Source: Desulfurispirillum indicum S5 (GTDB lineage: Bacteria; Chrysiogenota; Chrysiogenetes; Chrysiogenales; Chrysiogenaceae). Taken from it: a DNA stretch of 64,000 nucleotides. This document shows, piece after piece, positions 1 through 64,000 of this stretch; positions within the stretch are counted from its first letter, which is position 1, and every line of letters begins with the position of its first letter. A program made the translations under genes and the position numbers. The notes beneath the pieces were generated by a model. It was not told where the DNA came from and made no database searches. It worked only from the letters and a program-made list of their open reading frames with translations. The stretch is from assembly GCF_000177635.2 (NCBI RefSeq), contig NC_014836.1:1686001-1750000 (forward strand). The letters are read 5' to 3'.

Positions 1-25
1 AAAACACCGGCTGACTCCTCGCAGA

Positions 26-988
26 TCAGATATGACGCCCATGGGGGGAGTCGAGATCCAGAACCGGCCCCAGGGGCACAATGCGTGCCGGATTCATATG
101 ACCGTGGCTGAAAAAGTAGTGCTGCTTGATGTGCTCGAAATTCACCGTCTCCCGCACTCCCGGATACTGATAGAGCTCCTTGAGATATCCCTGGAGGTGG
201 GCATAGGATGAGATCATCCGCTGGTTTGTCTTGAAATGACAGAAATAGACTGCGTCAAAACGCACCAGGGTAGTGAAAAGACGCCAATCCGCTTCGGTCA
301 GGCGATCTCCCACCAGGTAGCGACTCTTCCCCAGCAGCAGTTCCAGTTCATCCAGGGCCCCAAACAGCTCATGAAAAGCCTCTTCGTAGGCATCCTGCGT
401 AGTAGCGAACCCACAGCGATAGACGCCGTTATTCACACGGTGATAGACAAACTCGTTGATGCGGTCTATCTCCGGCAGAAGCCCTATGGGGCAGAAGTCT
501 TCAGTATTTGCAGTGAGATGATCAAAGGCACCGTTGAACATGCGAATGATTTCAGCAGACTCATTGCTCACAATGGTCTGCTGCTTCTTGTCCCACAGTA
601 CCGGCACCGTAACCCTTCCCGTGTAGGTGTCATCTGCACGGGTATAGAGTTCGTGCAGGAAACGGCTGCCATGGAGGGGTTCCGGATCAGGGGCGAACTC
701 CCAGCCGCTGGCGAGCATATGGGGGTGCACCACGCTGACCGGTATCAGTTCCTGCAGGCCCTTCAGAGCACGAAAAATCAGGGTACGATGGGCCCAGGGG
801 CAGGCCAGGCTAACGTACAGGTGATAGCGATCCGCTTCAGCGGTAAACCCAGCTGAGCCACCTGGCCCGGCACTGCCATCAGCAGTGATCCAGTTGCGGA
901 AGCGGGCATCTTCGCGCACAAATCGTCCACCGTGCTTGGCAGTGTCATACCACTTGTCATGCCATTTTCCATCGACGAGTAAACCCAC
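26..988 (-). CDS. yqjG: Glutathionyl-hydroquinone reductase (Xi-class GST)
   Basis: This cytosolic thiol-dependent reductase of the YqjG/ECM4 family (320 aa, the usual length) would remove glutathione from glutathionyl-hydroquinones. The N-terminal thioredoxin-like fold shows the family motif LACPWAHRTLI near residues 61-71, where the Cys is the catalytic nucleophile. The alpha-helical C-terminal half carries the family's aromatic and Arg-rich stretches (VYRCGFATTQ, DWRLFTTLVRFD). The start is GTG, placed about 5 bases after a GAGGTC ribosome binding site. It lies just downstream of a small cytochrome c gene on the same strand, with a 13-base gap. The family assignment is firm; the physiological substrate is inferred. 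Confidence 0.9.
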   Translation of the reverse strand: MGLLVDGKWHDKWYDTAKHGGRFVREDARFRNWITADGSAGPGGSAGFTAEADRYHLYVSLACPWAHRTLIFRALKGLQELIPVSVVHPHMLASGWEFAPDPEPLHGSRFLHELYTRADDTYTGRVTVPVLWDKKQQTIVSNESAEIIRMFNGAFDHLTANTEDFCPIGLLPEIDRINEFVYHRVNNGVYRCGFATTQDAYEEAFHELFGALDELELLLGKSRYLVGDRLTEADWRLFTTLVRFDAVYFCHFKTNQRMISSYAHLQGYLKELYQYPGVRETVNFEHIKQHYFFSHGHMNPARIVPLGPVLDLDSPHGRHI

Positions 989-1001
989 GGAGACCTCGAC
1001 C

Positions 1002-1265
1002 TTACTTGTTTTGCAGGGAATAAAGGTACTGGGCTACAGATTCCATCTGCGCGTTGTCCAGTGCGGCTCCATTTACAACCATCATCAAAACCGTCTCACG
1101 CCACTGATCCAGGGACTTTGGCGGAGCATTGTAGATGCGTTCAGAGGTATGGCACATGGTACAGCGCTGGTCGATGAGTGCCTTCATGTTGTCGGAGGCC
1201 AGAGCTGAAGTACTGAGGGCAAACAGGATTCCCAGACCAAAGAGCACGAGTGCTGATTTTTTCAT
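1002..1265 (-). CDS. Small periplasmic monohaem c-type cytochrome
   Basis: This is an 87-aa exported electron carrier. Residues 1-23 form a signal peptide (KK, hydrophobic core, then ALAS). A single haem-binding CxxCH motif (CTMCH) sits near residue 35, and several Met residues (VLMMVVNG) can supply the distal ligand. The size and the SLDQWRETVLMM/AQYLYSLQNK pattern resemble short class I cytochromes of electron-transfer chains. The ribosome binding site is a near-perfect GGAGGTGAT, which suggests strong translation. A TATACT box lies upstream but no convincing -35 was seen. Its redox partner cannot be told from context. Confidence 0.85.
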   Translation of the reverse strand: MKKSALVLFGLGILFALSTSALASDNMKALIDQRCTMCHTSERIYNAPPKSLDQWRETVLMMVVNGAALDNAQMESVAQYLYSLQNK

Positions 1266-1316
1266 GGTATCACCTCCAGAAAGTTTCAGGGCAGTATAGC
1301 GAAACGGGAAGCAAAA

Positions 1317-2168
1317 TCATAGGGGCACGCGCAGCAGGTCAATTTCCCTGGCCCAGCCTTCCATTCCCGCCGGAGTTTCCAGAATCATGGGCAGATTGCG
1401 CAATCGCGGATGGTGCACCACCTGCCGCATGGCCACAAGGCCGATTTCCCCCTCGCCGATGCGGGCGTGCCGATCGCGACGTGAAGCCAAGACAGCCTGG
1501 GAATCATTGAGATGGAGCATGCTCAGCCGAGAAAAGCCAACGGCATCCTGAACCTCGGCCAGTAACCCCTCCAGACCATCAGCGTGGCGAAAATCATAGC
1601 CAGCGGCAAAGGCGTGGGCCGTGTCAATGCATATTCCAAGCTCGGCACCGTGGACACACCGCTCAAGAATCATGCCCAGTTCAGCCACGGTCGAGCCTAT
1701 GGTGGTACCCTGGCCGGCCACGTTCTCCAGCACCAGTCGGGGGCCAATATTGTGGTCAACCTGCTCCAGTACCGCATCCAGGGTCTGGGCAATGTGCCCG
1801 ACCCCCACCTCCAACCCCGATTGCAGATGCGCCCCCGGATGCAGCACCAGTTGTTCGATTCCCAGCAGGGTACAGCGCTCGTATTCAGCCACCAGCGCAT
1901 CCACGCAGAGCTGTCGCTTCCCGGAGTCGGGATTGGCCAGATTCAGCAGGTAAGAAGCATGGGAGATGACCTGCGCCATTCCCACCCTCTCCCGGGTGCG
2001 CCGGAAAAGGGTGACTTCTTCCGCAGTAACCGGTCGGGCCTTCCACTGTCGCTGGTTGCGGGTGAATATCTGCACTGCCGTGGCGCCGATCTCCTGGGCA
2101 CGCTCGAAACAGAGGTGCAGCCCTTTCGCGGTGCTGGTATGGGCGCCCAGCAGAAGCGGTGTCGCCAT
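1317..2168 (-). CDS. nfo: Deoxyribonuclease IV (AP endonuclease)
   Basis: This 283-aa endonuclease IV TIM-barrel enzyme cleaves abasic sites in base-excision repair. The conserved zinc-ligand segments appear in order: GAHTSTAKGL at the N terminus, VLHPGAHL, LVLENVAGQG, ICIDTAHAFAAGYD, MLHLNDSQ, DRHARIGEGEIG and ILETPAG. The length is normal. Its ATG overlaps the TAA stop of fumC by one base, so the two genes are probably co-transcribed and translationally coupled. Nothing is missing or odd. Confidence 0.95.
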   Translation of the reverse strand: MATPLLLGAHTSTAKGLHLCFERAQEIGATAVQIFTRNQRQWKARPVTAEEVTLFRRTRERVGMAQVISHASYLLNLANPDSGKRQLCVDALVAEYERCTLLGIEQLVLHPGAHLQSGLEVGVGHIAQTLDAVLEQVDHNIGPRLVLENVAGQGTTIGSTVAELGMILERCVHGAELGICIDTAHAFAAGYDFRHADGLEGLLAEVQDAVGFSRLSMLHLNDSQAVLASRRDRHARIGEGEIGLVAMRQVVHHPRLRNLPMILETPAGMEGWAREIDLLRVPL

Positions 2169-3556
2169 TATCTGGGCCGCACCATATCAGCGGGAACCAC
2201 ATAGCGATCGAACTCTTCAGCGCTGAGAATACCCAGTTTGACGGCCGTCTCTTTCAGGGTGGCACCTTCCTTATGCGCTGTCTTGGCGATTCTGGCGGCA
2301 TTATCATAGCCAATATGGGGGTTCAAAGCTGTCACCAGCATCAGGGAGTTGTGCAGGTTGCGCTCAATCACTTCGCGATCCGGCTCGATTCCCACGGCAC
2401 AATGGTCGTTGAAAGAGTGCATGGCATCGCTGAGCAGCTGAACACTCTGCAGAAAATTATAAATGATCAGGGGTTTGAATACATTGAGCTCAAAGTTTCC
2501 CTGACTGGCGCCAAAGGCGATGGCGCTGTCATTGCCGAACACCTGGCAGGCCACCATGGTCAGCGCCTCTGATTGGGTGGGGTTGACCTTGCCCGGCATG
2601 ATAGAACTGCCCGGCTCATTCTCGGGAATGGCGATCTCGCCAATACCACAGCGCGGACCACTGGCAAGCCAGCGGATATCATTGGCGATTTTCATGAGAT
2701 TGGCCGCCAGCCCCTTGGTGGCCCCACTGGCAAAGACCAGGGCATCGTGAGAGGTCAACGCGTGAAATTTGTTGGGAGCGCTGTGGAAGGCGGTGCCCGT
2801 CAGCGCCGTCAGTTTGCCCGCCACCTTCTCACTCAGCTGGGGATGAGCGTTCAGTCCGGTTCCCACGGCGGTACCTCCGATGGCCAGCTCCCGCAGGCTC
2901 TCGACACTCTGCACAATATGCTGACGGCTTTGCTCCAACATGGCCACATAGCCGCTGAACTCCTGCCCCAGGGTCAGAGGAGTGGCGTCCTGCAGATGGG
3001 TGCGACCGATTTTCACAATCCCGGCAAAAGCCTCTGACTTGGCTTTCAGGGTGGCGTGCAGAGCATCCAGGGCGGGAAGCAACTGCTTCTCCACAGCGAT
3101 GACCGCCGCGATATGCATGGCCGAAGGGAAAGTGTCATTGGAGCTTTGGGACATGTTCACATGATCGTTGGGATGAATGGGTTTTTCCGTACGGAAGTCG
3201 GCGCCCAGCATCTCACTGGCACGGTTGGCGATGACTTCATTGAGGTTCATGTTTGTCTGGGTGCCGCTGCCCGTCTGCCACACCGAGAGGGGAAACTGCG
3301 CATCCAGGCTGCCGGCCAGGATCTCATCACAGGCTGCCGTAATGGCATCGCACTTTTTGCGGTCCAGCTTTTCCAGGTCATGGTTCACCAGAGCCACCGC
3401 TTTTTTCAGCAGCGCAAAGCCCTCAATAAGGCCATGGGGCATCTTCTCCCAGCCGATGGCAAAATTCTGCAGACTGCGCTGGGTCTGAGCGCCCCAGTAC
3501 TTCTCGGCGGGTACTTCAATTTCACCCATGGTGTCCTTTTCAATGCGGTATGACAT
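2168..3556 (-). CDS. fumC: Fumarate hydratase, class II
   Basis: This iron-independent fumarase interconverts fumarate and malate in the TCA cycle. At 462 aa it has the typical class II length and the superfamily signature [11 protein letters not shown] in the C-terminal half. Other active-site segments are [24 protein letters not shown] and [11 protein letters not shown]. The ATG at 3556 was chosen because it follows a strong GGAGGG site; the open frame extends 19 codons further upstream but those codons are unlike the family. The gene is divergent from radA, and nfo follows with a one-base overlap. Confidence 0.96.
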
Positions 3557-3636
3557 GTTGCCCTCCTTCGAAGCAGATAGGCTTGTTGTAGCAAGTATGC
3601 TAGTATTTTTCATCCAATTTTCCCATGGAGTGTCAC

Positions 3637-4998
3637 ATGGCCAAAGTCAGAAGTGTCTACCAGTGCAATCAGTGCGGCAGCAGTTTCCCCCGCTGGAACG
3701 GCAAGTGCCCCGACTGCGGAACCTGGGGTTCCATCAGCGAGGAAAAGGTTCCCCTGGTACAGAAGACCTCCGGCGCCCCGGCCGCGACACCTCAGCAGAC
3801 CATCAGCCTGGAGCAGGTAACTTCCTGCGCCACCTCCCGCATTCCCACCTCCATGGAGGAGCTTGAGCCCGTTCTGGGAGGAGGCCTGGTTCCCGGCAGC
3901 ATGGTCCTGCTGGGCGGCGATCCCGGTATCGGGAAATCCACCCTGACCATGCAGCTGGCCGGCAACCTCTGCAAGGATGGCCTGAGCATTCTCTATATCT
4001 CCGGCGAAGAATCGCTGCAGCAACTCAAGATGCGCGCGGATCGCCTTGGCACTGCCCAGGGGAAAATCTTTGTCTGCACCTCCACCTCCCTGGAAGAGGT
4101 GCTGGCCCTGCTGCAGCAAACCACACCCCAGCTGCTGATCATCGATTCCATTCAGACCCTCAGCTCCCAGGAGCTGGATTCAGCCGCCGGCACCGTCTCC
4201 CAGATACGCCACTGCACCGCTGCGCTCATGGAACAGGCCAAAGCTAACAGCACGGCCACCATCCTGGTGGGCCATGTCACCAAGGAAGGCGTGCTGGCGG
4301 GGCCACGGGTGCTGGAGCACCTGGTGGACGTGGTACTCTACTTCGAAGGGGACCGCTTCCAGAATTTCCGCATCCTGCGCAGTGTCAAGAACCGCTTCGG
4401 TTCCACCAACGAAGTGGGGATTTTTGAGATGACCGCCCAGGGGCTGGTTTCCGTCGACAATCCCAGCCAGATGCTGCTGGCAGAGAAGCCGGAGATGGCT
4501 TCGGGATCGGTGGCCACCGCCACCATGGAGGGAACGCGCCCGCTGATTGTGGAGATTCAGTCCCTCGTCAGCAGCTCGTTCTTCGGCAACCCGGTGCGCA
4601 GCACCATCGGCATAGACCACTCGCGGGTGAACATGATCCTCGCCGTACTGGAAAAGAAACTTGGAATGAATATCAGCAACAATGACGTCTACACCAATAT
4701 CATCGGCGGCATCAAAATCAATGAAACTTCCGGCGACCTCGCCGTTGCGGCTGCCCTGGTCAGCAGTTTCCGCAATATCCCCCTGGACAAACAGCTGCTG
4801 ATCTTCGGCGAAATCGGCCTGTGCGGTGAAGTGCGCAGCGTCTCCCAGGCACAGCTCCGTATACAGGAAGGACGCAAGCTGGGATTCCATCACTTCATCG
4901 TCCCCGAACAAAGCGCAAAAAAAATTCCCCTCCGTGAACGGAAGGGAATAACCGGGGTCAGTTCAGTCGAAGAGGTAATGGATCACCTTTTTCGATAA
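3637..4998 (+). CDS. radA: DNA repair protein RadA (branch migration ATPase)
   Basis: RadA is a RecA-like ATPase that speeds strand exchange and branch migration in recombinational repair. The 453-aa protein starts with a four-Cys zinc finger (CNQCG...CPDCG, residues 10-29). It continues with a Walker A motif [10 protein letters not shown] near residue 95 and the RadA-specific KNRFG motif near residue 250, and ends in a Lon-protease-like C-terminal domain ([10 protein letters not shown]-type stretch). The ATG at 3637 follows GGAG and gives the canonical MAKVRS start; an ATG 12 bases upstream is less likely. The 3' end overlaps the convergent gene by 16 bases. Confidence 0.95.
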
Positions 4999-5234
4999 CG
5001 CAAGTAATAGCGCAACGCGTCATCCCAGTTGTAATCCTGGGCCTGGCGCAGCAGACTGTAGCGCCGGTTCAGCTGACGCCGATACTCCAGCTCCCACTTG
5101 ATACGCTCTTCAGACCAGTGATCCGGGGGAGAGTTGGCGGTCTGCGCTTCCCGTTCGATGTCTTCTTCGATGGAATTCTGAATTGACTGGCAAAAACGAT
5201 AGGCATGTTGAAGCATAACTTCCTTGTTATCCAC
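4983..5234 (-). CDS. Small charged protein of unknown function
   Basis: I do not recognise this 83-aa protein. It is rich in Arg, Glu and Gln, has no signal peptide or membrane segment, and reads as an almost wholly helical chain (SIEEDIEREAQ, HWSEERIKWELEYRRQLNRR). The C terminus is basic (YYLRYRKR). A GTG at 5234 with AGGGAGG about seven bases upstream is the best start; an ATG at 5216 has its ribosome binding site too close. It is convergent with radA and overlaps its stop. The good ribosome binding site and protein-like composition make it likely real. Confidence 0.6.
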   Translation of the reverse strand: MDNKEVMLQHAYRFCQSIQNSIEEDIEREAQTANSPPDHWSEERIKWELEYRRQLNRRYSLLRQAQDYNWDDALRYYLRYRKR

Positions 5235-5406
5235 GAGCGCACCTCCCTGTGCAAAAGCTTCGTCTGCTCTTTTTTCGGATTTCCCCGACACTTTCTTGAG
5301 GGGAAAAACCGCGTCAGACTGAGAAATCTGACACAAAATTCACAACTGCTGAAATTTTGAAGTTTTCACCACCACCCTGCGGCGCAACAGGTGCTGCGGA
5401 CAGTAC

Positions 5407-5623
5407 ACGGGGAAGAGACAGAGGTAGGCCGCCCCCCTGAGCCCGTCCGGTGAGTGCGACGCCTGGCTGGCAAGACCCGAATGGGACACTCGCAGGAAGT
5501 GAGTGGTCCGGCAGCACTGCAGGGAAGTAGTGTCTGCCGGATCTCCAGAACAGGCGAGCCGGAAGAACGGGCGTTCGGGGGCGCGTTTTTGTGCCCTTTT
5601 TGCGCGGTCAAAAAGGGCAATAT
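5407..5623 (+). repeat. Dispersed structured intergenic repeat, copy 1
   Basis: About 217 bases here closely match 56008-56233 in the same orientation. Two hairpins are shared. The first has arms TCCGGCAG and CTGCCGGA at 5507-5541, and the second has arms TGCCCTTTTT and AAAAAGGGCA at 5594-5619. Differences between the copies keep both helices paired. The reading frames are not conserved between copies, so it is not protein-coding. It fills most of the gene-free gap 5235-5669; the remaining bases 5235-5406 and 5624-5669 show nothing recognisable. Confidence 0.8.
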
Positions 5624-5669
5624 CTATAAGTGAAAACATTGACCATGACGGCAGAATGCAAAACATCCA

Positions 5670-6323
5670 TTACTGGCTCTCAATATCCCATTTCCCGTGC
5701 CTCCGCCGGGCATACTCGCGGGAAACTCGTCCGCTGAACATGGAGGGGAAGAGAGGCCAGTTGGCCTTGACCAGAAACGCTGCCAGGTGAGCCAGCAGCA
5801 GCAGGACAAAGGGGATGGCGGCGATGGTATGCACGTAGGTCACCACCTGCAGAAACATGGGGTCGAGGATGATATTACCCATGTTCTTATAGGTTTTGAT
5901 CAGGCCCGTGAGTACCAGAATCAGCGAAACTGACCCCATGGCGGCGTAGGCCAGGCGCTGCTCCGCCAGGAACTTTCCGTGCTGCGGCTCTTCCTTGCCC
6001 CGTATCATGGCCCAGATGATATGCACACTCTCGGTGACATCGCCTCTCCTGGGCAGCGCCGCAAACTCACGGCGCATGGCATGGTAGATCATATGGAAGA
6101 CCACTGCTGCGGTGAAAAAGAACGCGGCAATGTAATGCAGAATCAGGTTGATCTCGTAGTTCCCACTCCAGCGGAATCCCGGCACCTGGGTCAGTCCGTA
6201 ACGGGCATACATGGGCATTTCACCAAAGCCGGAGAAAATCAACAGCAGCGCGCTCAGGGCGATGGTCCAGTGGGTGGCGCGCACCACCCGGTTATGGCGG
6301 ACAACCAGAGCAGACTTACTCAT
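5670..6323 (-). CDS. Formate dehydrogenase-type cytochrome b subunit
   Basis: This 218-aa membrane di-haem cytochrome b belongs to the FdhC/FdnI-like branch of the cytochrome b561 superfamily, which passes electrons between a periplasmic iron-sulfur subunit and the quinone pool. Four membrane segments lie near residues 19-37, 58-80, 128-146 and 165-190. Candidate haem-ligand His residues are seen in RATHW, ILHYIAAFFF, VFHMIYH and VHTIAAIPF/LLLAHL. The ATG follows AAGGAGAG and overlaps the end of the iron-sulfur gene (ATGAGTAA), so the two are translationally coupled. No catalytic subunit lies nearby. Confidence 0.85.
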   Translation of the reverse strand: MSKSALVVRHNRVVRATHWTIALSALLLIFSGFGEMPMYARYGLTQVPGFRWSGNYEINLILHYIAAFFFTAAVVFHMIYHAMRREFAALPRRGDVTESVHIIWAMIRGKEEPQHGKFLAEQRLAYAAMGSVSLILVLTGLIKTYKNMGNIILDPMFLQVVTYVHTIAAIPFVLLLLAHLAAFLVKANWPLFPSMFSGRVSREYARRRHGKWDIESQ

Positions 6324-7365
6324 GGGTGGACTCTCCTTGGGAAGGGGTAGTGCCGGTGGCAGGTGGCTTCTGCTGTTTGGCGTCAGGTTTTCTGCCAGCC
6401 GCCATGGCACCAGCGAAAGCACCAACGGCACCGATTACCGGGGCGGTCAGGGTCATGCCCGCCCAGCCCGATGTGCGATCCAGCATATTGGTGGGGCGAT
6501 GCAGCTGGGTGACCTGACGAGGATCTTTGGCCTCGGCCATCAGAGCCTGCTGCATCTTTTCAAAAGATACCCGGGAAACATACACCGTCGAGGTTCCGCC
6601 GTTCTCGGCCTGGCCATAGATATACCCGGAGTATTCCTGTGCCAGTTTTTCTGCCAAAGCGTCAATTTCACTGCGGGCGCCGAAGGTCATGGCATCTTTT
6701 GGGCAGGCAGGTAAACAGGCAGGCTGTTCGCCACGATCCAGACGATCCTTGCACAGATCACACTTGAACATGACTCCACCTCCGGCAGGAAGGGGATCCA
6801 GATGCGTGTAAATCCCCACTCCGGCCTGCCGCTGAGGGATATGCCACGGGCACACACTCTTGCACTTGGAGCCGCCAAAGCAGAGGAAGGGGTCGATGGT
6901 CACCATACCTTCAGGATGCTTGTGTTTGACGCCAAAAGGGCACAGCTTGGCACAGGGAGGGTTATCACAGTGCATGCAGCGGCGAGGCACGTGCACCACT
7001 TCGGTATGGCCATTCTCGGTGACAGCAATGTGCTGGACGAAGAGCCAGTTATAGGGAGTCAGGCGATCATGAACATCCCTCCTGTCGCTCCAGTCATCAT
7101 AAAAGTTCTGGGGCCAGTAGGGCTTGAGCATTGCCGGGTCGGGTTCGGGAAACTTATGAACATTGGCAGTGCGACAGGCGCTGACACAAGCTGCCATGTC
7201 TTTGCCGGGACAGCCGTCGCACTTGGTGAGATCAATCAGGGTGGCGTAGGAATCTGGTGATATGTCGCCGGAATAGCGCCGCGCCGCCTTGGCCTTGGTC
7301 GGCACAGCGGTGGCCGTGGCCGCGGCAGCCATCCCCGCCAGAAATGAGCGTCGAGAAAACTGCAT
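6316..7365 (-). CDS. Tat-exported four-cluster ferredoxin subunit, formate dehydrogenase beta type
   Basis: This 349-aa iron-sulfur electron-transfer subunit resembles FdhB/HybA-family proteins. A Tat signal (SRRSFLAG, twin Arg at residues 5-6) precedes the first Cys cluster. Four Cys groups follow: CDGCPGKDMAACVSAC, CMHCDNPPCAKLCPFG, CFGGSKCKSVCPW, and CDLCK with CLPACPKDA. A hydrophobic Gly/Ala-rich stretch near residues 305-325 may be a C-terminal membrane anchor. With the cytochrome b gene that follows, it makes a periplasm-facing quinone oxidoreductase module. A consensus sigma70 promoter sits directly upstream. The molybdopterin or other catalytic partner is not in the window. Confidence 0.87.
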   Translation of the reverse strand: MQFSRRSFLAGMAAAATATAVPTKAKAARRYSGDISPDSYATLIDLTKCDGCPGKDMAACVSACRTANVHKFPEPDPAMLKPYWPQNFYDDWSDRRDVHDRLTPYNWLFVQHIAVTENGHTEVVHVPRRCMHCDNPPCAKLCPFGVKHKHPEGMVTIDPFLCFGGSKCKSVCPWHIPQRQAGVGIYTHLDPLPAGGGVMFKCDLCKDRLDRGEQPACLPACPKDAMTFGARSEIDALAEKLAQEYSGYIYGQAENGGTSTVYVSRVSFEKMQQALMAEAKDPRQVTQLHRPTNMLDRTSGWAGMTLTAPVIGAVGAFAGAMAAGRKPDAKQQKPPATGTTPSQGESTHE

Positions 7366-7399
7366 AGGTAAACTCCCCGGTAATTATTAACTACATGGC

Positions 7400-7428
7400 T
7401 ATATAGTGAACAATTATGGCGGGGTCAA
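7400..7428 (-). promoter_or_regulatory. sigma70-type promoter of the ferredoxin/cytochrome b pair
   Basis: On the minus strand a -35 box TTGACC (7423-7428) is separated by exactly 17 bases from a -10 box TATATA (7400-7405). Transcription would start near 7393, about 28 bases before the ATG of the iron-sulfur gene. The promoter lies after the stop of the upstream unknown gene, so the pair is its own operon. Confidence 0.75.
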
Positions 7429-7436
7429 GGAAAAAC

Positions 7437-8207
7437 TCAGGGTTCCACTCCCAGCAATTTCCCCACCTGGGCACCGGAAATATGCTGATGCAGCCGCTGC
7501 GCAAATCCGGAATCCCCTTCACGCTCCTGCACCTGTCGCGCAATCAACTCAAGAACTTCACGGGCCTCAAACAGATGACGCAGTGGAGGTTCCGACTGAG
7601 GGAGGGGGGAGAGCGAAAGCTCGCGCAGATCGCCTTCGATTCTGGCTCCCAGACGATCCATTTCCCCCAGCCCTGCGACACGGGCCTCAGCCGCCAATAC
7701 CCTGGAGTCGGTAGCGGCTTGCGGAGCTTCAGGCGCAGGGGTAACTTCAGCGTCCCGTTCTGGCGGAAGCGGCTCCCGATCTCCCGCATCGGTACTTTCC
7801 GTTGAAGCCTGAGGTGTCTGCGCCTCAACGCTCACCGCTGCACCTTCGGAATACCATTCCCCTGCTTCGTGTCTTTGGACAGTTTCCCGGGTCTGCTGCT
7901 CCACAAGCCGCACCTGCTGCTGGCTCGCCTCTTCCGCCTGGCGCTGTTCATGACGTTGCCGGACGGTGTATTCATGTTCCTGTCGCTGTACCTGCAGACG
8001 GGTCATGATCTCCTGTTCCTGCTGCACCTGCTGCCACAGTTCCGTTCGGATCTGCGGATGAAAGTGACGGGTATAGTCATCGGCCGGCGGCTGTACCGAC
8101 CTGGCGCCAGGGGATGAAGGCAGCGCATGTACTGGCTCGCCGTGAAGGGGAGAGATGGGATAGTGTGTCTGTGGGTGAGCTTCTGACAGGGAGATGGCTT
8201 CGCTCAT
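7437..8207 (-). CDS. Gln/Glu-rich coiled-coil protein of unknown function
   Basis: I do not recognise this 256-aa protein. It has no signal peptide or membrane segment. Residues 1-45 are Pro/His/Ser-rich and look disordered. Residues 50-115 are strongly helical and Gln/Glu/Arg-rich (QQVQQEQEIMTRLQVQRQEHE) and should form a coiled coil. A Pro/Glu/Ala linker follows at about 120-165, and a second helical segment ends the protein. The ATG follows CCGGAGCC. It is divergent from the flagellin gene, which hints at, but does not show, a flagellar link. Confidence 0.6.
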   Translation of the reverse strand: MSEAISLSEAHPQTHYPISPLHGEPVHALPSSPGARSVQPPADDYTRHFHPQIRTELWQQVQQEQEIMTRLQVQRQEHEYTVRQRHEQRQAEEASQQQVRLVEQQTRETVQRHEAGEWYSEGAAVSVEAQTPQASTESTDAGDREPLPPERDAEVTPAPEAPQAATDSRVLAAEARVAGLGEMDRLGARIEGDLRELSLSPLPQSEPPLRHLFEAREVLELIARQVQEREGDSGFAQRLHQHISGAQVGKLLGVEP

Positions 8208-8226
8208 AAATGGCTCCGGATAAAAG

Positions 8227-8242
8227 TGGTCAGTTTATTGCA
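8227..8242 (+). promoter_or_regulatory. sigma54 (-24/-12) promoter of the flagellin gene
   Basis: The sequence TGGTCAGTTTATTGCA keeps the invariant GG and GC of the sigma54 consensus TGGCAC-N5-TTGC at the required spacing. The start site would fall near 8253, upstream of both candidate start codons of the flagellin. RpoN control of flagellin is well known in several Gram-negative groups. No activator site was identified. Confidence 0.7.
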
Positions 8243-8378
8243 AGAGTTCCGGGAAAGCCCGCATATTCGTCGACCTTACCTGTGAAGGAATAGTGTCATG
8301 GGCAGAAAAAGTAAACGAAAATTTTCCGATATTCTGCAGGAGCACCTGCGCAACACATCATCTTCCGGAGGCACTTTC

Positions 8379-10928
8379 ATGGGATTGCAGACCTATAGTA
8401 ACGCAACCGCATTGGGTTCAATGAACGCGCTGAACATGCATGGCTCACCCCTGAAAAACGCACTGGAAAGAATTTCCTCAGGCATACGTATCAACCAGGC
8501 ATCCGATGATGCCTCAGGTATGGCTATATCAGAAAAGATGCGCAACCAGATCCAGGGGATCAACCGGGCCATTCGCAACTCCCAGGATGGCATATCTCTG
8601 ATTCAGACCGCTGAAGGAGCTCTGCAGGAGACCACCGCCATCCTGCAGCGCATGCGGGAGCTCTCGGTCCAGGCCGCCACCAGCAGTATTAACGCCAGCG
8701 ATCGTCAGGAGATCCAGCGGGAAGTGGATCAGCTCATCGCTGAAGTGGATCGCATATCCTCCTCAACTGAATTCAACACAAAAAAACTCCTCAGCGGTGA
8801 AGGCACTGCCACATGGCGCAGCACAGATCCCGACCGTATCTCCGCCATCATCCGCGATCGGGTTGTCTCCGGAAATTATCGCATTGATGTCGAAGCCAAA
8901 GTCGGCAAGAATCAGGTGCTCAAATCCAACATCATGGTTCTGCAGCCTGGCGCCTATGCCGGGGATATCATCACATCGGGAACCCTTCTGGGTGATGTGG
9001 CCAACAACTCGGGTGTGGTCGGCATCTATGAAGCCGATAACCTGCGTACTGGCACTGCTGATCAGCGAATTTACAAGGTGAACGTCGCAGCGGCCAGCGC
9101 TGGTGCACCACTGATCCAGGGCATGCCACCGGAAATATTTTCCACCGTCGGCGATCTGGGCAGTATTATGGGAACCTATCAGCAGCCCGGTTCGCAGTTT
9201 ATGATCACGGGAACCGAGTTTTCCGATACCGCCGTTCTGAGCAGTGGTGAAATGGTTTTCAGTTCCGGCATCAACCTCCAGGCAGGCGTCCATGGCTACC
9301 TGGAAATTGAGTTCATGGCCGGCGTTACCATAGAAAGTGGCGCCACCGATGTTGACCCCCAGGGTGTGCGCATACGCTTTATCGATGTCAAAACCGGCAA
9401 TATGGGTGACTGGGCCATGGGGACTCTGGATCGCAGTGGTTTCATTGATCTGGACACCAATAATGTCAATGGATGGCGGACACTGACCTCGGGTGGGCAG
9501 GTACCTCTTGCCAACATCTTCGACAACACCGACCCACTGGACAACCGCCTCTACTTCGGCGATGGCAGCACCATAAAGACAGGAGACAAGATCCTGCTTT
9601 CCATAGACGCGGCGGAACACCTGGATGGCACCCTCACCGTGGGAGGTGGTGCCATCAAAATCGACGAACGGTTCATGGACAATGGTGTGGAGCGGGAAAT
9701 CCGCGGCGCCTACTATGTTTCCTATACCGCCAATGGGCTGCAGCACACCGCCCTTTCCAGCGGCAACAAGCAGATTCTCTACCATCTGCCCCAGCTGGAC
9801 GAATCCACTGGTGCCATATCCATCGGCTCCATCACCCTGGACATGCGTCCAAGCTCCACCGGCACCATGACTGACTCGAACCTGGCCATCGAACTGCGCG
9901 GTGAAGGCGGTATCGCATCCACTTACACCAGGCTCAAGGATATTCAGGCCTTCCAGACTGCCGAAGGTATTAACACCTTTGAACTGCCACAGCGCATCAT
10001 GCTCTACGGAAATTCCAAGCGCACAGAGCTTGTCCTCAACGGCAACGACACAATTGCCATGATGGTGGATAAATTCGCCCGCGCCATCACCCACAAGACC
10101 GAAGGACTGGGCATCAACCTGGAAAGCGTGACCATAAACAAACACGTAGCCGATTTTATCTCACGAGGTGAAGCGATCAGCGAAAGTCAGGCCTCTATAG
10201 AAGGGACATTTTTCCTGCGCTCACTCTTCAATGGCCTTCAGGGCGAGATCTCCATGGTTGCCGATCAACGCGTCATCGACGCCTTTAATTTCCATGAACT
10301 GCAGCAGTCCCAGGAGAACGAATATACCGTTGAGGTCTTTGACGCTCACCGGGGCACTCTGATTGGGAGCGCCCTGGTGGCCAATGGCATCATGGAGGGA
10401 GTCCTGCAGGGAGCTGATATCCTGATCGAAGGCAATATCGGCGTCACCGCCAGCTGGAACTCCCGCCAGCAGTTACTGGAGTTTGAAGCGAACCAGGAAA
10501 AGAGCACCACCTATCTCAACCTGGTGGATACCGCGCTGGTCTTCCAGGTTGGTCCCAATGAAGAACAGGATATTGTCGCCAACATTTCTCAACTCGACGC
10601 CCGGGCACTGGGTATTGCCAATCTGGTCCTGGTCACTGAAGAGAGCGCCGCCAAGGCCATCACTCAGGTTGATCGGGCCATTGAGCTGGTGAATACCGAG
10701 CGTTCGCGGCTGGGAGCTATTGGCAACCGTCTCGACCACACCGTAAACAACCTCAGTGTCGCGGAACAGAGTCTGCAGCACTCTGAATCGCGCATACGGG
10801 ATACGGACATGGCCAACGAAATATCCACCCTGACCTCCAAGCAAGTGCTCAGCGAAGCTGCCAGGGCCATGCTGGCCCAGGCCAATCAGATGCCGCGCGG
10901 ACTGATACAGCTGCTCAACAACCAGTAG
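8379..10928 (+). CDS. fliC: Flagellin, very large (849 aa)
   Basis: This is the filament subunit. The conserved N-terminal D0/D1 helices (LERISSGIRINQASDDASG, then RMRELSVQAATSS) and the C-terminal D0/D1 helices (GAIGNRLDHTVNNLSVAEQ to QANQMPRGLIQLL) are canonical. Between them lie roughly 600 residues of variable, Gly/Thr/Asn-rich beta-type sequence, making this much longer than the common 280-500 aa flagellins. The ATG at 8379 is chosen because CCGGAGG lies 7 bases upstream and MGLQTYSN is a normal flagellin start. An in-frame ATG at 8298 also has a ribosome binding site and would add a basic 27-aa extension. A sigma54 promoter precedes the gene. Confidence 0.93.
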   Translation: MGLQTYSNATALGSMNALNMHGSPLKNALERISSGIRINQASDDASGMAISEKMRNQIQGINRAIRNSQDGISLIQTAEGALQETTAILQRMRELSVQAATSSINASDRQEIQREVDQLIAEVDRISSSTEFNTKKLLSGEGTATWRSTDPDRISAIIRDRVVSGNYRIDVEAKVGKNQVLKSNIMVLQPGAYAGDIITSGTLLGDVANNSGVVGIYEADNLRTGTADQRIYKVNVAAASAGAPLIQGMPPEIFSTVGDLGSIMGTYQQPGSQFMITGTEFSDTAVLSSGEMVFSSGINLQAGVHGYLEIEFMAGVTIESGATDVDPQGVRIRFIDVKTGNMGDWAMGTLDRSGFIDLDTNNVNGWRTLTSGGQVPLANIFDNTDPLDNRLYFGDGSTIKTGDKILLSIDAAEHLDGTLTVGGGAIKIDERFMDNGVEREIRGAYYVSYTANGLQHTALSSGNKQILYHLPQLDESTGAISIGSITLDMRPSSTGTMTDSNLAIELRGEGGIASTYTRLKDIQAFQTAEGINTFELPQRIMLYGNSKRTELVLNGNDTIAMMVDKFARAITHKTEGLGINLESVTINKHVADFISRGEAISESQASIEGTFFLRSLFNGLQGEISMVADQRVIDAFNFHELQQSQENEYTVEVFDAHRGTLIGSALVANGIMEGVLQGADILIEGNIGVTASWNSRQQLLEFEANQEKSTTYLNLVDTALVFQVGPNEEQDIVANISQLDARALGIANLVLVTEESAAKAITQVDRAIELVNTERSRLGAIGNRLDHTVNNLSVAEQSLQHSESRIRDTDMANEISTLTSKQVLSEAARAMLAQANQMPRGLIQLLNNQ

Positions 10929-10993
10929 CACCATCGACAATCAGCCCCATAACACCAGCGAAGCGGTGACGGATACCACGATCCCCTTCAGAC

Positions 10994-11020
10994 CTTCGGG
11001 GAGCAGCCGCTCCCACGAAG
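10994..11020. terminator. Hairpin downstream of flagellin, possible terminator or REP-like element
   Basis: The arms CTTCG-GGGAGC and GCTCCC-A-CGAAG fold around the loop AGCC, giving an 11-pair stem with one bulged A. It lies 65 bases after the flagellin stop. There is no T-run behind it, so termination would not be classical. The GGGAGC-type palindrome also resembles REP-like intergenic elements. Confidence 0.45.
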
Positions 11021-11454
11021 TTGGTCATTGCGCTTCAGTCGAACACAACTTGCAAGCAGACTTGATAACGATTTAAGTCAACCGAATGAGTTATTCGCGT
11101 TTTGGAACCTACACAAGTCAGCGCGCCTTGAAACTTTTCCATACACCGCGACTTCCCTGTCAGGTTTTTATCCGAACCAGTTTCGATATCAAACATGCAA
11201 TTTGCAAAACCGTCCTCCTGAAGCGAATCCTTGTCGCGCCAGTCGATTCAGTCTGCATGATACCACAGTAAATGTTACAGAGGTACCGTTAACCTTCTTG
11301 AAAATGACAGATGTGTGACTTTGATCCTGAAACGGCTCATGGAGATGCTCTGCATTCAGATCGGTTTAACGGCTATTGAAACCCTATCTGCCGTGTTGCC
11401 ACTGTTGCTTCCGCCTCATGTTCTTTCCCATTCGCGTGTATTCGCGTTCATTCG
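11021..11454. other. Gene-free stretch, 5' flank of the group II intron
   Basis: No convincing gene is seen here; the open frames lack ribosome binding sites and protein-like composition. The last 26 bases (11429-11454) belong to the degenerate CGCGAAT-type repeat DNA seen elsewhere in the window and supply the intron's IBS2 and IBS1. Confidence 0.5.
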
Positions 11455-11468
11455 GTGCGCCAGGCTAA

Positions 11469-11484
11469 GAACTTATCCATAAAT
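11469..11484 (+). repeat. IS5 left terminal inverted repeat
   Basis: GAACTTATCCATAAAT is flanked on its outer side by the target duplication TAA at 11466-11468. Confidence 0.85.
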
Positions 11485-12003
11485 TACGCCGATTTTCCTG
11501 TATGTGATTATGGCTGCCGCAAGACACGTCAACCCGTAGTGAGTGACCTCAAGCTTCTCAAAGCGCACATGAATCTTCCTGAAACGGTTGAACCAGGAAA
11601 TAGATGCTTCCACTATCCAGCGCCTCGCCTTCTTTGATGGGTCACGCTTCTTGTCCTCGATCTCTTCTTTTCGCTGCTTTACATGGGGTATGTATCCGCG
11701 CTGAAGAATGCTGCTGAGCGCCTGCTTTCCCTTGTAGCCACAATCTGCGCAAAGATGCTGCTCCTGCTCTGCAGGCTTCTCGAAGACTACGCCATCAAGA
11801 ACAGCTTCAAGCTGGCTCACATCATGCCGGTTCGCTCCGGTTACGACGATGGACAACGGGACGCCACGACCGTCCACCAGGACATGACGCTTGCTCCCGT
11901 TTTTTCCCCGATCCGTCGGGTTCTTCCCTACGGTTTCAAGAGCCATTGGTGCTTTGTACATTCCGCCATCTATGCTTTGCCACTCCCAGGCAATTCCCTC
12001 CAT
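11473..12003 (-). CDS. IS5-family transposase, catalytic part (ORF B)
   Basis: These 176 aa hold the DDE catalytic core. The three acidic residues are visible in WQSIDGGMYKAP, HLCADCGYKG and WIVEASISWFNRF, followed by the IS5-typical FRKIHVRFEK and the tail TYRKIGVIYG. The alternative frame upstream reads EYDEMEGIAWEWQ continuously with ORF A in related transposases. Full-length transposase therefore probably needs a frameshift inside the 34-base overlap, or else the element has been frameshifted by mutation. The gene lies within the inverted repeats. Confidence 0.85.
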   Translation of the reverse strand: MEGIAWEWQSIDGGMYKAPMALETVGKNPTDRGKNGSKRHVLVDGRGVPLSIVVTGANRHDVSQLEAVLDGVVFEKPAEQEQHLCADCGYKGKQALSSILQRGYIPHVKQRKEEIEDKKRDPSKKARRWIVEASISWFNRFRKIHVRFEKLEVTHYGLTCLAAAIITYRKIGVIYG

Positions 12004-12308
12004 CTCGTCATACTCAGCCAGCCCTTGACGCCAAAAGCTTCGAATACACCGGCCTTACTCCACTCAATGAAGTACTTGTGCACGGCACTGGCGCAACCAA
12101 ACTGCTCCTTGGGTATGGCTTTCCACTGGCAACCGGTGCGCAGCACATAGACAATGCCGGAAAACGCCTTCCTGGGGTTAAGTCGCTTGCGCCCACCACC
12201 AGGCTTGCGCTTGTAGACCTTGTCAAGATCTCTTTGATGGATTGGCAGCAAAGGCTCAACTCTTTGCCAGAAAGCATCTGAGACTTCCCATGATTGCACT
12301 TTAGACAT
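11970..12308 (-). CDS. IS5-family transposase, N-terminal part (ORF A)
   Basis: This 112-aa frame is the DUF4096-like N-terminal domain that precedes the DDE core in IS5 transposases. It shows WEVSDAFWQRVEPLLP, GGGRKRLNPRKAFSGIVYVLRTGCQWKA-type sequence and the DNA-contacting AVHKYFIEWSKAGVF helix. It ends 34 bases inside ORF B in a different frame. The two-frame layout is common in the IS427 and related subgroups. No classical A6G slippery heptamer was seen in the overlap, so a programmed frameshift is uncertain. Confidence 0.85.
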   Translation of the reverse strand: MSKVQSWEVSDAFWQRVEPLLPIHQRDLDKVYKRKPGGGRKRLNPRKAFSGIVYVLRTGCQWKAIPKEQFGCASAVHKYFIEWSKAGVFEAFGVKGWLSMTRWRELPGSGKA

Positions 12309-12375
12309 AAATCACCGCCATGAATGATCTCTCACTGAATCATTCTATAGCAAACTATCATAATGGTCAATAATT

Positions 12376-12391
12376 ATTTATGGACAAGCTC
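12376..12391 (-). repeat. IS5 right terminal inverted repeat
   Basis: Read on the minus strand this is GAGCTTGTCCATAAAT, matching the left end except at two positions. It is followed outside by the target duplication TAA at 12392-12394. Confidence 0.85.
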
Positions 12392-12753
12392 TAAGTCTGG
12401 CCAATCTCGTAAGCTGAAAGGAGCTTACCATAGTAATTGTCTGTTTGACTATGTAGCAGCCGGGCGTGCATCGGAGTAATCTTCTGTACGAAGCCCCGTA
12501 ACTGCGAAGGTGCGAGCCGCAACGCAAGTGAACTCGATTCGGCCTCGTTAACGCTAATTGAGAGTGGCCATCCTGCCGAATGAGGTGAAGCCTATAATCG
12601 TTGCAGAAGCAACAGACAAGTGCATGCATCGGACTCTCCGGGGTGGTTGGAGGCAGCGCGTACCGACAGATTGGTCAGGAACCTGGGAGGCCCATATTGC
12701 TGTGGCTTCGAGCCAAAAGGGTGCATGGGAATGCATAACCATGTTTTCCTGTA

Positions 12754-12864
12754 ATGTGGGAGTCGGAGAGGCCCATAGTAGTGCTGAAACCGGGTAATGC
12801 TGGTGGAGCGAAGGGGCCTTACTGTTGTCATGCTGAGTTATTGGCAAATGGGATGTTTGCTTGA
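12754..12864 (+). pseudogene. Remnant of the intron-encoded protein (domain IV)
   Basis: A 36-aa frame begins MWESERPIVVLKPGNAGG and continues AKGPYC. This resembles the leader region that precedes or begins reverse transcriptase ORFs in bacterial group II introns. It stops after NGMFA and no reverse transcriptase domain follows before domain V. I read it as what is left after deletion of the maturase gene; the resemblance is from memory and not from a search. Confidence 0.4.
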
Positions 12865-13014
12865 GTGGACTCACTCGATAACAAACCCTGCAGAGTCGTG
12901 AGTACCCGTAATGGAAAAGCCATGCTGCCGGAAGAATCCCTGGTCTGATGAAGCAGCTGTACCTGCAGGCGAAGCAGATAATTCTGCGTGTTCCTTCAGG
13001 TGAAGGCAGCAGGA

Positions 13015-13086
13015 AAGCCGGATGCGGGAAATCCGCATGTCCGGTTTGAGGAGGGGGAGCAGGGTGAAACCTGCTCTCTACTCTAC
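13015..13086 (+). ncRNA. Group II intron domains V and VI
   Basis: Domain V (13015-13047) starts AAGCCGGATGCGG, with the catalytic AGC triad at 13016-13018. A GAAA loop region follows, then CCGCAT and TCCGGTTT close the two-part stem. Domain VI pairs GAGCAGG (13058-13064) with CCTGCTC (13070-13076). It leaves A13080 as a bulged adenosine, the seventh base from the 3' end, which is the usual branch-point position. The intron 3' end reads CTCTAC. Confidence 0.82.
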
Positions 13087-13331
13087 CGGTAAAATCCCCT
13101 GCCTTTCCATTGCGAGCTTGGCAGCTTGGCGAGAGGTGTGCCTTTCCCTCTTTTTCCGTGGGCTCCGTGCTTTCCGTGGTTCAATCTCTTCCTGCCTTTT
13201 CACCACGCCCCTGCGTACTCAGGGAGAGACCTGTATTCATTTCCCACTGCATTTATCTGCGTTAGTCGGTATTCATCTGCGGATAATATCTTTTGTTTTG
13301 CAGTTTCCCATTCGCGGTTCACTCCCTCGGC
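13087..13331. repeat. Degenerate repeat DNA, 3' flank of the intron
   Basis: No gene is supported here. The stretch is a patchwork of short similar words such as CCGTGGGCTCCGTG, TTCCGTGGTTCA, ATCTGCGTTAG, ATTCATCTGCGGAT and CCATTCGCGGTT. Similar words occur at 11429-11454, 19008-19080 and 59240-59345. It ends against the 3' end of the Na/Pi cotransporter gene. Confidence 0.5.
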
Positions 13332-14966
13332 TTACGCTTCCTCTGCGGCTTTATCGTCAACCATGGTCAGCGGTTCAAAGCGGCACAGGTGGGAATTGAT
13401 GCGTTCCAGGTTGGCCACCAGGTCGGTGTGCACGGTGGTGGTGGCGACGGAGGCCTGCAGGCCCTGCTGCAGGCGCTGAATATGGGATTGCATCAGCTGG
13501 TTTTCTTTTTTGCGCACCTTCTGGTGGTTATCCTGCAGCTGCACATGGAGGGAGCGCTGACTGGTCAGGTAGAGCTGGTGGCACAGGTCGAAGTTTTCCA
13601 GGGTCATGGCTTCCAGTTCCTGCAGTTCCCGGTAGCCTTCTTCGCTGAGGCGGATTTTTTCGCGATTCAATTTGCGGGAAAGCTTGATGACGTTCTTCAC
13701 CAGGACATCGCCCACATATTCCAGGGTGGTGGCGTAGTTGATGGTGTCAAAGAGCAGGTTGGATTCTGCCGGGTTCATTTCGCGGTGGGAGAGGCTGGTG
13801 AGGTAGAGGCGGATGTCCAGGTTCATGGCGTCCAGGCGGTCGTCCATGTTCTGGATTTTCCAGGAGCGGTCGATTTCGTAGCGATCTATCAGGGCAAAGC
13901 TGCTGGTGAGCATTTCACGGCACATGCCCGTCATGTTGATGGTGAGTTTGCGGGCTTCCTGGATCGCCAGGTCTGGCGAGGACTGGAGGGAACGGTCAAG
14001 GAAATATTCGGCGGGAGCGGTGGTCACTTTGCGTGGCTTGATCAGGCGGTCAATCATGGCGGCTACCAGTCCGATCAGCGGAAAAAAAACGATGGTCAGG
14101 GCGATATTGAACAGGGTGTGGAAGTTGGCGATATTGCGGGCAATATCCCCTTCCGTAAAGAAGTTGGCGTGAATGTAGGGCAGGAAGGGGATGATGGCCA
14201 GGGCGCCGAGGGTATTGAATATGATATTGGCCAGGGCTGTCTTGCGGGCCTGGAGGTTGGAGCCGAAGCTGGCCAGCAGAGCGGTGACCCCGGTGCCGAT
14301 ATTGGAGCCGACGACGATATACATGGCGGAGTGAAAGTCGATCAGGCCGCTGGCGGCGAAGGAGAGGGTCAGGGCGATGGTGGCTGCCGATGCCTGCACC
14401 ATGGCGGTAAAGAGAAAGGCGCCCAGTACCAGGAAGATTTTCGGCACGCCCCCTTCAACGAAATAGGAGAGGAACTGGGCGTTGTGGCGCAGGGGATCAA
14501 CACTGGCGCCCATGAATTTCATACCCAGGAATATAAGTCCAAAACCCAGGATCAGGCGGCCGAAATAGATGGTGCGGTCTTTCTTGCCGAAAAAACGGAT
14601 GCCGGCACCGACCCCCGTCATGAACAGGGCATAATCCTGGAGGCTGAAGGAGATGAGCTGTACGGTGAGGGTGGTGCCGATATTGGCACCCAGCAGCACT
14701 CCCAGCGAAGCGGTAAAGGATATCAGACCGCTGCCGACAAGGGTTACGGTGATCACGGTCGTGGCCGATGAACTCTGCAGCAGAGCTGTGGCAAAGGTGC
14801 CGGTGATAATGCCTGTCAGGCGGTTGCGGGTGAGGGTGGAAAGATAGGTGCGCAACCTGGCACCGGCTATGATCTGCATATTGGCACTGACCTGGGAGAT
14901 GCCGTAGAGCAGGAGCATCAGGCCGCTGAGGAGGTTGATGTAGTCAAGTGGTTGCAAGGGTACCAT
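13332..14966 (-). CDS. Na/Pi cotransporter family protein with PhoU-like tail
   Basis: This 544-aa inner-membrane protein belongs to the NptA/YjbB branch of the PF02690 family. Residues 1-330 hold eight or more membrane helices with the two inverted QSSS-type repeats: ALLQSSSATTVITV near residue 62 and AMVQASAATIALTL near residue 192. In the second repeat QSSS is changed to QASA. Residues 335-540 form a cytoplasmic PhoU-like helical domain. It probably exports or balances phosphate with sodium. The last residues run into the degenerate repeat DNA. The start has only a weak ribosome binding site. Confidence 0.88.
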   Translation of the reverse strand: MVPLQPLDYINLLSGLMLLLYGISQVSANMQIIAGARLRTYLSTLTRNRLTGIITGTFATALLQSSSATTVITVTLVGSGLISFTASLGVLLGANIGTTLTVQLISFSLQDYALFMTGVGAGIRFFGKKDRTIYFGRLILGFGLIFLGMKFMGASVDPLRHNAQFLSYFVEGGVPKIFLVLGAFLFTAMVQASAATIALTLSFAASGLIDFHSAMYIVVGSNIGTGVTALLASFGSNLQARKTALANIIFNTLGALAIIPFLPYIHANFFTEGDIARNIANFHTLFNIALTIVFFPLIGLVAAMIDRLIKPRKVTTAPAEYFLDRSLQSSPDLAIQEARKLTINMTGMCREMLTSSFALIDRYEIDRSWKIQNMDDRLDAMNLDIRLYLTSLSHREMNPAESNLLFDTINYATTLEYVGDVLVKNVIKLSRKLNREKIRLSEEGYRELQELEAMTLENFDLCHQLYLTSQRSLHVQLQDNHQKVRKKENQLMQSHIQRLQQGLQASVATTTVHTDLVANLERINSHLCRFEPLTMVDDKAAEEA

Positions 14967-15083
14967 CCGCTGGAGTATTTGTGACTTCTGTGAGAAAATG
15001 CTATCAGAGACTGAGGGTTTTCATTACCGTTTGTCTGGACAGTTCGTCAACAAAAAGATGCTTGAGAAAAGAACGGGAGTTCC

Positions 15084-16943
15084 ATGCAGAAAAGAAAATC
15101 TCTTGCTCGTCACATCTTCCTGCCGGTTCTGGCTCTCAGCGCACTCTCCATCATCGCGGTAAATGTCCTGATGTATGCCTCTTTGTTTTCCGCTGTGGAG
15201 AAAAATTTGCGCGATGGCATGGCATCGGTGATCAACAGCCACCTCCATGTCCATTTTGATTATTATATTGACCAGATAGTCACGGATATGCGCTTTACCA
15301 CTCAGCGGTTCTTTCTGGATGAGCAGTGGCGTGACAGTGATGCCTTCTCTGAGCATATCGAACAATTAAAAGACAGATACCATGCCGCAGAGGTTTTTAT
15401 GTACTGCCCTGCCAGTGGAACCTCTTATGTGAACCCGCAAGGGCTTTCCCGTTCTTCATGGGAGCTTTCTTCGCCAGCGCGCCCAGTATTTTCCATTCAC
15501 TCCGATCAGCGTAAGGCGCGGTTGTCGGTTCCTGCTGAAAATGGAAGCAATGATTGCGGTTTTATGGGTATGGATTTTTCTCTGGAGACGGTGTTGGAAC
15601 AGGTTGATTTTGATGTCCTGGGCCAGGTCTCCCGCTACGTGATTTTTGACCAGGGGCAGGCGTGGTTCAGTGGGGAGCACTCCGACAACCGGCGCTGGCT
15701 GGAACTGGTTCGGCAAAAAAGGGTTGCCGGAACGCATTTTTTTCCATCGCTCAACGGACGCGACAAAGCCTTTACCTTCATAACTCCCCTGCAGGATATC
15801 GGCTGGTACCTGGCGGTGGAAATCCCCCGCTCCCAGTTTACCCGCAATTACTATCTGACCTTTCAGTGGATTTCCCTCATCATCGTCCTGTTTATTGTGC
15901 TGTTGGTCATCGCCATTCTGGCGATCCTCTACCTGCGCGTCAAAAAACCCCTCAGTTCCATTATTGAAGCACTGCGGAGTTATGATCCCGCTGCCCCCTT
16001 TGACTTCAAGGCTCTTTCCAGCTTCAGCCGTGAGTATCACGATATCGCCTTTGCCTTTTCGTTCATGGATGGGCGCCTGAAAAACACCTATGCCCAGCTC
16101 CAGCGTTCGCAGCAGCATCTGCAGCAAGTCAACCAGAGTCTTGAACAGCTGGTGGCCAGTAAGACCTGGGAGCTTGAAGAGAAGATCCGCGAGATCCAGG
16201 TTATCAACCAGGATCTCAGCCAGGCCAAGGAAGACGCTATTCAGAGCCTGAATATCCGCTCGGAGTTCATGGCCAATGTCTCCCATGAGCTGAAGACACC
16301 GCTGAACTCCATCATCAACTTTACGGATCAGATCCTTGAAGACTTTGATGAGATGCTCAGCGACGACGAACTGCAGGCGGAGTACCATGGCTACCTGGAG
16401 CGCGTCCTCTCCAACGCCAGGCATCTGCTGGCCCTGATCAATGATCTCCTGCTCTATTCGAAAGCCGACTCCAGCAAGCTGGACTACGAGATGGAGTGGC
16501 AGAATGTGGTGCCTCTCCTGGGGGACTGCCTGGAGGATTTCCACCCCATGGCCCAGCAGAAGCATATTCAGCTGCACCTTGAAGTGCCGAAAAAGCTGTA
16601 CGTCTGTATTGATGAACTGCGTTTTCTGCAGGTACTGCAGAACCTGATTTCCAACGCCATCAAGTTCACCGACAGTGGTAGCGTCAACGTGCGTGCCAGC
16701 GACGAAACGGGCCGCGTCGTGGTGGAGGTCGCCGATACCGGACGTGGTATTCCCACCGAGAAAATGCCGGTGATTTTCGACCCGTTCTCCCAGCTCAACC
16801 GCTTCGATCAGGGCACCGGGCTGGGGCTTGGCCTGGTGAAGAAAATGTGCGAGGGAATGGATATCCGTATCGAAATAGACTCAGAAGTAGGGCGTGGAAC
16901 CACATTCCGACTTCTCTTTGACAGAACGCCTCCAGCACAGTAG
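15084..16943 (+). CDS. Membrane sensor histidine kinase
   Basis: This is a 619-aa two-component sensor. A membrane helix at about residues 10-32 and another at about 262-288 enclose a periplasmic Cache-like sensing domain. A coiled-coil linker leads to a HisKA domain with the H-box NVSHELKTPLNS (phospho-accepting His401). The HATPase_c domain shows all boxes: NLISNAIKF, DTGRGIPTEK and GTGLGLGLV. There is no receiver domain of its own. The ATG follows GGGAG. The REC-EAL regulator 29 bases downstream is the obvious partner, which would couple the unknown periplasmic signal to cyclic-di-GMP breakdown. Confidence 0.92.
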   Translation: MQKRKSLARHIFLPVLALSALSIIAVNVLMYASLFSAVEKNLRDGMASVINSHLHVHFDYYIDQIVTDMRFTTQRFFLDEQWRDSDAFSEHIEQLKDRYHAAEVFMYCPASGTSYVNPQGLSRSSWELSSPARPVFSIHSDQRKARLSVPAENGSNDCGFMGMDFSLETVLEQVDFDVLGQVSRYVIFDQGQAWFSGEHSDNRRWLELVRQKRVAGTHFFPSLNGRDKAFTFITPLQDIGWYLAVEIPRSQFTRNYYLTFQWISLIIVLFIVLLVIAILAILYLRVKKPLSSIIEALRSYDPAAPFDFKALSSFSREYHDIAFAFSFMDGRLKNTYAQLQRSQQHLQQVNQSLEQLVASKTWELEEKIREIQVINQDLSQAKEDAIQSLNIRSEFMANVSHELKTPLNSIINFTDQILEDFDEMLSDDELQAEYHGYLERVLSNARHLLALINDLLLYSKADSSKLDYEMEWQNVVPLLGDCLEDFHPMAQQKHIQLHLEVPKKLYVCIDELRFLQVLQNLISNAIKFTDSGSVNVRASDETGRVVVEVADTGRGIPTEKMPVIFDPFSQLNRFDQGTGLGLGLVKKMCEGMDIRIEIDSEVGRGTTFRLLFDRTPPAQ

Positions 16944-16972
16944 CATAGGTTAACCAGAGAAGGATGGGAACC

Positions 16973-18601
16973 ATGGGGCAGGAGTCGTATCGCATATTGA
17001 TCGTCGATGATATAGAAGATAACCGGCTTGCCATCAAAGCCGCTCTGCGCAAGCAGGAGTACACCTTTCTGGATGCCCACAACGGCCAGGAGGGCTTTGA
17101 CCAGGCAGTTGCGCATATGCCCGATCTCATCATCACCGACGCCATGATGCCCCAGGTGGACGGCTTCGAGATGACCCGCCAGCTGCGCGAACAGGAAAAG
17201 ACCCGCCGCATTCCCGTCCTCATGATCTCGGCCCTGGACGAAAAACGGGACAAGCTGCGGGCGCTGGAAACCGGCGTGGACGATTTCATCTCCAAGCCCT
17301 TTGATAAAACGGAGCTGCGCGTACGCTGCCGGGCCTTTATCAAGAGCTCCCTGCTGAATCGCCAGTACGTCCTGGCAACCAAGAATCCCCTCTCAGGATT
17401 TGCCAACCGCACCGCCTTGCTGGAAGACCTGCGCAGTCAGCGGCACACCGCCCTTTTTATCCTGGCCATAGACAGTTACGAAGAGTTCCATGAAATACAT
17501 GCCAGGGAAATGGTGGACTCCATTGAACTGGAGTTCGCCCAGCGGCTTTACAGTGCGGTACCGCACTCCTTTGACATGCCCCTGAACCTCTACCATTTTG
17601 GCGACGGAGAGTTTGCCCTGCTGCTGAAAAATGGTACCAGCGAAGTGGGGCCTGAAAGGGCTTCGGGCATCTGTCAGCAGCTGCACGACCTGGTGCAGCG
17701 CGGCTCCATCACCATCAATCAGAATGACTTTGAAATCAGCGTCACCATCGGTTACTCCATCAGCTCGCGCAACACCTATGAAAATGCCCGTATGGCACTG
17801 CGCTACGCCCAGAAAACACGGAGACCCCATGTCCTGGCCGAAGAAATACAGGAGCAGGTGCACCAAAGCGTGCAGCACAACTTCAACTGGCTGCGTAAAC
17901 TCAAGGAAGCCATCCAGGACGACAACATTGTCGCCTACTACCAGCCCCTGCTCAATAACGCCACCAATACCATTGAGCGCTATGAGTCGCTGGTGCGCCT
18001 GATCGACGAAGATGGCACCGTGCACTCACCCTTCCACTTCCTGCCCGTGGCCAAATCGTCGCGCTACTACTTTTTCCTCACCCAGAGTGTCGTGGAACAG
18101 TCATTTGATATCTTTGCAGACAGCGAGGCCGGCTTTTCCATCAACCTCACCAAAGATGACATCGAACAGGATTTTATCCGCGGCTTCCTGCTCAAAAAAA
18201 TCATGGAAAACCCCGAAACCGCAAAGAGACTGACCTTCGAATTCGTCGAAGATGAGTCCCTGCAGAATTTCGGACAAGTGAAGAAGTTTATCGATCAGAT
18301 TAAACAGTACGGCGTGAAAATCGCCATAGACGACTTCGGCAGCGGCTACTCAAACTTTGAACGCCTGCTGGAGCTGCAGGCCGACGTACTGAAAATCGAC
18401 GGCAGCCTGGTCAAGGACATCGACCACAACCCCGTCAAGCGACATATCGTCGAAACCATCAAGACCTTCGCTGACAAGACAAACATGCAGACCGTCGCCG
18501 AGTTTGTCTCCAGCGAGGAGATCTTCCGCATCGTCCGGGAAATCGGCATCGACTATTCCCAGGGCTACTACGTCTCTCCCCCCCAGCCACGCATCAAGTG
18601 A
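16973..18601 (+). CDS. Response regulator with degenerate GGDEF and EAL domains
   Basis: This is a 542-aa cytoplasmic regulator of cyclic-di-GMP. Residues 5-125 are a receiver domain with acidic pocket VDDIED, phospho-acceptor Asp56 (IITDAMMP) and the Lys in SKPFDK. A GGDEF-like domain follows in which the motif is FGDGEFAL instead of GGDEF, so it is probably not a cyclase. The C-terminal EAL domain has ESL for EAL but keeps AIDDFGSGYSNF, LKIDGSLV, AEFV and SQGYY, so phosphodiesterase activity is likely. The ATG at 16973 has AAGGA about 10 bases upstream. It is probably co-transcribed with the preceding kinase. Confidence 0.9.
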   Translation: MGQESYRILIVDDIEDNRLAIKAALRKQEYTFLDAHNGQEGFDQAVAHMPDLIITDAMMPQVDGFEMTRQLREQEKTRRIPVLMISALDEKRDKLRALETGVDDFISKPFDKTELRVRCRAFIKSSLLNRQYVLATKNPLSGFANRTALLEDLRSQRHTALFILAIDSYEEFHEIHAREMVDSIELEFAQRLYSAVPHSFDMPLNLYHFGDGEFALLLKNGTSEVGPERASGICQQLHDLVQRGSITINQNDFEISVTIGYSISSRNTYENARMALRYAQKTRRPHVLAEEIQEQVHQSVQHNFNWLRKLKEAIQDDNIVAYYQPLLNNATNTIERYESLVRLIDEDGTVHSPFHFLPVAKSSRYYFFLTQSVVEQSFDIFADSEAGFSINLTKDDIEQDFIRGFLLKKIMENPETAKRLTFEFVEDESLQNFGQVKKFIDQIKQYGVKIAIDDFGSGYSNFERLLELQADVLKIDGSLVKDIDHNPVKRHIVETIKTFADKTNMQTVAEFVSSEEIFRIVREIGIDYSQGYYVSPPQPRIK

Positions 18602-18605
18602 GACC

Positions 18606-18818
18606 TCAGGGAATATCCTGGAAATCCTCCAGGGCGCTGACCTCCTCAATCTCCTGGTAGTCACTGAGCTCCACCTTGTCAAACTGCTCGCCGCAGAAAT
18701 TGCATACCCAGTGGTAAATCAGCCAGTAATCGCTATCGACCTCAAGCATAGAGCTTTCAATCTCGTTCAGTTCGCCCTGGGTTCCGCAGAAAGGGCAGAA
18801 ATCCGGTTCAGCTTTCAT
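18606..18818 (-). CDS. Small zinc-ribbon protein of unknown function
   Basis: This 70-aa acidic protein has two CxxC pairs, CPFCG near residue 8 and CNFCG near residue 40. The pairs should bind one zinc as a ribbon. The rest is acidic (ELSDYQEIEEVSALEDF). The ATG at 18818 follows GGAG; the frame is open for 18 more codons upstream but without family character. It is convergent with the EAL regulator, four bases from its stop. No specific function can be named. Confidence 0.65.
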   Translation of the reverse strand: MKAEPDFCPFCGTQGELNEIESSMLEVDSDYWLIYHWVCNFCGEQFDKVELSDYQEIEEVSALEDFQDIP

Positions 18819-19297
18819 ACAACTCCGTCCTGTGTTGAATACCCGCTTGCTGAAACACCGCAAATCAGACAAGAGAAAAAACTCATGGTGCAGAGCGCCC
18901 CGCTGTGAGAGAAGAAGCGAACGCGAGAGAACGGTTTTCAGCAGCCAGGCTATGGTAGCTGAAAGGTGAGGGCATTTCCAGTGCTGAAAGGCGGGGAGAT
19001 TTTACCGCAAATGAACACAAATTGACGCGAATAGGGAATGGAACCTTAGTGAATTATCCGCAGATTACGCAGATAAAGGCAGGGAGCAGGAAGGCAATAC
19101 GCTCACTTGAGGCGCTGGCCCGCCAAGGAAAGGAAAAAATCTTGGTATGCTCATCAGGAAAAGATTTATACGCAGCAGGTGGAGTAATCATTTTGGTTTG
19201 CCAGAGAAACTTTGCTAAACTGAACCCATTAAACATAATGCAGGTTTCCTGTCCGGTCAGCAAATTGGATTTGCACCCAACATTGGAGATCCTAGGC
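18819..19297. other. Gene-free stretch containing degenerate repeats
   Basis: No supported gene is seen. At 19008-19080 it carries words such as ACCGCAAATGAACACAAATT, GACGCGAAT and CCGCAGATTACGCAGATAAA. These are the same degenerate repeat type seen near the group II intron but in the opposite orientation. From about 19100 the DNA becomes AT-richer toward the antitoxin-like gene. Confidence 0.5.
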
Positions 19298-19504
19298 ATG
19301 CCAAATGTAAAAGAGAAAATGACAGAAGTGATTCAATCCCATTCAAATGATGCAAGTTATGAGGAAATCATTCGCAAGCTTGCCTTTGATCTTATGATTG
19401 AGCGCGGTTTGCAGGACTCTCGCAGTGGACGTGTTATTTCTGATGAGGACATGAGACAGCAGATTTTGTCATGGCGGGAGTCCCAAAGTCCCACGCCTTG
19501 TTGA
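19298..19504 (+). CDS. Antitoxin-like small protein
   Basis: This 68-aa protein has no signal peptide or membrane segment. The helical N-terminal part (YEEIIRKLAFDLMIERGLQD) and the tail SRSGRVISDEDMRQQILSW resemble antitoxins of the Phd/RelB-like small toxin-antitoxin systems. In those, an S-G-R-V-I-(S/P)-x-E motif precedes a toxin-binding tail. The ATG has GGAG ten bases upstream. Directly after it a short frame looks like the start of a ParE/RelE toxin that soon breaks off, so the module is probably decayed. Confidence 0.55.
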   Translation: MPNVKEKMTEVIQSHSNDASYEEIIRKLAFDLMIERGLQDSRSGRVISDEDMRQQILSWRESQSPTPC

Positions 19505-19587
19505 GATGGACGGCGAAGAAGAGTGCAGATTTCAAAATCCGTCCGCTCGGAGCAAAACCATGCAAAATATACCCTCTGAAGATATAA
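19501..19587 (+). pseudogene. Possible remnant of a ParE/RelE-type toxin gene
   Basis: Overlapping the antitoxin-like stop by four bases, a 28-codon frame starting TTG reads LRWTAKKSADFK and then IRPLGAKPCK. The beginning is like the VxWTxxAxxDL start of RelE/ParE toxins, but the frame ends at 19587 with no toxin core. The gene position and overlap fit a toxin-antitoxin pair that has lost its toxin. The evidence is short and weak. Confidence 0.35.
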
Positions 19588-19675
19588 CTTCTATCTCGCC
19601 CTTAAAAATAGACCTGGACACGATCGTCTGCCAGGCAATTGGGATACACCAAGAAGCTTTAGTGACCAGCCGGGC

Positions 19676-19879
19676 ATGAGGGTAGCGCTTGTGCAAGGTT
19701 CTCGCAGTCACGAGAAAGTCACAGAAGAACTGCGATTTATGAAAAGTATCGCTCGTGGAATATTAGATATCTGTGATGGCAATGTGCTGACCATGGCGGA
19801 AACAAAAATACTGCTGAGTGTGGAGTCGCTAAAAGTTGTCGTCACTCGCTCATCTCCTAGTGATACCCCTATAGAGTAA
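19676..19879 (+). CDS. Short ORF of unknown nature
   Basis: This 67-aa frame has no clear ribosome binding site and no family I recognise. It has a plausible helical middle (VTEELRFMKSIARGILDI). It lies in the accessory stretch 19505-19924, which otherwise holds nothing I can support. It may be part of a decayed gene. I list it only so that the gap is accounted for. Confidence 0.25.
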   Translation: MRVALVQGSRSHEKVTEELRFMKSIARGILDICDGNVLTMAETKILLSVESLKVVVTRSSPSDTPIE

Positions 19880-19924
19880 ATTGTTGCTTATGCATTGATG
19901 AATATAGCCAAGCAAGGAGGAGCC

Positions 19925-20662
19925 ATGAGCACCAGTCGCCTCTACTCTGATCTTGCCTGGCTGTGGCCCTTATGGGGCGATGCCACGGTGGAGTATGCCG
20001 ATTACTGTCAGCATGTGGCGGGATTGATCCGCCAGTACGCCCGGCGTCCGGTGGTGTCACTGCTGGATTTGGGATGCGGGGGTGGGAAGAATGTTCTGAA
20101 TCTGAAGCAGGAGTTTGATGTCACGGGACTGGATCTGAGTCCGGCAATGCTGGCCCAGGCGCGGGAGCTGAACCCGGAATGCACCTTTGTGCAGGGTGAT
20201 ATGCGTACAAGCCGCTTGGGGCGGACGTTTGACGCGGTGCTGATGGACGACGCCATTTCCCACATGACCTGTCGGCAGGATTTTGAGGCGGCTTTTCGCA
20301 CGGCCTCTGCCCACCTGCACCCTGGCGGTGTACTGATCGCTACGCCCGATGTGGCGACGGAAAATTTCTGCCAGAACCGCACCACAACTACGACGGCCTC
20401 CCGTGACGGTCAGGATGTGGTTTTTGTCGAAAATGTCTACGACCCCGACCCCAGCGATGAGCAGTATGAAACCACCATTCTGTACCTGATTCGTGAGCAG
20501 GGGAAGCTGCGCGTGGAATCAGACCACTGGACCATGGGGATATTTCCACTGGATACGTGGCGGGAGGTTCTGGGCGCATCGGGTTTTGAGGTGCATGAGG
20601 TGCGATATGTGCTGGATGGTGATGAATACTGGGTGTTTGCCGGGGTGAAGCAAGGATTATGA
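19925..20662 (+). CDS. Class I SAM-dependent methyltransferase
   Basis: This is a 245-aa Rossmann-fold methyltransferase of the Methyltransf_25/11 type. Motif I is LLDLGCGGGKNV near residue 44, the acidic residue after strand 2 is in VTGLDLSPAML, and motif II is in FDAVLMDDAISHM. The N-terminal YSDLAWLWPLW is common in small-molecule or tRNA-like methyltransferases of this clan. The ATG at 19925 follows AAGGAGGAG. The substrate is unknown, and the neighbours (a broken AraC gene and a VOC protein) do not settle it. Confidence 0.85.
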   Translation: MSTSRLYSDLAWLWPLWGDATVEYADYCQHVAGLIRQYARRPVVSLLDLGCGGGKNVLNLKQEFDVTGLDLSPAMLAQARELNPECTFVQGDMRTSRLGRTFDAVLMDDAISHMTCRQDFEAAFRTASAHLHPGGVLIATPDVATENFCQNRTTTTTASRDGQDVVFVENVYDPDPSDEQYETTILYLIREQGKLRVESDHWTMGIFPLDTWREVLGASGFEVHEVRYVLDGDEYWVFAGVKQGL

Positions 20663-20723
20663 TTGGGGCAAAAACGGTGCCCGGTTCTGTCCATGGATAC
20701 TTCATAATAATCGTGGATACATT

Positions 20724-21424
20724 ATGAATCCGGTAATTTGCACGTGGAATATAAATCTGGCGAAGGGGCATCTGGGAGTCTGGCCTGATGGCTGCCGGGA
20801 TGTGATCGCGATTTTCCCGAAAGGTGAAACGCCAAAAGTGATTTGCAGCGGGCTTGATGCTGCGCCACGATTGGTCGTCTGTGATGGCGATACGCAGTAT
20901 TTCGGTATCCGCTTTGCTCCTTGGGTTGCCTTTCCCTGGGACAAGGCTGAGGTTGGTTCAAAGTGTATTGATGTGAACGTGTCGCAATATTTTCCTACAG
21001 TGGGGCAGTCTCTGGATTTTTTCGCTGAAGGTGAAAGTGTTTTCGCTGAGCTCTTCTGCTATGAGGATTTATGGAGTTTTCCAGCCCCGCAGTGGCTCAT
21101 GGAATACTTTGAAGCCTTGCGGGCCGGTATGCCTGAGCGCTGTTCTTCGTTGAGTGAGCGCAGTGTCAGGAGGAAGATGGTCCAGATGACCGGAGCTGCG
21201 CCGCGCTACTGGCAAGGTCTGGTTCGCGCGCGGAAGGCTGGTCTAGAAATTTGCGAATCAGATATTCCACAGCGTCACTTGCCGCTGATCACGGTTTTTC
21301 CGATCAGGCGCATATGAGTCGCGAGATTCAGCGCTGGTTTGGCTGCACGCCCATGAGTCTCCGCGTGCATCGAGAGCAGGCTCTGAGGCAGCTGGCTGCT
21401 CCCGATGTACTGCAGAGGGGCTGA
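20724..21424 (+). pseudogene. AraC-family regulator, frameshifted in the DNA-binding domain
   Basis: The first frame (20724-21317) gives an AraC-type N-terminal domain (ICTWNINLAKGHLGVWPDGC). It runs into SVRRKMVQMTGAAPRYWQ of the first helix-turn-helix, then leaves homology at about residue 184. From about 21270 the +1 frame continues the second helix-turn-helix as SLAADHGFSDQAHMSREIQR, then WFGCTPMSLRVHREQ, and stops at 21424. One missing base near 21269-21272 (IPLASLA would be expected) explains it. A sequencing error is possible. It is convergent with the VOC gene. Confidence 0.75.
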
Positions 21425-21431
21425 AAGGTGT

Positions 21432-21833
21432 TCAGGGGTTGATTATGAAGTATTTCTGAAACTCTGCGGCTGGAGCAATCGACTGGTAGCAGTAGACGAT
21501 GAGACCAGCTGGGTCAAGGACGCCAAAACCGCGGTCTCCCCACGGATGGTCCTCTAAGGGGACAACTGGCGACAGTCCTGCGGCACTCAACCTGGCGTGT
21601 AATTGGTCAACATCCTTTACCTGAAGATTCAAAAAAGCTCCCCCGGCGAATACATTCATGCCTGATTGTGGCTCTATCAGACAAATTTCCTGTCCAGAAG
21701 AGGATTTGAAGCGGAGCACAACATACCAGGCGCAATCAAAAACCGAGTATGCCCCAAAGTGGGCTTCATAGAAAAGGCGGGTTTGTGGAAGATGGTTCGT
21801 GACTACGGTCAGACTCGCAGACTCAATGCTCAT
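21432..21833 (-). CDS. VOC-family (glyoxalase/bleomycin-resistance fold) protein
   Basis: This is a 133-aa cytosolic protein of the vicinal oxygen chelate fold. It has the two beta-alpha-beta-beta-beta units, with VVTNHLPQTRLFYEAHFG in the first and LQVKDVDQLHARLSAAGL in the second. The typical ending is WGDRGFGVLDPAGLIVYCYQ. Such proteins are often small-molecule binding or resistance proteins. The ATG at 21833 is chosen over one 12 bases upstream because GGAGG precedes it. The substrate is unknown. Confidence 0.85.
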   Translation of the reverse strand: MSIESASLTVVTNHLPQTRLFYEAHFGAYSVFDCAWYVVLRFKSSSGQEICLIEPQSGMNVFAGGAFLNLQVKDVDQLHARLSAAGLSPVVPLEDHPWGDRGFGVLDPAGLIVYCYQSIAPAAEFQKYFIINP

Positions 21834-22186
21834 TGTGTCCTCCATGGATTGGCTTGCTATTCAAGGATTATGCGCCAATGTAGTAGTCGTGGGGGCACAT
21901 GTCTTGAAGAATTCGGTCACGGGAAATATATTCAACCTATTGCAGAGTTCCTGAAAGTCCCAGTTGCAGTTTCGATATGACCAGTGAAATCCACAGCTCT
22001 TGCGGGATTTGCGGGGGACTTTGCCTCTGGTCAGCCTTTCCGTAAGCTGGGGGACGTATGGCGATTGTCACCCCTGTTGTTGAACACTTTGTTTTTTTTT
22101 TACCCGCAAATGGTGGTGTGTGGTTTAGCATGATAAAGTTTCCAGAACGCAACCCCATACGACATTATTTGCCAAAGGAGTACACC
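21834..22186. other. Gene-free stretch upstream of uspA
   Basis: No supported gene, RNA or repeat is seen. A T10 run sits at about 22089-22098. The uspA promoter should lie here, but no box pair reaches a standard I would report. Confidence 0.4.
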
Positions 22187-22633
22187 ATGTTAGAGTTCAA
22201 AAAAATCCTTGTTCCGGTGGACATGAGCGATTTTTCCCTGAAAGCTTTGGAGGAGGCGATTTCCCTGGCCAAGAAATGTGATGCCAGTATTACCATCCTG
22301 AATGTGCTGGGGGATTCTTTCTACACCAGCAATTACATCCGCATTCTTGAGCTGGAGGATATTACGGCTTCGGTGACTCGCCAGATGGATGAGCAGCTGC
22401 AGCAGCTGGCTCAGAAGTACGCTTCTTCTGGTGTCGCCATTGACGCGGTGCTCAAGCAGGGCAATGCTTCCCAGGTTATCTGTGATTTTGCCAGGGATGG
22501 AAATTACGATCTGATTGTGATTGCCACTCACGGTTACTCTGGCTTGAACAGCATTCTGATTGGCAGTGTGACGGAAAAGGTGGTTCGCATGGCCACCTGT
22601 CCGGTGCTGACCCTGCGCATAGAGAACAACTGA
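22187..22633 (+). CDS. Universal stress protein UspA family
   Basis: This is a 148-aa single-domain Usp protein. It begins FKKILVPVDMSDFSLKAL and ends in the ATP-binding loop: VIATHGYSGLNSILIGSVTE shows the G-2x-G-9x-G(S/T) pattern, followed by KVVRMATCPVLTLR. It is therefore likely of the nucleotide-binding class. The ATG at 22187 follows AAAGGAG with six bases between. The gene stands alone and ends in a strong terminator shared with the convergent DUF502 gene. Confidence 0.92.
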   Translation: MLEFKKILVPVDMSDFSLKALEEAISLAKKCDASITILNVLGDSFYTSNYIRILELEDITASVTRQMDEQLQQLAQKYASSGVAIDAVLKQGNASQVICDFARDGNYDLIVIATHGYSGLNSILIGSVTEKVVRMATCPVLTLRIENN

Positions 22634-22649
22634 TAACACACAGTCGCGT

Positions 22650-22681
22650 CCCGCCTGAATCCTTCAGGCGGGCTTTTTTTT
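22650..22681 (+). terminator. Rho-independent terminator of uspA
   Basis: The stem CCCGCCTGAA/TTCAGGCGGG with a three-base loop is followed by C and eight T. It overlaps the stop of the convergent DUF502 gene. Confidence 0.93.
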
Positions 22682-23308
22682 GTCTGTATTGCCGGGAGTG
22701 ACAATGCCCGCGCTGACCACCAGTTTTATTCCCTCTTCCACACTCATGTCCAGGTGCATGACGTTCTGCCGGGGAACGGCGATGAGCAGTCCGCTGGTGG
22801 GGTTGGGGGTGGTGGGAATGAAGACGTAGACCATCTCTGTTCCGGCAATTTTCTCTGCCAGTTGATTTTCCACATTGGTGCTCAGGAATCCAATGGAATA
22901 GATGCCCTCTTTGGGGTACTCCACGCAGACGACCTGCTTGAAGGCGCGTCCGTTGGCGGTGCCAAAGGCGTTCAGCAGCTGTCGCATGGCGCTGTGAATG
23001 GAGCCGGCAAAGGGAAGGCGGCCCATAAGGTCTTCGGTGTAGTGAAACAGGCTGCGTCCCACATAGTGTTTCGTAAGCATGCCGGTAACAAAGAGCAACA
23101 GCAGCAGACCGACCATTCCGATGCCCGGGATGCGGTAACTGTGAGGAAGTTTGATGCCCAGTGATATGAGGGCATGGGTGACCAGTGGGGAAAAGGAACT
23201 GTCGATTTTCTGGAACAGAAAGTGCGCGACGAGAATGGTGACGGTGGCGGGCAGGATGACGATCAGGCCCGTCACCATAGTCTGGCGGCAGTAGCGATAG
23301 ATTTTCAT
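22664..23308 (-). CDS. DUF502 family inner-membrane protein
   Basis: This 214-aa protein has two membrane segments (about residues 10-30 and 60-80) near the N terminus and a soluble C-terminal half. The family-typical stretches are GLIVILPATVTILVAHFLF, PGIGMVGLLLLLFVTGMLT, GRSLFHYTEDLMGRLPFAGS and FIPTTPNPTSGLLIAVPR. The role of DUF502 proteins is not established. It lies four bases downstream of the acyltransferase gene, so it is probably the last gene of the olsB-olsA-like operon. Its stop sits inside the terminator hairpin. Confidence 0.85.
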   Translation of the reverse strand: MKIYRYCRQTMVTGLIVILPATVTILVAHFLFQKIDSSFSPLVTHALISLGIKLPHSYRIPGIGMVGLLLLLFVTGMLTKHYVGRSLFHYTEDLMGRLPFAGSIHSAMRQLLNAFGTANGRAFKQVVCVEYPKEGIYSIGFLSTNVENQLAEKIAGTEMVYVFIPTTPNPTSGLLIAVPRQNVMHLDMSVEEGIKLVVSAGIVTPGNTDKKKPA

Positions 23309-23311
23309 GGG

Positions 23312-24112
23312 TCAGGGCAGCAGCGTGCTGGCGTGTTCGGTGCGCGCACTGATGTACGTACTGCTGATGCGTTTGTGCAGGTTGTCTGACAACTCCTTGC
23401 GTCTGGTGCCCGAAGCACTGTATACGGGCTCCATGAAAGTCATGGAGACATGTACGGATCGGGTCTGGAGCAGTCGCCTGACATGGGCCAGGAATTCCAT
23501 ATCCCCATAATAGCAGATGACATCAAGTTCAGCCTGGTTGGCCTGCCTGGAGTTGATGGTGTGATAACAGAGGCAAAGAGGCTGGATGGTGAAATGTCGC
23601 TGACAGGCGATCTCCAGCAGTCCACTGCGAAAGGGGAGAACACTGCTGCCATCGGAGGTTGTGGCTTCCGGAAAAATACAGACGCGCAGGCCCTGTTCTA
23701 CCCATGACGCAATAATCTGCTGCTCCTGGTGGATATTGCGGGGATTGCGCCGATCCACAAAGATGGTGCCACCGCAGCGAGCCAGAAAACCCAGCAGGGG
23801 TGAGCGTTCCACTTCCGTTGATGATACGAAGAGTGTGGGGTGTTGAGCCGCGATAACGAGGATGTCAACATAAGAGAGATGGTTACTGACAACGATACAG
23901 GCAGACGCGGCTGTGCCTGGCTGGGGGGCGCCATGGTGGCTGACGTGGATGCCCAGCAGGCGCAGCCCCCACCGGCAGTATCTGGTGGTGGTTTCAGCGC
24001 ACAGTCGCTTGCGCCTGTGCGCCTGAAGGGGGAGATTCTGCACTATCCACCCCGTCAGGGCATAGGCGACCAGAGAGAGCACTACCAGGGGGTATTTCAG
24101 CAGGGGGTTCAT
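23312..24112 (-). CDS. 1-acyl-sn-glycerol-3-phosphate acyltransferase family protein (OlsA-like)
   Basis: This is a 266-aa membrane-associated acyltransferase of the PlsC family. An N-terminal membrane helix lies at residues 7-25. The catalytic HxxxxD motif is in SNHLSYVDI near residue 78, and the substrate motif is in CIFPEATTSDGSSVLPFRSG near residue 150. The start overlaps the preceding N-acyltransferase-like gene by four bases (ATGA). That pairing is the olsB-olsA arrangement for ornithine lipid synthesis, in which OlsA adds the second acyl chain. A plain phosphatidic-acid role remains possible. Confidence 0.82.
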   Translation of the reverse strand: MNPLLKYPLVVLSLVAYALTGWIVQNLPLQAHRRKRLCAETTTRYCRWGLRLLGIHVSHHGAPQPGTAASACIVVSNHLSYVDILVIAAQHPTLFVSSTEVERSPLLGFLARCGGTIFVDRRNPRNIHQEQQIIASWVEQGLRVCIFPEATTSDGSSVLPFRSGLLEIACQRHFTIQPLCLCYHTINSRQANQAELDVICYYGDMEFLAHVRRLLQTRSVHVSMTFMEPVYSASGTRRKELSDNLHKRISSTYISARTEHASTLLP

Positions 24113-24984
24113 ACTCCGGAGAATTTCTCCTCAATGCGGTTATTGAGTTTTGTGGTGTCCAGCAGGGTGAAGAAGTCCACACAGGCGAATTTGCGATCCA
24201 GTGCAGGCTCGCCGCAGATGACCGCACCCGATTTCAGATAGAATTTCAACAGGGTCGGAATCTGCTTTCTGGCATCTTCGGCAAAGCTGTCCTGGATGGC
24301 CCCGACAAATTCAGCGTAGGCGTCCAATCCGCTGATGCGGAATTTTCGGCGGGGGAGAACTTTTTCGTTGGCGCTGCAGCGATGCTTCCACTTCAGGTAG
24401 AGGTGCAATGAGGCGATTTCATCCAGGGCAGTGGTCTGAATGCTTGAGCAGCCGAAGATATAAGTGCTTTTGGTGAGCTGGATATAGTGCCCGACGGCTT
24501 TCCAGAGCAGGGCGATCATGTAGCTGTTGCGGTAGTCGCGGTGGATGCAGGCACGACCCAGTTCAAGCTTGTGGCCGGGCAGGGCCAGGATGTTGCCGAT
24601 GGAGAATTCTGTGGCAGAGTAGAAGGAGCTGCTGAAGCGAGATGAGTTGACCCGATAGGTGCCGATACAGCTCCCGGTCGCCTTATCGATGATCATCAGG
24701 TGGTCGCAGATGAAGTCGAAGTTGTCGATATCGATCTGCAGGGGCCTGTTTTTCTTGAGCATCTCGCTGTAGAAGACGTCGTGTCTGAGGGTCAGTACCT
24801 TTTCCAGGTCTTCGCCGTCAAGGGCAGTTCGTACCAGGTACTTGCTGTTTTCAATGACGAAGGGATATTTGGGTGTGAACTTGCGCATTTTTGTGTGAAC
24901 CAGATAGTTCACCAGTTTTTCGGTTTTGATGGTCTTGTGCAGTGAGGTAAGGCCAGGAGCTTCAAGAATGCTTTCGATGATCAT
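24109..24984 (-). CDS. GNAT-like N-acyltransferase, OlsB/hemolysin type
   Basis: This 291-aa protein carries the acyltransferase domain shared by ornithine lipid synthase OlsB and putative hemolysins. Key stretches are LTLRHDVFYSEML, CDHLMIIDKATGSCIGTYRV, FYSATEFSIGNIL, LELGRACIHRDYRNSYMIAL and YIFGCSSIQT. It would transfer a 3-hydroxyacyl chain from ACP to the amino group of ornithine or a similar amino acid. The ATG at 24984 follows AAGGAG. It starts a three-gene set with the PlsC-like and DUF502 genes. The pathway assignment rests on gene order and is inferred. Confidence 0.75.
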   Translation of the reverse strand: MIIESILEAPGLTSLHKTIKTEKLVNYLVHTKMRKFTPKYPFVIENSKYLVRTALDGEDLEKVLTLRHDVFYSEMLKKNRPLQIDIDNFDFICDHLMIIDKATGSCIGTYRVNSSRFSSSFYSATEFSIGNILALPGHKLELGRACIHRDYRNSYMIALLWKAVGHYIQLTKSTYIFGCSSIQTTALDEIASLHLYLKWKHRCSANEKVLPRRKFRISGLDAYAEFVGAIQDSFAEDARKQIPTLLKFYLKSGAVICGEPALDRKFACVDFFTLLDTTKLNNRIEEKFSGV

Positions 24985-25072
24985 ATCGTACTCCTTGGGA
25001 AGCGTATGCCAGGAGTATGGGGGAGTGAGGCGTGAAGTGTGTGAAGTCATTGTAAAATAGCAGTAAATGAAT

Positions 25073-25102
25073 AAAAAAACCGCAGCCGATGGGGGCTGCG
25101 GT
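25073..25102 (-). terminator. Rho-independent terminator of the rimP-infB operon
   Basis: On the minus strand the stem ACCGCAGCC/GGCTGCGGT (arms 25094-25102 and 25079-25087) encloses a six-base loop and is followed by a T-run. It lies 22 bases after the infB stop, so rbfA and truB do not follow in this genome segment. Confidence 0.92.
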
Positions 25103-25123
25103 GGGAATGGTGTCCTGATTGGA

Positions 25124-27787
25124 TCAGATGTCCAGGGTCTGGGTCTTTTCCTCCAGGATGTAAAACTCCAGGGTATCGCCTTCCTCGATGGGATCGTTGT
25201 AGCCGTCGAGGCCTATGCCGCACTCGTAACCCTTGACCACTTCCTTGACATCGTCCTTGAAGCGTTTGAGGGAGGCCAGCTTGCCCTTGAAGAGCACGTT
25301 GCCGTTGCGGATCAGGCGGGCAAAGCTGTTGCGCGTGGCTTTGCCTTCAGTCATCATGCAGCCGGCGATTTCGCCCTGTTTGGGAACGCGGAAGACCTGG
25401 CGAACGCTGGCCTGACCGATGACCAGTTCCTCAACCTGCTTATCGAGCAGGCCTTCCATGGCTTTTTTGATGTCTTCCACCACCTCGTAAATGATGTTGT
25501 AGAGGCGGACGTCAACGCCTTCACGCTGGGCCAGTTCGGCAGCCTTCGGCTCGGCGCGGACACTGAAGCCAATAATGATGGCGTTGGAGGCGCTGGCCAG
25601 GTTCACGTCGGTCTCGGTAATACCACCGGCACCCTTGTGGATAATGCGCAGCTTGACCTGATCGCTGGGGAATTTCTCCAGGGACGTGGCGATTGCCTCA
25701 GCGGAGCCGTGTACATCGGCCTTGATGATGATACCCAGTTCCTTGATGGTTCCACTTTGCATGTGGCTGAACAGGTCGTCCAGGGTCATTTTCCCCTTGC
25801 TGGTCAGCTCGGTGTTTTTTACTTTTTCTTCGCGACTGGTGCATATCTGGCGGGCGGTTTTTTCATCTGCCACAACGGCAGCCAGATCGCCGGCTTCGGG
25901 GACGCCGTTGATGCCAAGCACCTCGACAGGAGTAGAGGGGCCCGCTTCGTTGATAGGTTTGCCGCGGTCATCGAACATGGCGCGCACACGGCCATAGCAG
26001 GTGCCGGCGATGACAATATCCCCTTTGCGCAGGGTACCGTTCTGGACGAGTATAGTGGAAACGGCGCCGCGCTGTTTGTCCAGCTTGGACTCCACCACGG
26101 TTCCACGCGCTTCCCGTTCGGGGTTGGCTTTCAGATCGAGGATCTCCGCCTGCAGCATGATCATTTCCATCAGGTTATCAATGCCGATGCGCTCTTTTGC
26201 GGAGATGTTACAGTAGATGGTCGTGCCGCCCCACTCTTCGGGGAGCAGGTCGCGCTCAGCCAGCTCCTGCATGACGCGCTGGGGGTTGGCGTCGGGCTTG
26301 TCTATCTTGTTGACCGCAACGATGATCGGTACGCCGGCGGCCTTGGCGTGGTTGATGGCTTCGATGGTCTGGGGCATGACGCCGTCATCAGCGGCGACGA
26401 CGAGGATAACGATATCCGTTACCTTGGCTCCACGGGCCCGCATCTGGGTAAAGGCTTCGTGTCCTGGGGTATCCAGGAAGGCGATTTTTTTACCGCTGCC
26501 AAGGTCCACGTTATAGGCACCGATATGCTGGGTGATGCCGCCTGCTTCGCCGGTTACTACGGCACTGGAACGGATGCTGTCCAGCAGACTTGTTTTCCCG
26601 TGGTCAACGTGACCCATGATGGTCACAATGGGGGAGCGTGACTGCAGGTTTTCCTGGATGTCGTCCTCGGTGCTCAGCAGGTGCTCGTGGTCGAGCTTGC
26701 GAATTTCAACCATGGCGCCGTATTCATCGGCCAGTAACTCGGCGGTTTCGGCATCGATGACCTGATTTATGTTCGCCATGACGCCAAGTTTTATGAGTTT
26801 GGCGACAATTTCTGTGGCTTTTTTTGATACGGCTTTGGCGAAGTCAGCAACGCTGATGGCTTCGTGAACGATAATTTTCAACTGCTTTTTCGACTCGACA
26901 GTTGATACCTGCTGTTGCGAGCCTTTGTCCTTGCGCTTTTTCTTTTTGCCGCCACGCTTGCGTCCCAGGGCGATTTCATCGGCATCCCAGCTGTCCATTT
27001 TGCGGATTTTATTGGGGTCGATTTCGACGGTCTCGGCTTTCTTTATGGGTTTTTTTACCGGTACATCGTCTGCCTTGACGCGCTCTTTGGCTTTGTCGCG
27101 CTCTTTTTCCTTCACCTTGTCCTTTTTGCGGGTTTCCTTGGGGTCGAGTTCCTCAAGGACCGTGCGTCCATCGGCGGGTGCCGGTTTGCGGACAGGACGT
27201 GGGCCGAATGCGGGCTTGCTGTCCTTGTCGAAGGCGTCCTTGCCGCCCGTGAAGGAACGATCGGGGGCCTTGCGGGGAGGTCCAGCCGGCTTGGCAGGCG
27301 CCGCAGCTGGTGGCGTGGCATTGGCCTTGGAATACATTGGCGAGCGCTCAGCCCGTGATGGAGATTCCGGACGGGAAGGGCGCTCGGCCTGACGTTCTGT
27401 TGAAGGTGTACTTGAGCGCTGCTCCTGGAAGCGGATCGCGCCCTTTTTATTGTCGCGGGAGAAACTGAACTGGCGAGGTTTCGCCGCGCTTTCTTTATTG
27501 TACAGCGGTTCGGCAGGAGTCGAAGCTCCACTGCCTTTTGATGAGCTGCTCTTTGCTTCGGAAGGTTTTTGGGAATCTGCTGGTGAAGTGTCAGCTGCAG
27601 ATGCTTTGGGCTGTGGCGTCGGCGCTTCACTGTCTTGCTGGTGCTGACGCATCTTTGAAACCATTTCCGGTTCAACGCTCTGCAAGGGGCTTGTAACCCG
27701 GTATCCCATGTTCTCCAGTTCCGACATGGTTTCTTTGGTGTTCATACCCAGTTCTTTTGCCAGTTCGTGAACTCTCAGTTTTGCCAT
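25124..27787 (-). CDS. infB: Translation initiation factor IF-2
   Basis: This 887-aa GTPase brings fMet-tRNA to the 30S subunit and promotes subunit joining. An N-terminal IF2_N subdomain ([19 protein letters not shown]) is followed by a long charged, Pro/Ala/Lys-rich linker to about residue 290 and a second IF2_N domain. The G domain near residue 395 shows [17 protein letters not shown] and NKID, followed by the beta-barrel and C-terminal domains. It is the last gene of rimP-nusA-ylxR-infB and ends at a terminator. Confidence 0.97.
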
Positions 27788-28375
27788 CTACATCCCTTCC
27801 TTCTTCATGGTTCTATATCTTTCAAAATTGTGAATAAACGTTGACGCCAGCCCGGTATCAGTAATGACCAGGCAACTGCGCTGTGCCGTTGCGAACAGGG
27901 AGCCCATCTCCTCCTGGCTGAGCAGGAAGACACAGGGGATCTGCAGTCGTGCAGCATCTGCGCTCAGTTCGTTGCGGCGATCCAAACTTATATCATCTGC
28001 GAGGACGAGTACCTTGGCAAGTCCTTTTTTCATTCCCTGCTGCACCTGGGTGTAGCCGGAAAGAACCTTGCGGGCTTTTACTCCGATCTTCAGGCTGTTC
28101 AGTGCCTGGTTGCGCAGAAGTATCTGCAGTTCGGTCAACTTCTCTTGTACACTGAAAGGGCTCAGCTCTTCAACCCGCAGGGCATGCATAAGCTTCTTCT
28201 TTTCCAGACCTTTGCTGACGCACCTGGTCTGTGGACACACATGGGCTCCCCGTCCGGGAAGCTTTTGTTTCAGATCCCAGATGATGGTGTTGTCAGGGGT
28301 TGCCACAATCCGCAGGAACTCCCTGGGGCTCCCTTTGGCGCGGCAGGCTATGCACATGCGTTCGGGTTGCGGCAA
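27788..28375 (-). CDS. ylxR: YlxR (DUF448) fused to an L7Ae-like RNA-binding domain
   Basis: This is a 195-aa two-domain protein. Residues 1-75 are the YlxR domain (PERMCIACRAKGSPREFLRI, PGRGAHVCP). The rest is an L7Ae/YlxQ-like domain (GVKARKVLSGYTQVQQGMKKG, KVLVLADDISLDRR). YlxR proteins are nucleic-acid binding and linked to RNase P or transcription in some bacteria. The TTG at 28375 is preferred: it lies just after the nusA stop and behind AGGAGGAGAG. An ATG at 28357 is the alternative. The start is inside a conserved translation and transcription operon. Confidence 0.82.
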   Translation of the reverse strand: MPQPERMCIACRAKGSPREFLRIVATPDNTIIWDLKQKLPGRGAHVCPQTRCVSKGLEKKKLMHALRVEELSPFSVQEKLTELQILLRNQALNSLKIGVKARKVLSGYTQVQQGMKKGLAKVLVLADDISLDRRNELSADAARLQIPCVFLLSQEEMGSLFATAQRSCLVITDTGLASTFIHNFERYRTMKKEGM

Positions 28376-28376
28376 C

Positions 28377-29525
28377 TCAGCTCTCCTCCTGCTCTTCAGC
28401 CAGGCTGCTGTTCGCAACAGGTTGAATCTGAACCGACTGTGTGGGGTCGGAAGATCGGCGTGCCTGTGGTGTCTCACCGCGCAGATATGCTTCGTACTCC
28501 TCTTCGGAGTAAATGTCTATCTTCCAGTTGGTGAGTTTGGCAGCCAGGCGGGCGTTCTGACCCTTGCGACCTATGGCCAGGGAGAGCTGACGCTCCGGGA
28601 CAACGACCACAGCCACACCTTCTTCATCATAAATATCCATTTTGACGACTTCAGCCGGATTCAGGGCATTGCAGATAAACAGGGCGGGCTCGTCGCTCCA
28701 CTCGATGATGTCGATCTTTTCGCCACCGATCTCTTCCACTACCGCACTGACACGACTGCCTTTGACGCCAACACAGGCGCCGACAGGGTCCATGCCCGAC
28801 TTCAGGGCTTTGACGGCAATCTTGCTGCGGGAGCCTCCCTCCCTGGCAACGGCTTTGATGACGACGTTACTGGAGGAGATTTCGGGCACTTCCTCGCGGA
28901 AAAGCTGGAGCAGGAACTGTTCGCTGGTGCGGCTCAGGAGAATCTGCACGTCGCCGCGACGGCTCAACTGTACGTCGCGGATTACAGCCTTGACGACGTC
29001 TCCCTGTTTGTAGGTATCGGTGGGGAGGATGTCTGACTGCAGCAGAACACCATCGCACTCGCCCATGCTCAGGACGACGCGCCTTGCTTCCACGCGTTCA
29101 ACAGGCGCCAGGATGAGTTCGCCAATGCGCTCGCGGTATTCGTCCATCAGGGACGCTTTTTCAACATCGCGTACCCGCTGCATGATAATCTGTTTGGCGG
29201 TCTGGGCGGTGATTCGCGCGATGGTCTGGATGTCAATGGGGACGTGGATTCGCTGTCCCACCTTGGCGTCTTCCTGAATTTTGATTGCGTCGGTCAGGGA
29301 AATTTCCAGGCTTTTATCGCGAACCTTTTCCACAACTTCCTTTTCAAAAGAGACGTCAAAGACTCCCGTCTCGTCGTCTATGCGGAAGAATATTTCGCAT
29401 TCCTGGCTGTATTTGCGCTTGAGTGCGGCAACCACAGCAGTTTCAATGGCTTCAAGCAGGGTAGTTTTATCGAGGTTCTTCTCGCGGCACAATTGCTCAA
29501 TTGAGCTGATGAATTCATTTTTCAT
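28377..29525 (-). CDS. nusA: Transcription termination/antitermination factor NusA
   Basis: This 382-aa protein has the short form of NusA: an RNA-polymerase-binding N-terminal domain (residues 1-125), an S1 domain (about 130-200) and two KH domains, including VGACVGVKGSRVSAVVEEIGGEK and ERQLSLAIGRKGQNARLAAKL. There are no C-terminal acidic repeats like those of gamma-proteobacteria. NusA modulates pausing and termination. The ATG has GGGAG upstream. A leader terminator before rimP suggests NusA may control its own operon, as described for the Bacillus subtilis nusA operon. Confidence 0.96.
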   Translation of the reverse strand: MKNEFISSIEQLCREKNLDKTTLLEAIETAVVAALKRKYSQECEIFFRIDDETGVFDVSFEKEVVEKVRDKSLEISLTDAIKIQEDAKVGQRIHVPIDIQTIARITAQTAKQIIMQRVRDVEKASLMDEYRERIGELILAPVERVEARRVVLSMGECDGVLLQSDILPTDTYKQGDVVKAVIRDVQLSRRGDVQILLSRTSEQFLLQLFREEVPEISSSNVVIKAVAREGGSRSKIAVKALKSGMDPVGACVGVKGSRVSAVVEEIGGEKIDIIEWSDEPALFICNALNPAEVVKMDIYDEEGVAVVVVPERQLSLAIGRKGQNARLAAKLTNWKIDIYSEEEYEAYLRGETPQARRSSDPTQSVQIQPVANSSLAEEQEES

Positions 29526-29531
29526 AGGTTG

Positions 29532-29999
29532 TTACTCCCATTCGTATTCCAGATTGGCTTTTTCTATAATGGCAAGGGGTACCGGTATGAGAATACCCCG
29601 GTCTTTTTCCCGTATGGTCAGCTCGGTGTCGCTGATATCAGCAAGATAGCCAATGTGCAGTTTTGTATTCAGGAGGACTTCGCTGGTACGAATACGTGCC
29701 AGACGACCCAGGTATTTTTCGAAATCAGCACGGTGGCGCAGTTTGCGGTTTACGCCAGGGCTTGATACTTCCAGGGTATAGCGGAAGCCGATGATATCCT
29801 CCACGTCGAGAAGGGTGCCGAGCTCAATGCTGACCCGTTCGCATTCATCCAGGGATACCCCGCCCTCCTTGTCCAGGTAGACCCGCAGGATCCAACCGCT
29901 GGCGTTGATGAGCTCCACATCGAACAGCTCAAGTGCGAGTTCCTGTACAATGGGTTGCAGGAGTTCGCTGACGCCGCGAAGTATGCGCTCTTTATCCAT
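29532..29999 (-). CDS. rimP: Ribosome maturation factor RimP
   Basis: This 155-aa cytosolic protein is needed for 30S subunit maturation. It shows the RimP N-terminal domain (LQPIVQELALELFDVELI, LRVYLDKEGGVSLDECERVS), the family signature YTLEVSSPGVNRKLRHRADFEKYLG and a C-terminal SH3-like barrel. The ATG follows GAGGTG. It is the first gene of the rimP-nusA-ylxR-infB operon, six bases upstream of nusA. A promoter and a terminator-like hairpin lie in its leader. Confidence 0.95.
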   Translation of the reverse strand: MDKERILRGVSELLQPIVQELALELFDVELINASGWILRVYLDKEGGVSLDECERVSIELGTLLDVEDIIGFRYTLEVSSPGVNRKLRHRADFEKYLGRLARIRTSEVLLNTKLHIGYLADISDTELTIREKDRGILIPVPLAIIEKANLEYEWE

Positions 30000-30022
30000 C
30001 CTCTCACCTCAGATTTCACAAT

Positions 30023-30050
30023 AAAAAAAGTGGGCGATAAAAACCCACTT
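30023..30050 (-). terminator. Terminator hairpin in the rimP operon leader (possible attenuator)
   Basis: On the minus strand AAGTGGG and CCCACTT form a seven-pair stem with a nine-base loop, followed by five more T. It lies 23 bases upstream of the rimP ATG. It would end cpoB transcripts. A promoter at 30090-30118 reads through it, so it also lies in the leader of rimP-nusA. Confidence 0.85.
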
Positions 30051-30089
30051 GTTAAAGGTTTATCCTGTTTTCTCTCGCAAAACGCCCGT

Positions 30090-30118
30090 ACTATACCATG
30101 AGTGGTGCATGCGCGCAA
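30090..30118 (-). promoter_or_regulatory. sigma70-type promoter of the rimP-nusA-ylxR-infB operon
   Basis: On the minus strand the -35 box TTGCGC (30113-30118) and the -10 box TATAGT (30090-30095) are 17 bases apart. The start site would be near 30083, giving an 83-base leader that contains the hairpin at 30023-30050. The promoter begins right after the cpoB stop. Confidence 0.6.
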
Positions 30119-30124
30119 GTGGAA

Positions 30125-31084
30125 TTATTCCAGGGCTCTGCGGGCATAGTTAGCGGCGTCGGAGTCGGGGAATTCACTCAGTACCCGCTGGTAGAAGAGT
30201 TTTGCCGTGCCCGTGTCGCCGAGAGCGCGAAAGGCGTGGCCTTGCTTAAGGATGGCGAAGGCGGTACTCCAGTGTCGGGGATATTTTTTCGCCTGCTCTT
30301 CAAAGATCAGTATGGCATTGCGCTCGTCACCAAGGCGCTGCACCGCACTGCCGTACCAGTACATAATACCTGCCCGTTCATTGTCGGACTCTGCTCCGGC
30401 CAGGATCTGAGGATACTGGTCACGGACCTGGGTGTACTTCTCTTCGCGGAAGAGCCGGCGGATGTAGTCGTAATTATTTTCGCCAGCCTGTTTGTCCAGG
30501 GTCGCGGTGGCGCGGGTTGCTGGCTGCTTGCTGCTTTCCGTGAGGGTTTCTGCCAGGGTTGCGGCGGTGGCTGAGCTTTCAGCCTTGACTTCGCCAAGGG
30601 TTCGCTCGAGGGCGCTGATTTCCCGGGCTATACTCTGCAGTTGTTGCTGGATGCGGGTGAGTTCTTCCTGGTTTTTCTTTTCGTTGGCCGCAACGGTGCC
30701 GCTGATGGTTTCCAGGGAGCTCTGGGTTCGCTGCTGGTTGCTTTCGAGTTGCTCCTGCAGTGAGCGCTGGCCGGTGTCATGTCGTCGCGATGAAGTTTCC
30801 AGCTGGTTGCGCAGGGTGGCTATCTCCCGCTCCACTTCCTCGAGGCGAAAGGAGACATCCATCTGCGAGCGCTGAATGGTCGGGCGCAGGCGCTCCTGGT
30901 CGGTGGCCAGTTCGCTGACCCGTGTCGAGGCTGCGGTAACGCCGGATTCCACACGGTTCAGCTCTTCGTTCAGATAGTGAATCTGTACCTGCAGAGCTTC
31001 AAGGTCAGCCTGCTTGGCGCATCCGGTGAGCAGGATGAGCGAAAAGACCGCGATCCAGGTATGGCGATGTGTCCACAGTTTCAT
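30125..31084 (-). CDS. cpoB: Tol-Pal system protein CpoB (YbgF), putative lipoprotein
   Basis: This is a 319-aa envelope protein that in E. coli coordinates peptidoglycan synthesis with Tol-Pal constriction. The signal peptide ends in a lipobox-like LLTGC near residue 22, unlike the soluble E. coli protein, so it is probably lipid-anchored. Residues 30-200 are a long coiled coil (QVQIHYLNEELNRVESG and similar). TPR repeats follow, with YDYIRRLFREEKYTQVRDQY and KLFYQRVLSEFPDSDAANYA. The ATG at 31084 gives the best signal peptide. It is the last gene of the tol operon, separated from pal by a 14-bp hairpin. Confidence 0.85.
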   Translation of the reverse strand: MKLWTHRHTWIAVFSLILLTGCAKQADLEALQVQIHYLNEELNRVESGVTAASTRVSELATDQERLRPTIQRSQMDVSFRLEEVEREIATLRNQLETSSRRHDTGQRSLQEQLESNQQRTQSSLETISGTVAANEKKNQEELTRIQQQLQSIAREISALERTLGEVKAESSATAATLAETLTESSKQPATRATATLDKQAGENNYDYIRRLFREEKYTQVRDQYPQILAGAESDNERAGIMYWYGSAVQRLGDERNAILIFEEQAKKYPRHWSTAFAILKQGHAFRALGDTGTAKLFYQRVLSEFPDSDAANYARRALE

Positions 31085-31100
31085 TGTATCCATCCATAGC

Positions 31101-31131
31101 AAATTGCCTGCTCATGGTGAGCAGGCAATTT
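31101..31131. repeat. Perfect 14-bp hairpin between pal and cpoB
   Basis: AAATTGCCTGCTCA (31101-31114) and TGAGCAGGCAATTT (31118-31131) are exact inverted repeats around TGG. In the minus-strand transcript the hairpin sits between pal and cpoB, without a strong T-run. It may act as a partial terminator or an mRNA-stability element that lowers cpoB output. Confidence 0.75.
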
Positions 31132-31166
31132 GTCAGTTTGCTTTGGGCTGTTTCCTGGGCACGTGG

Positions 31167-31730
31167 TCAGCGTTTGTTGACAAACTCGCCACGGCGGTTT
31201 TTCTGCCAGGCCCACTCGTTGCTGCGTGGGTCGACGGGACGCTCTTTGCCATAGGAGATCGTTGTCAGACGGGAGGCGTCAATACCGCCAGTCACCAGGT
31301 AGTCCTTTACGGACTGGGCACGGCGATCGCCGAGGGCAAGGTTGTAGTCGCTGCTGCCGCGCTCATCACAGTGGCCCTCAATGACGATGCGTGCATTGGG
31401 GTTATTCTTCAGGTACGCGATATTGTTGTCCAGCACTTTGCGTGCATCAGGGCGAATGCTGGAGCGATCAAAGTCGAAATGTACGGTGTAGAGTTCGGTT
31501 CCGTCGAGGTAGATCTTCCCGAGCACGGGGCTGGTGAAGGCATACTGTTCGCGGTCTTCGATCTGCATTTCAGGGGCTGTTGTGGTTTCCGTCGGCGTGG
31601 TCGTTTCACTGACCGTGGGTTCACTTACAGCAGCGTCATCTTCAATCACTACCTGCTGTGGCGCACAACCCACAGCAACGAGAAAAATCATGCCCGCCAA
31701 CAGGGCAAATAGACCTTTAAACTTCGCCAT
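31167..31730 (-). CDS. pal: Peptidoglycan-associated lipoprotein Pal
   Basis: This is a 187-aa outer-membrane lipoprotein. The signal peptide ends at the lipobox VAVGC (Cys near residue 22). A Thr/Glu-rich linker at 25-60 precedes the OmpA-like peptidoglycan-binding domain, with VHFDFDRSSIRPDA, IEGHCDERGSSDYNLALGDR and RAQSVKDYLV. The ATG follows GAGGAGG. It sits between tolB and cpoB and links the Tol complex to the cell wall during division. Confidence 0.95.
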   Translation of the reverse strand: MAKFKGLFALLAGMIFLVAVGCAPQQVVIEDDAAVSEPTVSETTTPTETTTAPEMQIEDREQYAFTSPVLGKIYLDGTELYTVHFDFDRSSIRPDARKVLDNNIAYLKNNPNARIVIEGHCDERGSSDYNLALGDRRAQSVKDYLVTGGIDASRLTTISYGKERPVDPRSNEWAWQKNRRGEFVNKR

Positions 31731-31739
31731 TTTTCCTCC

Positions 31740-33098
31740 TCATTTTTCCTTCTCTGGAAATACCCAGTCGGGCATATTATTGTTTGCCGGCCCGTCTTTC
31801 AGGCGTTTCTGAAAGGTTCCCGTCCGGTCCATGACGTACAGCTTGAATTCTCCGGTCCGATTTGAAGTGAACAGGAGATAATTGCCGTCCCGTGACCAGC
31901 GGGGGGTTTCGTTATGCCCAGAGTTATACGTAAGACGCTGAGGATTATAGCCGTCCTTTTCGACAATGTAAATATTAAACTTATTCTCTTCCAGCGAGGT
32001 ATACGCGATGTAATTGCCGTCAGGACTCCAGACTGGCGAGACATTGTAACGTCCTTCATAGGTGACCCGTGTAATCTCATCGGTACGCAGGTTTATCATG
32101 TATACCTGCGGCGAGCCGGGTCGGTCGGAGACAAAGGCGATGAAATTGCCGTCGGGACTCCAGGCGGGTGAAACGTCAATGGACCAGTGGCGGGTCAGCT
32201 GGCGATACATGCGGCCATCGCTGTGCAGCAGGTAGATGTTGGAAATTCCGTTATGGGACGCGGTGACAGCAATGTACTTGCCGTCGGGGCTGGGGATGCC
32301 GCCGGTATTGGTGCCGCCGAAAGCGGCCAGCAGTGCTGTGCGTCCCGACTGCAGATCCCGCAGGAGTATTTCGGGTCGTTGGCGGATATAGGAGGTGAAT
32401 GCCACCTTGCTCATGGAGTGCCAGAAGGGATTGATGTTGATGCTGTCGTTGGTGGTAACGGGCTGCAGATTGCTGCCGTCAAAATCCATGGCGTAGATAT
32501 TTTTACTGACGGCATTTGCCGAGCTGGTTCGGTCAGAGACAAAGGCGATGCGCGCTTCAAAGAAGCCTTGGACGCCGCTGACTTCGTAGAGAATGTGGTC
32601 GGCGAGGCGGTGGGCCAGCGTGACATACCGATCAAAGGCGATCTCAAAGCTCTGTTTGGACTTCTTGCGCTTCATGGCCATGTCATAGACTGCCACTTCC
32701 GCGCGCAGGTGGGTTCCCGTGGAGAACAGGCTTACGCTTGCCATGAATTCGGCACCGATAAAGAGCCAGTCTTCATAATTGACATCGGGTCTGCCGGGTT
32801 CGGCCAGGTACGCTTCACGGGGCAGCACTTTGATGATCCCCGCATAGCTGAGATCCTCCAGGATGAGGGCGCGCATGTTTTCGCGGAACTCGGCGGAGAG
32901 GCTGTTGTCCGAGGTGAATGTGGGGATGGCTATGGGGATACTGGTGATGCCGGTGGGTCGTACTTCAATGGCAAAGGCTTCGCTCTCTGCAACGTCAGCT
33001 GTGGCGACACCAGTCAGGATGAGTGCGGTGGCCAGGGCGCAAAGGATACGGTTGATGTGGCCCATGGCGGAGCAGAAAGATGGACGGGGGTCAGTCAT
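31740..33098 (-). CDS. tolB: Tol-Pal system beta-propeller protein TolB
   Basis: This is a 452-aa periplasmic protein with a signal peptide (hydrophobic core ILCALATALILTGVATA), an N-terminal alpha/beta domain to about residue 180 and a six-bladed propeller. The propeller has repeated PD40 motifs such as SPAWSPDGNFIAFVSDR and SPVWSPDGNYIAYTS. It shuttles between Pal and the TolQRA complex. The ATG at 33098 is supported by GAGGAAA upstream and by its overlap with the tolA stop (ATGACTGA). A later ATG at 33065 is the alternative. Confidence 0.93.
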   Translation of the reverse strand: MTDPRPSFCSAMGHINRILCALATALILTGVATADVAESEAFAIEVRPTGITSIPIAIPTFTSDNSLSAEFRENMRALILEDLSYAGIIKVLPREAYLAEPGRPDVNYEDWLFIGAEFMASVSLFSTGTHLRAEVAVYDMAMKRKKSKQSFEIAFDRYVTLAHRLADHILYEVSGVQGFFEARIAFVSDRTSSANAVSKNIYAMDFDGSNLQPVTTNDSININPFWHSMSKVAFTSYIRQRPEILLRDLQSGRTALLAAFGGTNTGGIPSPDGKYIAVTASHNGISNIYLLHSDGRMYRQLTRHWSIDVSPAWSPDGNFIAFVSDRPGSPQVYMINLRTDEITRVTYEGRYNVSPVWSPDGNYIAYTSLEENKFNIYIVEKDGYNPQRLTYNSGHNETPRWSRDGNYLLFTSNRTGEFKLYVMDRTGTFQKRLKDGPANNNMPDWVFPEKEK

Positions 33099-33915
33099 GA
33101 ATGTTTCCTCGAACGTCGATGGTGATGGTCTGGCGCGGGATGCTGGCGGGGAAGGGCATGTAGGGGTTGCCTCGCTGGACAGCCAGTATGAGCGCACGGT
33201 CTATGATCTGGGAACCGCTGGAGGTTCTGATGCTCACAGATTCGGGGATGATGTGGCCATCGCGGCTCAGGCTGAAGCGCACCACCGGGTCGCGGGTGGC
33301 TTCCACACTGAGGTCGATGCGGTTTTTGAAATGTTCCGTGATAATAGCGGTGATGGCCTCCAAATAGCTGATGGCTTCGCGATCACCGCTCATATCCCAG
33401 ACAGTCTGCGCTTCAGTCTCTGCCCCCGAGTTTCCGGTAATGGTTGCCTGGGGAGGTGCGACTGGGACTTCCTGCCGGGTGGCAGGCGGTGTTTGCGGTG
33501 CCGGTGCGGTCTGGGCCTGCTGGCGAGCCAGGCGGTCAATGGCCTGCTGGGTCTGCTGCTGCAGTCGCTGGTTCTCCTGTTCCCGGCGCAGGCGATCGAC
33601 AGCTGCCTGGGTCTGTTGGCGCACGTCGGTAGCTGGAACGGGTGGCTGCACTCTGGGAGGGGCGGTGGACGCCTGTTTACTGGAGGTGGCGATCACCGGG
33701 GCTTCCTGGGGTGTCGCCTGGGTTGTGGTGGTGCGGTCAGCCACTTCAGGGATGAGATGAACGCGGATATTCGGCGTAACCGGCGGGCTTACGCTGCTGC
33801 TCAGGCTGAGCAGTGCATAGATGAGTATGAAGACGCCATGCAGTGCCACGGAAGCGGCAGTGGAGTTACGCAGGCAGAGCAGTGGGGTAATCCATTGAAG
33901 CATCAGTTTCAGCAA
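33091..33915 (-). CDS. tolA: TolA/TonB-like envelope-spanning protein
   Basis: This is a 274-aa inner-membrane-anchored protein. A membrane helix at about residues 20-42 is followed by a Pro/Gln/Arg-rich, partly coiled-coil periplasmic region (45-165). A TonB/TolA C-terminal domain then shows VVRFSLSRDGHIIPESVSI and RALILAVQRGNPYMPFP. Position between tolR and tolB makes TolA the likely role, although the C-terminal domain is TonB-like. The annotated start is TTG; an ATG at 33903 would shorten it by four residues, and neither has a strong ribosome binding site. Confidence 0.85.
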   Translation of the reverse strand: MLKLMLQWITPLLCLRNSTAASVALHGVFILIYALLSLSSSVSPPVTPNIRVHLIPEVADRTTTTQATPQEAPVIATSSKQASTAPPRVQPPVPATDVRQQTQAAVDRLRREQENQRLQQQTQQAIDRLARQQAQTAPAPQTPPATRQEVPVAPPQATITGNSGAETEAQTVWDMSGDREAISYLEAITAIITEHFKNRIDLSVEATRDPVVRFSLSRDGHIIPESVSIRTSSGSQIIDRALILAVQRGNPYMPFPASIPRQTITIDVRGNIHD

Positions 33916-33923
33916 CCAGTCTT

Positions 33924-34322
33924 TTATTGAGTTACCAGGCCGATATTAAAAAAACCTTCAGACTGAAGAATATCCATAACCGCCACGACGGCACCATAGT
34001 TGACTTTGCGATCACCCTCGATGATGACGTCGTACTCCTGTCCCAGCTGTTTGAGGCCCTGGAGACGAGCCGGGAGATCAGCCACGGTGATGGCGTTCTG
34101 ATTGATGAATACCTGGCCCTGTTCGTCAACGGTGATGATGATCTGCTGCTTGGCGTCATCAACCTTGAGCTCAGCCTGGGATTCGGGCAGGTCGACATTC
34201 ATGCCGTGCTGGAGCATGGGCGCGGTGATCATGAAGATAATCAGCAGAACCAGCACCACATCCACCAGCGGAATGACGTTGATGTCCGGCATGGCCGGGT
34301 AAAGATTGCGCTGAATCTTCAT
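33924..34322 (-). CDS. tolR: TolR/ExbD-family biopolymer transport protein
   Basis: This is a 132-aa inner-membrane protein with one N-terminal helix (PLVDVVLVLLIIFMITAPML, residues 17-36) holding the conserved Asp of the proton path. A periplasmic ExbD domain follows (LPARLQGLKQLGQEYDVIIEGDRKVNYGAVV). With TolQ it forms the proton channel that drives TolA. Its ATG overlaps the tolQ stop by four bases and follows GAGGAAG. Confidence 0.93.
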   Translation of the reverse strand: MKIQRNLYPAMPDINVIPLVDVVLVLLIIFMITAPMLQHGMNVDLPESQAELKVDDAKQQIIITVDEQGQVFINQNAITVADLPARLQGLKQLGQEYDVIIEGDRKVNYGAVVAVMDILQSEGFFNIGLVTQ

Positions 34323-34966
34323 TGCTTCCTCATGAGAATAGCCATGAGTTCATCGGCGAAGCTCTCCATGATGCTGACCTGCTGCTTGATGCGGGCGGCA
34401 AAGACATTGTAGAACATAACGGCGGGGATGGCGGCGAAAAGGCCCAGGGCCGTAGCCACCAGCGCTTCGGAGAGCCCTGGCGCCACAACCGCCAGCGAAG
34501 CGCTGCGCATGGCGCCGATGGTGTGAAAGGAGCGGATGATGCCCCAGACGGTTCCCAGCAGGCCGATATAGGGGGCCGACGAGGCGATGATGGCCAGGGT
34601 GCTGAGGGAGGATTCCATGTCGCGTACCTTGGCCATGGATTCCGCGCGCACGATGCGCTCCACATAGGCCACTTTTTCATCGCTGGCGGTTTCCTGGGGG
34701 AGTGCCTGGAAGTTCTTATGGGTGACCCGGAAGACATCAAGCAGGGGCGCGCTCATGCTTCCGGCGGAGGAAGTGACCTTGGAAAGGGACTGGTTGGACC
34801 AGAATATATCAAGAAAGCGGTCATTCATCTGGCTGACGTTACGCAGGTACAGAAATTTCTGGATGATGACTCCCCAGCTCACAATCGACATGCCCAGCAG
34901 GAAAATCATAATGAACTTGCCGAAGAAGTCGGCGTGGGAGAAGACATTGGCGATGCTGAATTCCAT
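34319..34966 (-). CDS. tolQ: TolQ/ExbB-family proton channel protein
   Basis: This is a 215-aa inner-membrane protein with three membrane helices, at about residues 15-37, 125-150 and 165-190. The MotA/TolQ/ExbB domain shows LSTLAIIASSAPYIGLLGTV, followed by WGIIRSFHTIG and GLSEALVATALGLFAAIPAV. It heads the tolQ-tolR-tolA-tolB-pal-cpoB operon. The ATG follows GAGGATA. A candidate promoter lies just upstream. Confidence 0.94.
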   Translation of the reverse strand: MEFSIANVFSHADFFGKFIMIFLLGMSIVSWGVIIQKFLYLRNVSQMNDRFLDIFWSNQSLSKVTSSAGSMSAPLLDVFRVTHKNFQALPQETASDEKVAYVERIVRAESMAKVRDMESSLSTLAIIASSAPYIGLLGTVWGIIRSFHTIGAMRSASLAVVAPGLSEALVATALGLFAAIPAVMFYNVFAARIKQQVSIMESFADELMAILMRKQ

Positions 34967-35001
34967 TCTGTATCCTCACAGGCAGAAATTGATTTTGGGG
35001 T

Positions 35002-35030
35002 AAAATAAAGCAATGCAGCGGGAAAGCCAA
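35002..35030 (-). promoter_or_regulatory. Candidate promoter of the tol-pal operon
   Basis: On the minus strand TTGGCT (35025-35030) and TATTTT (35002-35007) are 17 bases apart, about 36 bases upstream of the tolQ ATG. The boxes match the sigma70 consensus only partly. Confidence 0.4.
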
Positions 35031-35144
35031 GGGATTTCGGTGATGCGAACATGTGGGTTTTGATTCTTGAAGCCATCTATAGTAAAAGGGTACTGGGAGT
35101 CGCAGACTTTTGGAAATGACCATTGCCCGCGCAGGAGGCACAGA

Positions 35145-35765
35145 ATGAAATCCTTTCTCTTTGGTGGTCTGATCAGCATTGCTCTTTCCGCAGCCCTCTT
35201 CTGGCTTTTTTTTCAGTGGTATGTGCCTGAGAACTTCATCAGCAAGGACGAAAGTCGTCTGATTGCCGACCGCAACAATATGCTGCTGATGGAAATTGAC
35301 AGCCTGCGCGAGGACTACGATCGCATGCGTCTGGAGCTGGCTGAGGCACCGGTTGTCCAGGAAACCCAGGATGTCACGGAACAGTGGATTCAGCGGCGGC
35401 TTGAAGTACACCGCGACCTCAAGGTGCGCCGTGTTGAGCAGCTGTCCTACGAGTACTTCAGCATGCCCGTCGGTGAGGCGATTCTTCCGGAAGCGGAGCG
35501 CCAGGCTATTCTCAATGAAATTGCCATGCCGTCGGAGCAGACCGTCTATCTCATCGTGGGTATCACCGATGAGCTGGCCTATGCTCCTCCCCTGGCAGAT
35601 CTGAAGCAACAGGGCCTGGCGGTGAAACGCGCCCGCTACGTGGAGAACCTCATTGAAAACTTTTATGGCGAGCGCACTGACCTGTTTATCGACGTGCTGA
35701 TGGATCAGCCCGATCGCCGCGGCATCATGATCTCCCGCATCACCTTCGAGGTGCGCCAGCCGTGA
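35145..35765 (+). CDS. Membrane-anchored coiled-coil protein of unknown function
   Basis: This 206-aa protein has an N-terminal membrane helix (SFLFGGLISIALSAALFWLF, residues 3-22), then a short coiled coil and a soluble domain placed in the periplasm. I do not recognise the family. The segment TVYLIVGITDELAYAPPLADLKQQGLAVKRARYV recalls the end of OmpA-like or LysM-free periplasmic domains, but the OmpA motif is not complete. The ATG has GGAGG seven bases upstream. The following pepP gene overlaps it by four bases (GTGA), so they share an operon. Confidence 0.7.
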   Translation: MKSFLFGGLISIALSAALFWLFFQWYVPENFISKDESRLIADRNNMLLMEIDSLREDYDRMRLELAEAPVVQETQDVTEQWIQRRLEVHRDLKVRRVEQLSYEYFSMPVGEAILPEAERQAILNEIAMPSEQTVYLIVGITDELAYAPPLADLKQQGLAVKRARYVENLIENFYGERTDLFIDVLMDQPDRRGIMISRITFEVRQP

Positions 35766-36862
35766 CCCTTTCCACAGAAGCCTGCCTGCAGGCGCGCAAG
35801 GAAAAGCTCTGTCAGCGCTATCCCTTGCCGGACAGCGAAGCGCTGCTGATTACCAAACGCTCGAACCTCGCCTATTTCAATGATTTCCAGGGGACCAGCG
35901 GCTCCTGCCTGCTGTGGCGTCAGCAGTTGATTTTCTTTACCGATCCCCGCTATTACAGCGCTGCCTGCGGGCAGTGCTATTACGATGAAATCGTCTGCTT
36001 TGAGGGAGCCTTTGATCCCTTCCTGACGGACTTTCTGAAGAGTCGCCCCATCAGGGTGCTTCACGTTGAACCCAGTCTGACCCTTGAACAGTGGCAGCTC
36101 TGGAAGGAAAATCTCTCTTTTCTGGAAATTCGACCTCTGGTGAAGCCACTGGCAGAGCTGCGCATGATCAAGGACGAGCTGGAACTCGAGGAGATCCGCC
36201 AGAGCTGCGCCATTTCCATCAATGCCTTTGAGCAGCTCCGTCCGCTGCTGGCTCCTGGTATGCGCGAAGAAGAGATTGCCGCTGAACTGGAGTACCGCAG
36301 CCGCAGGCTGGGCGCGCGCAAGATGTCCTTTGACACCATTGTCGCGGCAGGGCCGTCCAGCGCCGTCCCGCACCACCAGACCGGGAGTGCTGTGGTGGAG
36401 CAGGGGGATGCCCTGCTTCTGGACTGGGGTGCCCGCAAGCGCTACTGCTCCGATATGACGCGCACCTTTTTCCTGGGAGAGCCGGACGAGGAGCTGTCCC
36501 GCATCTATCGTACTGTACTTGAAGCCCAATTGAGCGCCATCGAACAGTTAAAACCGGGAGTTAAACTTCTGGATGTGGATAATGCTGCCAGAAGTGTGAT
36601 AAAGTCCTCCGGTTATGCGGAATTCTTTGGCCATGGAACCGGTCACAGCCTGGGTATCGATATCCATGAGTTCCCTGGAATTTCGCCCCGGAGCGCGGAG
36701 GTCACAGCCCAACCGGGAATGGTTTTGACCATCGAACCGGGAATCTACCTGCCCGGCAAAGGTGGGGTGCGCATTGAAGATCTGATCGTCGTCCACGCGG
36801 ACCGCCTGGAGATCCTGACCGCTGCAATGCCGAAAGACTATGAAAGTGCGCTTCTTGGTTGA
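35762..36862 (+). CDS. pepP: M24-family Xaa-Pro aminopeptidase
   Basis: This is a 366-aa cytosolic metallopeptidase that removes N-terminal residues before proline. A creatinase-like N-terminal domain (residues 1-125) precedes the pita-bread domain. The five metal ligands are visible: Asp in LLLDWGARKRY, Asp in CSDMTRTFFLG, His in GHGTGHSLGI, Glu in TIEPGIY and Glu in GGVRIEDLI. The length fits short PepQ/YqhT-type members. The start is GTG, overlapping the previous stop. efp follows 46 bases later. Confidence 0.9.
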   Translation: MTLSTEACLQARKEKLCQRYPLPDSEALLITKRSNLAYFNDFQGTSGSCLLWRQQLIFFTDPRYYSAACGQCYYDEIVCFEGAFDPFLTDFLKSRPIRVLHVEPSLTLEQWQLWKENLSFLEIRPLVKPLAELRMIKDELELEEIRQSCAISINAFEQLRPLLAPGMREEEIAAELEYRSRRLGARKMSFDTIVAAGPSSAVPHHQTGSAVVEQGDALLLDWGARKRYCSDMTRTFFLGEPDEELSRIYRTVLEAQLSAIEQLKPGVKLLDVDNAARSVIKSSGYAEFFGHGTGHSLGIDIHEFPGISPRSAEVTAQPGMVLTIEPGIYLPGKGGVRIEDLIVVHADRLEILTAAMPKDYESALLG

Positions 36863-36908
36863 GTCAAACAGGATGAAATCTTTTGAATAAACGTCATGCG
36901 GAGGAATC

Positions 36909-37469
36909 ATGATCACCACCAGCGATTTTCGCAAAGGAATGAAAATCGAACATGAAGGCGAACCCTATAGCATTATCGACTTTGTCCACTATAAGCCCGG
37001 CAAGGGTGGAGCCTTTGTCAGGGCAACCGTGCGCAACCTGCTCAGCAACAAGATTATTGAAATCACCTGGCGCAGTGGCGAAAAGGTCAAGAAGCCGGAC
37101 CTGGATGAGCGCATGTACCAGTACCTGTACAGTGACGGCGATGACGCTTACCACTTCATGGATAACGGCACCTATGAGCAGATAACCCTGAACGGCAGCC
37201 AGATTGAGAACGCCAAGGACTTCATGAAGGAGAACGAGAACTACCAGATCATGATGTTCAACGGCAAGGCCATCAGCGTTGAGCCCCCCACCTTCATGGA
37301 ACTGCTTATCGCCAAAGCGGAGCCCGGCCTGCGCGGTGATACCGCTACCGCCGGCACGAAACCGGCAATACTGGAAACCGGCAAGAAAATTCAGGTACCC
37401 CTCTTCGTCAACGAAGGGGAGGTGGTCAAAGTGGACACACGAACTGCAGAATATTTGGAAAGGGTATAA
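36909..37469 (+). CDS. efp: Translation elongation factor P
   Basis: This 186-aa factor rescues ribosomes stalled at polyproline. The three beta-barrel domains are complete. The loop residue that carries the modification in many bacteria is a Lys (YKPGKGGAF, Lys32), so a lysine-type modification is possible, though no modification genes are in the window. The ATG has GCGGAGG upstream. The gene sits between pepP and accB, an order seen in many bacteria. Confidence 0.96.
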   Translation: MITTSDFRKGMKIEHEGEPYSIIDFVHYKPGKGGAFVRATVRNLLSNKIIEITWRSGEKVKKPDLDERMYQYLYSDGDDAYHFMDNGTYEQITLNGSQIENAKDFMKENENYQIMMFNGKAISVEPPTFMELLIAKAEPGLRGDTATAGTKPAILETGKKIQVPLFVNEGEVVKVDTRTAEYLERV

Positions 37470-37472
37470 CCT

Positions 37473-37937
37473 ATGGACATTAAAGACATTCAGGCCCTGG
37501 TGGCACAAGTTGACTCATCCAGTGTAAATGAGCTGTGTATCGAACAGGATAGCTTTAAACTCCAGATCCGCAAGCTGGCACCCAATGTCACCGTGGCGGC
37601 AGCCCCGGTTCAGGTGGCCGCTCCCGTTGCTGCCGCGCCCGCGCCCGCACCTGCATCGGCAGCGCCAGTATCCGCCGCCGACGCGCCCTCCCATAACTAC
37701 GCGGAGCTCAAATCCCCCATTGTGGGAACCTTCTATTCGGCACCCTCCCCCGACAGCCCTCCCTATGCCCGTCCCGGTGAAAAAGTCAAAAAGGGCCAGG
37801 TACTGTGCATCGTGGAAGCCATGAAAATCATGAATGAAATCGAATCAGAGTTTTCCGGCACCATCGTGAAGGTGCTGGTGGAAAACGGCAAACCTGTGGA
37901 ATTCGGCCAGACCCTCTTCCTGATCGAAGAAGAGTAG
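37473..37937 (+). CDS. accB: Biotin carboxyl carrier protein of acetyl-CoA carboxylase
   Basis: This 154-aa protein carries biotin on the Lys in the motif [11 protein letters not shown] near residue 120. The N-terminal helical segment ([20 protein letters not shown]) is joined to the biotinyl domain by a Pro/Ala-rich linker ([12 protein letters not shown]) typical of AccB. The domain has the thumb sequence [17 protein letters not shown]. It starts three bases after efp and is followed three bases later by accC. Confidence 0.96.
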
Positions 37938-37940
37938 CCC

Positions 37941-39284
37941 ATGTTTCGCAAAGTTCTTATTGCCAACCGCGGCGAAATCGCCGTGCGCATCATACGCGCC
38001 TGTCGTGAGCTGGGCATCAGCACCGTGGCCGTCTACTCAGAAGGCGATCGCGACTCCATGCACGTGCGCATGGCCGATGAGGCCGTATGCATCGGCCCGC
38101 ACCCGAGCTCCCAGTCCTATCTGAATATCAAGAACATCATTGCCACAGCGGAACTGACCAATGTGGACGCCATCCATCCCGGATATGGCTTTCTGGCCGA
38201 AAACGCCAACTTTGCCAACATCTGCAACGACTGTACCATCAAGTTCATCGGGCCAACCGCCAATCACATCACCCTGATGGGTGACAAGGCCAGGGCACGC
38301 CAGACCATGATGGAAGCCGGAGTTCCCGTCATCCAGGGCAGCTACGGCACCATCACCGACGAACGCGACGCCCTGGAAACCGCGCGGGAAATCGGCTATC
38401 CGGTCATCATCAAAGCCTCTGCCGGCGGTGGTGGCAAAGGAATGCGCATTGCCCGCAATGACGCTTCGCTGCAGTCGAGCTTCAACATGGCACAGAACGA
38501 AGCCCGCAACGCCTTCAACGACGCTTCCGTCTATATCGAAAAGTACATCGAAGAGCCCAAGCACATTGAATTTCAGGTGTTCGGCGACTCCCAGGGGAAC
38601 GCCGTGCACCTGGGAGAGCGGGACTGCTCCATCCAGCGCCGCCACCAGAAGCTCCTGGAGGAAGCCCCCAGCCCCTTTCTGACCCCCGACCTGCGCAAGC
38701 GCATGGGTGAAGCCGCCGTGAAGGCCCTGAAGCATATCGGCTATGAGAATGCCGGCACCGTGGAATTCCTGGTGGACAAGCACGGAGAGTTCTTCTTTAT
38801 CGAGATGAACACCCGCATCCAGGTGGAGCATCCGGTCACGGAGATGATCACCGGCATCGACCTGATCAAGGAACAGATCCGGGTAGCCGCTGGCCACCCC
38901 CTCTCCTTTACCCAGGAGGATATCACCTTCACCGGCCACGCCATAGAATGCCGCATTAACGCCGAAGATCCGGTGAAGTTCACCCCGTGTCCGGGGACGA
39001 TCGAACAGTACATCGTGCCCGGTGGCTTCGGAGTGCGCGTGGACTCCGGCGCCTATGCCGGTTACCGCGTTCCGCCCTATTACGATTCCATGGTGGGGAA
39101 ACTCATCGTGCACGGAAAGGATCGTGAAGAGGCCATCTGGCGCATGCGTCGTGCCCTCTCGGAATTCGAGATCACCGGTATCAAGACCACCATTGACTTC
39201 CATAAACGAGTCCTGCGGGAGAACAGCTTTATCAAAGGCGACATCTCAACCAACTTCATCGACCTGATGGAACAGCAGGTATAA
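37941..39284 (+). CDS. accC: Acetyl-CoA carboxylase, biotin carboxylase subunit
   Basis: This 447-aa ATP-grasp enzyme carboxylates the biotin on AccB in the first step of fatty-acid synthesis. Signature stretches are [19 protein letters not shown] at the start, the glycine-rich ATP loop [33 protein letters not shown], and the catalytic [14 protein letters not shown]. The length is normal. It is translationally close to accB and ends at a strong terminator. accA and accD are not in the window. Confidence 0.97.
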
Positions 39285-39298
39285 TAAACACAAACTGA

Positions 39299-39326
39299 AA
39301 TCGCCCCACATGGGGCGATTTTTTTT
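39299..39326 (+). terminator. Rho-independent terminator of the accBC transcript
   Basis: The stem TCGCCCC/GGGGCGA with loop ACAT is followed by eight T. The next gene starts five bases after the T-run, so some read-through or a very short leader is implied. Confidence 0.93.
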
Positions 39327-39330
39327 AGGT

Positions 39331-39651
39331 ATGCACATGTACAAGCTTTCATACTACGTGCCCGTCAGCTATCTGGAATCCACCAAACAGGCGCTCTTCG
39401 ACGCCGGTGCCGGCAGGGTGGGCAATTATGACTCCTGTTGCTGGCAGACACCGGGCCAGGGGCAGTTCCGCCCCCTGGTGGGCAGCACCCCCTACCGTGG
39501 CGTGCCCGGACAGCTGGAACTGGTGGATGAGTACAAAGTGGAGATGATCTGCGTGCAGAGCAGCCTGGAAAACGCTCTGGGCGCCCTGCGGGCGGCCCAT
39601 CCCTACGAGGAGCCCGCCATTGATGTGGTGCGCCTCGAGTCAGTTCCCTGA
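39331..39651 (+). CDS. NIF3/YqfO C-terminal-like small protein
   Basis: This 106-aa cytosolic protein matches the CutA-like domain inserted in or following NIF3-family (YqfO) proteins: YKLSYYVPVSYLESTKQALF, GAGRVGNYDSCCWQT, GQFRPLVGSTPYRG and AHPYEEPAIDVVRL. Stand-alone versions exist and their role is not established; metal binding is possible. The start is uncertain (ATG at 39331 or 39337), because the accC terminator lies immediately upstream and no clear ribosome binding site is seen. Confidence 0.8.
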   Translation: MHMYKLSYYVPVSYLESTKQALFDAGAGRVGNYDSCCWQTPGQGQFRPLVGSTPYRGVPGQLELVDEYKVEMICVQSSLENALGALRAAHPYEEPAIDVVRLESVP

Positions 39652-39654
39652 GGA

Positions 39655-40182
39655 TCAGAACCTTCTGCCAAAGCCCATGAGCACCTGAACGGGGTGAATG
39701 CTGTGGACCTGGTGCCGTTGCCACTCCACAAAAAACGTGCTGCTGGCGTTCAGCAGTACTTCCACACCCACGCCCACATAGAGGCCTTCGCCGCTGCTGC
39801 TGCGCTCGCCACTGAACCAGTCGGCCCGCAGGCTGTTTTCGTAGATACCCAGCCCCACCCGTCCAATGACGCGTATGGGCACCTCCTCATCGTACTGCCA
39901 GGCTCCTCTGGCTCCCAGCATGAACGTCGCCGTTTCATAGCGATACCTTCCGGCAGCGCTGCTGTTCACTGATTTGCCCATGTACATGTATCCGACTTCC
40001 GCCTGCAGCCCCGGCTGCAGCTCGCTGCCGACGCGAAGCCCAAAGGGGTAACTGCTGTCCATGCCCTTGTCGTAGGCATTGTAGCCGCTGAAAATTTCGA
40101 TCTGGCCGGTATTCGCTTGCGCCATGGCGCTCATGGACACTAGGCACAGGATGGGGAGCAGCAGCCTGAGAGGAAGATTCAC
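39655..40182 (-). CDS. Small outer-membrane beta-barrel protein
   Basis: This 175-aa protein has a signal peptide (residues 1-23, ending SAMAQA) and alternating beta-strand sequence: GLQAEVGYMYMGKSV, YETATFMLGARGAW and IRVIGRVGLGIYENSL. It ends in a Phe (LMGFGRRF), the mark of proteins inserted by the BAM complex. An eight-stranded OmpA/OmpW-like barrel is likely. Its start overlaps the subtilase stop by four bases, so it is made together with the secreted protease. Its role is unknown. Confidence 0.75.
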   Translation of the reverse strand: MNLPLRLLLPILCLVSMSAMAQANTGQIEIFSGYNAYDKGMDSSYPFGLRVGSELQPGLQAEVGYMYMGKSVNSSAAGRYRYETATFMLGARGAWQYDEEVPIRVIGRVGLGIYENSLRADWFSGERSSSGEGLYVGVGVEVLLNASSTFFVEWQRHQVHSIHPVQVLMGFGRRF

Positions 40183-41753
40183 GGATTCCTCCGAGGTCGC
40201 AGGAGATAGATACCGGCCAGGGAAAAGGCCGCCGGCAGGGTGGCGTCGGAAGAACTCCCCGCGCCGCAGCCGCCACTGGACGATGAACCTGACGATCCCA
40301 GCAGCCGTTTTTCAATACGCTCCTGCTGGGACTGCTGCAGTTGCTCCTGCTCCAGAATCTGCTGCTGCAGCTGCTCATACTCCGCCTGCAGCTTTTCATG
40401 CTGACCGACAAGGTTGCTGTAGTCTGTGTTTTTGACCAGACGGGCATAATTCTGCAGCAGGCTGCGCAGGTGCTCGTCATAGGTGCTGGCAAACTCCAGG
40501 GCGCGGTGGGCGTTGAGAATTCCAGCGCCACAGCCTTTGGAGTGGCAGTCGGAATCTGCCGGGAACAGGGTGGCACTGCCGATGAGGATCAGTTCAATAT
40601 CCTCCTGAGAGAGCAGGGGGTTCGCCGCCAGCATCAGGGAGATGACCCCGGCCACATGGGGCGCGGCCATGCTCGTGCCGGAAAGGTAGCCATAATTATT
40701 ATTTGACATGGTGGATAAGATTTTATAGTTGCCTACGATAGCGCCACCTGGAGCACTTAGAGTCACCATATTGCCATAATTGCTATAGCTAGCACGGTTG
40801 CCATCATATGTGGTTGCTCCGACAGAAATTACGTTTTTACAGTTAGCTGGCGAAGTACCTGTTGAATCTAAATTAAAATTTCCAGCAGCAGCAACAACAA
40901 TTATGTCATTCGCAACAGCAAAATTGATAGCATCCTGAAGAGTGCTTGAGCACTCACGATCACCATCTGTTTGCACGCTTAGGTTAATTACATTGGCAAC
41001 ATTTAAGTTTACTGTTGAGTTATAGACTGAATCATCCCCTGCCGCCCATCGAATCCCCTCAGAGAGTGTTGTTATACTTCCAAAATTAAATCCAATAGCT
41101 CTGACTGGTAATATTTGAGCATTCCAGTCTATACCGGCAATACCTATACCATTGTCACTTTGCGCTGCAATTATCCCTGTAACATGGGTGCCATGTACGT
41201 CACCACCATCTGGGTCAATAGGAGCAAGTAGCTTGTTTTGAAGGTTTAATCCTGGCAGTATTCTGTTATCTTCAATGTCCTCATGTGACACAATTCCCGT
41301 GTCGATAACTGCGACCGTAATTTCTGCACTGCCCGTGGTGATCGCCCATGCTCCGGGCATGTCGATACCGTAGTTGGAAATGTTTGGGGAATGCAGATTC
41401 CATTGTTCATGCTGGTAGTAAGAATCATTGGGTATCACCGCCGGATACACCCGCCAGTCCGGCTCGGCATATTCCAGGTCAAGGTGACTGTGCAGGCTCA
41501 GCACATACGCTTCGGCTTCGGCTGGCGACATGGCATAGGGCAGGCGCAGCCGGTAGGCTCCGCCGGCAAGGGCGCTGTCAAATTCCAGGGAGGGGGCAGC
41601 GGCTTTCAGGGATTCGTTCTGATGGATGGCCGACAGGGATGTGGCCAGTGCTCCTGGAGTCGGCTTGATGATAATATGTTCTATGGGAGCCTGGGCCGCT
41701 GCCCATTGGCAGAATATGGCGATCAGGCAACTCAGGCGAATGGGAAATTTCAT
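40179..41753 (-). CDS. Secreted subtilisin-like serine protease with C-terminal sorting-type tail
   Basis: This is a 524-aa S8 peptidase. The signal peptide is residues 1-20, and a prodomain ends near SHLDLEYAEPDW (residue 100). The catalytic triad is complete: Asp151 (VAVIDTGI), His187 (DVHGTHVTG) and Ser361 (LSGTSMAAPH), with oxyanion Asn292. A Gln/Glu-rich coiled coil (about 425-475) leads to a tail of Ser-rich GGCGAGSSSDATLPA, one hydrophobic helix and RPRR. This is a tripartite, Cys-containing CTERM-like signal as in MYXO-, Synerg- or JDVT-CTERM proteins. Bases 40690-41330 are visibly AT-richer than the rest. It overlaps both neighbours by four bases. Confidence 0.9.
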   Translation of the reverse strand: MKFPIRLSCLIAIFCQWAAAQAPIEHIIIKPTPGALATSLSAIHQNESLKAAAPSLEFDSALAGGAYRLRLPYAMSPAEAEAYVLSLHSHLDLEYAEPDWRVYPAVIPNDSYYQHEQWNLHSPNISNYGIDMPGAWAITTGSAEITVAVIDTGIVSHEDIEDNRILPGLNLQNKLLAPIDPDGGDVHGTHVTGIIAAQSDNGIGIAGIDWNAQILPVRAIGFNFGSITTLSEGIRWAAGDDSVYNSTVNLNVANVINLSVQTDGDRECSSTLQDAINFAVANDIIVVAAAGNFNLDSTGTSPANCKNVISVGATTYDGNRASYSNYGNMVTLSAPGGAIVGNYKILSTMSNNNYGYLSGTSMAAPHVAGVISLMLAANPLLSQEDIELILIGSATLFPADSDCHSKGCGAGILNAHRALEFASTYDEHLRSLLQNYARLVKNTDYSNLVGQHEKLQAEYEQLQQQILEQEQLQQSQQERIEKRLLGSSGSSSSGGCGAGSSSDATLPAAFSLAGIYLLRPRRNP

Positions 41754-42106
41754 GGCGATGGATCACCGGCAGGGCTGGGGAGGTTGAGGCGCACCGGGGC
41801 GTCCTCTTCGGCATAGTCCAACTGGGGGAGGCTGTTCAGCTCCGAAAGCAATTGACGCAGCTGCAGGCTGTTCAGGGCTTCCTGGGTGCGCAGCAGGTGC
41901 GCGCCACCGGAGGTGGGACGCACATAGCGCAGGCGGGTTTCGGTTATCTCTTCAAGCTGCTGCACCAGTGAGGCATCCTGACGGGGGTCCAGGTTGTCAC
42001 TCCACTTGACGATCAGGGTGACCTGTTGCGCCGTGGAGGCCAGGAGGCCCGAGCCAAGCAGGCCAAGGAGCAGCAGCGTGCCGCAGAAAAGGCGCACGAT
42101 ACTCAC
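41750..42106 (-). CDS. Stand-alone subtilase-prodomain-like secreted protein
   Basis: This 118-aa protein has a signal peptide (hydrophobic residues 5-22, ending LLASTA). The mature part resembles a subtilisin propeptide of the I9 kind: VTLIVKWSDN, RLRYVRPTSGGAHLLR and LLSELNSLPQLDYAEEDAPV. It closely parallels the prodomain of the next gene (YRLRLPYAM...HSHLDLEYAEPDW). It could be a free-standing inhibitor or folding helper of that protease. It overlaps the subtilase start by four bases and the HD-GYP stop by four bases. The function is inferred. Confidence 0.7.
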   Translation of the reverse strand: MSIVRLFCGTLLLLGLLGSGLLASTAQQVTLIVKWSDNLDPRQDASLVQQLEEITETRLRYVRPTSGGAHLLRTQEALNSLQLRQLLSELNSLPQLDYAEEDAPVRLNLPSPAGDPSP

Positions 42107-43293
42107 TGGTCTGCCCCGCCATTGGAAGATTCGGGCATGGTGTCCTGGAAGGTATCGCGGATTTCAAGAATATCCTTGAGGTTCTCGAAGAAGGCATCCA
42201 CCACATTGGGGTCAAAGTGCTGGCCCCGCTCCTCCTTGAAGAGGTTGAGGATGCGCTCCAGTGGCCAGGCGGCCTTGTATACCCGGTCGCTGCCAAGGGC
42301 GTCGAAGACGTCGGCCAGGGCGGTGATGCGCCCGAAGAGGTGGATCTCCTCGCCGGCCAGACCGCGGGGATAGCCACGGCCATTGAACTTCTCGTGGTGT
42401 TCGTGGGCCACGGTGGCGGCGGCCTTGAGGATGGAGCGGCGCGACTTCCTGAGCATTTCGTAGCCCATGGTGGAGTGGCTCTTGATGACGTTGAATTCCT
42501 CATCGGTAAGTTTGCCGGGTTTTTTCAGGATGGCGTCGGGAATGCCGATCTTGCCGATATCGTGCATGGGGGAGGCCATGCGCAGGATCTCGCGTTCCCG
42601 TTCATCCATATTCATGCCACGGGCGAGCACATAGGAATATTCCGCCACCCGCTTGACGTGGTTACCGGTCTCCTTGGAGCGGCTTTCGCCCACTTCGGCC
42701 ATGGTGAAGATGATCTCCTTCTGGGTGTCTTCGATTTCCTGGTAGAGCAGGGCCGACTCCAGGGCTTTGCCGGAGTAGGAAGCCGCCAGGCCCAGGTGCT
42801 CGCGGTCCTTGTCGGTGAAATATCCCTGGGAGGTGAGTTTGTTGATGGCCTGGTAGGCGCCGATGATATCGCCATCGTTATTGCGGATGGGCAGGGCGAT
42901 AATATTGCGGGTGCGGTAGCCGGTCTGCTTGTCCACTTCCTGGTTGAAGCGGGCGTCGGCGTAGGCGTCGTTGATGATGATATCCTCACCACTGCTCATG
43001 GAGTGCCCAACCACGCCAGTGCCGGCCGGAATGCGAATGGGAGGAATGCCATGGGCGACTTTGGTCCAGAGTTCACCGCTCTGTTCGTCCAGGAGCCACA
43101 GGGTGCAGCGGTCGGCAACCACCAGTTGGCGGCCCATGTCTGCCATCAGCATCAGGATGCGGTCAACCTGCTTTTCATTGGAGATTTTCGCCACATACTC
43201 GAAGATGACTTTCAGCATCTGATCGGGTGAGAGTTCACGCTTCATGCCTGGCTCGCGGTCAAACTGGTTGTGGTAGTCGTGCATAAGTCTCAT
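42103..43293 (-). CDS. GAF-HD-GYP cyclic-di-GMP phosphodiesterase
   Basis: This is a 396-aa cytosolic signalling protein. A GAF domain covers about residues 40-190 (VVADRCTLWLLDE, GHSMSSGEDIIINDAYAD). The HD-GYP domain follows with every landmark: GNHVKRVAEYS, the MHDIGKIGIPD catalytic HD, KSHSTMGYEML, HHEKFNGRGYPRGL (the GYP motif) and ALADVFDALGSDR. It should hydrolyse cyclic-di-GMP. The start is uncertain because no ATG has a good ribosome binding site. It is the first gene of the coupled set with the prodomain-like, subtilase and outer-membrane genes. Confidence 0.92.
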   Translation of the reverse strand: MRLMHDYHNQFDREPGMKRELSPDQMLKVIFEYVAKISNEKQVDRILMLMADMGRQLVVADRCTLWLLDEQSGELWTKVAHGIPPIRIPAGTGVVGHSMSSGEDIIINDAYADARFNQEVDKQTGYRTRNIIALPIRNNDGDIIGAYQAINKLTSQGYFTDKDREHLGLAASYSGKALESALLYQEIEDTQKEIIFTMAEVGESRSKETGNHVKRVAEYSYVLARGMNMDEREREILRMASPMHDIGKIGIPDAILKKPGKLTDEEFNVIKSHSTMGYEMLRKSRRSILKAAATVAHEHHEKFNGRGYPRGLAGEEIHLFGRITALADVFDALGSDRVYKAAWPLERILNLFKEERGQHFDPNVVDAFFENLKDILEIRDTFQDTMPESSNGGADQ

Positions 43294-43367
43294 GGGTATT
43301 TACCGCATATCCTGTTTATGGGAGCTGTGTGCAAACAAATAATCGACGGGTTCCCAGACAACACATA

Positions 43368-45017
43368 TCACTCTTCGTTGCGATTGGCATCAGTTTTTTT
43401 GTCTTCAGCGGGAGTTTCCGGCAGGGGTTGCACAGTGGACTGCGGGTCGGCGGCGTTCACGCTTTCAGCACCGGTGTGATTTTTGACATAGTCCAGCGCG
43501 GCCAGCACTTCTTCCTTGAGGAAACGCTTCATGACCTTGCCAGCCGCATTCAACGGGATTTCGTCGATAAAGTGAATCTGCTTTGGCACCTTGTAATTGG
43601 CCATATGCTGGCGCAGGTATTTTTTGAGGATCAGTTCATCAATCTTGCCTGGATACTCTGAGTTGAGAACCACATAGGCCACGGCAATTTCATCCAGGTG
43701 TTCATCGGGAATACCGATCACGGCAGCGTGCTCCACGGCTCCATGCTGGTAGAGGACTTCTTCGATTTCACGGGGGTAGATATTCATTCCCTTGGTGATA
43801 ATGAGATCCTTGAGGCGGTCGACAATGTAGATATAGCCATCTTCATCGATTCTGGCAATATCGCCGGTGCGCAGCCAGCCGTTGATGATGGTGGAGGCGG
43901 TCTCCTCCGGTCGGTTGTAGTATCCCTTCATGACGTTCGGTCCCCGCACGATCAGCTCGCCATCCACATTCCGTGGCAGCTCGCAAAGGTCCTCGTCCAC
44001 TACCTTGACTTCCACATCGGGCAGGGCTGGTCCGACGGAGCGGACCTTGGGCTTGCCCGGCGGTGTGAAGGCGACCACGGGCGAGCACTCGCTCAGGCCG
44101 TACCCTTCCAGTACCATCCCCGGCAGCTTTGCCTGCAGGGTGGTCCAGGTATCTTCGTGCAGTGGGCTGCCTCCTGATATGTACAGCTTCTTGCCCAGCA
44201 GCATGCGCACGTACCAGGGGATTTTCGTGCGCGCGAGCACGGAATAGATGGCGGGTACGGCAATGAAGACGTCCATGCGCTCTGTCAGCAAGCTGCGGAA
44301 AATCGGCGAAAAGGGGCGCAGGCTGGCAAACATGCGGATGGTACAGCCGAAGTAGAGCGGCAGCAGGAGGTTCGCCGTCAGGGGGAAGGTGTGGAACAGG
44401 GGCAGGAAGAGCAGGAACCGACGCCTGGAATTGACAACCGGCGAAAATGCGCGGTCGATGGAGGCCAGGTTGGCGCTGAGGTTGGCATGGGTCAGCATGA
44501 CCCCTTTGGGCTGTCCTGTCGTGCCGGAGGTGTAGAGCAGGAAAGCCACATCCTGGGACGCCTCCTGCACATCCAGGGCTGGCAGTTCAGCGGTTGTTGG
44601 TGTGCCAAGGATATGGGGGGTGCGCGATTCGCTCTCCTTGCCACCATAGAGTACGGGAATGCCTTTGTTGGAAGCATGGGCTCCGATGCGGGAAAAGCGG
44701 CCCCCGCAAATCAGCAGCCTGGGCGTGGCGTCGTCGAGGATATGCTCCACCTCCTCGTGCTTGAGGAAAGTGTTTATGGGGATGAAGATGGCCTGGAGGC
44801 GGACTATGGCGAAAAGACTGATGACGAAGTGGGGGTGATTCTCCATGAGGAGCGCGACGCGGTCGCCGGGTTGGACGCCGTGCTGGCGCAGCAGGCTGGC
44901 CAGACGCTCTGTTTCCCTGTGGAACTGGCGAAAGGATATGCGCTCCTTTTCAAATTTGAGGAAAGTTTTGCTCGGACTTGTCTGGGCAGCCCGCTCAACA
45001 TAGTGAAAAATATGCAT
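43368..45017 (-). CDS. Long-chain acyl-CoA synthetase (AMP-binding family)
   Basis: This is a 549-aa adenylate-forming enzyme that activates fatty acids. The signature motifs are LLYTSGTTGQPKGVMLTH (about residue 165), LEGYGLSECSPVV, WLRTGDIARIDEDGYIYIVDR and the catalytic Lys region near the C terminus, PLNAAGKVMKR. The last 35 residues are a polar extension. The ATG follows AGGAGC. Substrate chain length cannot be fixed, and other acids are possible. The gene lies 12 bases downstream of the kinase gene on the same strand. Confidence 0.9.
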   Translation of the reverse strand: MHIFHYVERAAQTSPSKTFLKFEKERISFRQFHRETERLASLLRQHGVQPGDRVALLMENHPHFVISLFAIVRLQAIFIPINTFLKHEEVEHILDDATPRLLICGGRFSRIGAHASNKGIPVLYGGKESESRTPHILGTPTTAELPALDVQEASQDVAFLLYTSGTTGQPKGVMLTHANLSANLASIDRAFSPVVNSRRRFLLFLPLFHTFPLTANLLLPLYFGCTIRMFASLRPFSPIFRSLLTERMDVFIAVPAIYSVLARTKIPWYVRMLLGKKLYISGGSPLHEDTWTTLQAKLPGMVLEGYGLSECSPVVAFTPPGKPKVRSVGPALPDVEVKVVDEDLCELPRNVDGELIVRGPNVMKGYYNRPEETASTIINGWLRTGDIARIDEDGYIYIVDRLKDLIITKGMNIYPREIEEVLYQHGAVEHAAVIGIPDEHLDEIAVAYVVLNSEYPGKIDELILKKYLRQHMANYKVPKQIHFIDEIPLNAAGKVMKRFLKEEVLAALDYVKNHTGAESVNAADPQSTVQPLPETPAEDKKTDANRNEE

Positions 45018-45029
45018 TGTTGCTCCTGA

Positions 45030-46226
45030 TTATGGCATTTCCACGAAAAACTCGGCACCGCCATCGCGATTGCGGGCCCAGATTTTTCCACCCATATTGC
45101 GTTCAATAATCATCTTGGACATGTAGAGGCCAAGGCCGGTGCCATGCCCTTCCTGCTTGGTGGAGAAATAGGGGTAGTACATCTTTTCGATGATCTCGTC
45201 CGGAATGCCGCCGCCATTGTCGTGGATGGACACGACCGCTTTGCCATGGTCAGTGTAGACGCGGATGTGAATCCGTGGGTCGGCGACCCTGTTGTCAATG
45301 ATGGCATCGCGGGCATTGTTGATGATATTGAGGAGCACCTGGGCGTACTCTTTTGGATAGCCTTCCACCTCGGGGGTGGCGTCGCACTGTACCTGCACCC
45401 GGATATTGTTTTTTTCCATGGCGGCACCTACCAGTGACAGGGTGGTTTCAATGGCGTGCCGAATGGAAAAGCGGGATTTGGACTTGTCGGGACGGAAGAA
45501 GTCACGGAAGTCGTCGATGGTCTGGGACATGAATTCCAGCTGATCGAGTATTTTTGTGGTTCCACTTTCCATAATATCCCGGGAGAGTTCACCATTGCAG
45601 TAGTGATCGTAGTGCTCCTGGCACAGCAGTCCCACCACATTCAGGGGCTGCCGCCACTGGTGAGCAATGTAACCGATCATCTCGCCCATTTCTGCCAGCC
45701 GGGCCTGGTGAAGCATGACCTGATCCTTCTGACGATTCTTTTCCACCTCGGCCTGAACCCGCTCTTCCAGCTCCTGATTCAGCTTTCGCAGCTGCTCCTC
45801 CCCCTGTCGGCGCAGCTGGAGCTCCAGCTGGGTGTTGAGCAGGTTACGCACGCGGGCCAGCAATTCAATGCTGTTGACCAGGGGTTTGCGCACATAGTCA
45901 CTGGCGCCAAGGTCAAAGGCCGACTGCAGGGTCTCAAGATCCGTCTTGGCGGTGGCTATCAGTATGGGGATGTCCTGGAGTGGCGCCTGGGATTTGATAT
46001 AACGGCAGGCTTCCAGTCCATCGATATCGGGCATGATGATGTCCAGAACCACCAGGGCGATGTCGTCGTGCCTTGCCAGGAGATCATAGGCGCTGGTCGC
46101 ATTGAGCGCCGTGGAAATGCGGGTGTAGCCGTCGTCCATCAGCATGGTTTCGAAGAGGGCCAGATTGTAGGTGGAATCATCTACCAGCAGGATGTGCATG
46201 TCGCGTATGCGCTCATCAGTTCCCAT
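45030..46226 (-). CDS. Response regulator-histidine kinase fusion
   Basis: This is a 398-aa soluble protein with domains in the reverse of the usual hybrid order. An N-terminal receiver comes first (ILLVDDSTYNLALF, phospho-Asp in VVLDIIMPDIDG, Lys in VRKPL). A coiled coil follows, then a HisKA-type H-box of the IAHQWRQPLN class and a HATPase domain (NIINNARDAI, DNGGGIPDEI, GTGLGLYMSK). It can take a phosphoryl group from another kinase and then signal onward. The ATG at 46226 follows GAGGT. No membrane segment is present and the partner is unknown. Confidence 0.9.
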   Translation of the reverse strand: MGTDERIRDMHILLVDDSTYNLALFETMLMDDGYTRISTALNATSAYDLLARHDDIALVVLDIIMPDIDGLEACRYIKSQAPLQDIPILIATAKTDLETLQSAFDLGASDYVRKPLVNSIELLARVRNLLNTQLELQLRRQGEEQLRKLNQELEERVQAEVEKNRQKDQVMLHQARLAEMGEMIGYIAHQWRQPLNVVGLLCQEHYDHYCNGELSRDIMESGTTKILDQLEFMSQTIDDFRDFFRPDKSKSRFSIRHAIETTLSLVGAAMEKNNIRVQVQCDATPEVEGYPKEYAQVLLNIINNARDAIIDNRVADPRIHIRVYTDHGKAVVSIHDNGGGIPDEIIEKMYYPYFSTKQEGHGTGLGLYMSKMIIERNMGGKIWARNRDGGAEFFVEMP

Positions 46227-46345
46227 GGGTAACCTCAAAGTACAGAGTTGGGTGAGATTGCGAAAAAGATAACATCTTTATAACATAGTGCATCAAATGG
46301 CGTTGAAAAAAATCCTGGGTGGCAGAGAAGCAGGGTTGGTGGCTG

Positions 46346-47704
46346 TCAGAGGGAGAGGTTGCGGCGGCCTACGGACCACAGGCGCCACCCCTGCAGCAGG
46401 GCGGCACAACTCAAGCCCGCCACCAGGCCTGTCCAGAAGCCCTGGGCGCCCATGTGAATTCCGGCCCATGACGATATGCCCAGCAGAACGCCAAGGGGGA
46501 GTCCGATGACCCAGAAGGCGATAAAGGTGATCACCATGGGGACGCGGGTATCCTTGTAGCCCCTGAGGCCGCCGGCCGCGCTGACCTGGACGGCGTCTGA
46601 TATCTGAAAGAGGGCCGCGAAAAACAGCAGGCTGACGGCTATGCTCTGTACCCGGGGATCGGGCGAGTAGAGGGCCGCTATCTGGGGTGAAAAGAGCATG
46701 ATCATCGTGGAGAAGAGCAGCGCCGTGACCAGGGTCGTCAGCACGCCGGCAAAGGCGCTGAAGCGGGCAGCCTGTCCCTGCCGTGCCCCAAGTGCCTGGC
46801 CGACCCGTATGGTGATGGCCATGGAAATACTCAGGGGCACCATAAAGAGCAAAGAAGTGAAGTTCAGGGCGATCTGATGTCCCGCCACCACTTCGGCGCC
46901 CAGGGAGGCCACCAGCAGCGCAATGACGGCGAACATGCTGGTTTCAATGAAAATGGACATGCCGATGGGAAAGCCCAGCAGGATGATTCTCCACAGTGAA
47001 CGGAGGTTGGGGTACTCCCAGAGCAGAAGTGACGGAAGAAAACGGTACCCGCGGCTTCGCCAGACGAACCAGGTCATGGTGGCAAGCATGACCCACATGA
47101 CCAGGGCGCTGGCCCAGCCACACCCGACGCCACCCATGGCAGGGAAACCCAGTTTGCCGTAAATCAAAATATAGTTTGCCGGGACATTGAAGGCCAAGCC
47201 GATGAATCCGATGACCATGATGGGACGTGTTATGGAGACTCCCTCGCTGAAGGAACGCAGTGCCTGGTAGAGTGCCAGCGCCGGCAGACCCCAGGCAATG
47301 GCATTCAGATAACCTACCGCCAGGCGCTGGACATCCTCTTCAAGTTCCAGCAGGTCGAGAATCCACTCCACATGGCGCAGCAGGAAGAAGCCGCCGATGC
47401 CAAGCAGCAGAGCGATCCACAAGCCCTGACGCAGGGCTGAGGGAATAGCGGAAACGTTTCCTGCCCCGAAGTGCTGGGCGACAATAGGGGTGACGGCCAT
47501 CAGTACCCCTCCGGCAAAGAGAAAGACGGGGAACCAGATGCTGCTGCCAATGGCTACCGCCGCCAGGTCGGCCGGGCTGACTCGCCCCGCCATGACGGTA
47601 TCCACAAAGCCCATGGCCATATGGGCCACCTGGGCCAGAATGAGGGGAAGGCTCAGGCGTGTCAGATATCTGAGTTCAGTACAGTAGCGGTGGAAAAAGA
47701 CCAT
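46346..47704 (-). CDS. MATE-family multidrug efflux transporter (NorM-like)
   Basis: This is a 452-aa inner-membrane antiporter with twelve predicted helices in two six-helix halves. Family marks are LPLILAQVAHMAMGFVDTVM at the start, the GxxxVxxQxxGAG-like VTPIVAQHFGAGN, and RVGQALGARQG in the second half. It probably exports cationic drugs in exchange for sodium or protons. The ATG at 47704 gives the usual length; the frame runs further upstream only through a TTG and an ATG without ribosome binding sites. Confidence 0.9.
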   Translation of the reverse strand: MVFFHRYCTELRYLTRLSLPLILAQVAHMAMGFVDTVMAGRVSPADLAAVAIGSSIWFPVFLFAGGVLMAVTPIVAQHFGAGNVSAIPSALRQGLWIALLLGIGGFFLLRHVEWILDLLELEEDVQRLAVGYLNAIAWGLPALALYQALRSFSEGVSITRPIMVIGFIGLAFNVPANYILIYGKLGFPAMGGVGCGWASALVMWVMLATMTWFVWRSRGYRFLPSLLLWEYPNLRSLWRIILLGFPIGMSIFIETSMFAVIALLVASLGAEVVAGHQIALNFTSLLFMVPLSISMAITIRVGQALGARQGQAARFSAFAGVLTTLVTALLFSTMIMLFSPQIAALYSPDPRVQSIAVSLLFFAALFQISDAVQVSAAGGLRGYKDTRVPMVITFIAFWVIGLPLGVLLGISSWAGIHMGAQGFWTGLVAGLSCAALLQGWRLWSVGRRNLSL

Positions 47705-47826
47705 GGCGGTGACAGGGCTCCCGTCGTTGACATCATCCCCGCGGAACACTACCATGCAGGGCCGACGGATTATGGGCCCTCTGGCTCTGACAGTCAATGC
47801 GCAATGACCATTCCATGGAGGAAAAC

Positions 47827-48069
47827 ATGACCCCTTCTCAGTTACAGCAAGCCTATAGTGAACTTGATCCGCAGCAGCAGGTGGAATGCCTGAAGGCCAT
47901 TATGCCTCAGGCCCTTGAAATGATGCGTACCAGCCCACTGGTCGCCCTGGAGATTTTTGCCGCCTGCCAGGAGCAGATGGCGGGCATGGATATGTCTCAG
48001 CTGATGGCCATGATGTCCATGCTGGGCAAAAAAGAAGATGGCTGCTGCTCAAGCGGAACCTGCTGCTGA
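47827..48069 (+). CDS. Small protein with a Cys-rich CCSSGTCC tail
   Basis: I do not recognise this 80-aa protein. It has no signal peptide. The body is helical and Met/Gln-rich (SQLQQAYSELDPQQQVECL, MDMSQLMAMMSMLGKK) and it ends in CCSSGTCC. Two vicinal Cys pairs at the extreme C terminus suggest binding of a soft metal or metalloid. The ATG follows GGAGG closely. It is convergent with an Acr3/BASS-type transporter gene 14 bases away and divergent from the MATE gene. Confidence 0.7.
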   Translation: MTPSQLQQAYSELDPQQQVECLKAIMPQALEMMRTSPLVALEIFAACQEQMAGMDMSQLMAMMSMLGKKEDGCCSSGTCC

Positions 48070-48083
48070 GGCACGCCGCAGTG

Positions 48084-49073
48084 TTACTCTCCCCCGGGGT
48101 GGGCTTTCTGTGGTCCTGGGGGAAAGAGTCTGGTGGGAACCCACCAGAGGTAGAGAACCATCCCGAAGAGCTCAATGAGCGACTGCAGGACGACAATACT
48201 GACCGCCAGTTCATAGCCCTGGGGTAAGGCCAGTGCCAGGGGCAGCACCACAAAGGAATTGCGGGTGCCGTAGCTGAAGGCCAGCACTCGGCCCTGCTGC
48301 ACGGGCAGGCGAAAGCAGTGCGCCATCAGGCGCGCCGCCAGTGCAGCCACCACCAGGAAGGCGATGAAGGCCAGGGCCGCTGGCAGCAGTAGCGCTCCGG
48401 CCTCCAGAACCACATGCACCTGGGTGATGGCGATCAGACAGACCACAATGCTGAGCAGGGGTACCGGCAGCCATCCGAGCCCTTCCAGGAGTGTCTGGCG
48501 CTTGCGGCTCTGGTGGGCGTTTTTGCGCGTCAGGTATGCCAGCGCCAGGGGCAGGAGGATCAGCCCGCCGAAGGCGAGCAGCATATTGTGGCCGGTACTG
48601 GCGAGCATGGCGCTCTCCCCGGAAAAGAACCAGAGGTAGGCGGGCAGGCAGAGCATCTGCAGCAGCAGGCTCACCGGCGCAAAGGCAATGGCGCGTCTGG
48701 TGTCGCCTCCGCCAAGCTGAGTAAAGGTGATAAACCAGTCGGTGCAGGGCACCAGCAGCACCAGCAGGACGCCCAGGCGCAGTCCAGGAGAGTCCGGCAG
48801 CAGGGATGTCATGAGCAGCACCAGCAGGGGCAGAAGGAGAAAGTTTCCGGTTACGGCGGCCCAGAGAAAGCGTTGGTCAGCCAGCCCCTGCTTCCAGAGC
48901 CCCTCAAGGGGGACCTGGGTGAAAGTGCTGTAGAGCAGAAGGCCAAGCAGTGGCCACAGAAGGGTGTCAAGCACCTGGGGTGTCGTGTGCGCCAGCGAGC
49001 CGATGCCGAGGCCCAGGGCGATGGCAGACAGGTAAAACAGAATCTGGAACTTCTCCAGTATCAATCGTGACAT
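48084..49073 (-). CDS. Acr3/bile-acid-sodium-symporter superfamily transporter
   Basis: This is a 329-aa inner-membrane protein with about ten helices. VLLVPCTDWFITFTQLGGGD in the middle resembles the Cys-containing helix of Acr3-type arsenite permeases (PCxxxxxxxT and LxxGD). The C-terminal half has FSYGTRNSFVVLPLALAL, also typical of this clan. It may export arsenite or another oxyanion or organic anion. No arsR or arsC gene is nearby. The ATG has AAGGA upstream. The family is firm but the substrate is not. Confidence 0.8.
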   Translation of the reverse strand: MSRLILEKFQILFYLSAIALGLGIGSLAHTTPQVLDTLLWPLLGLLLYSTFTQVPLEGLWKQGLADQRFLWAAVTGNFLLLPLLVLLMTSLLPDSPGLRLGVLLVLLVPCTDWFITFTQLGGGDTRRAIAFAPVSLLLQMLCLPAYLWFFSGESAMLASTGHNMLLAFGGLILLPLALAYLTRKNAHQSRKRQTLLEGLGWLPVPLLSIVVCLIAITQVHVVLEAGALLLPAALAFIAFLVVAALAARLMAHCFRLPVQQGRVLAFSYGTRNSFVVLPLALALPQGYELAVSIVVLQSLIELFGMVLYLWWVPTRLFPPGPQKAHPGGE

Positions 49074-49103
49074 GCCAGGTATCCTTTGCGGTGTCAGAGC
49101 CGC

Positions 49104-50480
49104 CTACTTGCCGATACAGAACTCACTGAAGATGGTGTCAAGGATATCGTCGGTGACCACTTCCCCAAGAATTTCCCCCAGATAGCTGAAGGCGTGCTGG
49201 ATATCCATGCTGACCAGCTCGTAGCCGAGCCCCCGGATCAAAGTGTCCTGGGCATGGCCCAGGGATTCAAGAGCATTTGCCATGCTTTCGCGTTGCCGGG
49301 CGCGACTGAGCAGCGGGTTGCTGTGGCTTTCGTGATGCGCACCGCTGAGCTTCCGGAAGAGCGTATCCATGAGCTTTTCCAGTCCGTCTCCCGTCTGCAG
49401 ACTGGTGGTGAGAATGGTGTCGTGGTCCATGGCGTGGAGGATGCTTTCATCCATGGCGCGGGGCAGATCCGACTTGTTGAGGAGCACCAGGCAGGGTTTG
49501 CCCTGGACGAGACGGGCGATTTCATGGTCTTCCTCATCGGCGGGCCTGGAGGTGTCCAGCAGCCACAGGATAATATCCGCCTGCTGGATAGCGCTGCGGG
49601 TGCGTTCGATGCCGATCTGCTCCACGGCATCCTGGGACTGGCGAATGCCCGCGGTGTCCAGCAGACGAATGGGCAGGCCGTGGACACTGATATACTGTTC
49701 GACAATATCGCGTGTGGTGCCGGGGATGGCGGTGACGATGGAGCGTTCACTGCGGCTCAGGGCGTTGAGCAGGCTCGACTTGCCGACATTGGGCTTGCCG
49801 ACGATGGCGACGGCGGCGCCATCACGCATGAGCATGCCCGTACGGGAGTGGGCGAGCAGGGTTTCCAGCTGCTGCCGGACGCCGGTCAAACGCTGCGCCA
49901 GCGCCGTTGTGCTGGCGGGGGCGATGTCCTCATCGCTGAACTCCATGGTGGCTTCCAGGTTGCCCTGAATGGCAATCAGCTCCCCACGAAGTTCCTGGAG
50001 GGTGTCGCGCAGTCTCCCCTGCATGACATCGCTGGCGATGCGGGCGGCTTCGGGGGTTTTGGAGCGGATGACATCGATGATGGCTTCAGCCTGGGTGAGG
50101 TCGAGTTTTCCGTTGAGAAAGGCGCGCCGGGAAAATTCACCGGGCTGGGCCAGGCGACAGCGGGTGCTGCACAGCTCCAGGATGCGGCTGATAATGGTGC
50201 TGCCTCCATGGCAGTGGAACTCCACCACATCCTCTCCGGTAAAGGAGTGGGGGCCGGGCATATGCACTGCCAGCACCTGGTCTAGGGGGTGTCCACCCTC
50301 ATCGAGAAACAGACCGAAGTACAGGTGGCGTGGTTTGGGCTGTTGAACTGGCTGCAGGTTTCTGGAACGAAAGAATTGCTGAAAGAGGGTCGGGGCAGCA
50401 GGGCCGCTGACCCGGACAATGCCTACGGCACCCTCACCGGGTGCCGTAGCCACGGCCGTTATGGTTTCCTGACAGATCAC
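49104..50480 (-). CDS. mnmE: tRNA modification GTPase MnmE
   Basis: This is a 458-aa enzyme that, with MnmG, makes the wobble-uridine modification of tRNA. An N-terminal folate-binding domain ([21 protein letters not shown]) and a helical domain enclose a Ras-like G domain with [24 protein letters not shown] and NKSD. The C terminus is the conserved FCIGK, whose Cys matters for function. The start is GTG and overlaps the gyrA stop by four bases, so the two genes are coupled. Confidence 0.96.
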
Positions 50481-52942
50481 GCTTGCTGGGCCTCTTCTTC
50501 ATCGTCAGTTTTGGCAACGGCGACGCTGATAATGCGATCGTCCCTGGAGAGGTCGACCAGCTTGACGCCCTGGGTGTTGCGTCCGGTAATGCGAATGTGT
50601 TTGGAGTCAAGGCGGATGATCTTGCCTTCCTTGGAGAGCAGCAGGATCTCATCGCCGTCGACCACCTGCAGGCCCCGTACGACCAGGCCGTTTTTGGTGG
50701 TGGTCTTGATGGTCAGATTGCCTTTGCCGCCACGGCTCTGCAGACGGTACTCATCGGTGATGGTCCGTTTGCCGTAACCCAGGTCGGTGACCGTGAGGAT
50801 ATAGGAAGGGTCGATGTCCTTGGAGATGGTCTCGGCGCTCACCACATAGTCGTTATTGACGAGGGTGATGCCCTTGACGCCACGGCTGACCCGTCCCACA
50901 GCGCGCACTTCCTGCTCCTCGAAGTGGATGCTGGCGCCAAAACGGGTGGTGACCATGACGCTGTTGCTGCCATTGGTGTGCATGACCTGGATCAGCTCAT
51001 CGTCGTCATCAAGGTTGATGGCGTTGACCCCTTTCTTGCGGATATTGGCGTACTCCGAGAGGGGCGTCTTCTTGGCGATGCCGTTTTTGGTGATGAAGAG
51101 CAGGAATTTGTCTTCAGAGAATTCGCGTACCGGGAACACCGTGCTGATCTTTTCGTCCTTCTCGAGATCGACGAAATTGACGATGGCCTTTCCGCGACTG
51201 TTGCGCCCCTGCTCGGGGATATTGTAGGCCTTGATCCAGTAGACGCGGCCGCGATCGGTGAAAATCATCAGGTATTCGTGGGTGCTGCAGACAAAGATAT
51301 CGGTGACGAAATCACCTTCCTTGATATCGAGGCCCACTTTGCCCTTGCCGCCACGGTGCTGGCTTTTGTAGGTGTCAGCGGGCGTGCGCTTGACGTAGCC
51401 GTCATTGGTGAGGGTGATGACCGTGGGCTCATCGGCGATGAGGTCTTCCAGGTCGATCTCCTCATGGTCGTCGATGATGATGGTGCGACGGGGGTCGGCG
51501 TATTTTTCGCGGATCTCATGGAGTTCGGTGCGGATAATGTCAATGACGCGGCTGTCGTTGGCGAGGATATCCTGCAGGTCATCGATGAGGGCGAGCACTT
51601 CCTCGTAATCGCGGATGATCTTTTCAATTTCCAGGCCAGTCAGGCGCTGCAGACGCATATCCAGGATGGCCTGGGCCTGCTCGTCGGAGAACTGGAAGCG
51701 CGCGATGAGGTCCTCTTTGGCCTCCTTGCCGGTGGCGCTGGCGCGAATGCGCTCAATGACTTCATCCAGGTTTTCGATGGCCACCTTGAGACCTTCGAGG
51801 ATATGGGCTTTTTTGATGGCATTGGCCAGTTCGAACTTGATGCGGGCGATAACGATCTCGCGGCGGTGCTCGATGAAGTATTCGAGGATCTCCTTGAGGT
51901 TGAGGACACGGGGAGAGTTGTTCACCAGCGCCAGGTTGATGACGCCGAAGGTCCCTTCCATGGGTGTGAACTTGTAGAGGCGGTTGAGGATGCTTTCGGC
52001 GTGCTCGCCCCTTTTGATCTCAACCACAATGCGCATGCCCTCGCGGTCGGACTCATCGCGCAGGTCGGCTATGCCTTCTATACGTTTTTCCTTGACCAGT
52101 TCGACGATCTTCTCCAGCAGGCGGGATTTGTTGACCTGGTAGGGAATTTCCGTGACGATGATGGTTTCGCGGCCGGACTTGCTGGTTTCGATCTGGGCGC
52201 GGGCGCGCATGCGAATGCGGCCACGACCCGTGCGGTAGGCGTCAATGATGCCCTGTTTGCCGGTAATGAAGCCCGCGGTGGGAAAATCCGGCCCCTTGAT
52301 GAGCTGCATGATCTCAGCAATATCCGCTTCCGGTTTGTCCAGCAGCAGGAGCAGGCCATCCACCACTTCGCCCAGGTTGTGGGGAGGGATGTTGGTGGCC
52401 ATGCCCACGGCAATCCCGCTGGAGCCATTGATGAGCAGGTTGGGGATGCGGGCGGGCAGGAGTTTGGGCTCCTGGATGGTATCGTCGTAGTTGCTTTGGA
52501 ATTCAACGGTGTTTTTTTCCAGGTCTGTCAGCAGCTCGTCGCTGATGCGCTTGAGGCGGACTTCCGTATAACGCATGGCCGCTGCACTGTCGCCGTCCAC
52601 GGAGCCAAAGTTTCCCTGTCCGTCAATGAGCGGGTAGCGCAGGCTGAAGTCCTGAACCATGCGCACGATGGTGTCATAGACCGCGCTGTCGCCGTGGGGG
52701 TGGTATTTACCGATCACGTCACCCACGATGCGGGCCGATTTCTTGTAGGGCTTATTGTAGGCAACCCCCAGCTCGTGCATGGCGAAAAGCACCCGGCGGT
52801 GAACGGGTTTAAGGCCGTCACGCACATCGGGGAGTGCCCGACCGACGATAACGCTCATGGCGTAGTCGATATAGGCGCTTTCCATCTCCCGCTTGATATC
52901 GACGACCTGAATATCCTCAGGGAACAGTGTTTCTTCACTCAC
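50477..52942 (-). CDS. gyrA: DNA gyrase subunit A
   Basis: This 821-aa subunit cuts and rejoins DNA. The active-site Tyr is in [10 protein letters not shown], and the quinolone-determining region [13 protein letters not shown] keeps the sensitive-type Ser and Asp. The C-terminal beta-pinwheel carries the GyrA-box-like sequence [11 protein letters not shown], so this is GyrA and not ParC. The GTG at 52942 is preferred over upstream codons because GGGAGGAAG lies about eight bases before it and the protein then starts [10 protein letters not shown]. It is divergent from mutS. Confidence 0.96.
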
Positions 52943-53100
52943 GGGGGTCTTCCTCCCAGCAAACTTTTTTGTGCAGAACAACACTCTATACCACTTTTTG
53001 CCGCCGATGGCAAAGTTTCGTCGCCGGCTTCAAGTGTCGGTTGCTTCCCGGCAAGAGCCGTATTATTCTGCACAGGCAAGCGTAAAGAAGGAGTGCACAC

Positions 53101-55617
53101 GTGTCCGATACCCTGACCCCCATGATGCGTCAGTTCATGGAAATCAAAGATCAGTACCCCGATGCCATGCTCTTTTTCCGCATGGGGGATTTCTATGAAC
53201 TTTTCGGCGAGGATGCCGTCCTGGCATCGGAAATACTGAAGATCACCCTCACCTCCCGGGACAAGGGAGAGAAGAAGACGCCCATGGCGGGTGTGCCACA
53301 CCACGCTCTGGAAGGGTACCTGTACAAGCTGGTCAAAGCCGGGCATAAGGCGGTTATCTGTGATCAGCTGGAAGATCCGCGCCAGGCCAAAGGTATTGTC
53401 AAACGCGGTGTTACCCGCATTGTGACTCCCTCGACGATCATTCACCATGACGGGGTCGACCCGTCACAGCATAACTTTCTGGCGGCACTCCATGGCGACG
53501 ACGATGACATCTGTATCGCCCTGTGGGATCTCTCCACGGCCAGTGTGAAACTGCTGCGTTCAAACCGCGAGCAGCTGGCCGATGACCTGCGCCGTTACCC
53601 CGTCTCCGAGTATCTGGTATGTCGCGATGGCCTGCTGGAGCAGGGCCAGCTGGTGCAGGCGCCCCAGCAGAGCGCCGCAGACTTTGCCCGCTTTGAGCAC
53701 GGCCATGCCATGGCACTGACCATGGCCAGCGCTTATCTGGAAGGGACGCAGCTGCGCACGGTGCGTCCGCGCAGCATTGAAGATCTCAGCGCCCGTGAAC
53801 TCCTGCTCATGGATGAAAATACCTGTGTGAATCTCGAACTGCTGCGCAATATGGGGGGTGGTCGTGAACACACCCTGCTGTGGGTGCTGGATCGCACCCG
53901 CACTGCCATGGGGGGACGCCTGCTGCGGGACTGGATGCGCCATCCGCTCTATCAGCAGCATGCCATCGAGCAGCGCCTGGACGCGGTTGAACTCCTGGCC
54001 GGACAGTACACCCTCACCGGCAGTATTCGCGATACCCTGGGCCGCATTCACGACCTTGAGCGGCTCATCAACCGCATATCCCTTGATCAGCATAAACCAC
54101 GCGATCTGGTGGCTCTGCGTCAGTCTCTGCGCTTTACTCAGGAGTTGCGCCTGCAGGCTCCCCACTGCGCGGACTCTCCTTTGCTGCAGAGTCAGTTTGG
54201 CAATATGGAGGACTTTACCTCCCTGCTTGATCTGCTGGATCGAGCCATGTGCGATGAACCGCCAGTGACCGTCAAAAACGGGCAGGTGATCCGGTCCGGC
54301 TATGACGCGCACCTCGACCAGCTGCGGGATGTGCGGGGCAACGCCCGTGACAGGATTCTGCACATGGAGGCCAGAGAGAAGCAGGCTACGGGAATCAGCA
54401 GCCTGAAGATCCGCTATAACAGAGTATTCGGTTATTACATTGAGGTTCCGAAAACCCACCAGAACCGGGTGCCTGCCGAATACATACGCAAGCAGACCCT
54501 GGTCAACGCCGAACGCTATGTGACCGAGGCCATTAAAGAGCTGGAAACCAGTATTCTGGAGGCAGAAGAACAGCTGATTCCCTACGAGGAAAGCATCTAT
54601 GCCGATATCTGCCAGCAGGTGCTCCAGTGGTTTGATCCGATTATCAACGCTGCCCGATCCATCGCCTGCATTGATGTGCTGAGCACCTTCGCGGAAGTGG
54701 CAGTCGCCTATGACTACCGCAAGCCCCGCATCAGCCCGGACCCGGTGCTGCATGTCCAGGGTCTGCGCCATCCGGTCATTGAAAAGCTCTCTGTCGAACC
54801 CTTTGTGGCAAATGACCTCGTACTGAATACCGATGACCAGCAGCTGATGATTATCACCGGCCCCAATATGGCGGGAAAGTCAACCTATATGCGTCAGGCC
54901 GCCCTGGCCGTGATCATGGCCCAGATGGGCTGCTTTGTGCCGGCCACGGAAGCCCTGATAGGCCTGTGCGACCGCATCTTCACCCGTGTCGGGGCCAGCG
55001 ACAACCTGGTTGAAGGCAAGTCCACCTTCATGGTGGAAATGAGCGAAACGGCCAACATCCTCCACCATGCCACCCGCAACTCGCTGATCGTCATTGATGA
55101 AGTCGGGCGGGGAACCAGCACTTTTGATGGTATTTCCATCGCCTGGAGCGTGGCGGAACACCTGAGTTCCCAGGGGCCCATTGGCGCGCGAACCCTTTTC
55201 GCCACGCACTTCCACGAGTTGACGGACCTGGAGCGCGAACTGCACGGGGTGGTAAACTTCCATATTCTTATCCGCGAAAACCACGGTACCCTGCACTTTC
55301 TGCGCAAAGTGGCACCCGGGGCGGCCCCCAAATCCTACGGCATTGAGGTGGCGCGCCTGGCCCAGATTCCCCTGTCAGTCATCGAGCGCGCCCATGAGAT
55401 TCTGCAAAACCTGGAAGCGCGGGAGTATTCCCCCGAGGGTCGCAGTTCCGTGGTGCACTCCCAGGATCCTCCCTTTCTCTTCGGTGCCGTGGAAGATCCG
55501 CTCGTGGAGAAAATTCGAGGCTTGAATCTGGATGAGTGCACACCGCGGCAGGCGCTGCAGATTCTCTATGAGCTCAAGTCGGAAGCGGGCGGCAGCGATA
55601 CTTCCAGGGGAGGGTAA
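53101..55617 (+). CDS. mutS: DNA mismatch repair protein MutS
   Basis: This 838-aa mismatch recognition ATPase has the Phe-x-Glu mismatch-probing motif in FFRMGDFYELFGEDA near residue 25. Connector, core and clamp domains lead to the ABC-type ATPase: Walker A GPNMAGKSTYMRQ, Walker B and signature DEVGRGTSTFDG, and the helix-turn-helix end PLSVIERAHEIL. The start is GTG with AAGGAG eight bases upstream. A hairpin of arms CTGCCG and CGGCAG lies at its stop but lacks a T-run. Confidence 0.97.
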   Translation: MSDTLTPMMRQFMEIKDQYPDAMLFFRMGDFYELFGEDAVLASEILKITLTSRDKGEKKTPMAGVPHHALEGYLYKLVKAGHKAVICDQLEDPRQAKGIVKRGVTRIVTPSTIIHHDGVDPSQHNFLAALHGDDDDICIALWDLSTASVKLLRSNREQLADDLRRYPVSEYLVCRDGLLEQGQLVQAPQQSAADFARFEHGHAMALTMASAYLEGTQLRTVRPRSIEDLSARELLLMDENTCVNLELLRNMGGGREHTLLWVLDRTRTAMGGRLLRDWMRHPLYQQHAIEQRLDAVELLAGQYTLTGSIRDTLGRIHDLERLINRISLDQHKPRDLVALRQSLRFTQELRLQAPHCADSPLLQSQFGNMEDFTSLLDLLDRAMCDEPPVTVKNGQVIRSGYDAHLDQLRDVRGNARDRILHMEAREKQATGISSLKIRYNRVFGYYIEVPKTHQNRVPAEYIRKQTLVNAERYVTEAIKELETSILEAEEQLIPYEESIYADICQQVLQWFDPIINAARSIACIDVLSTFAEVAVAYDYRKPRISPDPVLHVQGLRHPVIEKLSVEPFVANDLVLNTDDQQLMIITGPNMAGKSTYMRQAALAVIMAQMGCFVPATEALIGLCDRIFTRVGASDNLVEGKSTFMVEMSETANILHHATRNSLIVIDEVGRGTSTFDGISIAWSVAEHLSSQGPIGARTLFATHFHELTDLERELHGVVNFHILIRENHGTLHFLRKVAPGAAPKSYGIEVARLAQIPLSVIERAHEILQNLEAREYSPEGRSSVVHSQDPPFLFGAVEDPLVEKIRGLNLDECTPRQALQILYELKSEAGGSDTSRGG

Positions 55618-56007
55618 CTGCCGTTTCGCACCCCGAAGCGGCAGGTTGTTGGCGCCGACCCGGATGCCATGCTGGAATGGTCCTGCACAGACTGCGTTTC
55701 TTGACATTGCCCTCACCTTGTTTGTGAGTTTCTTTTGCCACTTTTTTCCCGCAAAAAATGGCTGGGAAGCGGCCCCCAGTGCTGTCCTTATCAGCCGTCC
55801 GCTTGCCTGGAACTGGGGACCGCAAACAACCGCCCCCCATGGCTTTTGGTTTGCGGTTGCCGCCCTCGTGGCGGCAACCCTGCGGGTCCATCGCGTTATG
55901 CAGGCAATTGAAAAGTTCTCAGGTGCAAGGCGCAAGCAAGGTGAGCAACGCCGCAGATGAGGCTTTTCAGCAGCCTGACAGTCGGCGCGTCCTGGCTGGG
56001 AAAAAAC
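55618..56007. other. Gene-free, hairpin-rich stretch after mutS
   Basis: No gene is supported. Strong inverted repeats are CTGCCG/CGGCAG at 55618-55644, CCGCAAAC/GTTTGCGG at 55820-55856 and GTTGCCGCC/GGCGGCAAC with a five-base loop at 55856-55878. The last two are adjacent, so they would stack as a two-stem structure. The stretch runs directly into the structured repeat at 56008 and may be part of a longer element there. Confidence 0.6.
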
Positions 56008-56233
56008 ACGGGGGAGAGACAGAAACAGGCCGTTCCCCCCTGAGCCCGTCCGGTGAGTGCGACGCCTGGCTGGCAAGACCCGAACGGGACACTCACAGGA
56101 AGTGAGTGGTCCGGCAGCACTGCAGGGATGCAGTGTCTGTCGGATCTCCAGAACAGGCGAGCAATGAGCCGGAAAAACGGGCGTTCGGGGGGCGCGTTTT
56201 TGCGTCCTTTTTGCGCGGTCAAAAAGGACAATA
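56008..56233 (+). repeat. Dispersed structured intergenic repeat, copy 2
   Basis: This matches 5407-5623 in the same orientation. Its hairpins are TCCGGCAG with CTGTCGGA (56110-56144, one G-U pair) and GTCCTTTTT with AAAAAGGAC (56204-56229). In the second helix a C-G pair of copy 1 is replaced by T-A on both arms here. A six-base insertion around AATGAGCC separates this copy from the first. Confidence 0.8.
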
Positions 56234-56595
56234 CCCGGAAACGAAAAGAGGAATATCAGATAAGTCAATCATACAAAATCAATACGGTTTCCGCGCGATA
56301 AATGGCAGGCATAATAATGCCTTAACCCAAGACAACAAGATGCGAAACTTGAGTTCATTGCTCGTGGGGCAGATTGCAGGTGTTTTCGTTTCTCAAACAG
56401 AGCAGACATGGCTCAGGAAGGCACAAAAACGATCTCACCAGTTTTTCCTGTGACCTTCTGCGCTTTTATTGTACACTCTGTGAAATATTTCCAGTATCGT
56501 ATCGCGCAGGAAAGAAGAACCCACCGCACGAGAGTGCGCGGCTGGGCCAGGGAAGTCACACTGCCCATGCCGGGTTTCAACGCAGAGGAGTGATA
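56234..56595. other. Gene-free leader region of the chemotaxis operon
   Basis: No gene is seen. It must hold the promoter of cheY-cheW-mcp. The CGCGATAA at 56294-56301 is similar to a sigma28 -10 box, but the matching -35 is poor and the spacing is wrong, so no promoter is called. Confidence 0.4.
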
Positions 56596-56982
56596 ATGGC
56601 CAAAACAGTTATACTTGTGGATGACTCCCGCACCATACTGGCATCAGCGGAACTGGCCCTGGAGGATATCATCCAGGCAGGGCAGATACATTTTCTCACC
56701 TACAGCAATCCGCAGCAGTTTCTGGATGAAGTCTTCGCCGGTTCGGTGGACTACGACCTGCTGATATCCGACATCAACATGCCCCAGGTCAGCGGGTTGG
56801 AGGTATCGGCCAGACTCAAACAGGATCCACGCTTCAAGAGTAAGCCTATCCTTATTCTTACAACGGAGAGTTCCGCCGAGATGAAGGAAAAGGGCAAAGC
56901 CATCGGGGTAACCGGCTGGATGGTAAAGCCGTTCAGTGACGAGAAACTTGTAAAATCCATAAAACTCGTACTGGGGTTGTGA
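56596..56982 (+). CDS. cheY: CheY-like single-domain response regulator
   Basis: This 128-aa receiver domain has no output domain. The acidic pair is in ILVDDSRT, the phospho-Asp in LLISDINMPQVSG, the Thr in ILILTTES and the Lys in WMVKPFSD. These are the CheY set. It should carry the phosphoryl signal from CheA to the flagellar motor. The ATG follows GAGGAG and cheW starts directly after its stop. Confidence 0.93.
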   Translation: MAKTVILVDDSRTILASAELALEDIIQAGQIHFLTYSNPQQFLDEVFAGSVDYDLLISDINMPQVSGLEVSARLKQDPRFKSKPILILTTESSAEMKEKGKAIGVTGWMVKPFSDEKLVKSIKLVLGL

Positions 56983-56983
56983 A

Positions 56984-57475
56984 ATGAATCAAAAGAAAAA
57001 CAATGCCAATCTTTCCCACCGAAGTCGCTACCTTATCTTTCACCTGGAAGATGAAGTTTTTGCCGTGGATATCATGAGTGTACGCGAGATCATCGCCATG
57101 ATGAAAACCACACCGATCCCCAAGACACCCCGTTACATCAAGGGCGTTATGAATCTGCGGGGGAATATCATTCCCGTTATCGACCTGCGCCTGAAATTTC
57201 AGATGCCCGAGAAAGAGCCGGAGATGGATACCGCGATTATCATTCTTCAGGTTGGTGAAGCGGATATCGGCTTTATTGTTGATCACGTGGAAGAGGTCGC
57301 CACCATTGGCGATGAGCAGCTTTCCGATGCGCCTGCTTTCGGCACCACCGTGAATACAGACTTTATCCACAAAATTGCCCGTTACGATGATCGGGTCATC
57401 ATGATCCTTGATGTGGACAAGGCCTTCAACCTCGATGAACTCAGGGATCTGGAAAATCTCGCCAAAACCTCGTAG
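56984..57475 (+). CDS. cheW: Chemotaxis coupling protein CheW
   Basis: This is a 163-aa cytosolic adaptor between receptors and CheA. It is a single CheW domain with [48 protein letters not shown] and [13 protein letters not shown]. It starts one base after the cheY stop with only a weak ribosome binding site, so translation is probably coupled. Confidence 0.95.
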
Positions 57476-57488
57476 GAAGAGTGACACT

Positions 57489-59198
57489 ATGCAATGGTTC
57501 CGCCAGCTGAAGTTTCGCACGCGCATCATAGGACTGACCGTGATTCTTCTTTGCGGTACTGTCTGGATAGGGGCTATGGGCTATTGGGGCCTTGATACCC
57601 TGGAGGATCGCATAGCCAATACCAGTGAGGTGCGAATTCCAACGCTGATCGCCCTGGCGACCCTGAATGGCGAGCGCATGGCTATCCGCGCCCAGACCCT
57701 TGATGTGCTGCAGTATGAATACAATATGGCAGCACAGCAGCGCTTTCGCTCCATAGCCGAACAGCGGCAGCGCTCCTGGCAGATCATAGAGCGACACTGG
57801 CAGACCCTGGAGCAGACTCCGCGCCAGTCGGAAGCTGGTCGCCGGGCATGGGAGCAGTTGCAGACACAGTATAATGCGTGGCGTGGTATCTATGTTGACC
57901 TTGATCGCATCATCGATCAGTTGGCCGCCAATCGCGACTCCGCCACCCAGCGTGAACTTTTTGCCCGCTATCGTGAAACTGTCGAGCGCATGGTTCCCAT
58001 CTCAGACGCCATGGGCAGCACCATGCAGCAGATGGTGGATAACAATATGGCGGTCACCAATCAACAGGTGAACGAAGCTGTGGAGTTCGGCATTTTCCTC
58101 GAGAAAACCATTGTGGCAGCGATTCTGTGGACCTTGCTCGTTTCCCTGGTCATCGCCTTCTTTATCATACGCTCTTCATCCAGACTTCTCACCGCCGCGA
58201 TCCGCAATATATCAGAAGCGAACTCACAGGTGGTAAGCGCCTCAGACCAGATTGCGTCGTCGTCGAGTTCACTTGCAGAAGGCGCCTCTGAGCAGGCCAA
58301 CAGTGTAGAGGAAGTGACGGCGACCGTTGAGGAAGCGACATCGATTAACAATCAGAATGCGGAGAACACGCGTCAGGCAGACATTCTTGCCGGTCAGGCG
58401 ACGCAGGCCGCCAATGAGGGCTATGAGAAGGTCCAGCAGCTGATGAGCTCCATGGAGGAAGTGACCGCGTCCTCGGAGCGCATATCGCAGATCATCAAGA
58501 CCATCGACGAAATCGCCTTCCAGACGAACCTTCTCGCGCTGAACGCGGCCGTTGAAGCGGCGCGCGCCGGCGAGCACGGACTTGGTTTTGCAGTGGTGGC
58601 GGAGGAAGTGAAGAGCCTTGCGCAGCGCAGTGCCAACGCAGCGCGTGAGACCGCCGACATCATCCAGCGCACCATCAGTCAGATTCGTCAGGGCAACAGC
58701 GTGGCCGAAGAGACCAACAGCGCCTTTGATGAAATCCGTCAGCAGATCAAGAAGACCTCGGACCTGATCGGCGAGATCACCGTTTCGGTGAAAGAGCAGT
58801 CCGAAGGCATGAACCAGATCTCGACGGCCATGAGCCAGATAGATAAAGTGACCCAGCAGAACGCCGCCAACTCTGAAGAGGCAGCCGCCGCGGCTGAAGA
58901 GCTGAACGCTCAGGCCGTGGCCATGCTCAACAGCGTCTCCACCGTGGCGAACTTCGTAGGTTTTCGCATGGAGAGCGAAAGCAGCCACAGTCGGGGCAGT
59001 GGATCACTTCCGCCCGCCGGTGGTCGTGTGCGCGTCAGCGCCCCGGGCAGCCCGGCGAAGCCCTCAGGCTCCAAGCAGCTTGCCCCGGCCTTCCATGATC
59101 CCCGTGGCAGCAGCGGCAGTGGCAGGGGCAGCAAGAAAGCGCGTAACGAGAACGACGATATCTTTCCCCTGGATGAAGACGACCTGAAGGAATTCTAA
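57489..59198 (+). CDS. Methyl-accepting chemotaxis protein
   Basis: This is a 569-aa receptor with membrane helices at about residues 12-32 and 205-225 and a helical periplasmic domain ([30 protein letters not shown]) of the four-helix-bundle kind. A recognisable HAMP domain is absent or very short between the second helix and the signalling coiled coil. The hairpin tip [18 protein letters not shown] near residues 345-362 is canonical. The C-terminal tail is Ser/Gly-rich and ends acidic (LDEDDLKEF), with no NWETF-type tether. The ATG at 57489 follows GGAAG. Confidence 0.93.
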
Positions 59199-59239
59199 GC
59201 AGGCCGCTGAAGATCGCTCGGGCATAAAGAAAAGCCAGA

Positions 59240-59345
59240 AAAAAAGCCATTTCTCTCGCAAAGACGCGAAGGACGCCAAGGGAAGAAAAAACTGAGCATA
59301 CAGGCGCAAACAGTTTGGTGTATTTCGTGGTTTGCTTCTCTTCTC
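59240..59345. repeat. Degenerate repeat DNA between the receptor and STAS-like genes
   Basis: Words such as TCTCGCAAAGACGCGAAGG, ACGCCAAGG and GTATTTCGTGGTTTG belong to the same loose repeat type as at 13087-13331 and 19008-19080. No gene is seen here. Confidence 0.45.
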
Positions 59346-59359
59346 CAGAAAGGACAGCG

Positions 59360-59623
59360 ATGTTTGAAATAGACGGCGAAACCCTGAATATCAGCCTTGG
59401 CATGGACGCCGAGGACGTGGAGCAGCTTCGGCAGTTTCTGCTGAGCCGCATCGAGTACATCGAGCACATCGGCATCCAGGACCCCCGTGAAAGCCTTGGC
59501 AGCTCCAGCCTTCTGCAGCTGCTCGGGGCGATCCGCCGCAGCCATCGTGACATCGTGATCGACCTCTTTGACATGCCCCTTGAGCATCCCGAGCTTGGTC
59601 GTCAGTACTGGAGCGTGCCATGA
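59360..59623 (+). CDS. Small STAS-like protein in the chemotaxis operon
   Basis: This 87-aa soluble protein begins MFEIDGETLNISLGMDAED. Its middle, ESLGSSSLLQLLGAIRRS, resembles the phosphorylatable-Ser loop and helix of STAS (anti-anti-sigma) domains, and HRDIVIDLFD could be the next strand. The STAS assignment is tentative. The ATG has AAAGGAC upstream. Its stop overlaps the cheA ATG by four bases, so CheA translation is coupled to it, which suggests a role in the same pathway. Confidence 0.6.
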   Translation: MFEIDGETLNISLGMDAEDVEQLRQFLLSRIEYIEHIGIQDPRESLGSSSLLQLLGAIRRSHRDIVIDLFDMPLEHPELGRQYWSVP

Positions 59624-62004
59624 GCCGCGAGCGCCTGCGCCAGATTTTCATAGAGGAAGCCAGCGAAATCATCGAAAAGCTCGACAGCGATGTGATGGAC
59701 CTTGAGAGCGACCCGGGCAACAGCGACACCCTGAATGAACTCTTCCGTGGCGTACACACCCTGAAGGGCAGCGCCAACTCCATCGGTTTCACCCGTCTTG
59801 GCACCTTTGTGCACAGCTTTGAAGACGCGCTTGACTACTACCGCGCGGGCCAGGGCACCGTGAACACCGCCGTGATCGACACCTTCCTTGACGCGGTGGA
59901 CGTGATCAAGGACGTCTTTGACGACGAAGTGCAGGAACGCTCAGAACTGACCCATCCTGCCCGCTATGAACAGAGCCTTGAGCACATCCGTCAGCTGCTG
60001 GTGCGCGTCAGCCCCACCGAGGAAACCGAGAGTGCCACCGCAGAAGACACCAGCGACCAACGGCCCAGTCAGACCGCCTACCGCGAAGTGCTGCGTGACC
60101 TTGCCGAAGAGTTTGCCAGCGTGCCCGAAGCCCCTGACGACAGCACCGACAGTGCCAGCGCCGTTGGAGGGCGCGCGCCGTCAGATCCCGTCAGCCGTGA
60201 GGGCGCAGACCACATAGACCTTGGTGAACTGCAGAGCCGCAAAGGCCCCGGCGAGCACCTGTATCACATCCAGCTGACCCTTGACAGCGACATCTACATC
60301 CGCGGCTACGACCACGCCATCTTCCTGCGCCTGCTGCGCGAACAGGGCAGCATCCTGAGTGTCCGCTGGGACCTCAGCCGGGTGAGCCACCTGAGCGACA
60401 TCGACCCGCTGCGCTGCGACATTGGCATCGTGGACATCTATATGGCCAGCGACCATCCCCAGGGGGAAATCGAAGAGATCTTCGAATTCCTTGACGACTT
60501 TGAATACCGCGTTCGCGTCGTCGACGACGAAACGAGTGAGCCGGCATCCATAGCCCAGAGCGACAGCGCACCCGCGCCGACTCCGGCACCTTCACCGGCA
60601 GCGACTGTTACCGCTGCAACTACAAGCCCTGATGAGGGGCACCGTGAACCGCCAGCACCGGACACTGCCGCCAGCGCACCACCCACCGCCCCGGCAGAGG
60701 CATCCACAGAGCTCCCCACAGAGCCACCCACCGCCCCGGAGAGTGCAGACGCCATTGCCGCAGCACCCACTGCTCTTGCCGCAGAGTCCGAGGTCGAAGC
60801 GGACCGTGCCGCAGAGCGCAGCGCCCCCGCCAATCGCGGTCGCGACGAGAAACGCTCCTTCGTGCGCATCGACACGAAGAAACTGGACGAACTCTTTGAC
60901 TCCGTCGGCGAACTGGTGATCGCCCAGAGCTTCCTGACCCAGAACCCCACCATTCAGGACATCGCCGACGAACACGTGAAGAAGACCCTGGACGTGCTGT
61001 CGAAGATCACGCGCCTGATCCAGAACCGGGTCATGTCCCTGCGCATGGTCCCCATCCGGGATACCTTCGAGAAGATGCGCCGGGTGGTGCGCGACGCCTC
61101 GCGCAAAATCGACAAGGACATCGTGCTGCACATCAACGGCGAAGACACGGAAATCGACAAGAACATGGTTGACGCCCTTGGCGACCCGCTGATCCACCTG
61201 ATCCGCAATGCCATCGACCACGGCATCGAATCCGACCCCGCCGAACGCACCCTCCATGGCAAGCCGATCCAGGGGAATATCTTCCTGCGGGCCTTCCACA
61301 AAGGCGGCTCCATCGTGATCGAAATCAGTGACGACGGCCGTGGGATCAACCGTGAGAAAGTACTGCACAAAGCCATCAGGCAGGGCCTGGTGAGCGCCGA
61401 AGAGGAACTCAGCGACACCCAGGTGTACAGCCTGATCATGCAGGCAGGCTTCTCCACCGCCGAAGCCATCAGCGACCTCTCTGGCCGTGGTGTTGGCCTT
61501 GATGTGGTGCGCAGCTCCGTAGAACAGCTGCGCGGGAAAGTGGAAATCCAGTCCATGGCCCAGCAGGGCACGACCTTCAGCCTGCAGCTTCCGCTGACGC
61601 TGGCGATTATCGATGGCATGCTGGTGCGCTGCGCGCACGAGACCTTTATCATCCCGACGCTGTCGATTCTGGAGTCCTTCCAGCCCAGCAATGACAGCGT
61701 GTTCACCTACCAGGGCAAGGGCGAGTTTGTGAAGCTGCGCGAAGAAATCCTGCCCATCGTTCGCCTTGATGAAGTGCTGAATATCAGGGCTGCAAAGCGC
61801 CTGAAAGCCGCAGAAGCCACGCTGGTGCACGTAGAGAACGACAACGGCCACTTCGCGCTGCTGGTTGACGAACTGATCAGCCGTCAGCAGGTGGTGATCA
61901 AGCCCATCGGTGAAGGGAGCATCCGGGTGCCCCAGGTCTCCGGTGCGGCAGTGATGGGCAATGGAATGGTCTCCCTTATCCTCAATGTGGAAGGACTCTA
62001 CTGA
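59620..62004 (+). CDS. cheA: Chemotaxis histidine kinase CheA
   Basis: This is a 794-aa kinase of the receptor complex. Domains in order are HPt with phospho-acceptor His46 (GVHTLKGSANSIGF), and a P2-like domain at about residues 205-300. A long Pro/Ala/Glu-rich linker runs to about 405. The dimerisation domain follows (FVRIDTKKLDELFDSVGELV), then the ATPase (HLIRNAIDHGIES, SDDGRGINREKV, GRGVGLDVVRSS) and a CheW-like domain from about 660. All catalytic boxes are present. Its ATG overlaps the STAS-like gene, and cheR follows one base after its stop. Confidence 0.96.
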   Translation: MSRERLRQIFIEEASEIIEKLDSDVMDLESDPGNSDTLNELFRGVHTLKGSANSIGFTRLGTFVHSFEDALDYYRAGQGTVNTAVIDTFLDAVDVIKDVFDDEVQERSELTHPARYEQSLEHIRQLLVRVSPTEETESATAEDTSDQRPSQTAYREVLRDLAEEFASVPEAPDDSTDSASAVGGRAPSDPVSREGADHIDLGELQSRKGPGEHLYHIQLTLDSDIYIRGYDHAIFLRLLREQGSILSVRWDLSRVSHLSDIDPLRCDIGIVDIYMASDHPQGEIEEIFEFLDDFEYRVRVVDDETSEPASIAQSDSAPAPTPAPSPAATVTAATTSPDEGHREPPAPDTAASAPPTAPAEASTELPTEPPTAPESADAIAAAPTALAAESEVEADRAAERSAPANRGRDEKRSFVRIDTKKLDELFDSVGELVIAQSFLTQNPTIQDIADEHVKKTLDVLSKITRLIQNRVMSLRMVPIRDTFEKMRRVVRDASRKIDKDIVLHINGEDTEIDKNMVDALGDPLIHLIRNAIDHGIESDPAERTLHGKPIQGNIFLRAFHKGGSIVIEISDDGRGINREKVLHKAIRQGLVSAEEELSDTQVYSLIMQAGFSTAEAISDLSGRGVGLDVVRSSVEQLRGKVEIQSMAQQGTTFSLQLPLTLAIIDGMLVRCAHETFIIPTLSILESFQPSNDSVFTYQGKGEFVKLREEILPIVRLDEVLNIRAAKRLKAAEATLVHVENDNGHFALLVDELISRQQVVIKPIGEGSIRVPQVSGAAVMGNGMVSLILNVEGLY

Positions 62005-62005
62005 A

Positions 62006-62833
62006 ATGGTTGATGAGAAGGCTCTCACGAAGCGGGAATTTGACTTGCTGCGCAAGTTTGTCTATACCAATGCCGGAATTTCCCTTTCTGACCAGAAGAT
62101 GGCTCTGGTGCAGGGGAGGCTTTCCAAGCGTCTGCGCACACTGGGCATGAACTCCTATAAGCAGTATTACGATCATCTGGTCTCTGATGATACGGGTGAT
62201 GAACTGATACATCTGATTGATGCTATTTCGACCAATGTGACCTCATTTTTTCGGGAACGGGGACAGTGGGAGTACCTGAAGATCCATATTGAGGATATCT
62301 TCGCCAAGCGATCGAACTCGGCTTTCCGTATCTGGTCGGCAGGGTGCTCCAGTGGTGAGGAACCTTACTCCATCGCCATGTTCCTGCTGGAAAATCTGCC
62401 AGCGGTCAGTGTCCGTCAGTGCAAGATACTGGCGACAGATATCTCCGCTGATATCCTGCGTCGCGCCACCAGCGGGCGGTATGTGGCGAAGAACGTTGAA
62501 CCTCTTCCCAAAAACTATGTGAGTAAGTACTTTGATCGGGATCGCAAAAGCGAGTCTTATCAGATCAAGGCCTTTGTGCGCGAGATGGTGCTGTTTCGCC
62601 TTTTCAATCTGGTGTACGGGAACTTCTCCCTCTTCACTAATCCCTTTGATATGATTTTCTGCCGCAATGTCATGATTTACTTTGATACGCCCACCCGTGA
62701 TAAGCTTATCGCGGAGTTTGCTCGTGTTTTGCCGCCGGGTGGTCTGCTGTTTATCGGGCACTCGGAATCTCTGACCCGCAACAACAAGCTTTTTCGCATG
62801 ATTCAACCATCAATTTATGAACGCATAGGATAA
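62006..62833 (+). CDS. cheR: Chemotaxis protein methyltransferase CheR
   Basis: This 275-aa enzyme methylates receptor glutamates. The N-terminal all-helical domain (LLRKFVYTNAGISLSDQK, VQGRLSKRLRTLGM) precedes the SAM-binding domain. Motif I is IWSAGCSSGEEPYSIA, followed by ILATDISADIL, FDMIFCRNVMIYFD and LPPGGLLFIGHSESL. The ATG at 62006 lies one base past cheA. No cheB, cheD or cheZ gene lies in the window. Confidence 0.95.
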   Translation: MVDEKALTKREFDLLRKFVYTNAGISLSDQKMALVQGRLSKRLRTLGMNSYKQYYDHLVSDDTGDELIHLIDAISTNVTSFFRERGQWEYLKIHIEDIFAKRSNSAFRIWSAGCSSGEEPYSIAMFLLENLPAVSVRQCKILATDISADILRRATSGRYVAKNVEPLPKNYVSKYFDRDRKSESYQIKAFVREMVLFRLFNLVYGNFSLFTNPFDMIFCRNVMIYFDTPTRDKLIAEFARVLPPGGLLFIGHSESLTRNNKLFRMIQPSIYERIG

Positions 62834-62844
62834 GGAGAAGGGCC

Positions 62845-63729
62845 ATGGCACAGGAACTGAACCAGCTTGAAGATGCTTCCATTGTCAAGGAGCTGCAGCG
62901 GCGCCTCAATGAAAAGAGTGCCTCACTGCTGGAAATGGAGCAGATGACTCGGCGTCTGCTGAGTCTCAATGAGCAGATTCGCCATACCGAAACCATCAAG
63001 AGTGAGTTTATCTCCCTTATCAAAACGGAATTTCGTACTCCGATCAGTTCGCTGCTCCAGGAGTCCCAGCAACTTGTGGAGAATATCGGGAATACCGATG
63101 TGGTGGCGACTGGAAGCCACCTGCACCAGCAGCTTCTGCGCATAGATTTCCATATGAAAAACATATTTGCCGCCGCTGAACTTGAGGCTGGCGAGACCCG
63201 GAATGCATACGTGAAGGTGCGTCTTGAGAGTCTGATAGAAGATGCCCTGGCTATTTTGCAGTACGTTGTCAAGCAGAAGCAGCTGCGCATTGAAAGTACC
63301 ATAGACCTGCCGGAGGGGACCCTGGTCACGGATGCCGGGAAAATGCAGCTGGTGCTGATGAACCTGCTGTCCAATGCGTGTGAGTACTCCTATGGTGGCG
63401 ACACGATCCGCATTCGCGGCACGGTGGAAGGCGACAGGATTCTGGTCAGCGTGGAAGATCCCGGCGAGGGGATCCCCGAGGAGCACCTTGAGCATATATT
63501 TCAGAAATTCTACCAGTATCACTCTGGGAAAACCCGTTTACAGAAAGGCCTTGGCCTCGGGTTGAATGTGGCCAGGGGCCTGGTCGATCTGCTTGGCGGA
63601 AGTGTTCACTGTACTTCCGCCCCCGGTGGCAAGAGTACCGTGTTCACGGTGAGCCTGCCCCTGAAGGACGATCGTGAGGTGAAAGACACCTCCGACGGTG
63701 GCAATGACTTCATGTTCGAAGCGTTCTGA
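62845..63729 (+). CDS. Histidine-kinase-like ATPase lacking the phospho-acceptor His
   Basis: This is a 294-aa soluble protein. A coiled coil at about residues 10-50 leads to a HisKA-like segment FISLIKTEFRTPISSLL in which the usual His is replaced by Thr61. The HATPase domain is intact: NLLSNACEYS, EDPGEGIPEE, and GLGLGLNVARG. It may be a pseudokinase, a phosphatase, or a regulator of another kinase. The ATG follows AAGGAG, 11 bases after cheR, and the operon terminator comes next. Its place at the end of the che operon suggests a link to chemotaxis. Confidence 0.88.
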   Translation: MAQELNQLEDASIVKELQRRLNEKSASLLEMEQMTRRLLSLNEQIRHTETIKSEFISLIKTEFRTPISSLLQESQQLVENIGNTDVVATGSHLHQQLLRIDFHMKNIFAAAELEAGETRNAYVKVRLESLIEDALAILQYVVKQKQLRIESTIDLPEGTLVTDAGKMQLVLMNLLSNACEYSYGGDTIRIRGTVEGDRILVSVEDPGEGIPEEHLEHIFQKFYQYHSGKTRLQKGLGLGLNVARGLVDLLGGSVHCTSAPGGKSTVFTVSLPLKDDREVKDTSDGGNDFMFEAF

Positions 63730-63740
63730 ATGAAAATGCA

Positions 63741-63773
63741 AAAACCCCCGTCCGGAAAGGCGGGGGTTTTTTT
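63741..63773 (+). terminator. Rho-independent terminator of the chemotaxis operon
   Basis: The stem AAAACCCCCG/CGGGGGTTTT (ten pairs) with a ten-base loop is followed by further T. It lies between the His-less kinase gene and the convergent cysS end and can serve both. Confidence 0.93.
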
Positions 63774-63781
63774 GATGGATT

Positions 63782-64000
63782 TCAGCGATAGCGCCAGCTT
63801 GTTCCTTCTTTTGAGTCCTTGATTTCCACGCCATTTTCCAGCAGTTCGTCACGGATGCGATCAGCGGTAGCGAAATCCTTATCGCGGCGCGCGGCATTGC
63901 GTGCTTCAATGCGGGCGGCAATTTCATCGGCGCTGAGCTGTGAAGTGCTCTGCCTGGCAAACCACTGTGATGGCAGAGACTGGAAGATTCCCAGTACGTC
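63782..64000 (-). CDS. cysS: Cysteinyl-tRNA synthetase, C-terminal end (partial)
   Basis: Only the last 72 codons are inside the window; the gene continues past its right edge. The end LSADEIAARIEARNAARRDK, followed by DFATADRIRDELLENGVEIKD and SKEGTSWRYR, is the typical CysS C-terminal tail (the domain that contacts the tRNA anticodon side). The frame is open to position 64000 and the stop TGA is at 63782-63784. Confidence 0.92.
   Translation of the reverse strand, partial: DVLGIFQSLPSQWFARQSTSQLSADEIAARIEARNAARRDKDFATADRIRDELLENGVEIKDSKEGTSWRYR

Follow-up and report, generated by a model that had tools for sequence, protein, structure and literature searches.

A cysteine-tailed subtilase and a predicted free-standing prodomain encoded in one operon of Desulfurispirillum indicum S5

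The gene chain and its protease

Desulfurispirillum indicum S5 is a river sediment bacterium whose genome, a single contig of 2,928,377 bp (99.99% complete), includes the window analysed here, a stretch of 64,000 nucleotides at bases 1686001-1750000. Positions below are counted within this window, and the features of the locus all lie on the minus strand. We found a chain of four genes in which each neighbouring pair shares 4 bp, encoding in order a GAF/HD-GYP protein, a protein of 118 aa, a subtilase and a small beta-barrel protein. The original prediction had described three coupled open reading frames for exported proteins, and these were found at 41750-42106, 40179-41753 and 39655-40182 with 4-bp overlaps that read ATGA or GTGA; on reading the sequence, the N-termini of all three products resemble signal peptides. 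A further gene belongs to the chain, since the GAF/HD-GYP gene at 42103-43293 shares 4 bp with the gene for the 118-aa protein.

The product of this first gene (396 aa) matched Pfam HD_5 (4.2e-36) and GAF (2.2e-15), the HD and GYP motifs are legible in its sequence, and it is probably a c-di-GMP phosphodiesterase. The position of the gene at the head of the chain suggests c-di-GMP control of the protease. Upstream of the chain by 74 bp, on the same strand, a gene for a 549-aa protein (43368-45017) looks by eye like a long-chain acyl-CoA ligase gene, and its product might possibly supply acyl groups for a lipidated anchor.

The third gene (40179-41753) encodes a 524-aa precursor belonging to peptidase family S8, as seen from the S8 domain (Pfam Peptidase_S8, 168.9 bits), from relatives in the PDB and from an alignment in which the Asp-His-Ser triad is present as D151, H187 and S361, along with N292. 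From its N-terminus the precursor consists of the signal-like segment, its own prodomain (residues 23-107, 41433-41687), the catalytic domain, a helical stalk rich in Gln, Glu and Leu followed by a Ser/Gly linker (residues 425-493, 40275-40481, as read by eye), a GGC motif, a hydrophobic core and the closing RPRRNP. The prodomain was assigned by a match to the profile described below, of which its sequence is itself a member. With this protease as query, no further subtilase was found in the D. indicum genome at E<=0.001. The part of the gene encoding the catalytic core, at codons about 141-345 (40719-41333), has a GC3 of 0.17-0.45 and a GC content of about 0.41, as compared with a GC3 of about 0.57-0.80 in the rest of the gene and about 0.72-0.79 in the neighbouring genes. 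The 3' border of this block near codon 345 is abrupt, and it looks like a recombined segment.

The last gene (39655-40182) encodes a small outer-membrane beta-barrel protein of 175 aa (Pfam OMP_b-brl, 1.5e-12). In a member of another genus of the same family, here called G002, the same protease with the same tail is directly followed by a gene for a 200-aa barrel homologous to that of D. indicum (BLASTP 2e-20). Because G002 has this pair and the gene for the 118-aa protein was not found there, we take the protease and the barrel to be the conserved unit.

The 118-aa protein

The gene for the 118-aa protein occupies 41750-42106, with the mature part at about 41753-42034. Its product had been proposed to repeat the fold features of the prodomain of the neighbouring protease, on the likeness of a DYAEEDAPV stretch to EYAEPDW. 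This likeness is present and lies above chance: the two sequences, 22% identical in the alignment, matched in BLASTP at E=1e-3, and a profile of 11 prodomains, which included that of the neighbouring protease and left the 118-aa protein out, scored the latter at 38 bits (E=1.9e-10), against 9.9 bits for the best of 2000 shuffles. The match to the prodomain of the G002 protease was closer than that to the neighbour's own prodomain (BLASTP E=1e-6), and phmmer searches with the 118-aa protein retrieved subtilase prodomains from other bacteria, the best at 4.1e-9. The protein gave no Pfam or NCBIfam match, Inhibitor_I9 (PF05922) included; among 12 of its relatives, 10 match Fervidolysin_NPro-like (PF22148) and two Inhibitor_I9. 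A PDB sequence search with the protein returned no meaningful match, and the same search with the prodomain profile reached subtilisin prosegments only at E about 0.2-0.3.

An AF2 model built from a 12-sequence alignment of prodomains had a pLDDT of 88.8 and the beta-alpha-beta-beta-alpha-beta topology expected of subtilase propeptides, with a C-terminal extension of low confidence; a single-sequence model was set aside (pLDDT 57.7). Foldseek with the model returned generic ferredoxin-like folds at a TM of about 0.5, with no prodomain among the 50 matches listed. Because these matches are generic, the model supports the fold class, and the specific link to prodomains rests on sequence. Profile score and BLASTP bear out the earlier proposal, with a predicted topology in keeping, and the 118-aa protein is a predicted free-standing subtilase prodomain. 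Only one subtilase of this type was found in the genome, and the pairing of the two proteins is therefore likely to be specific.

The GC content by codon position in this open reading frame (0.71/0.44/0.76) is like that of the neighbouring genes, and it therefore looks like a real gene. The free prodomain was seen in the D. indicum genome only; it was not found in G002 or at the subtilase loci that were retrieved from other genomes and from plasmids. It is either an addition made in D. indicum or a gene lost elsewhere. Such a restricted occurrence would also fit a functionless leftover from the N-terminal end of a second protease gene that once existed, as would the closer likeness to the G002 prodomain and the mosaic composition of the present protease gene. 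However, the open reading frame is intact, has a signal-like N-terminus of its own and 4-bp overlaps on both sides, and its gene-like composition goes with a product that is confidently folded by AF2, and we consider a leftover distinctly unlikely.

The C-terminal tail and the search for a sorting enzyme

The last 31 residues of the protease (494-524, 40182-40274) read SGGCGAGSSSDATLPAAFSLAGIYLLRPRRNP and have the order GGC...DATLP-helix-RPRR. A CTERM-like tail had been predicted here, and the sequence at the C-terminus indeed matches the NCBIfam model JDVT-CTERM (NF033191, cut-off 27 bits) over its whole length, with scores below or at the cut-off: 21.5 bits with the whole protein, 26.0 with the tail alone, and in the genome search 26.2, or 27 with neighbours. 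Of the MYXO-CTERM models, TIGR03382 scored over its cut-off (19.3 versus 15.85 bits) and TIGR03901 below (18.1 versus 20). Between D. indicum and G002 the tail is 58% identical and keeps the Cys and the DATLP motif, as compared with 47% for the catalytic domain and 20% for the linker region, where G002 has a comparable stalk that is not conserved (20% over residues 425-488). Conservation above that of the catalytic domain, together with an unconserved linker, suggests that the tail itself is under selection, and its presence in a second genus argues that it is not noise and that the signal is orphan and not false. The GGC is invariant in all 21 aligned tails of the GTDB phylum, and a profile of these 21, the D. 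indicum tail among them, recovers the latter at 1.5e-11. These comparisons place the tail, by prediction, among the cysteine-containing C-terminal sorting signals of the JDVT-CTERM and MYXO-CTERM type. Its hydrophobic core, of about 15 residues, is moderately hydrophobic and weaker than in MrtJ-bearing relatives.

In the published JDVT pairs, which come from beta- and gamma-proteobacteria, MrtJ and a single tail protein are encoded next to each other (PMC11980579). In the Deferribacterota, of the same GTDB phylum as D. indicum, we found both the tails and MrtJ, a range that goes beyond those pairs. PF02517 was over its cut-off in 41 of the 51 genomes of the phylum, and all 22 of the PF02517 proteins that were scanned matched MrtJ at E<=0.001, the first with 93 bits (cut-off 75). 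The GGC tails of the Deferribacterota sit on trypsins, a subtilase, leucine-rich-repeat proteins and Ig-like proteins. MrtJ-like proteases are widespread in the Deferribacterota (genomes G003-G050), where GGC tails are frequent as well, and some genera have an MrtJ-like protease with no tail at E<=0.1. In G022 (L093, 6634-10136) a tail-bearing protein and a tail-bearing trypsin are encoded convergently, and the MrtJ-like gene lies elsewhere in the genome; the sister-genome counterpart of the former protein matches Peptidase_S8, and the sister genomes G020 and G021 have a similar close pair of tails.

The original prediction had also called for a matching sorting protease and for other proteins with the same tail. 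In the D. indicum genome there was no match to MrtJ (NF033192, E<=0.001), CPBP/Rce1 (PF02517, E<=10) or rhomboid (PF01694, E<=1; positive in 14/14 control genomes), and exosortase (PF09721, E<=1) gave none in either D. indicum or G002; absence here means non-detection by profile searches that start with a loose first look. A profile of 22 MrtJ-like proteins of Deferribacterota gave no match at E<=10 in three members of the Chrysiogenaceae, D. indicum included, and matched in G022 at 5e-51. A weak CPBP match in G002 (PF02517, E=0.005) was rejected because its frame contains stops and runs antisense to an open reading frame of 519 aa, leaving that genome too with no CPBP protease detected. Searches of the D. 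indicum genome with JDVT-CTERM and with the 21-tail profile gave no second credible tail-bearing protein, the second-best matches being rejected for want of the GGC motif. The outcome named beforehand as speaking against the prediction has thus formally half come about, in that neither a sorting enzyme nor a second credible tail protein was detected.

With none of the known tail-cutting enzymes detected, the tail would either function uncut or be the substrate of an unrecognised kind of enzyme, and in the Chrysiogenaceae a CPBP partner may have been lost while the tail stayed, or may never have existed. Conservation in two genera with no detected CPBP protease, and a GGC that does not vary across the phylum, are in line with a new sorting protease in the Chrysiogenaceae, other than a CPBP protease, rhomboid or exosortase, that would cut the tail, probably after lipidation of the Cys. 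But the same conservation could also serve an uncleaved anchor, no candidate gene was found, none being conserved beside the protease in both genera, and the rhomboid search covered D. indicum and not the second genus; we hold such an enzyme to be possible, if doubtful. A simple transmembrane anchor at the C-terminus, one that plays no part in sorting and resembles the JDVT-CTERM and MYXO-CTERM signals by ancestry only, would agree with sorting enzymes being undetected here and present in most of the Deferribacterota. This appears rather unlikely to us, given that the Cys and DATLP motif is conserved beyond mere hydrophobicity and that the short core is weaker than in relatives possessing MrtJ. 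Lastly, the CPBP protease might be present in D. indicum and too divergent for our profiles, as non-detection after a loose first look would allow; yet the same Pfam search succeeded in most genomes of the phylum, and the lineage profile, so strong in G022, was blank in all three family members, which makes this very unlikely.

Proposed role and comparison with known systems

Our main reading, to which we give a probability of roughly 0.6, is that the operon encodes an envelope-anchored subtilase, exported by Sec and probably delivered by type II secretion (T2SS), with a trans-acting prodomain as a check and an orphan Cys-CTERM that is left uncut or is cut by an unrecognised enzyme. The 118-aa protein, the subtilase and the barrel would leave the cytoplasm by Sec, judging by their N-termini, and folding of the protease would be assisted by its own prodomain. 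The 118-aa protein would probably bind to the protease in its mature form, as a product-like inhibitor, a folding chaperone or both, and keep it quiet in the periplasm. The Cys-helix-Arg tail would retain the protease in the inner membrane, although stable anchoring with no processing is uncertain, since the searches found no tail-processing enzyme and the hydrophobic core is both short and of only moderate strength. A T2SS has been reported in D. indicum S5 (PMC4793230), and MYXO-CTERM and GlyGly-CTERM proteins depend on such a system (PMC11980579); it would probably then deliver the protease to the cell surface in the same manner, with the barrel as a conserved outer-membrane partner.

What is new here is a cysteine CTERM protease whose customary sorting enzyme went undetected in the genome and which shares its operon with a predicted free prodomain. 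More tentatively, and at well under even odds, the Chrysiogenaceae may process a Cys CTERM by an enzyme that is not of the CPBP, rhomboid or exosortase kind, or lipidate it and leave it uncleaved, on a protease that is also subject to a trans-acting prodomain from the same operon. The myxosortase model has two steps, lipidation of the Cys by an unknown enzyme followed by cutting of the tail by a CPBP protease (PMC11980579). Where the Cys tail is conserved and no CPBP protease is detected, these two steps are separated in nature: either anchoring works uncut or another cutter exists, and the missing enzyme bears on the open step of that model. A free prodomain encoded beside its target in a bacterium would show a way of silencing a secreted protease until it reaches the surface.

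The nearest counterpart of the tail, the JDVT-CTERM/MrtJ system (NF033191/NF033192), shares the whole-model match at the cut-off, the invariant Cys, the helix and the basic end, but D. indicum has no detected MrtJ or other CPBP protease. The MYXO-CTERM/myxosortase (MrtX) system has the same tripartite Cys tail, with TIGR03382 over its cut-off, and differs in that TIGR03901 is below cut-off in D. indicum, no CPBP protease was detected, the phylum is another and there is one client as against dozens. GlyGly-CTERM and rhombosortase, with VesB of Vibrio, likewise involve a serine protease that is secreted, bears a sorting tail at its C-terminus and is delivered by T2SS (in the present model for D. 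indicum), whereas the D. indicum motif has a Cys and no rhomboid was detected. The 118-aa protein is homologous in sequence to, and predicted to be of the same fold class as, the subtilase prodomain families (PF22148, PF05922), and is free-standing like the propeptide-like inhibitors POIA1 and yeast PB2. It differs in being bacterial, in sharing an operon with its presumed target and in having no Pfam match of its own. A further likeness is to an Acinetobacter enzyme and chaperone, presumably CpaA and CpaB, whose families are not known to be related to those of the D. indicum proteins. T2SS substrates of Acinetobacter have dedicated membrane-associated chaperones (PMC4713064), and the D. indicum protease would similarly be a secreted enzyme encoded with its dedicated helper.
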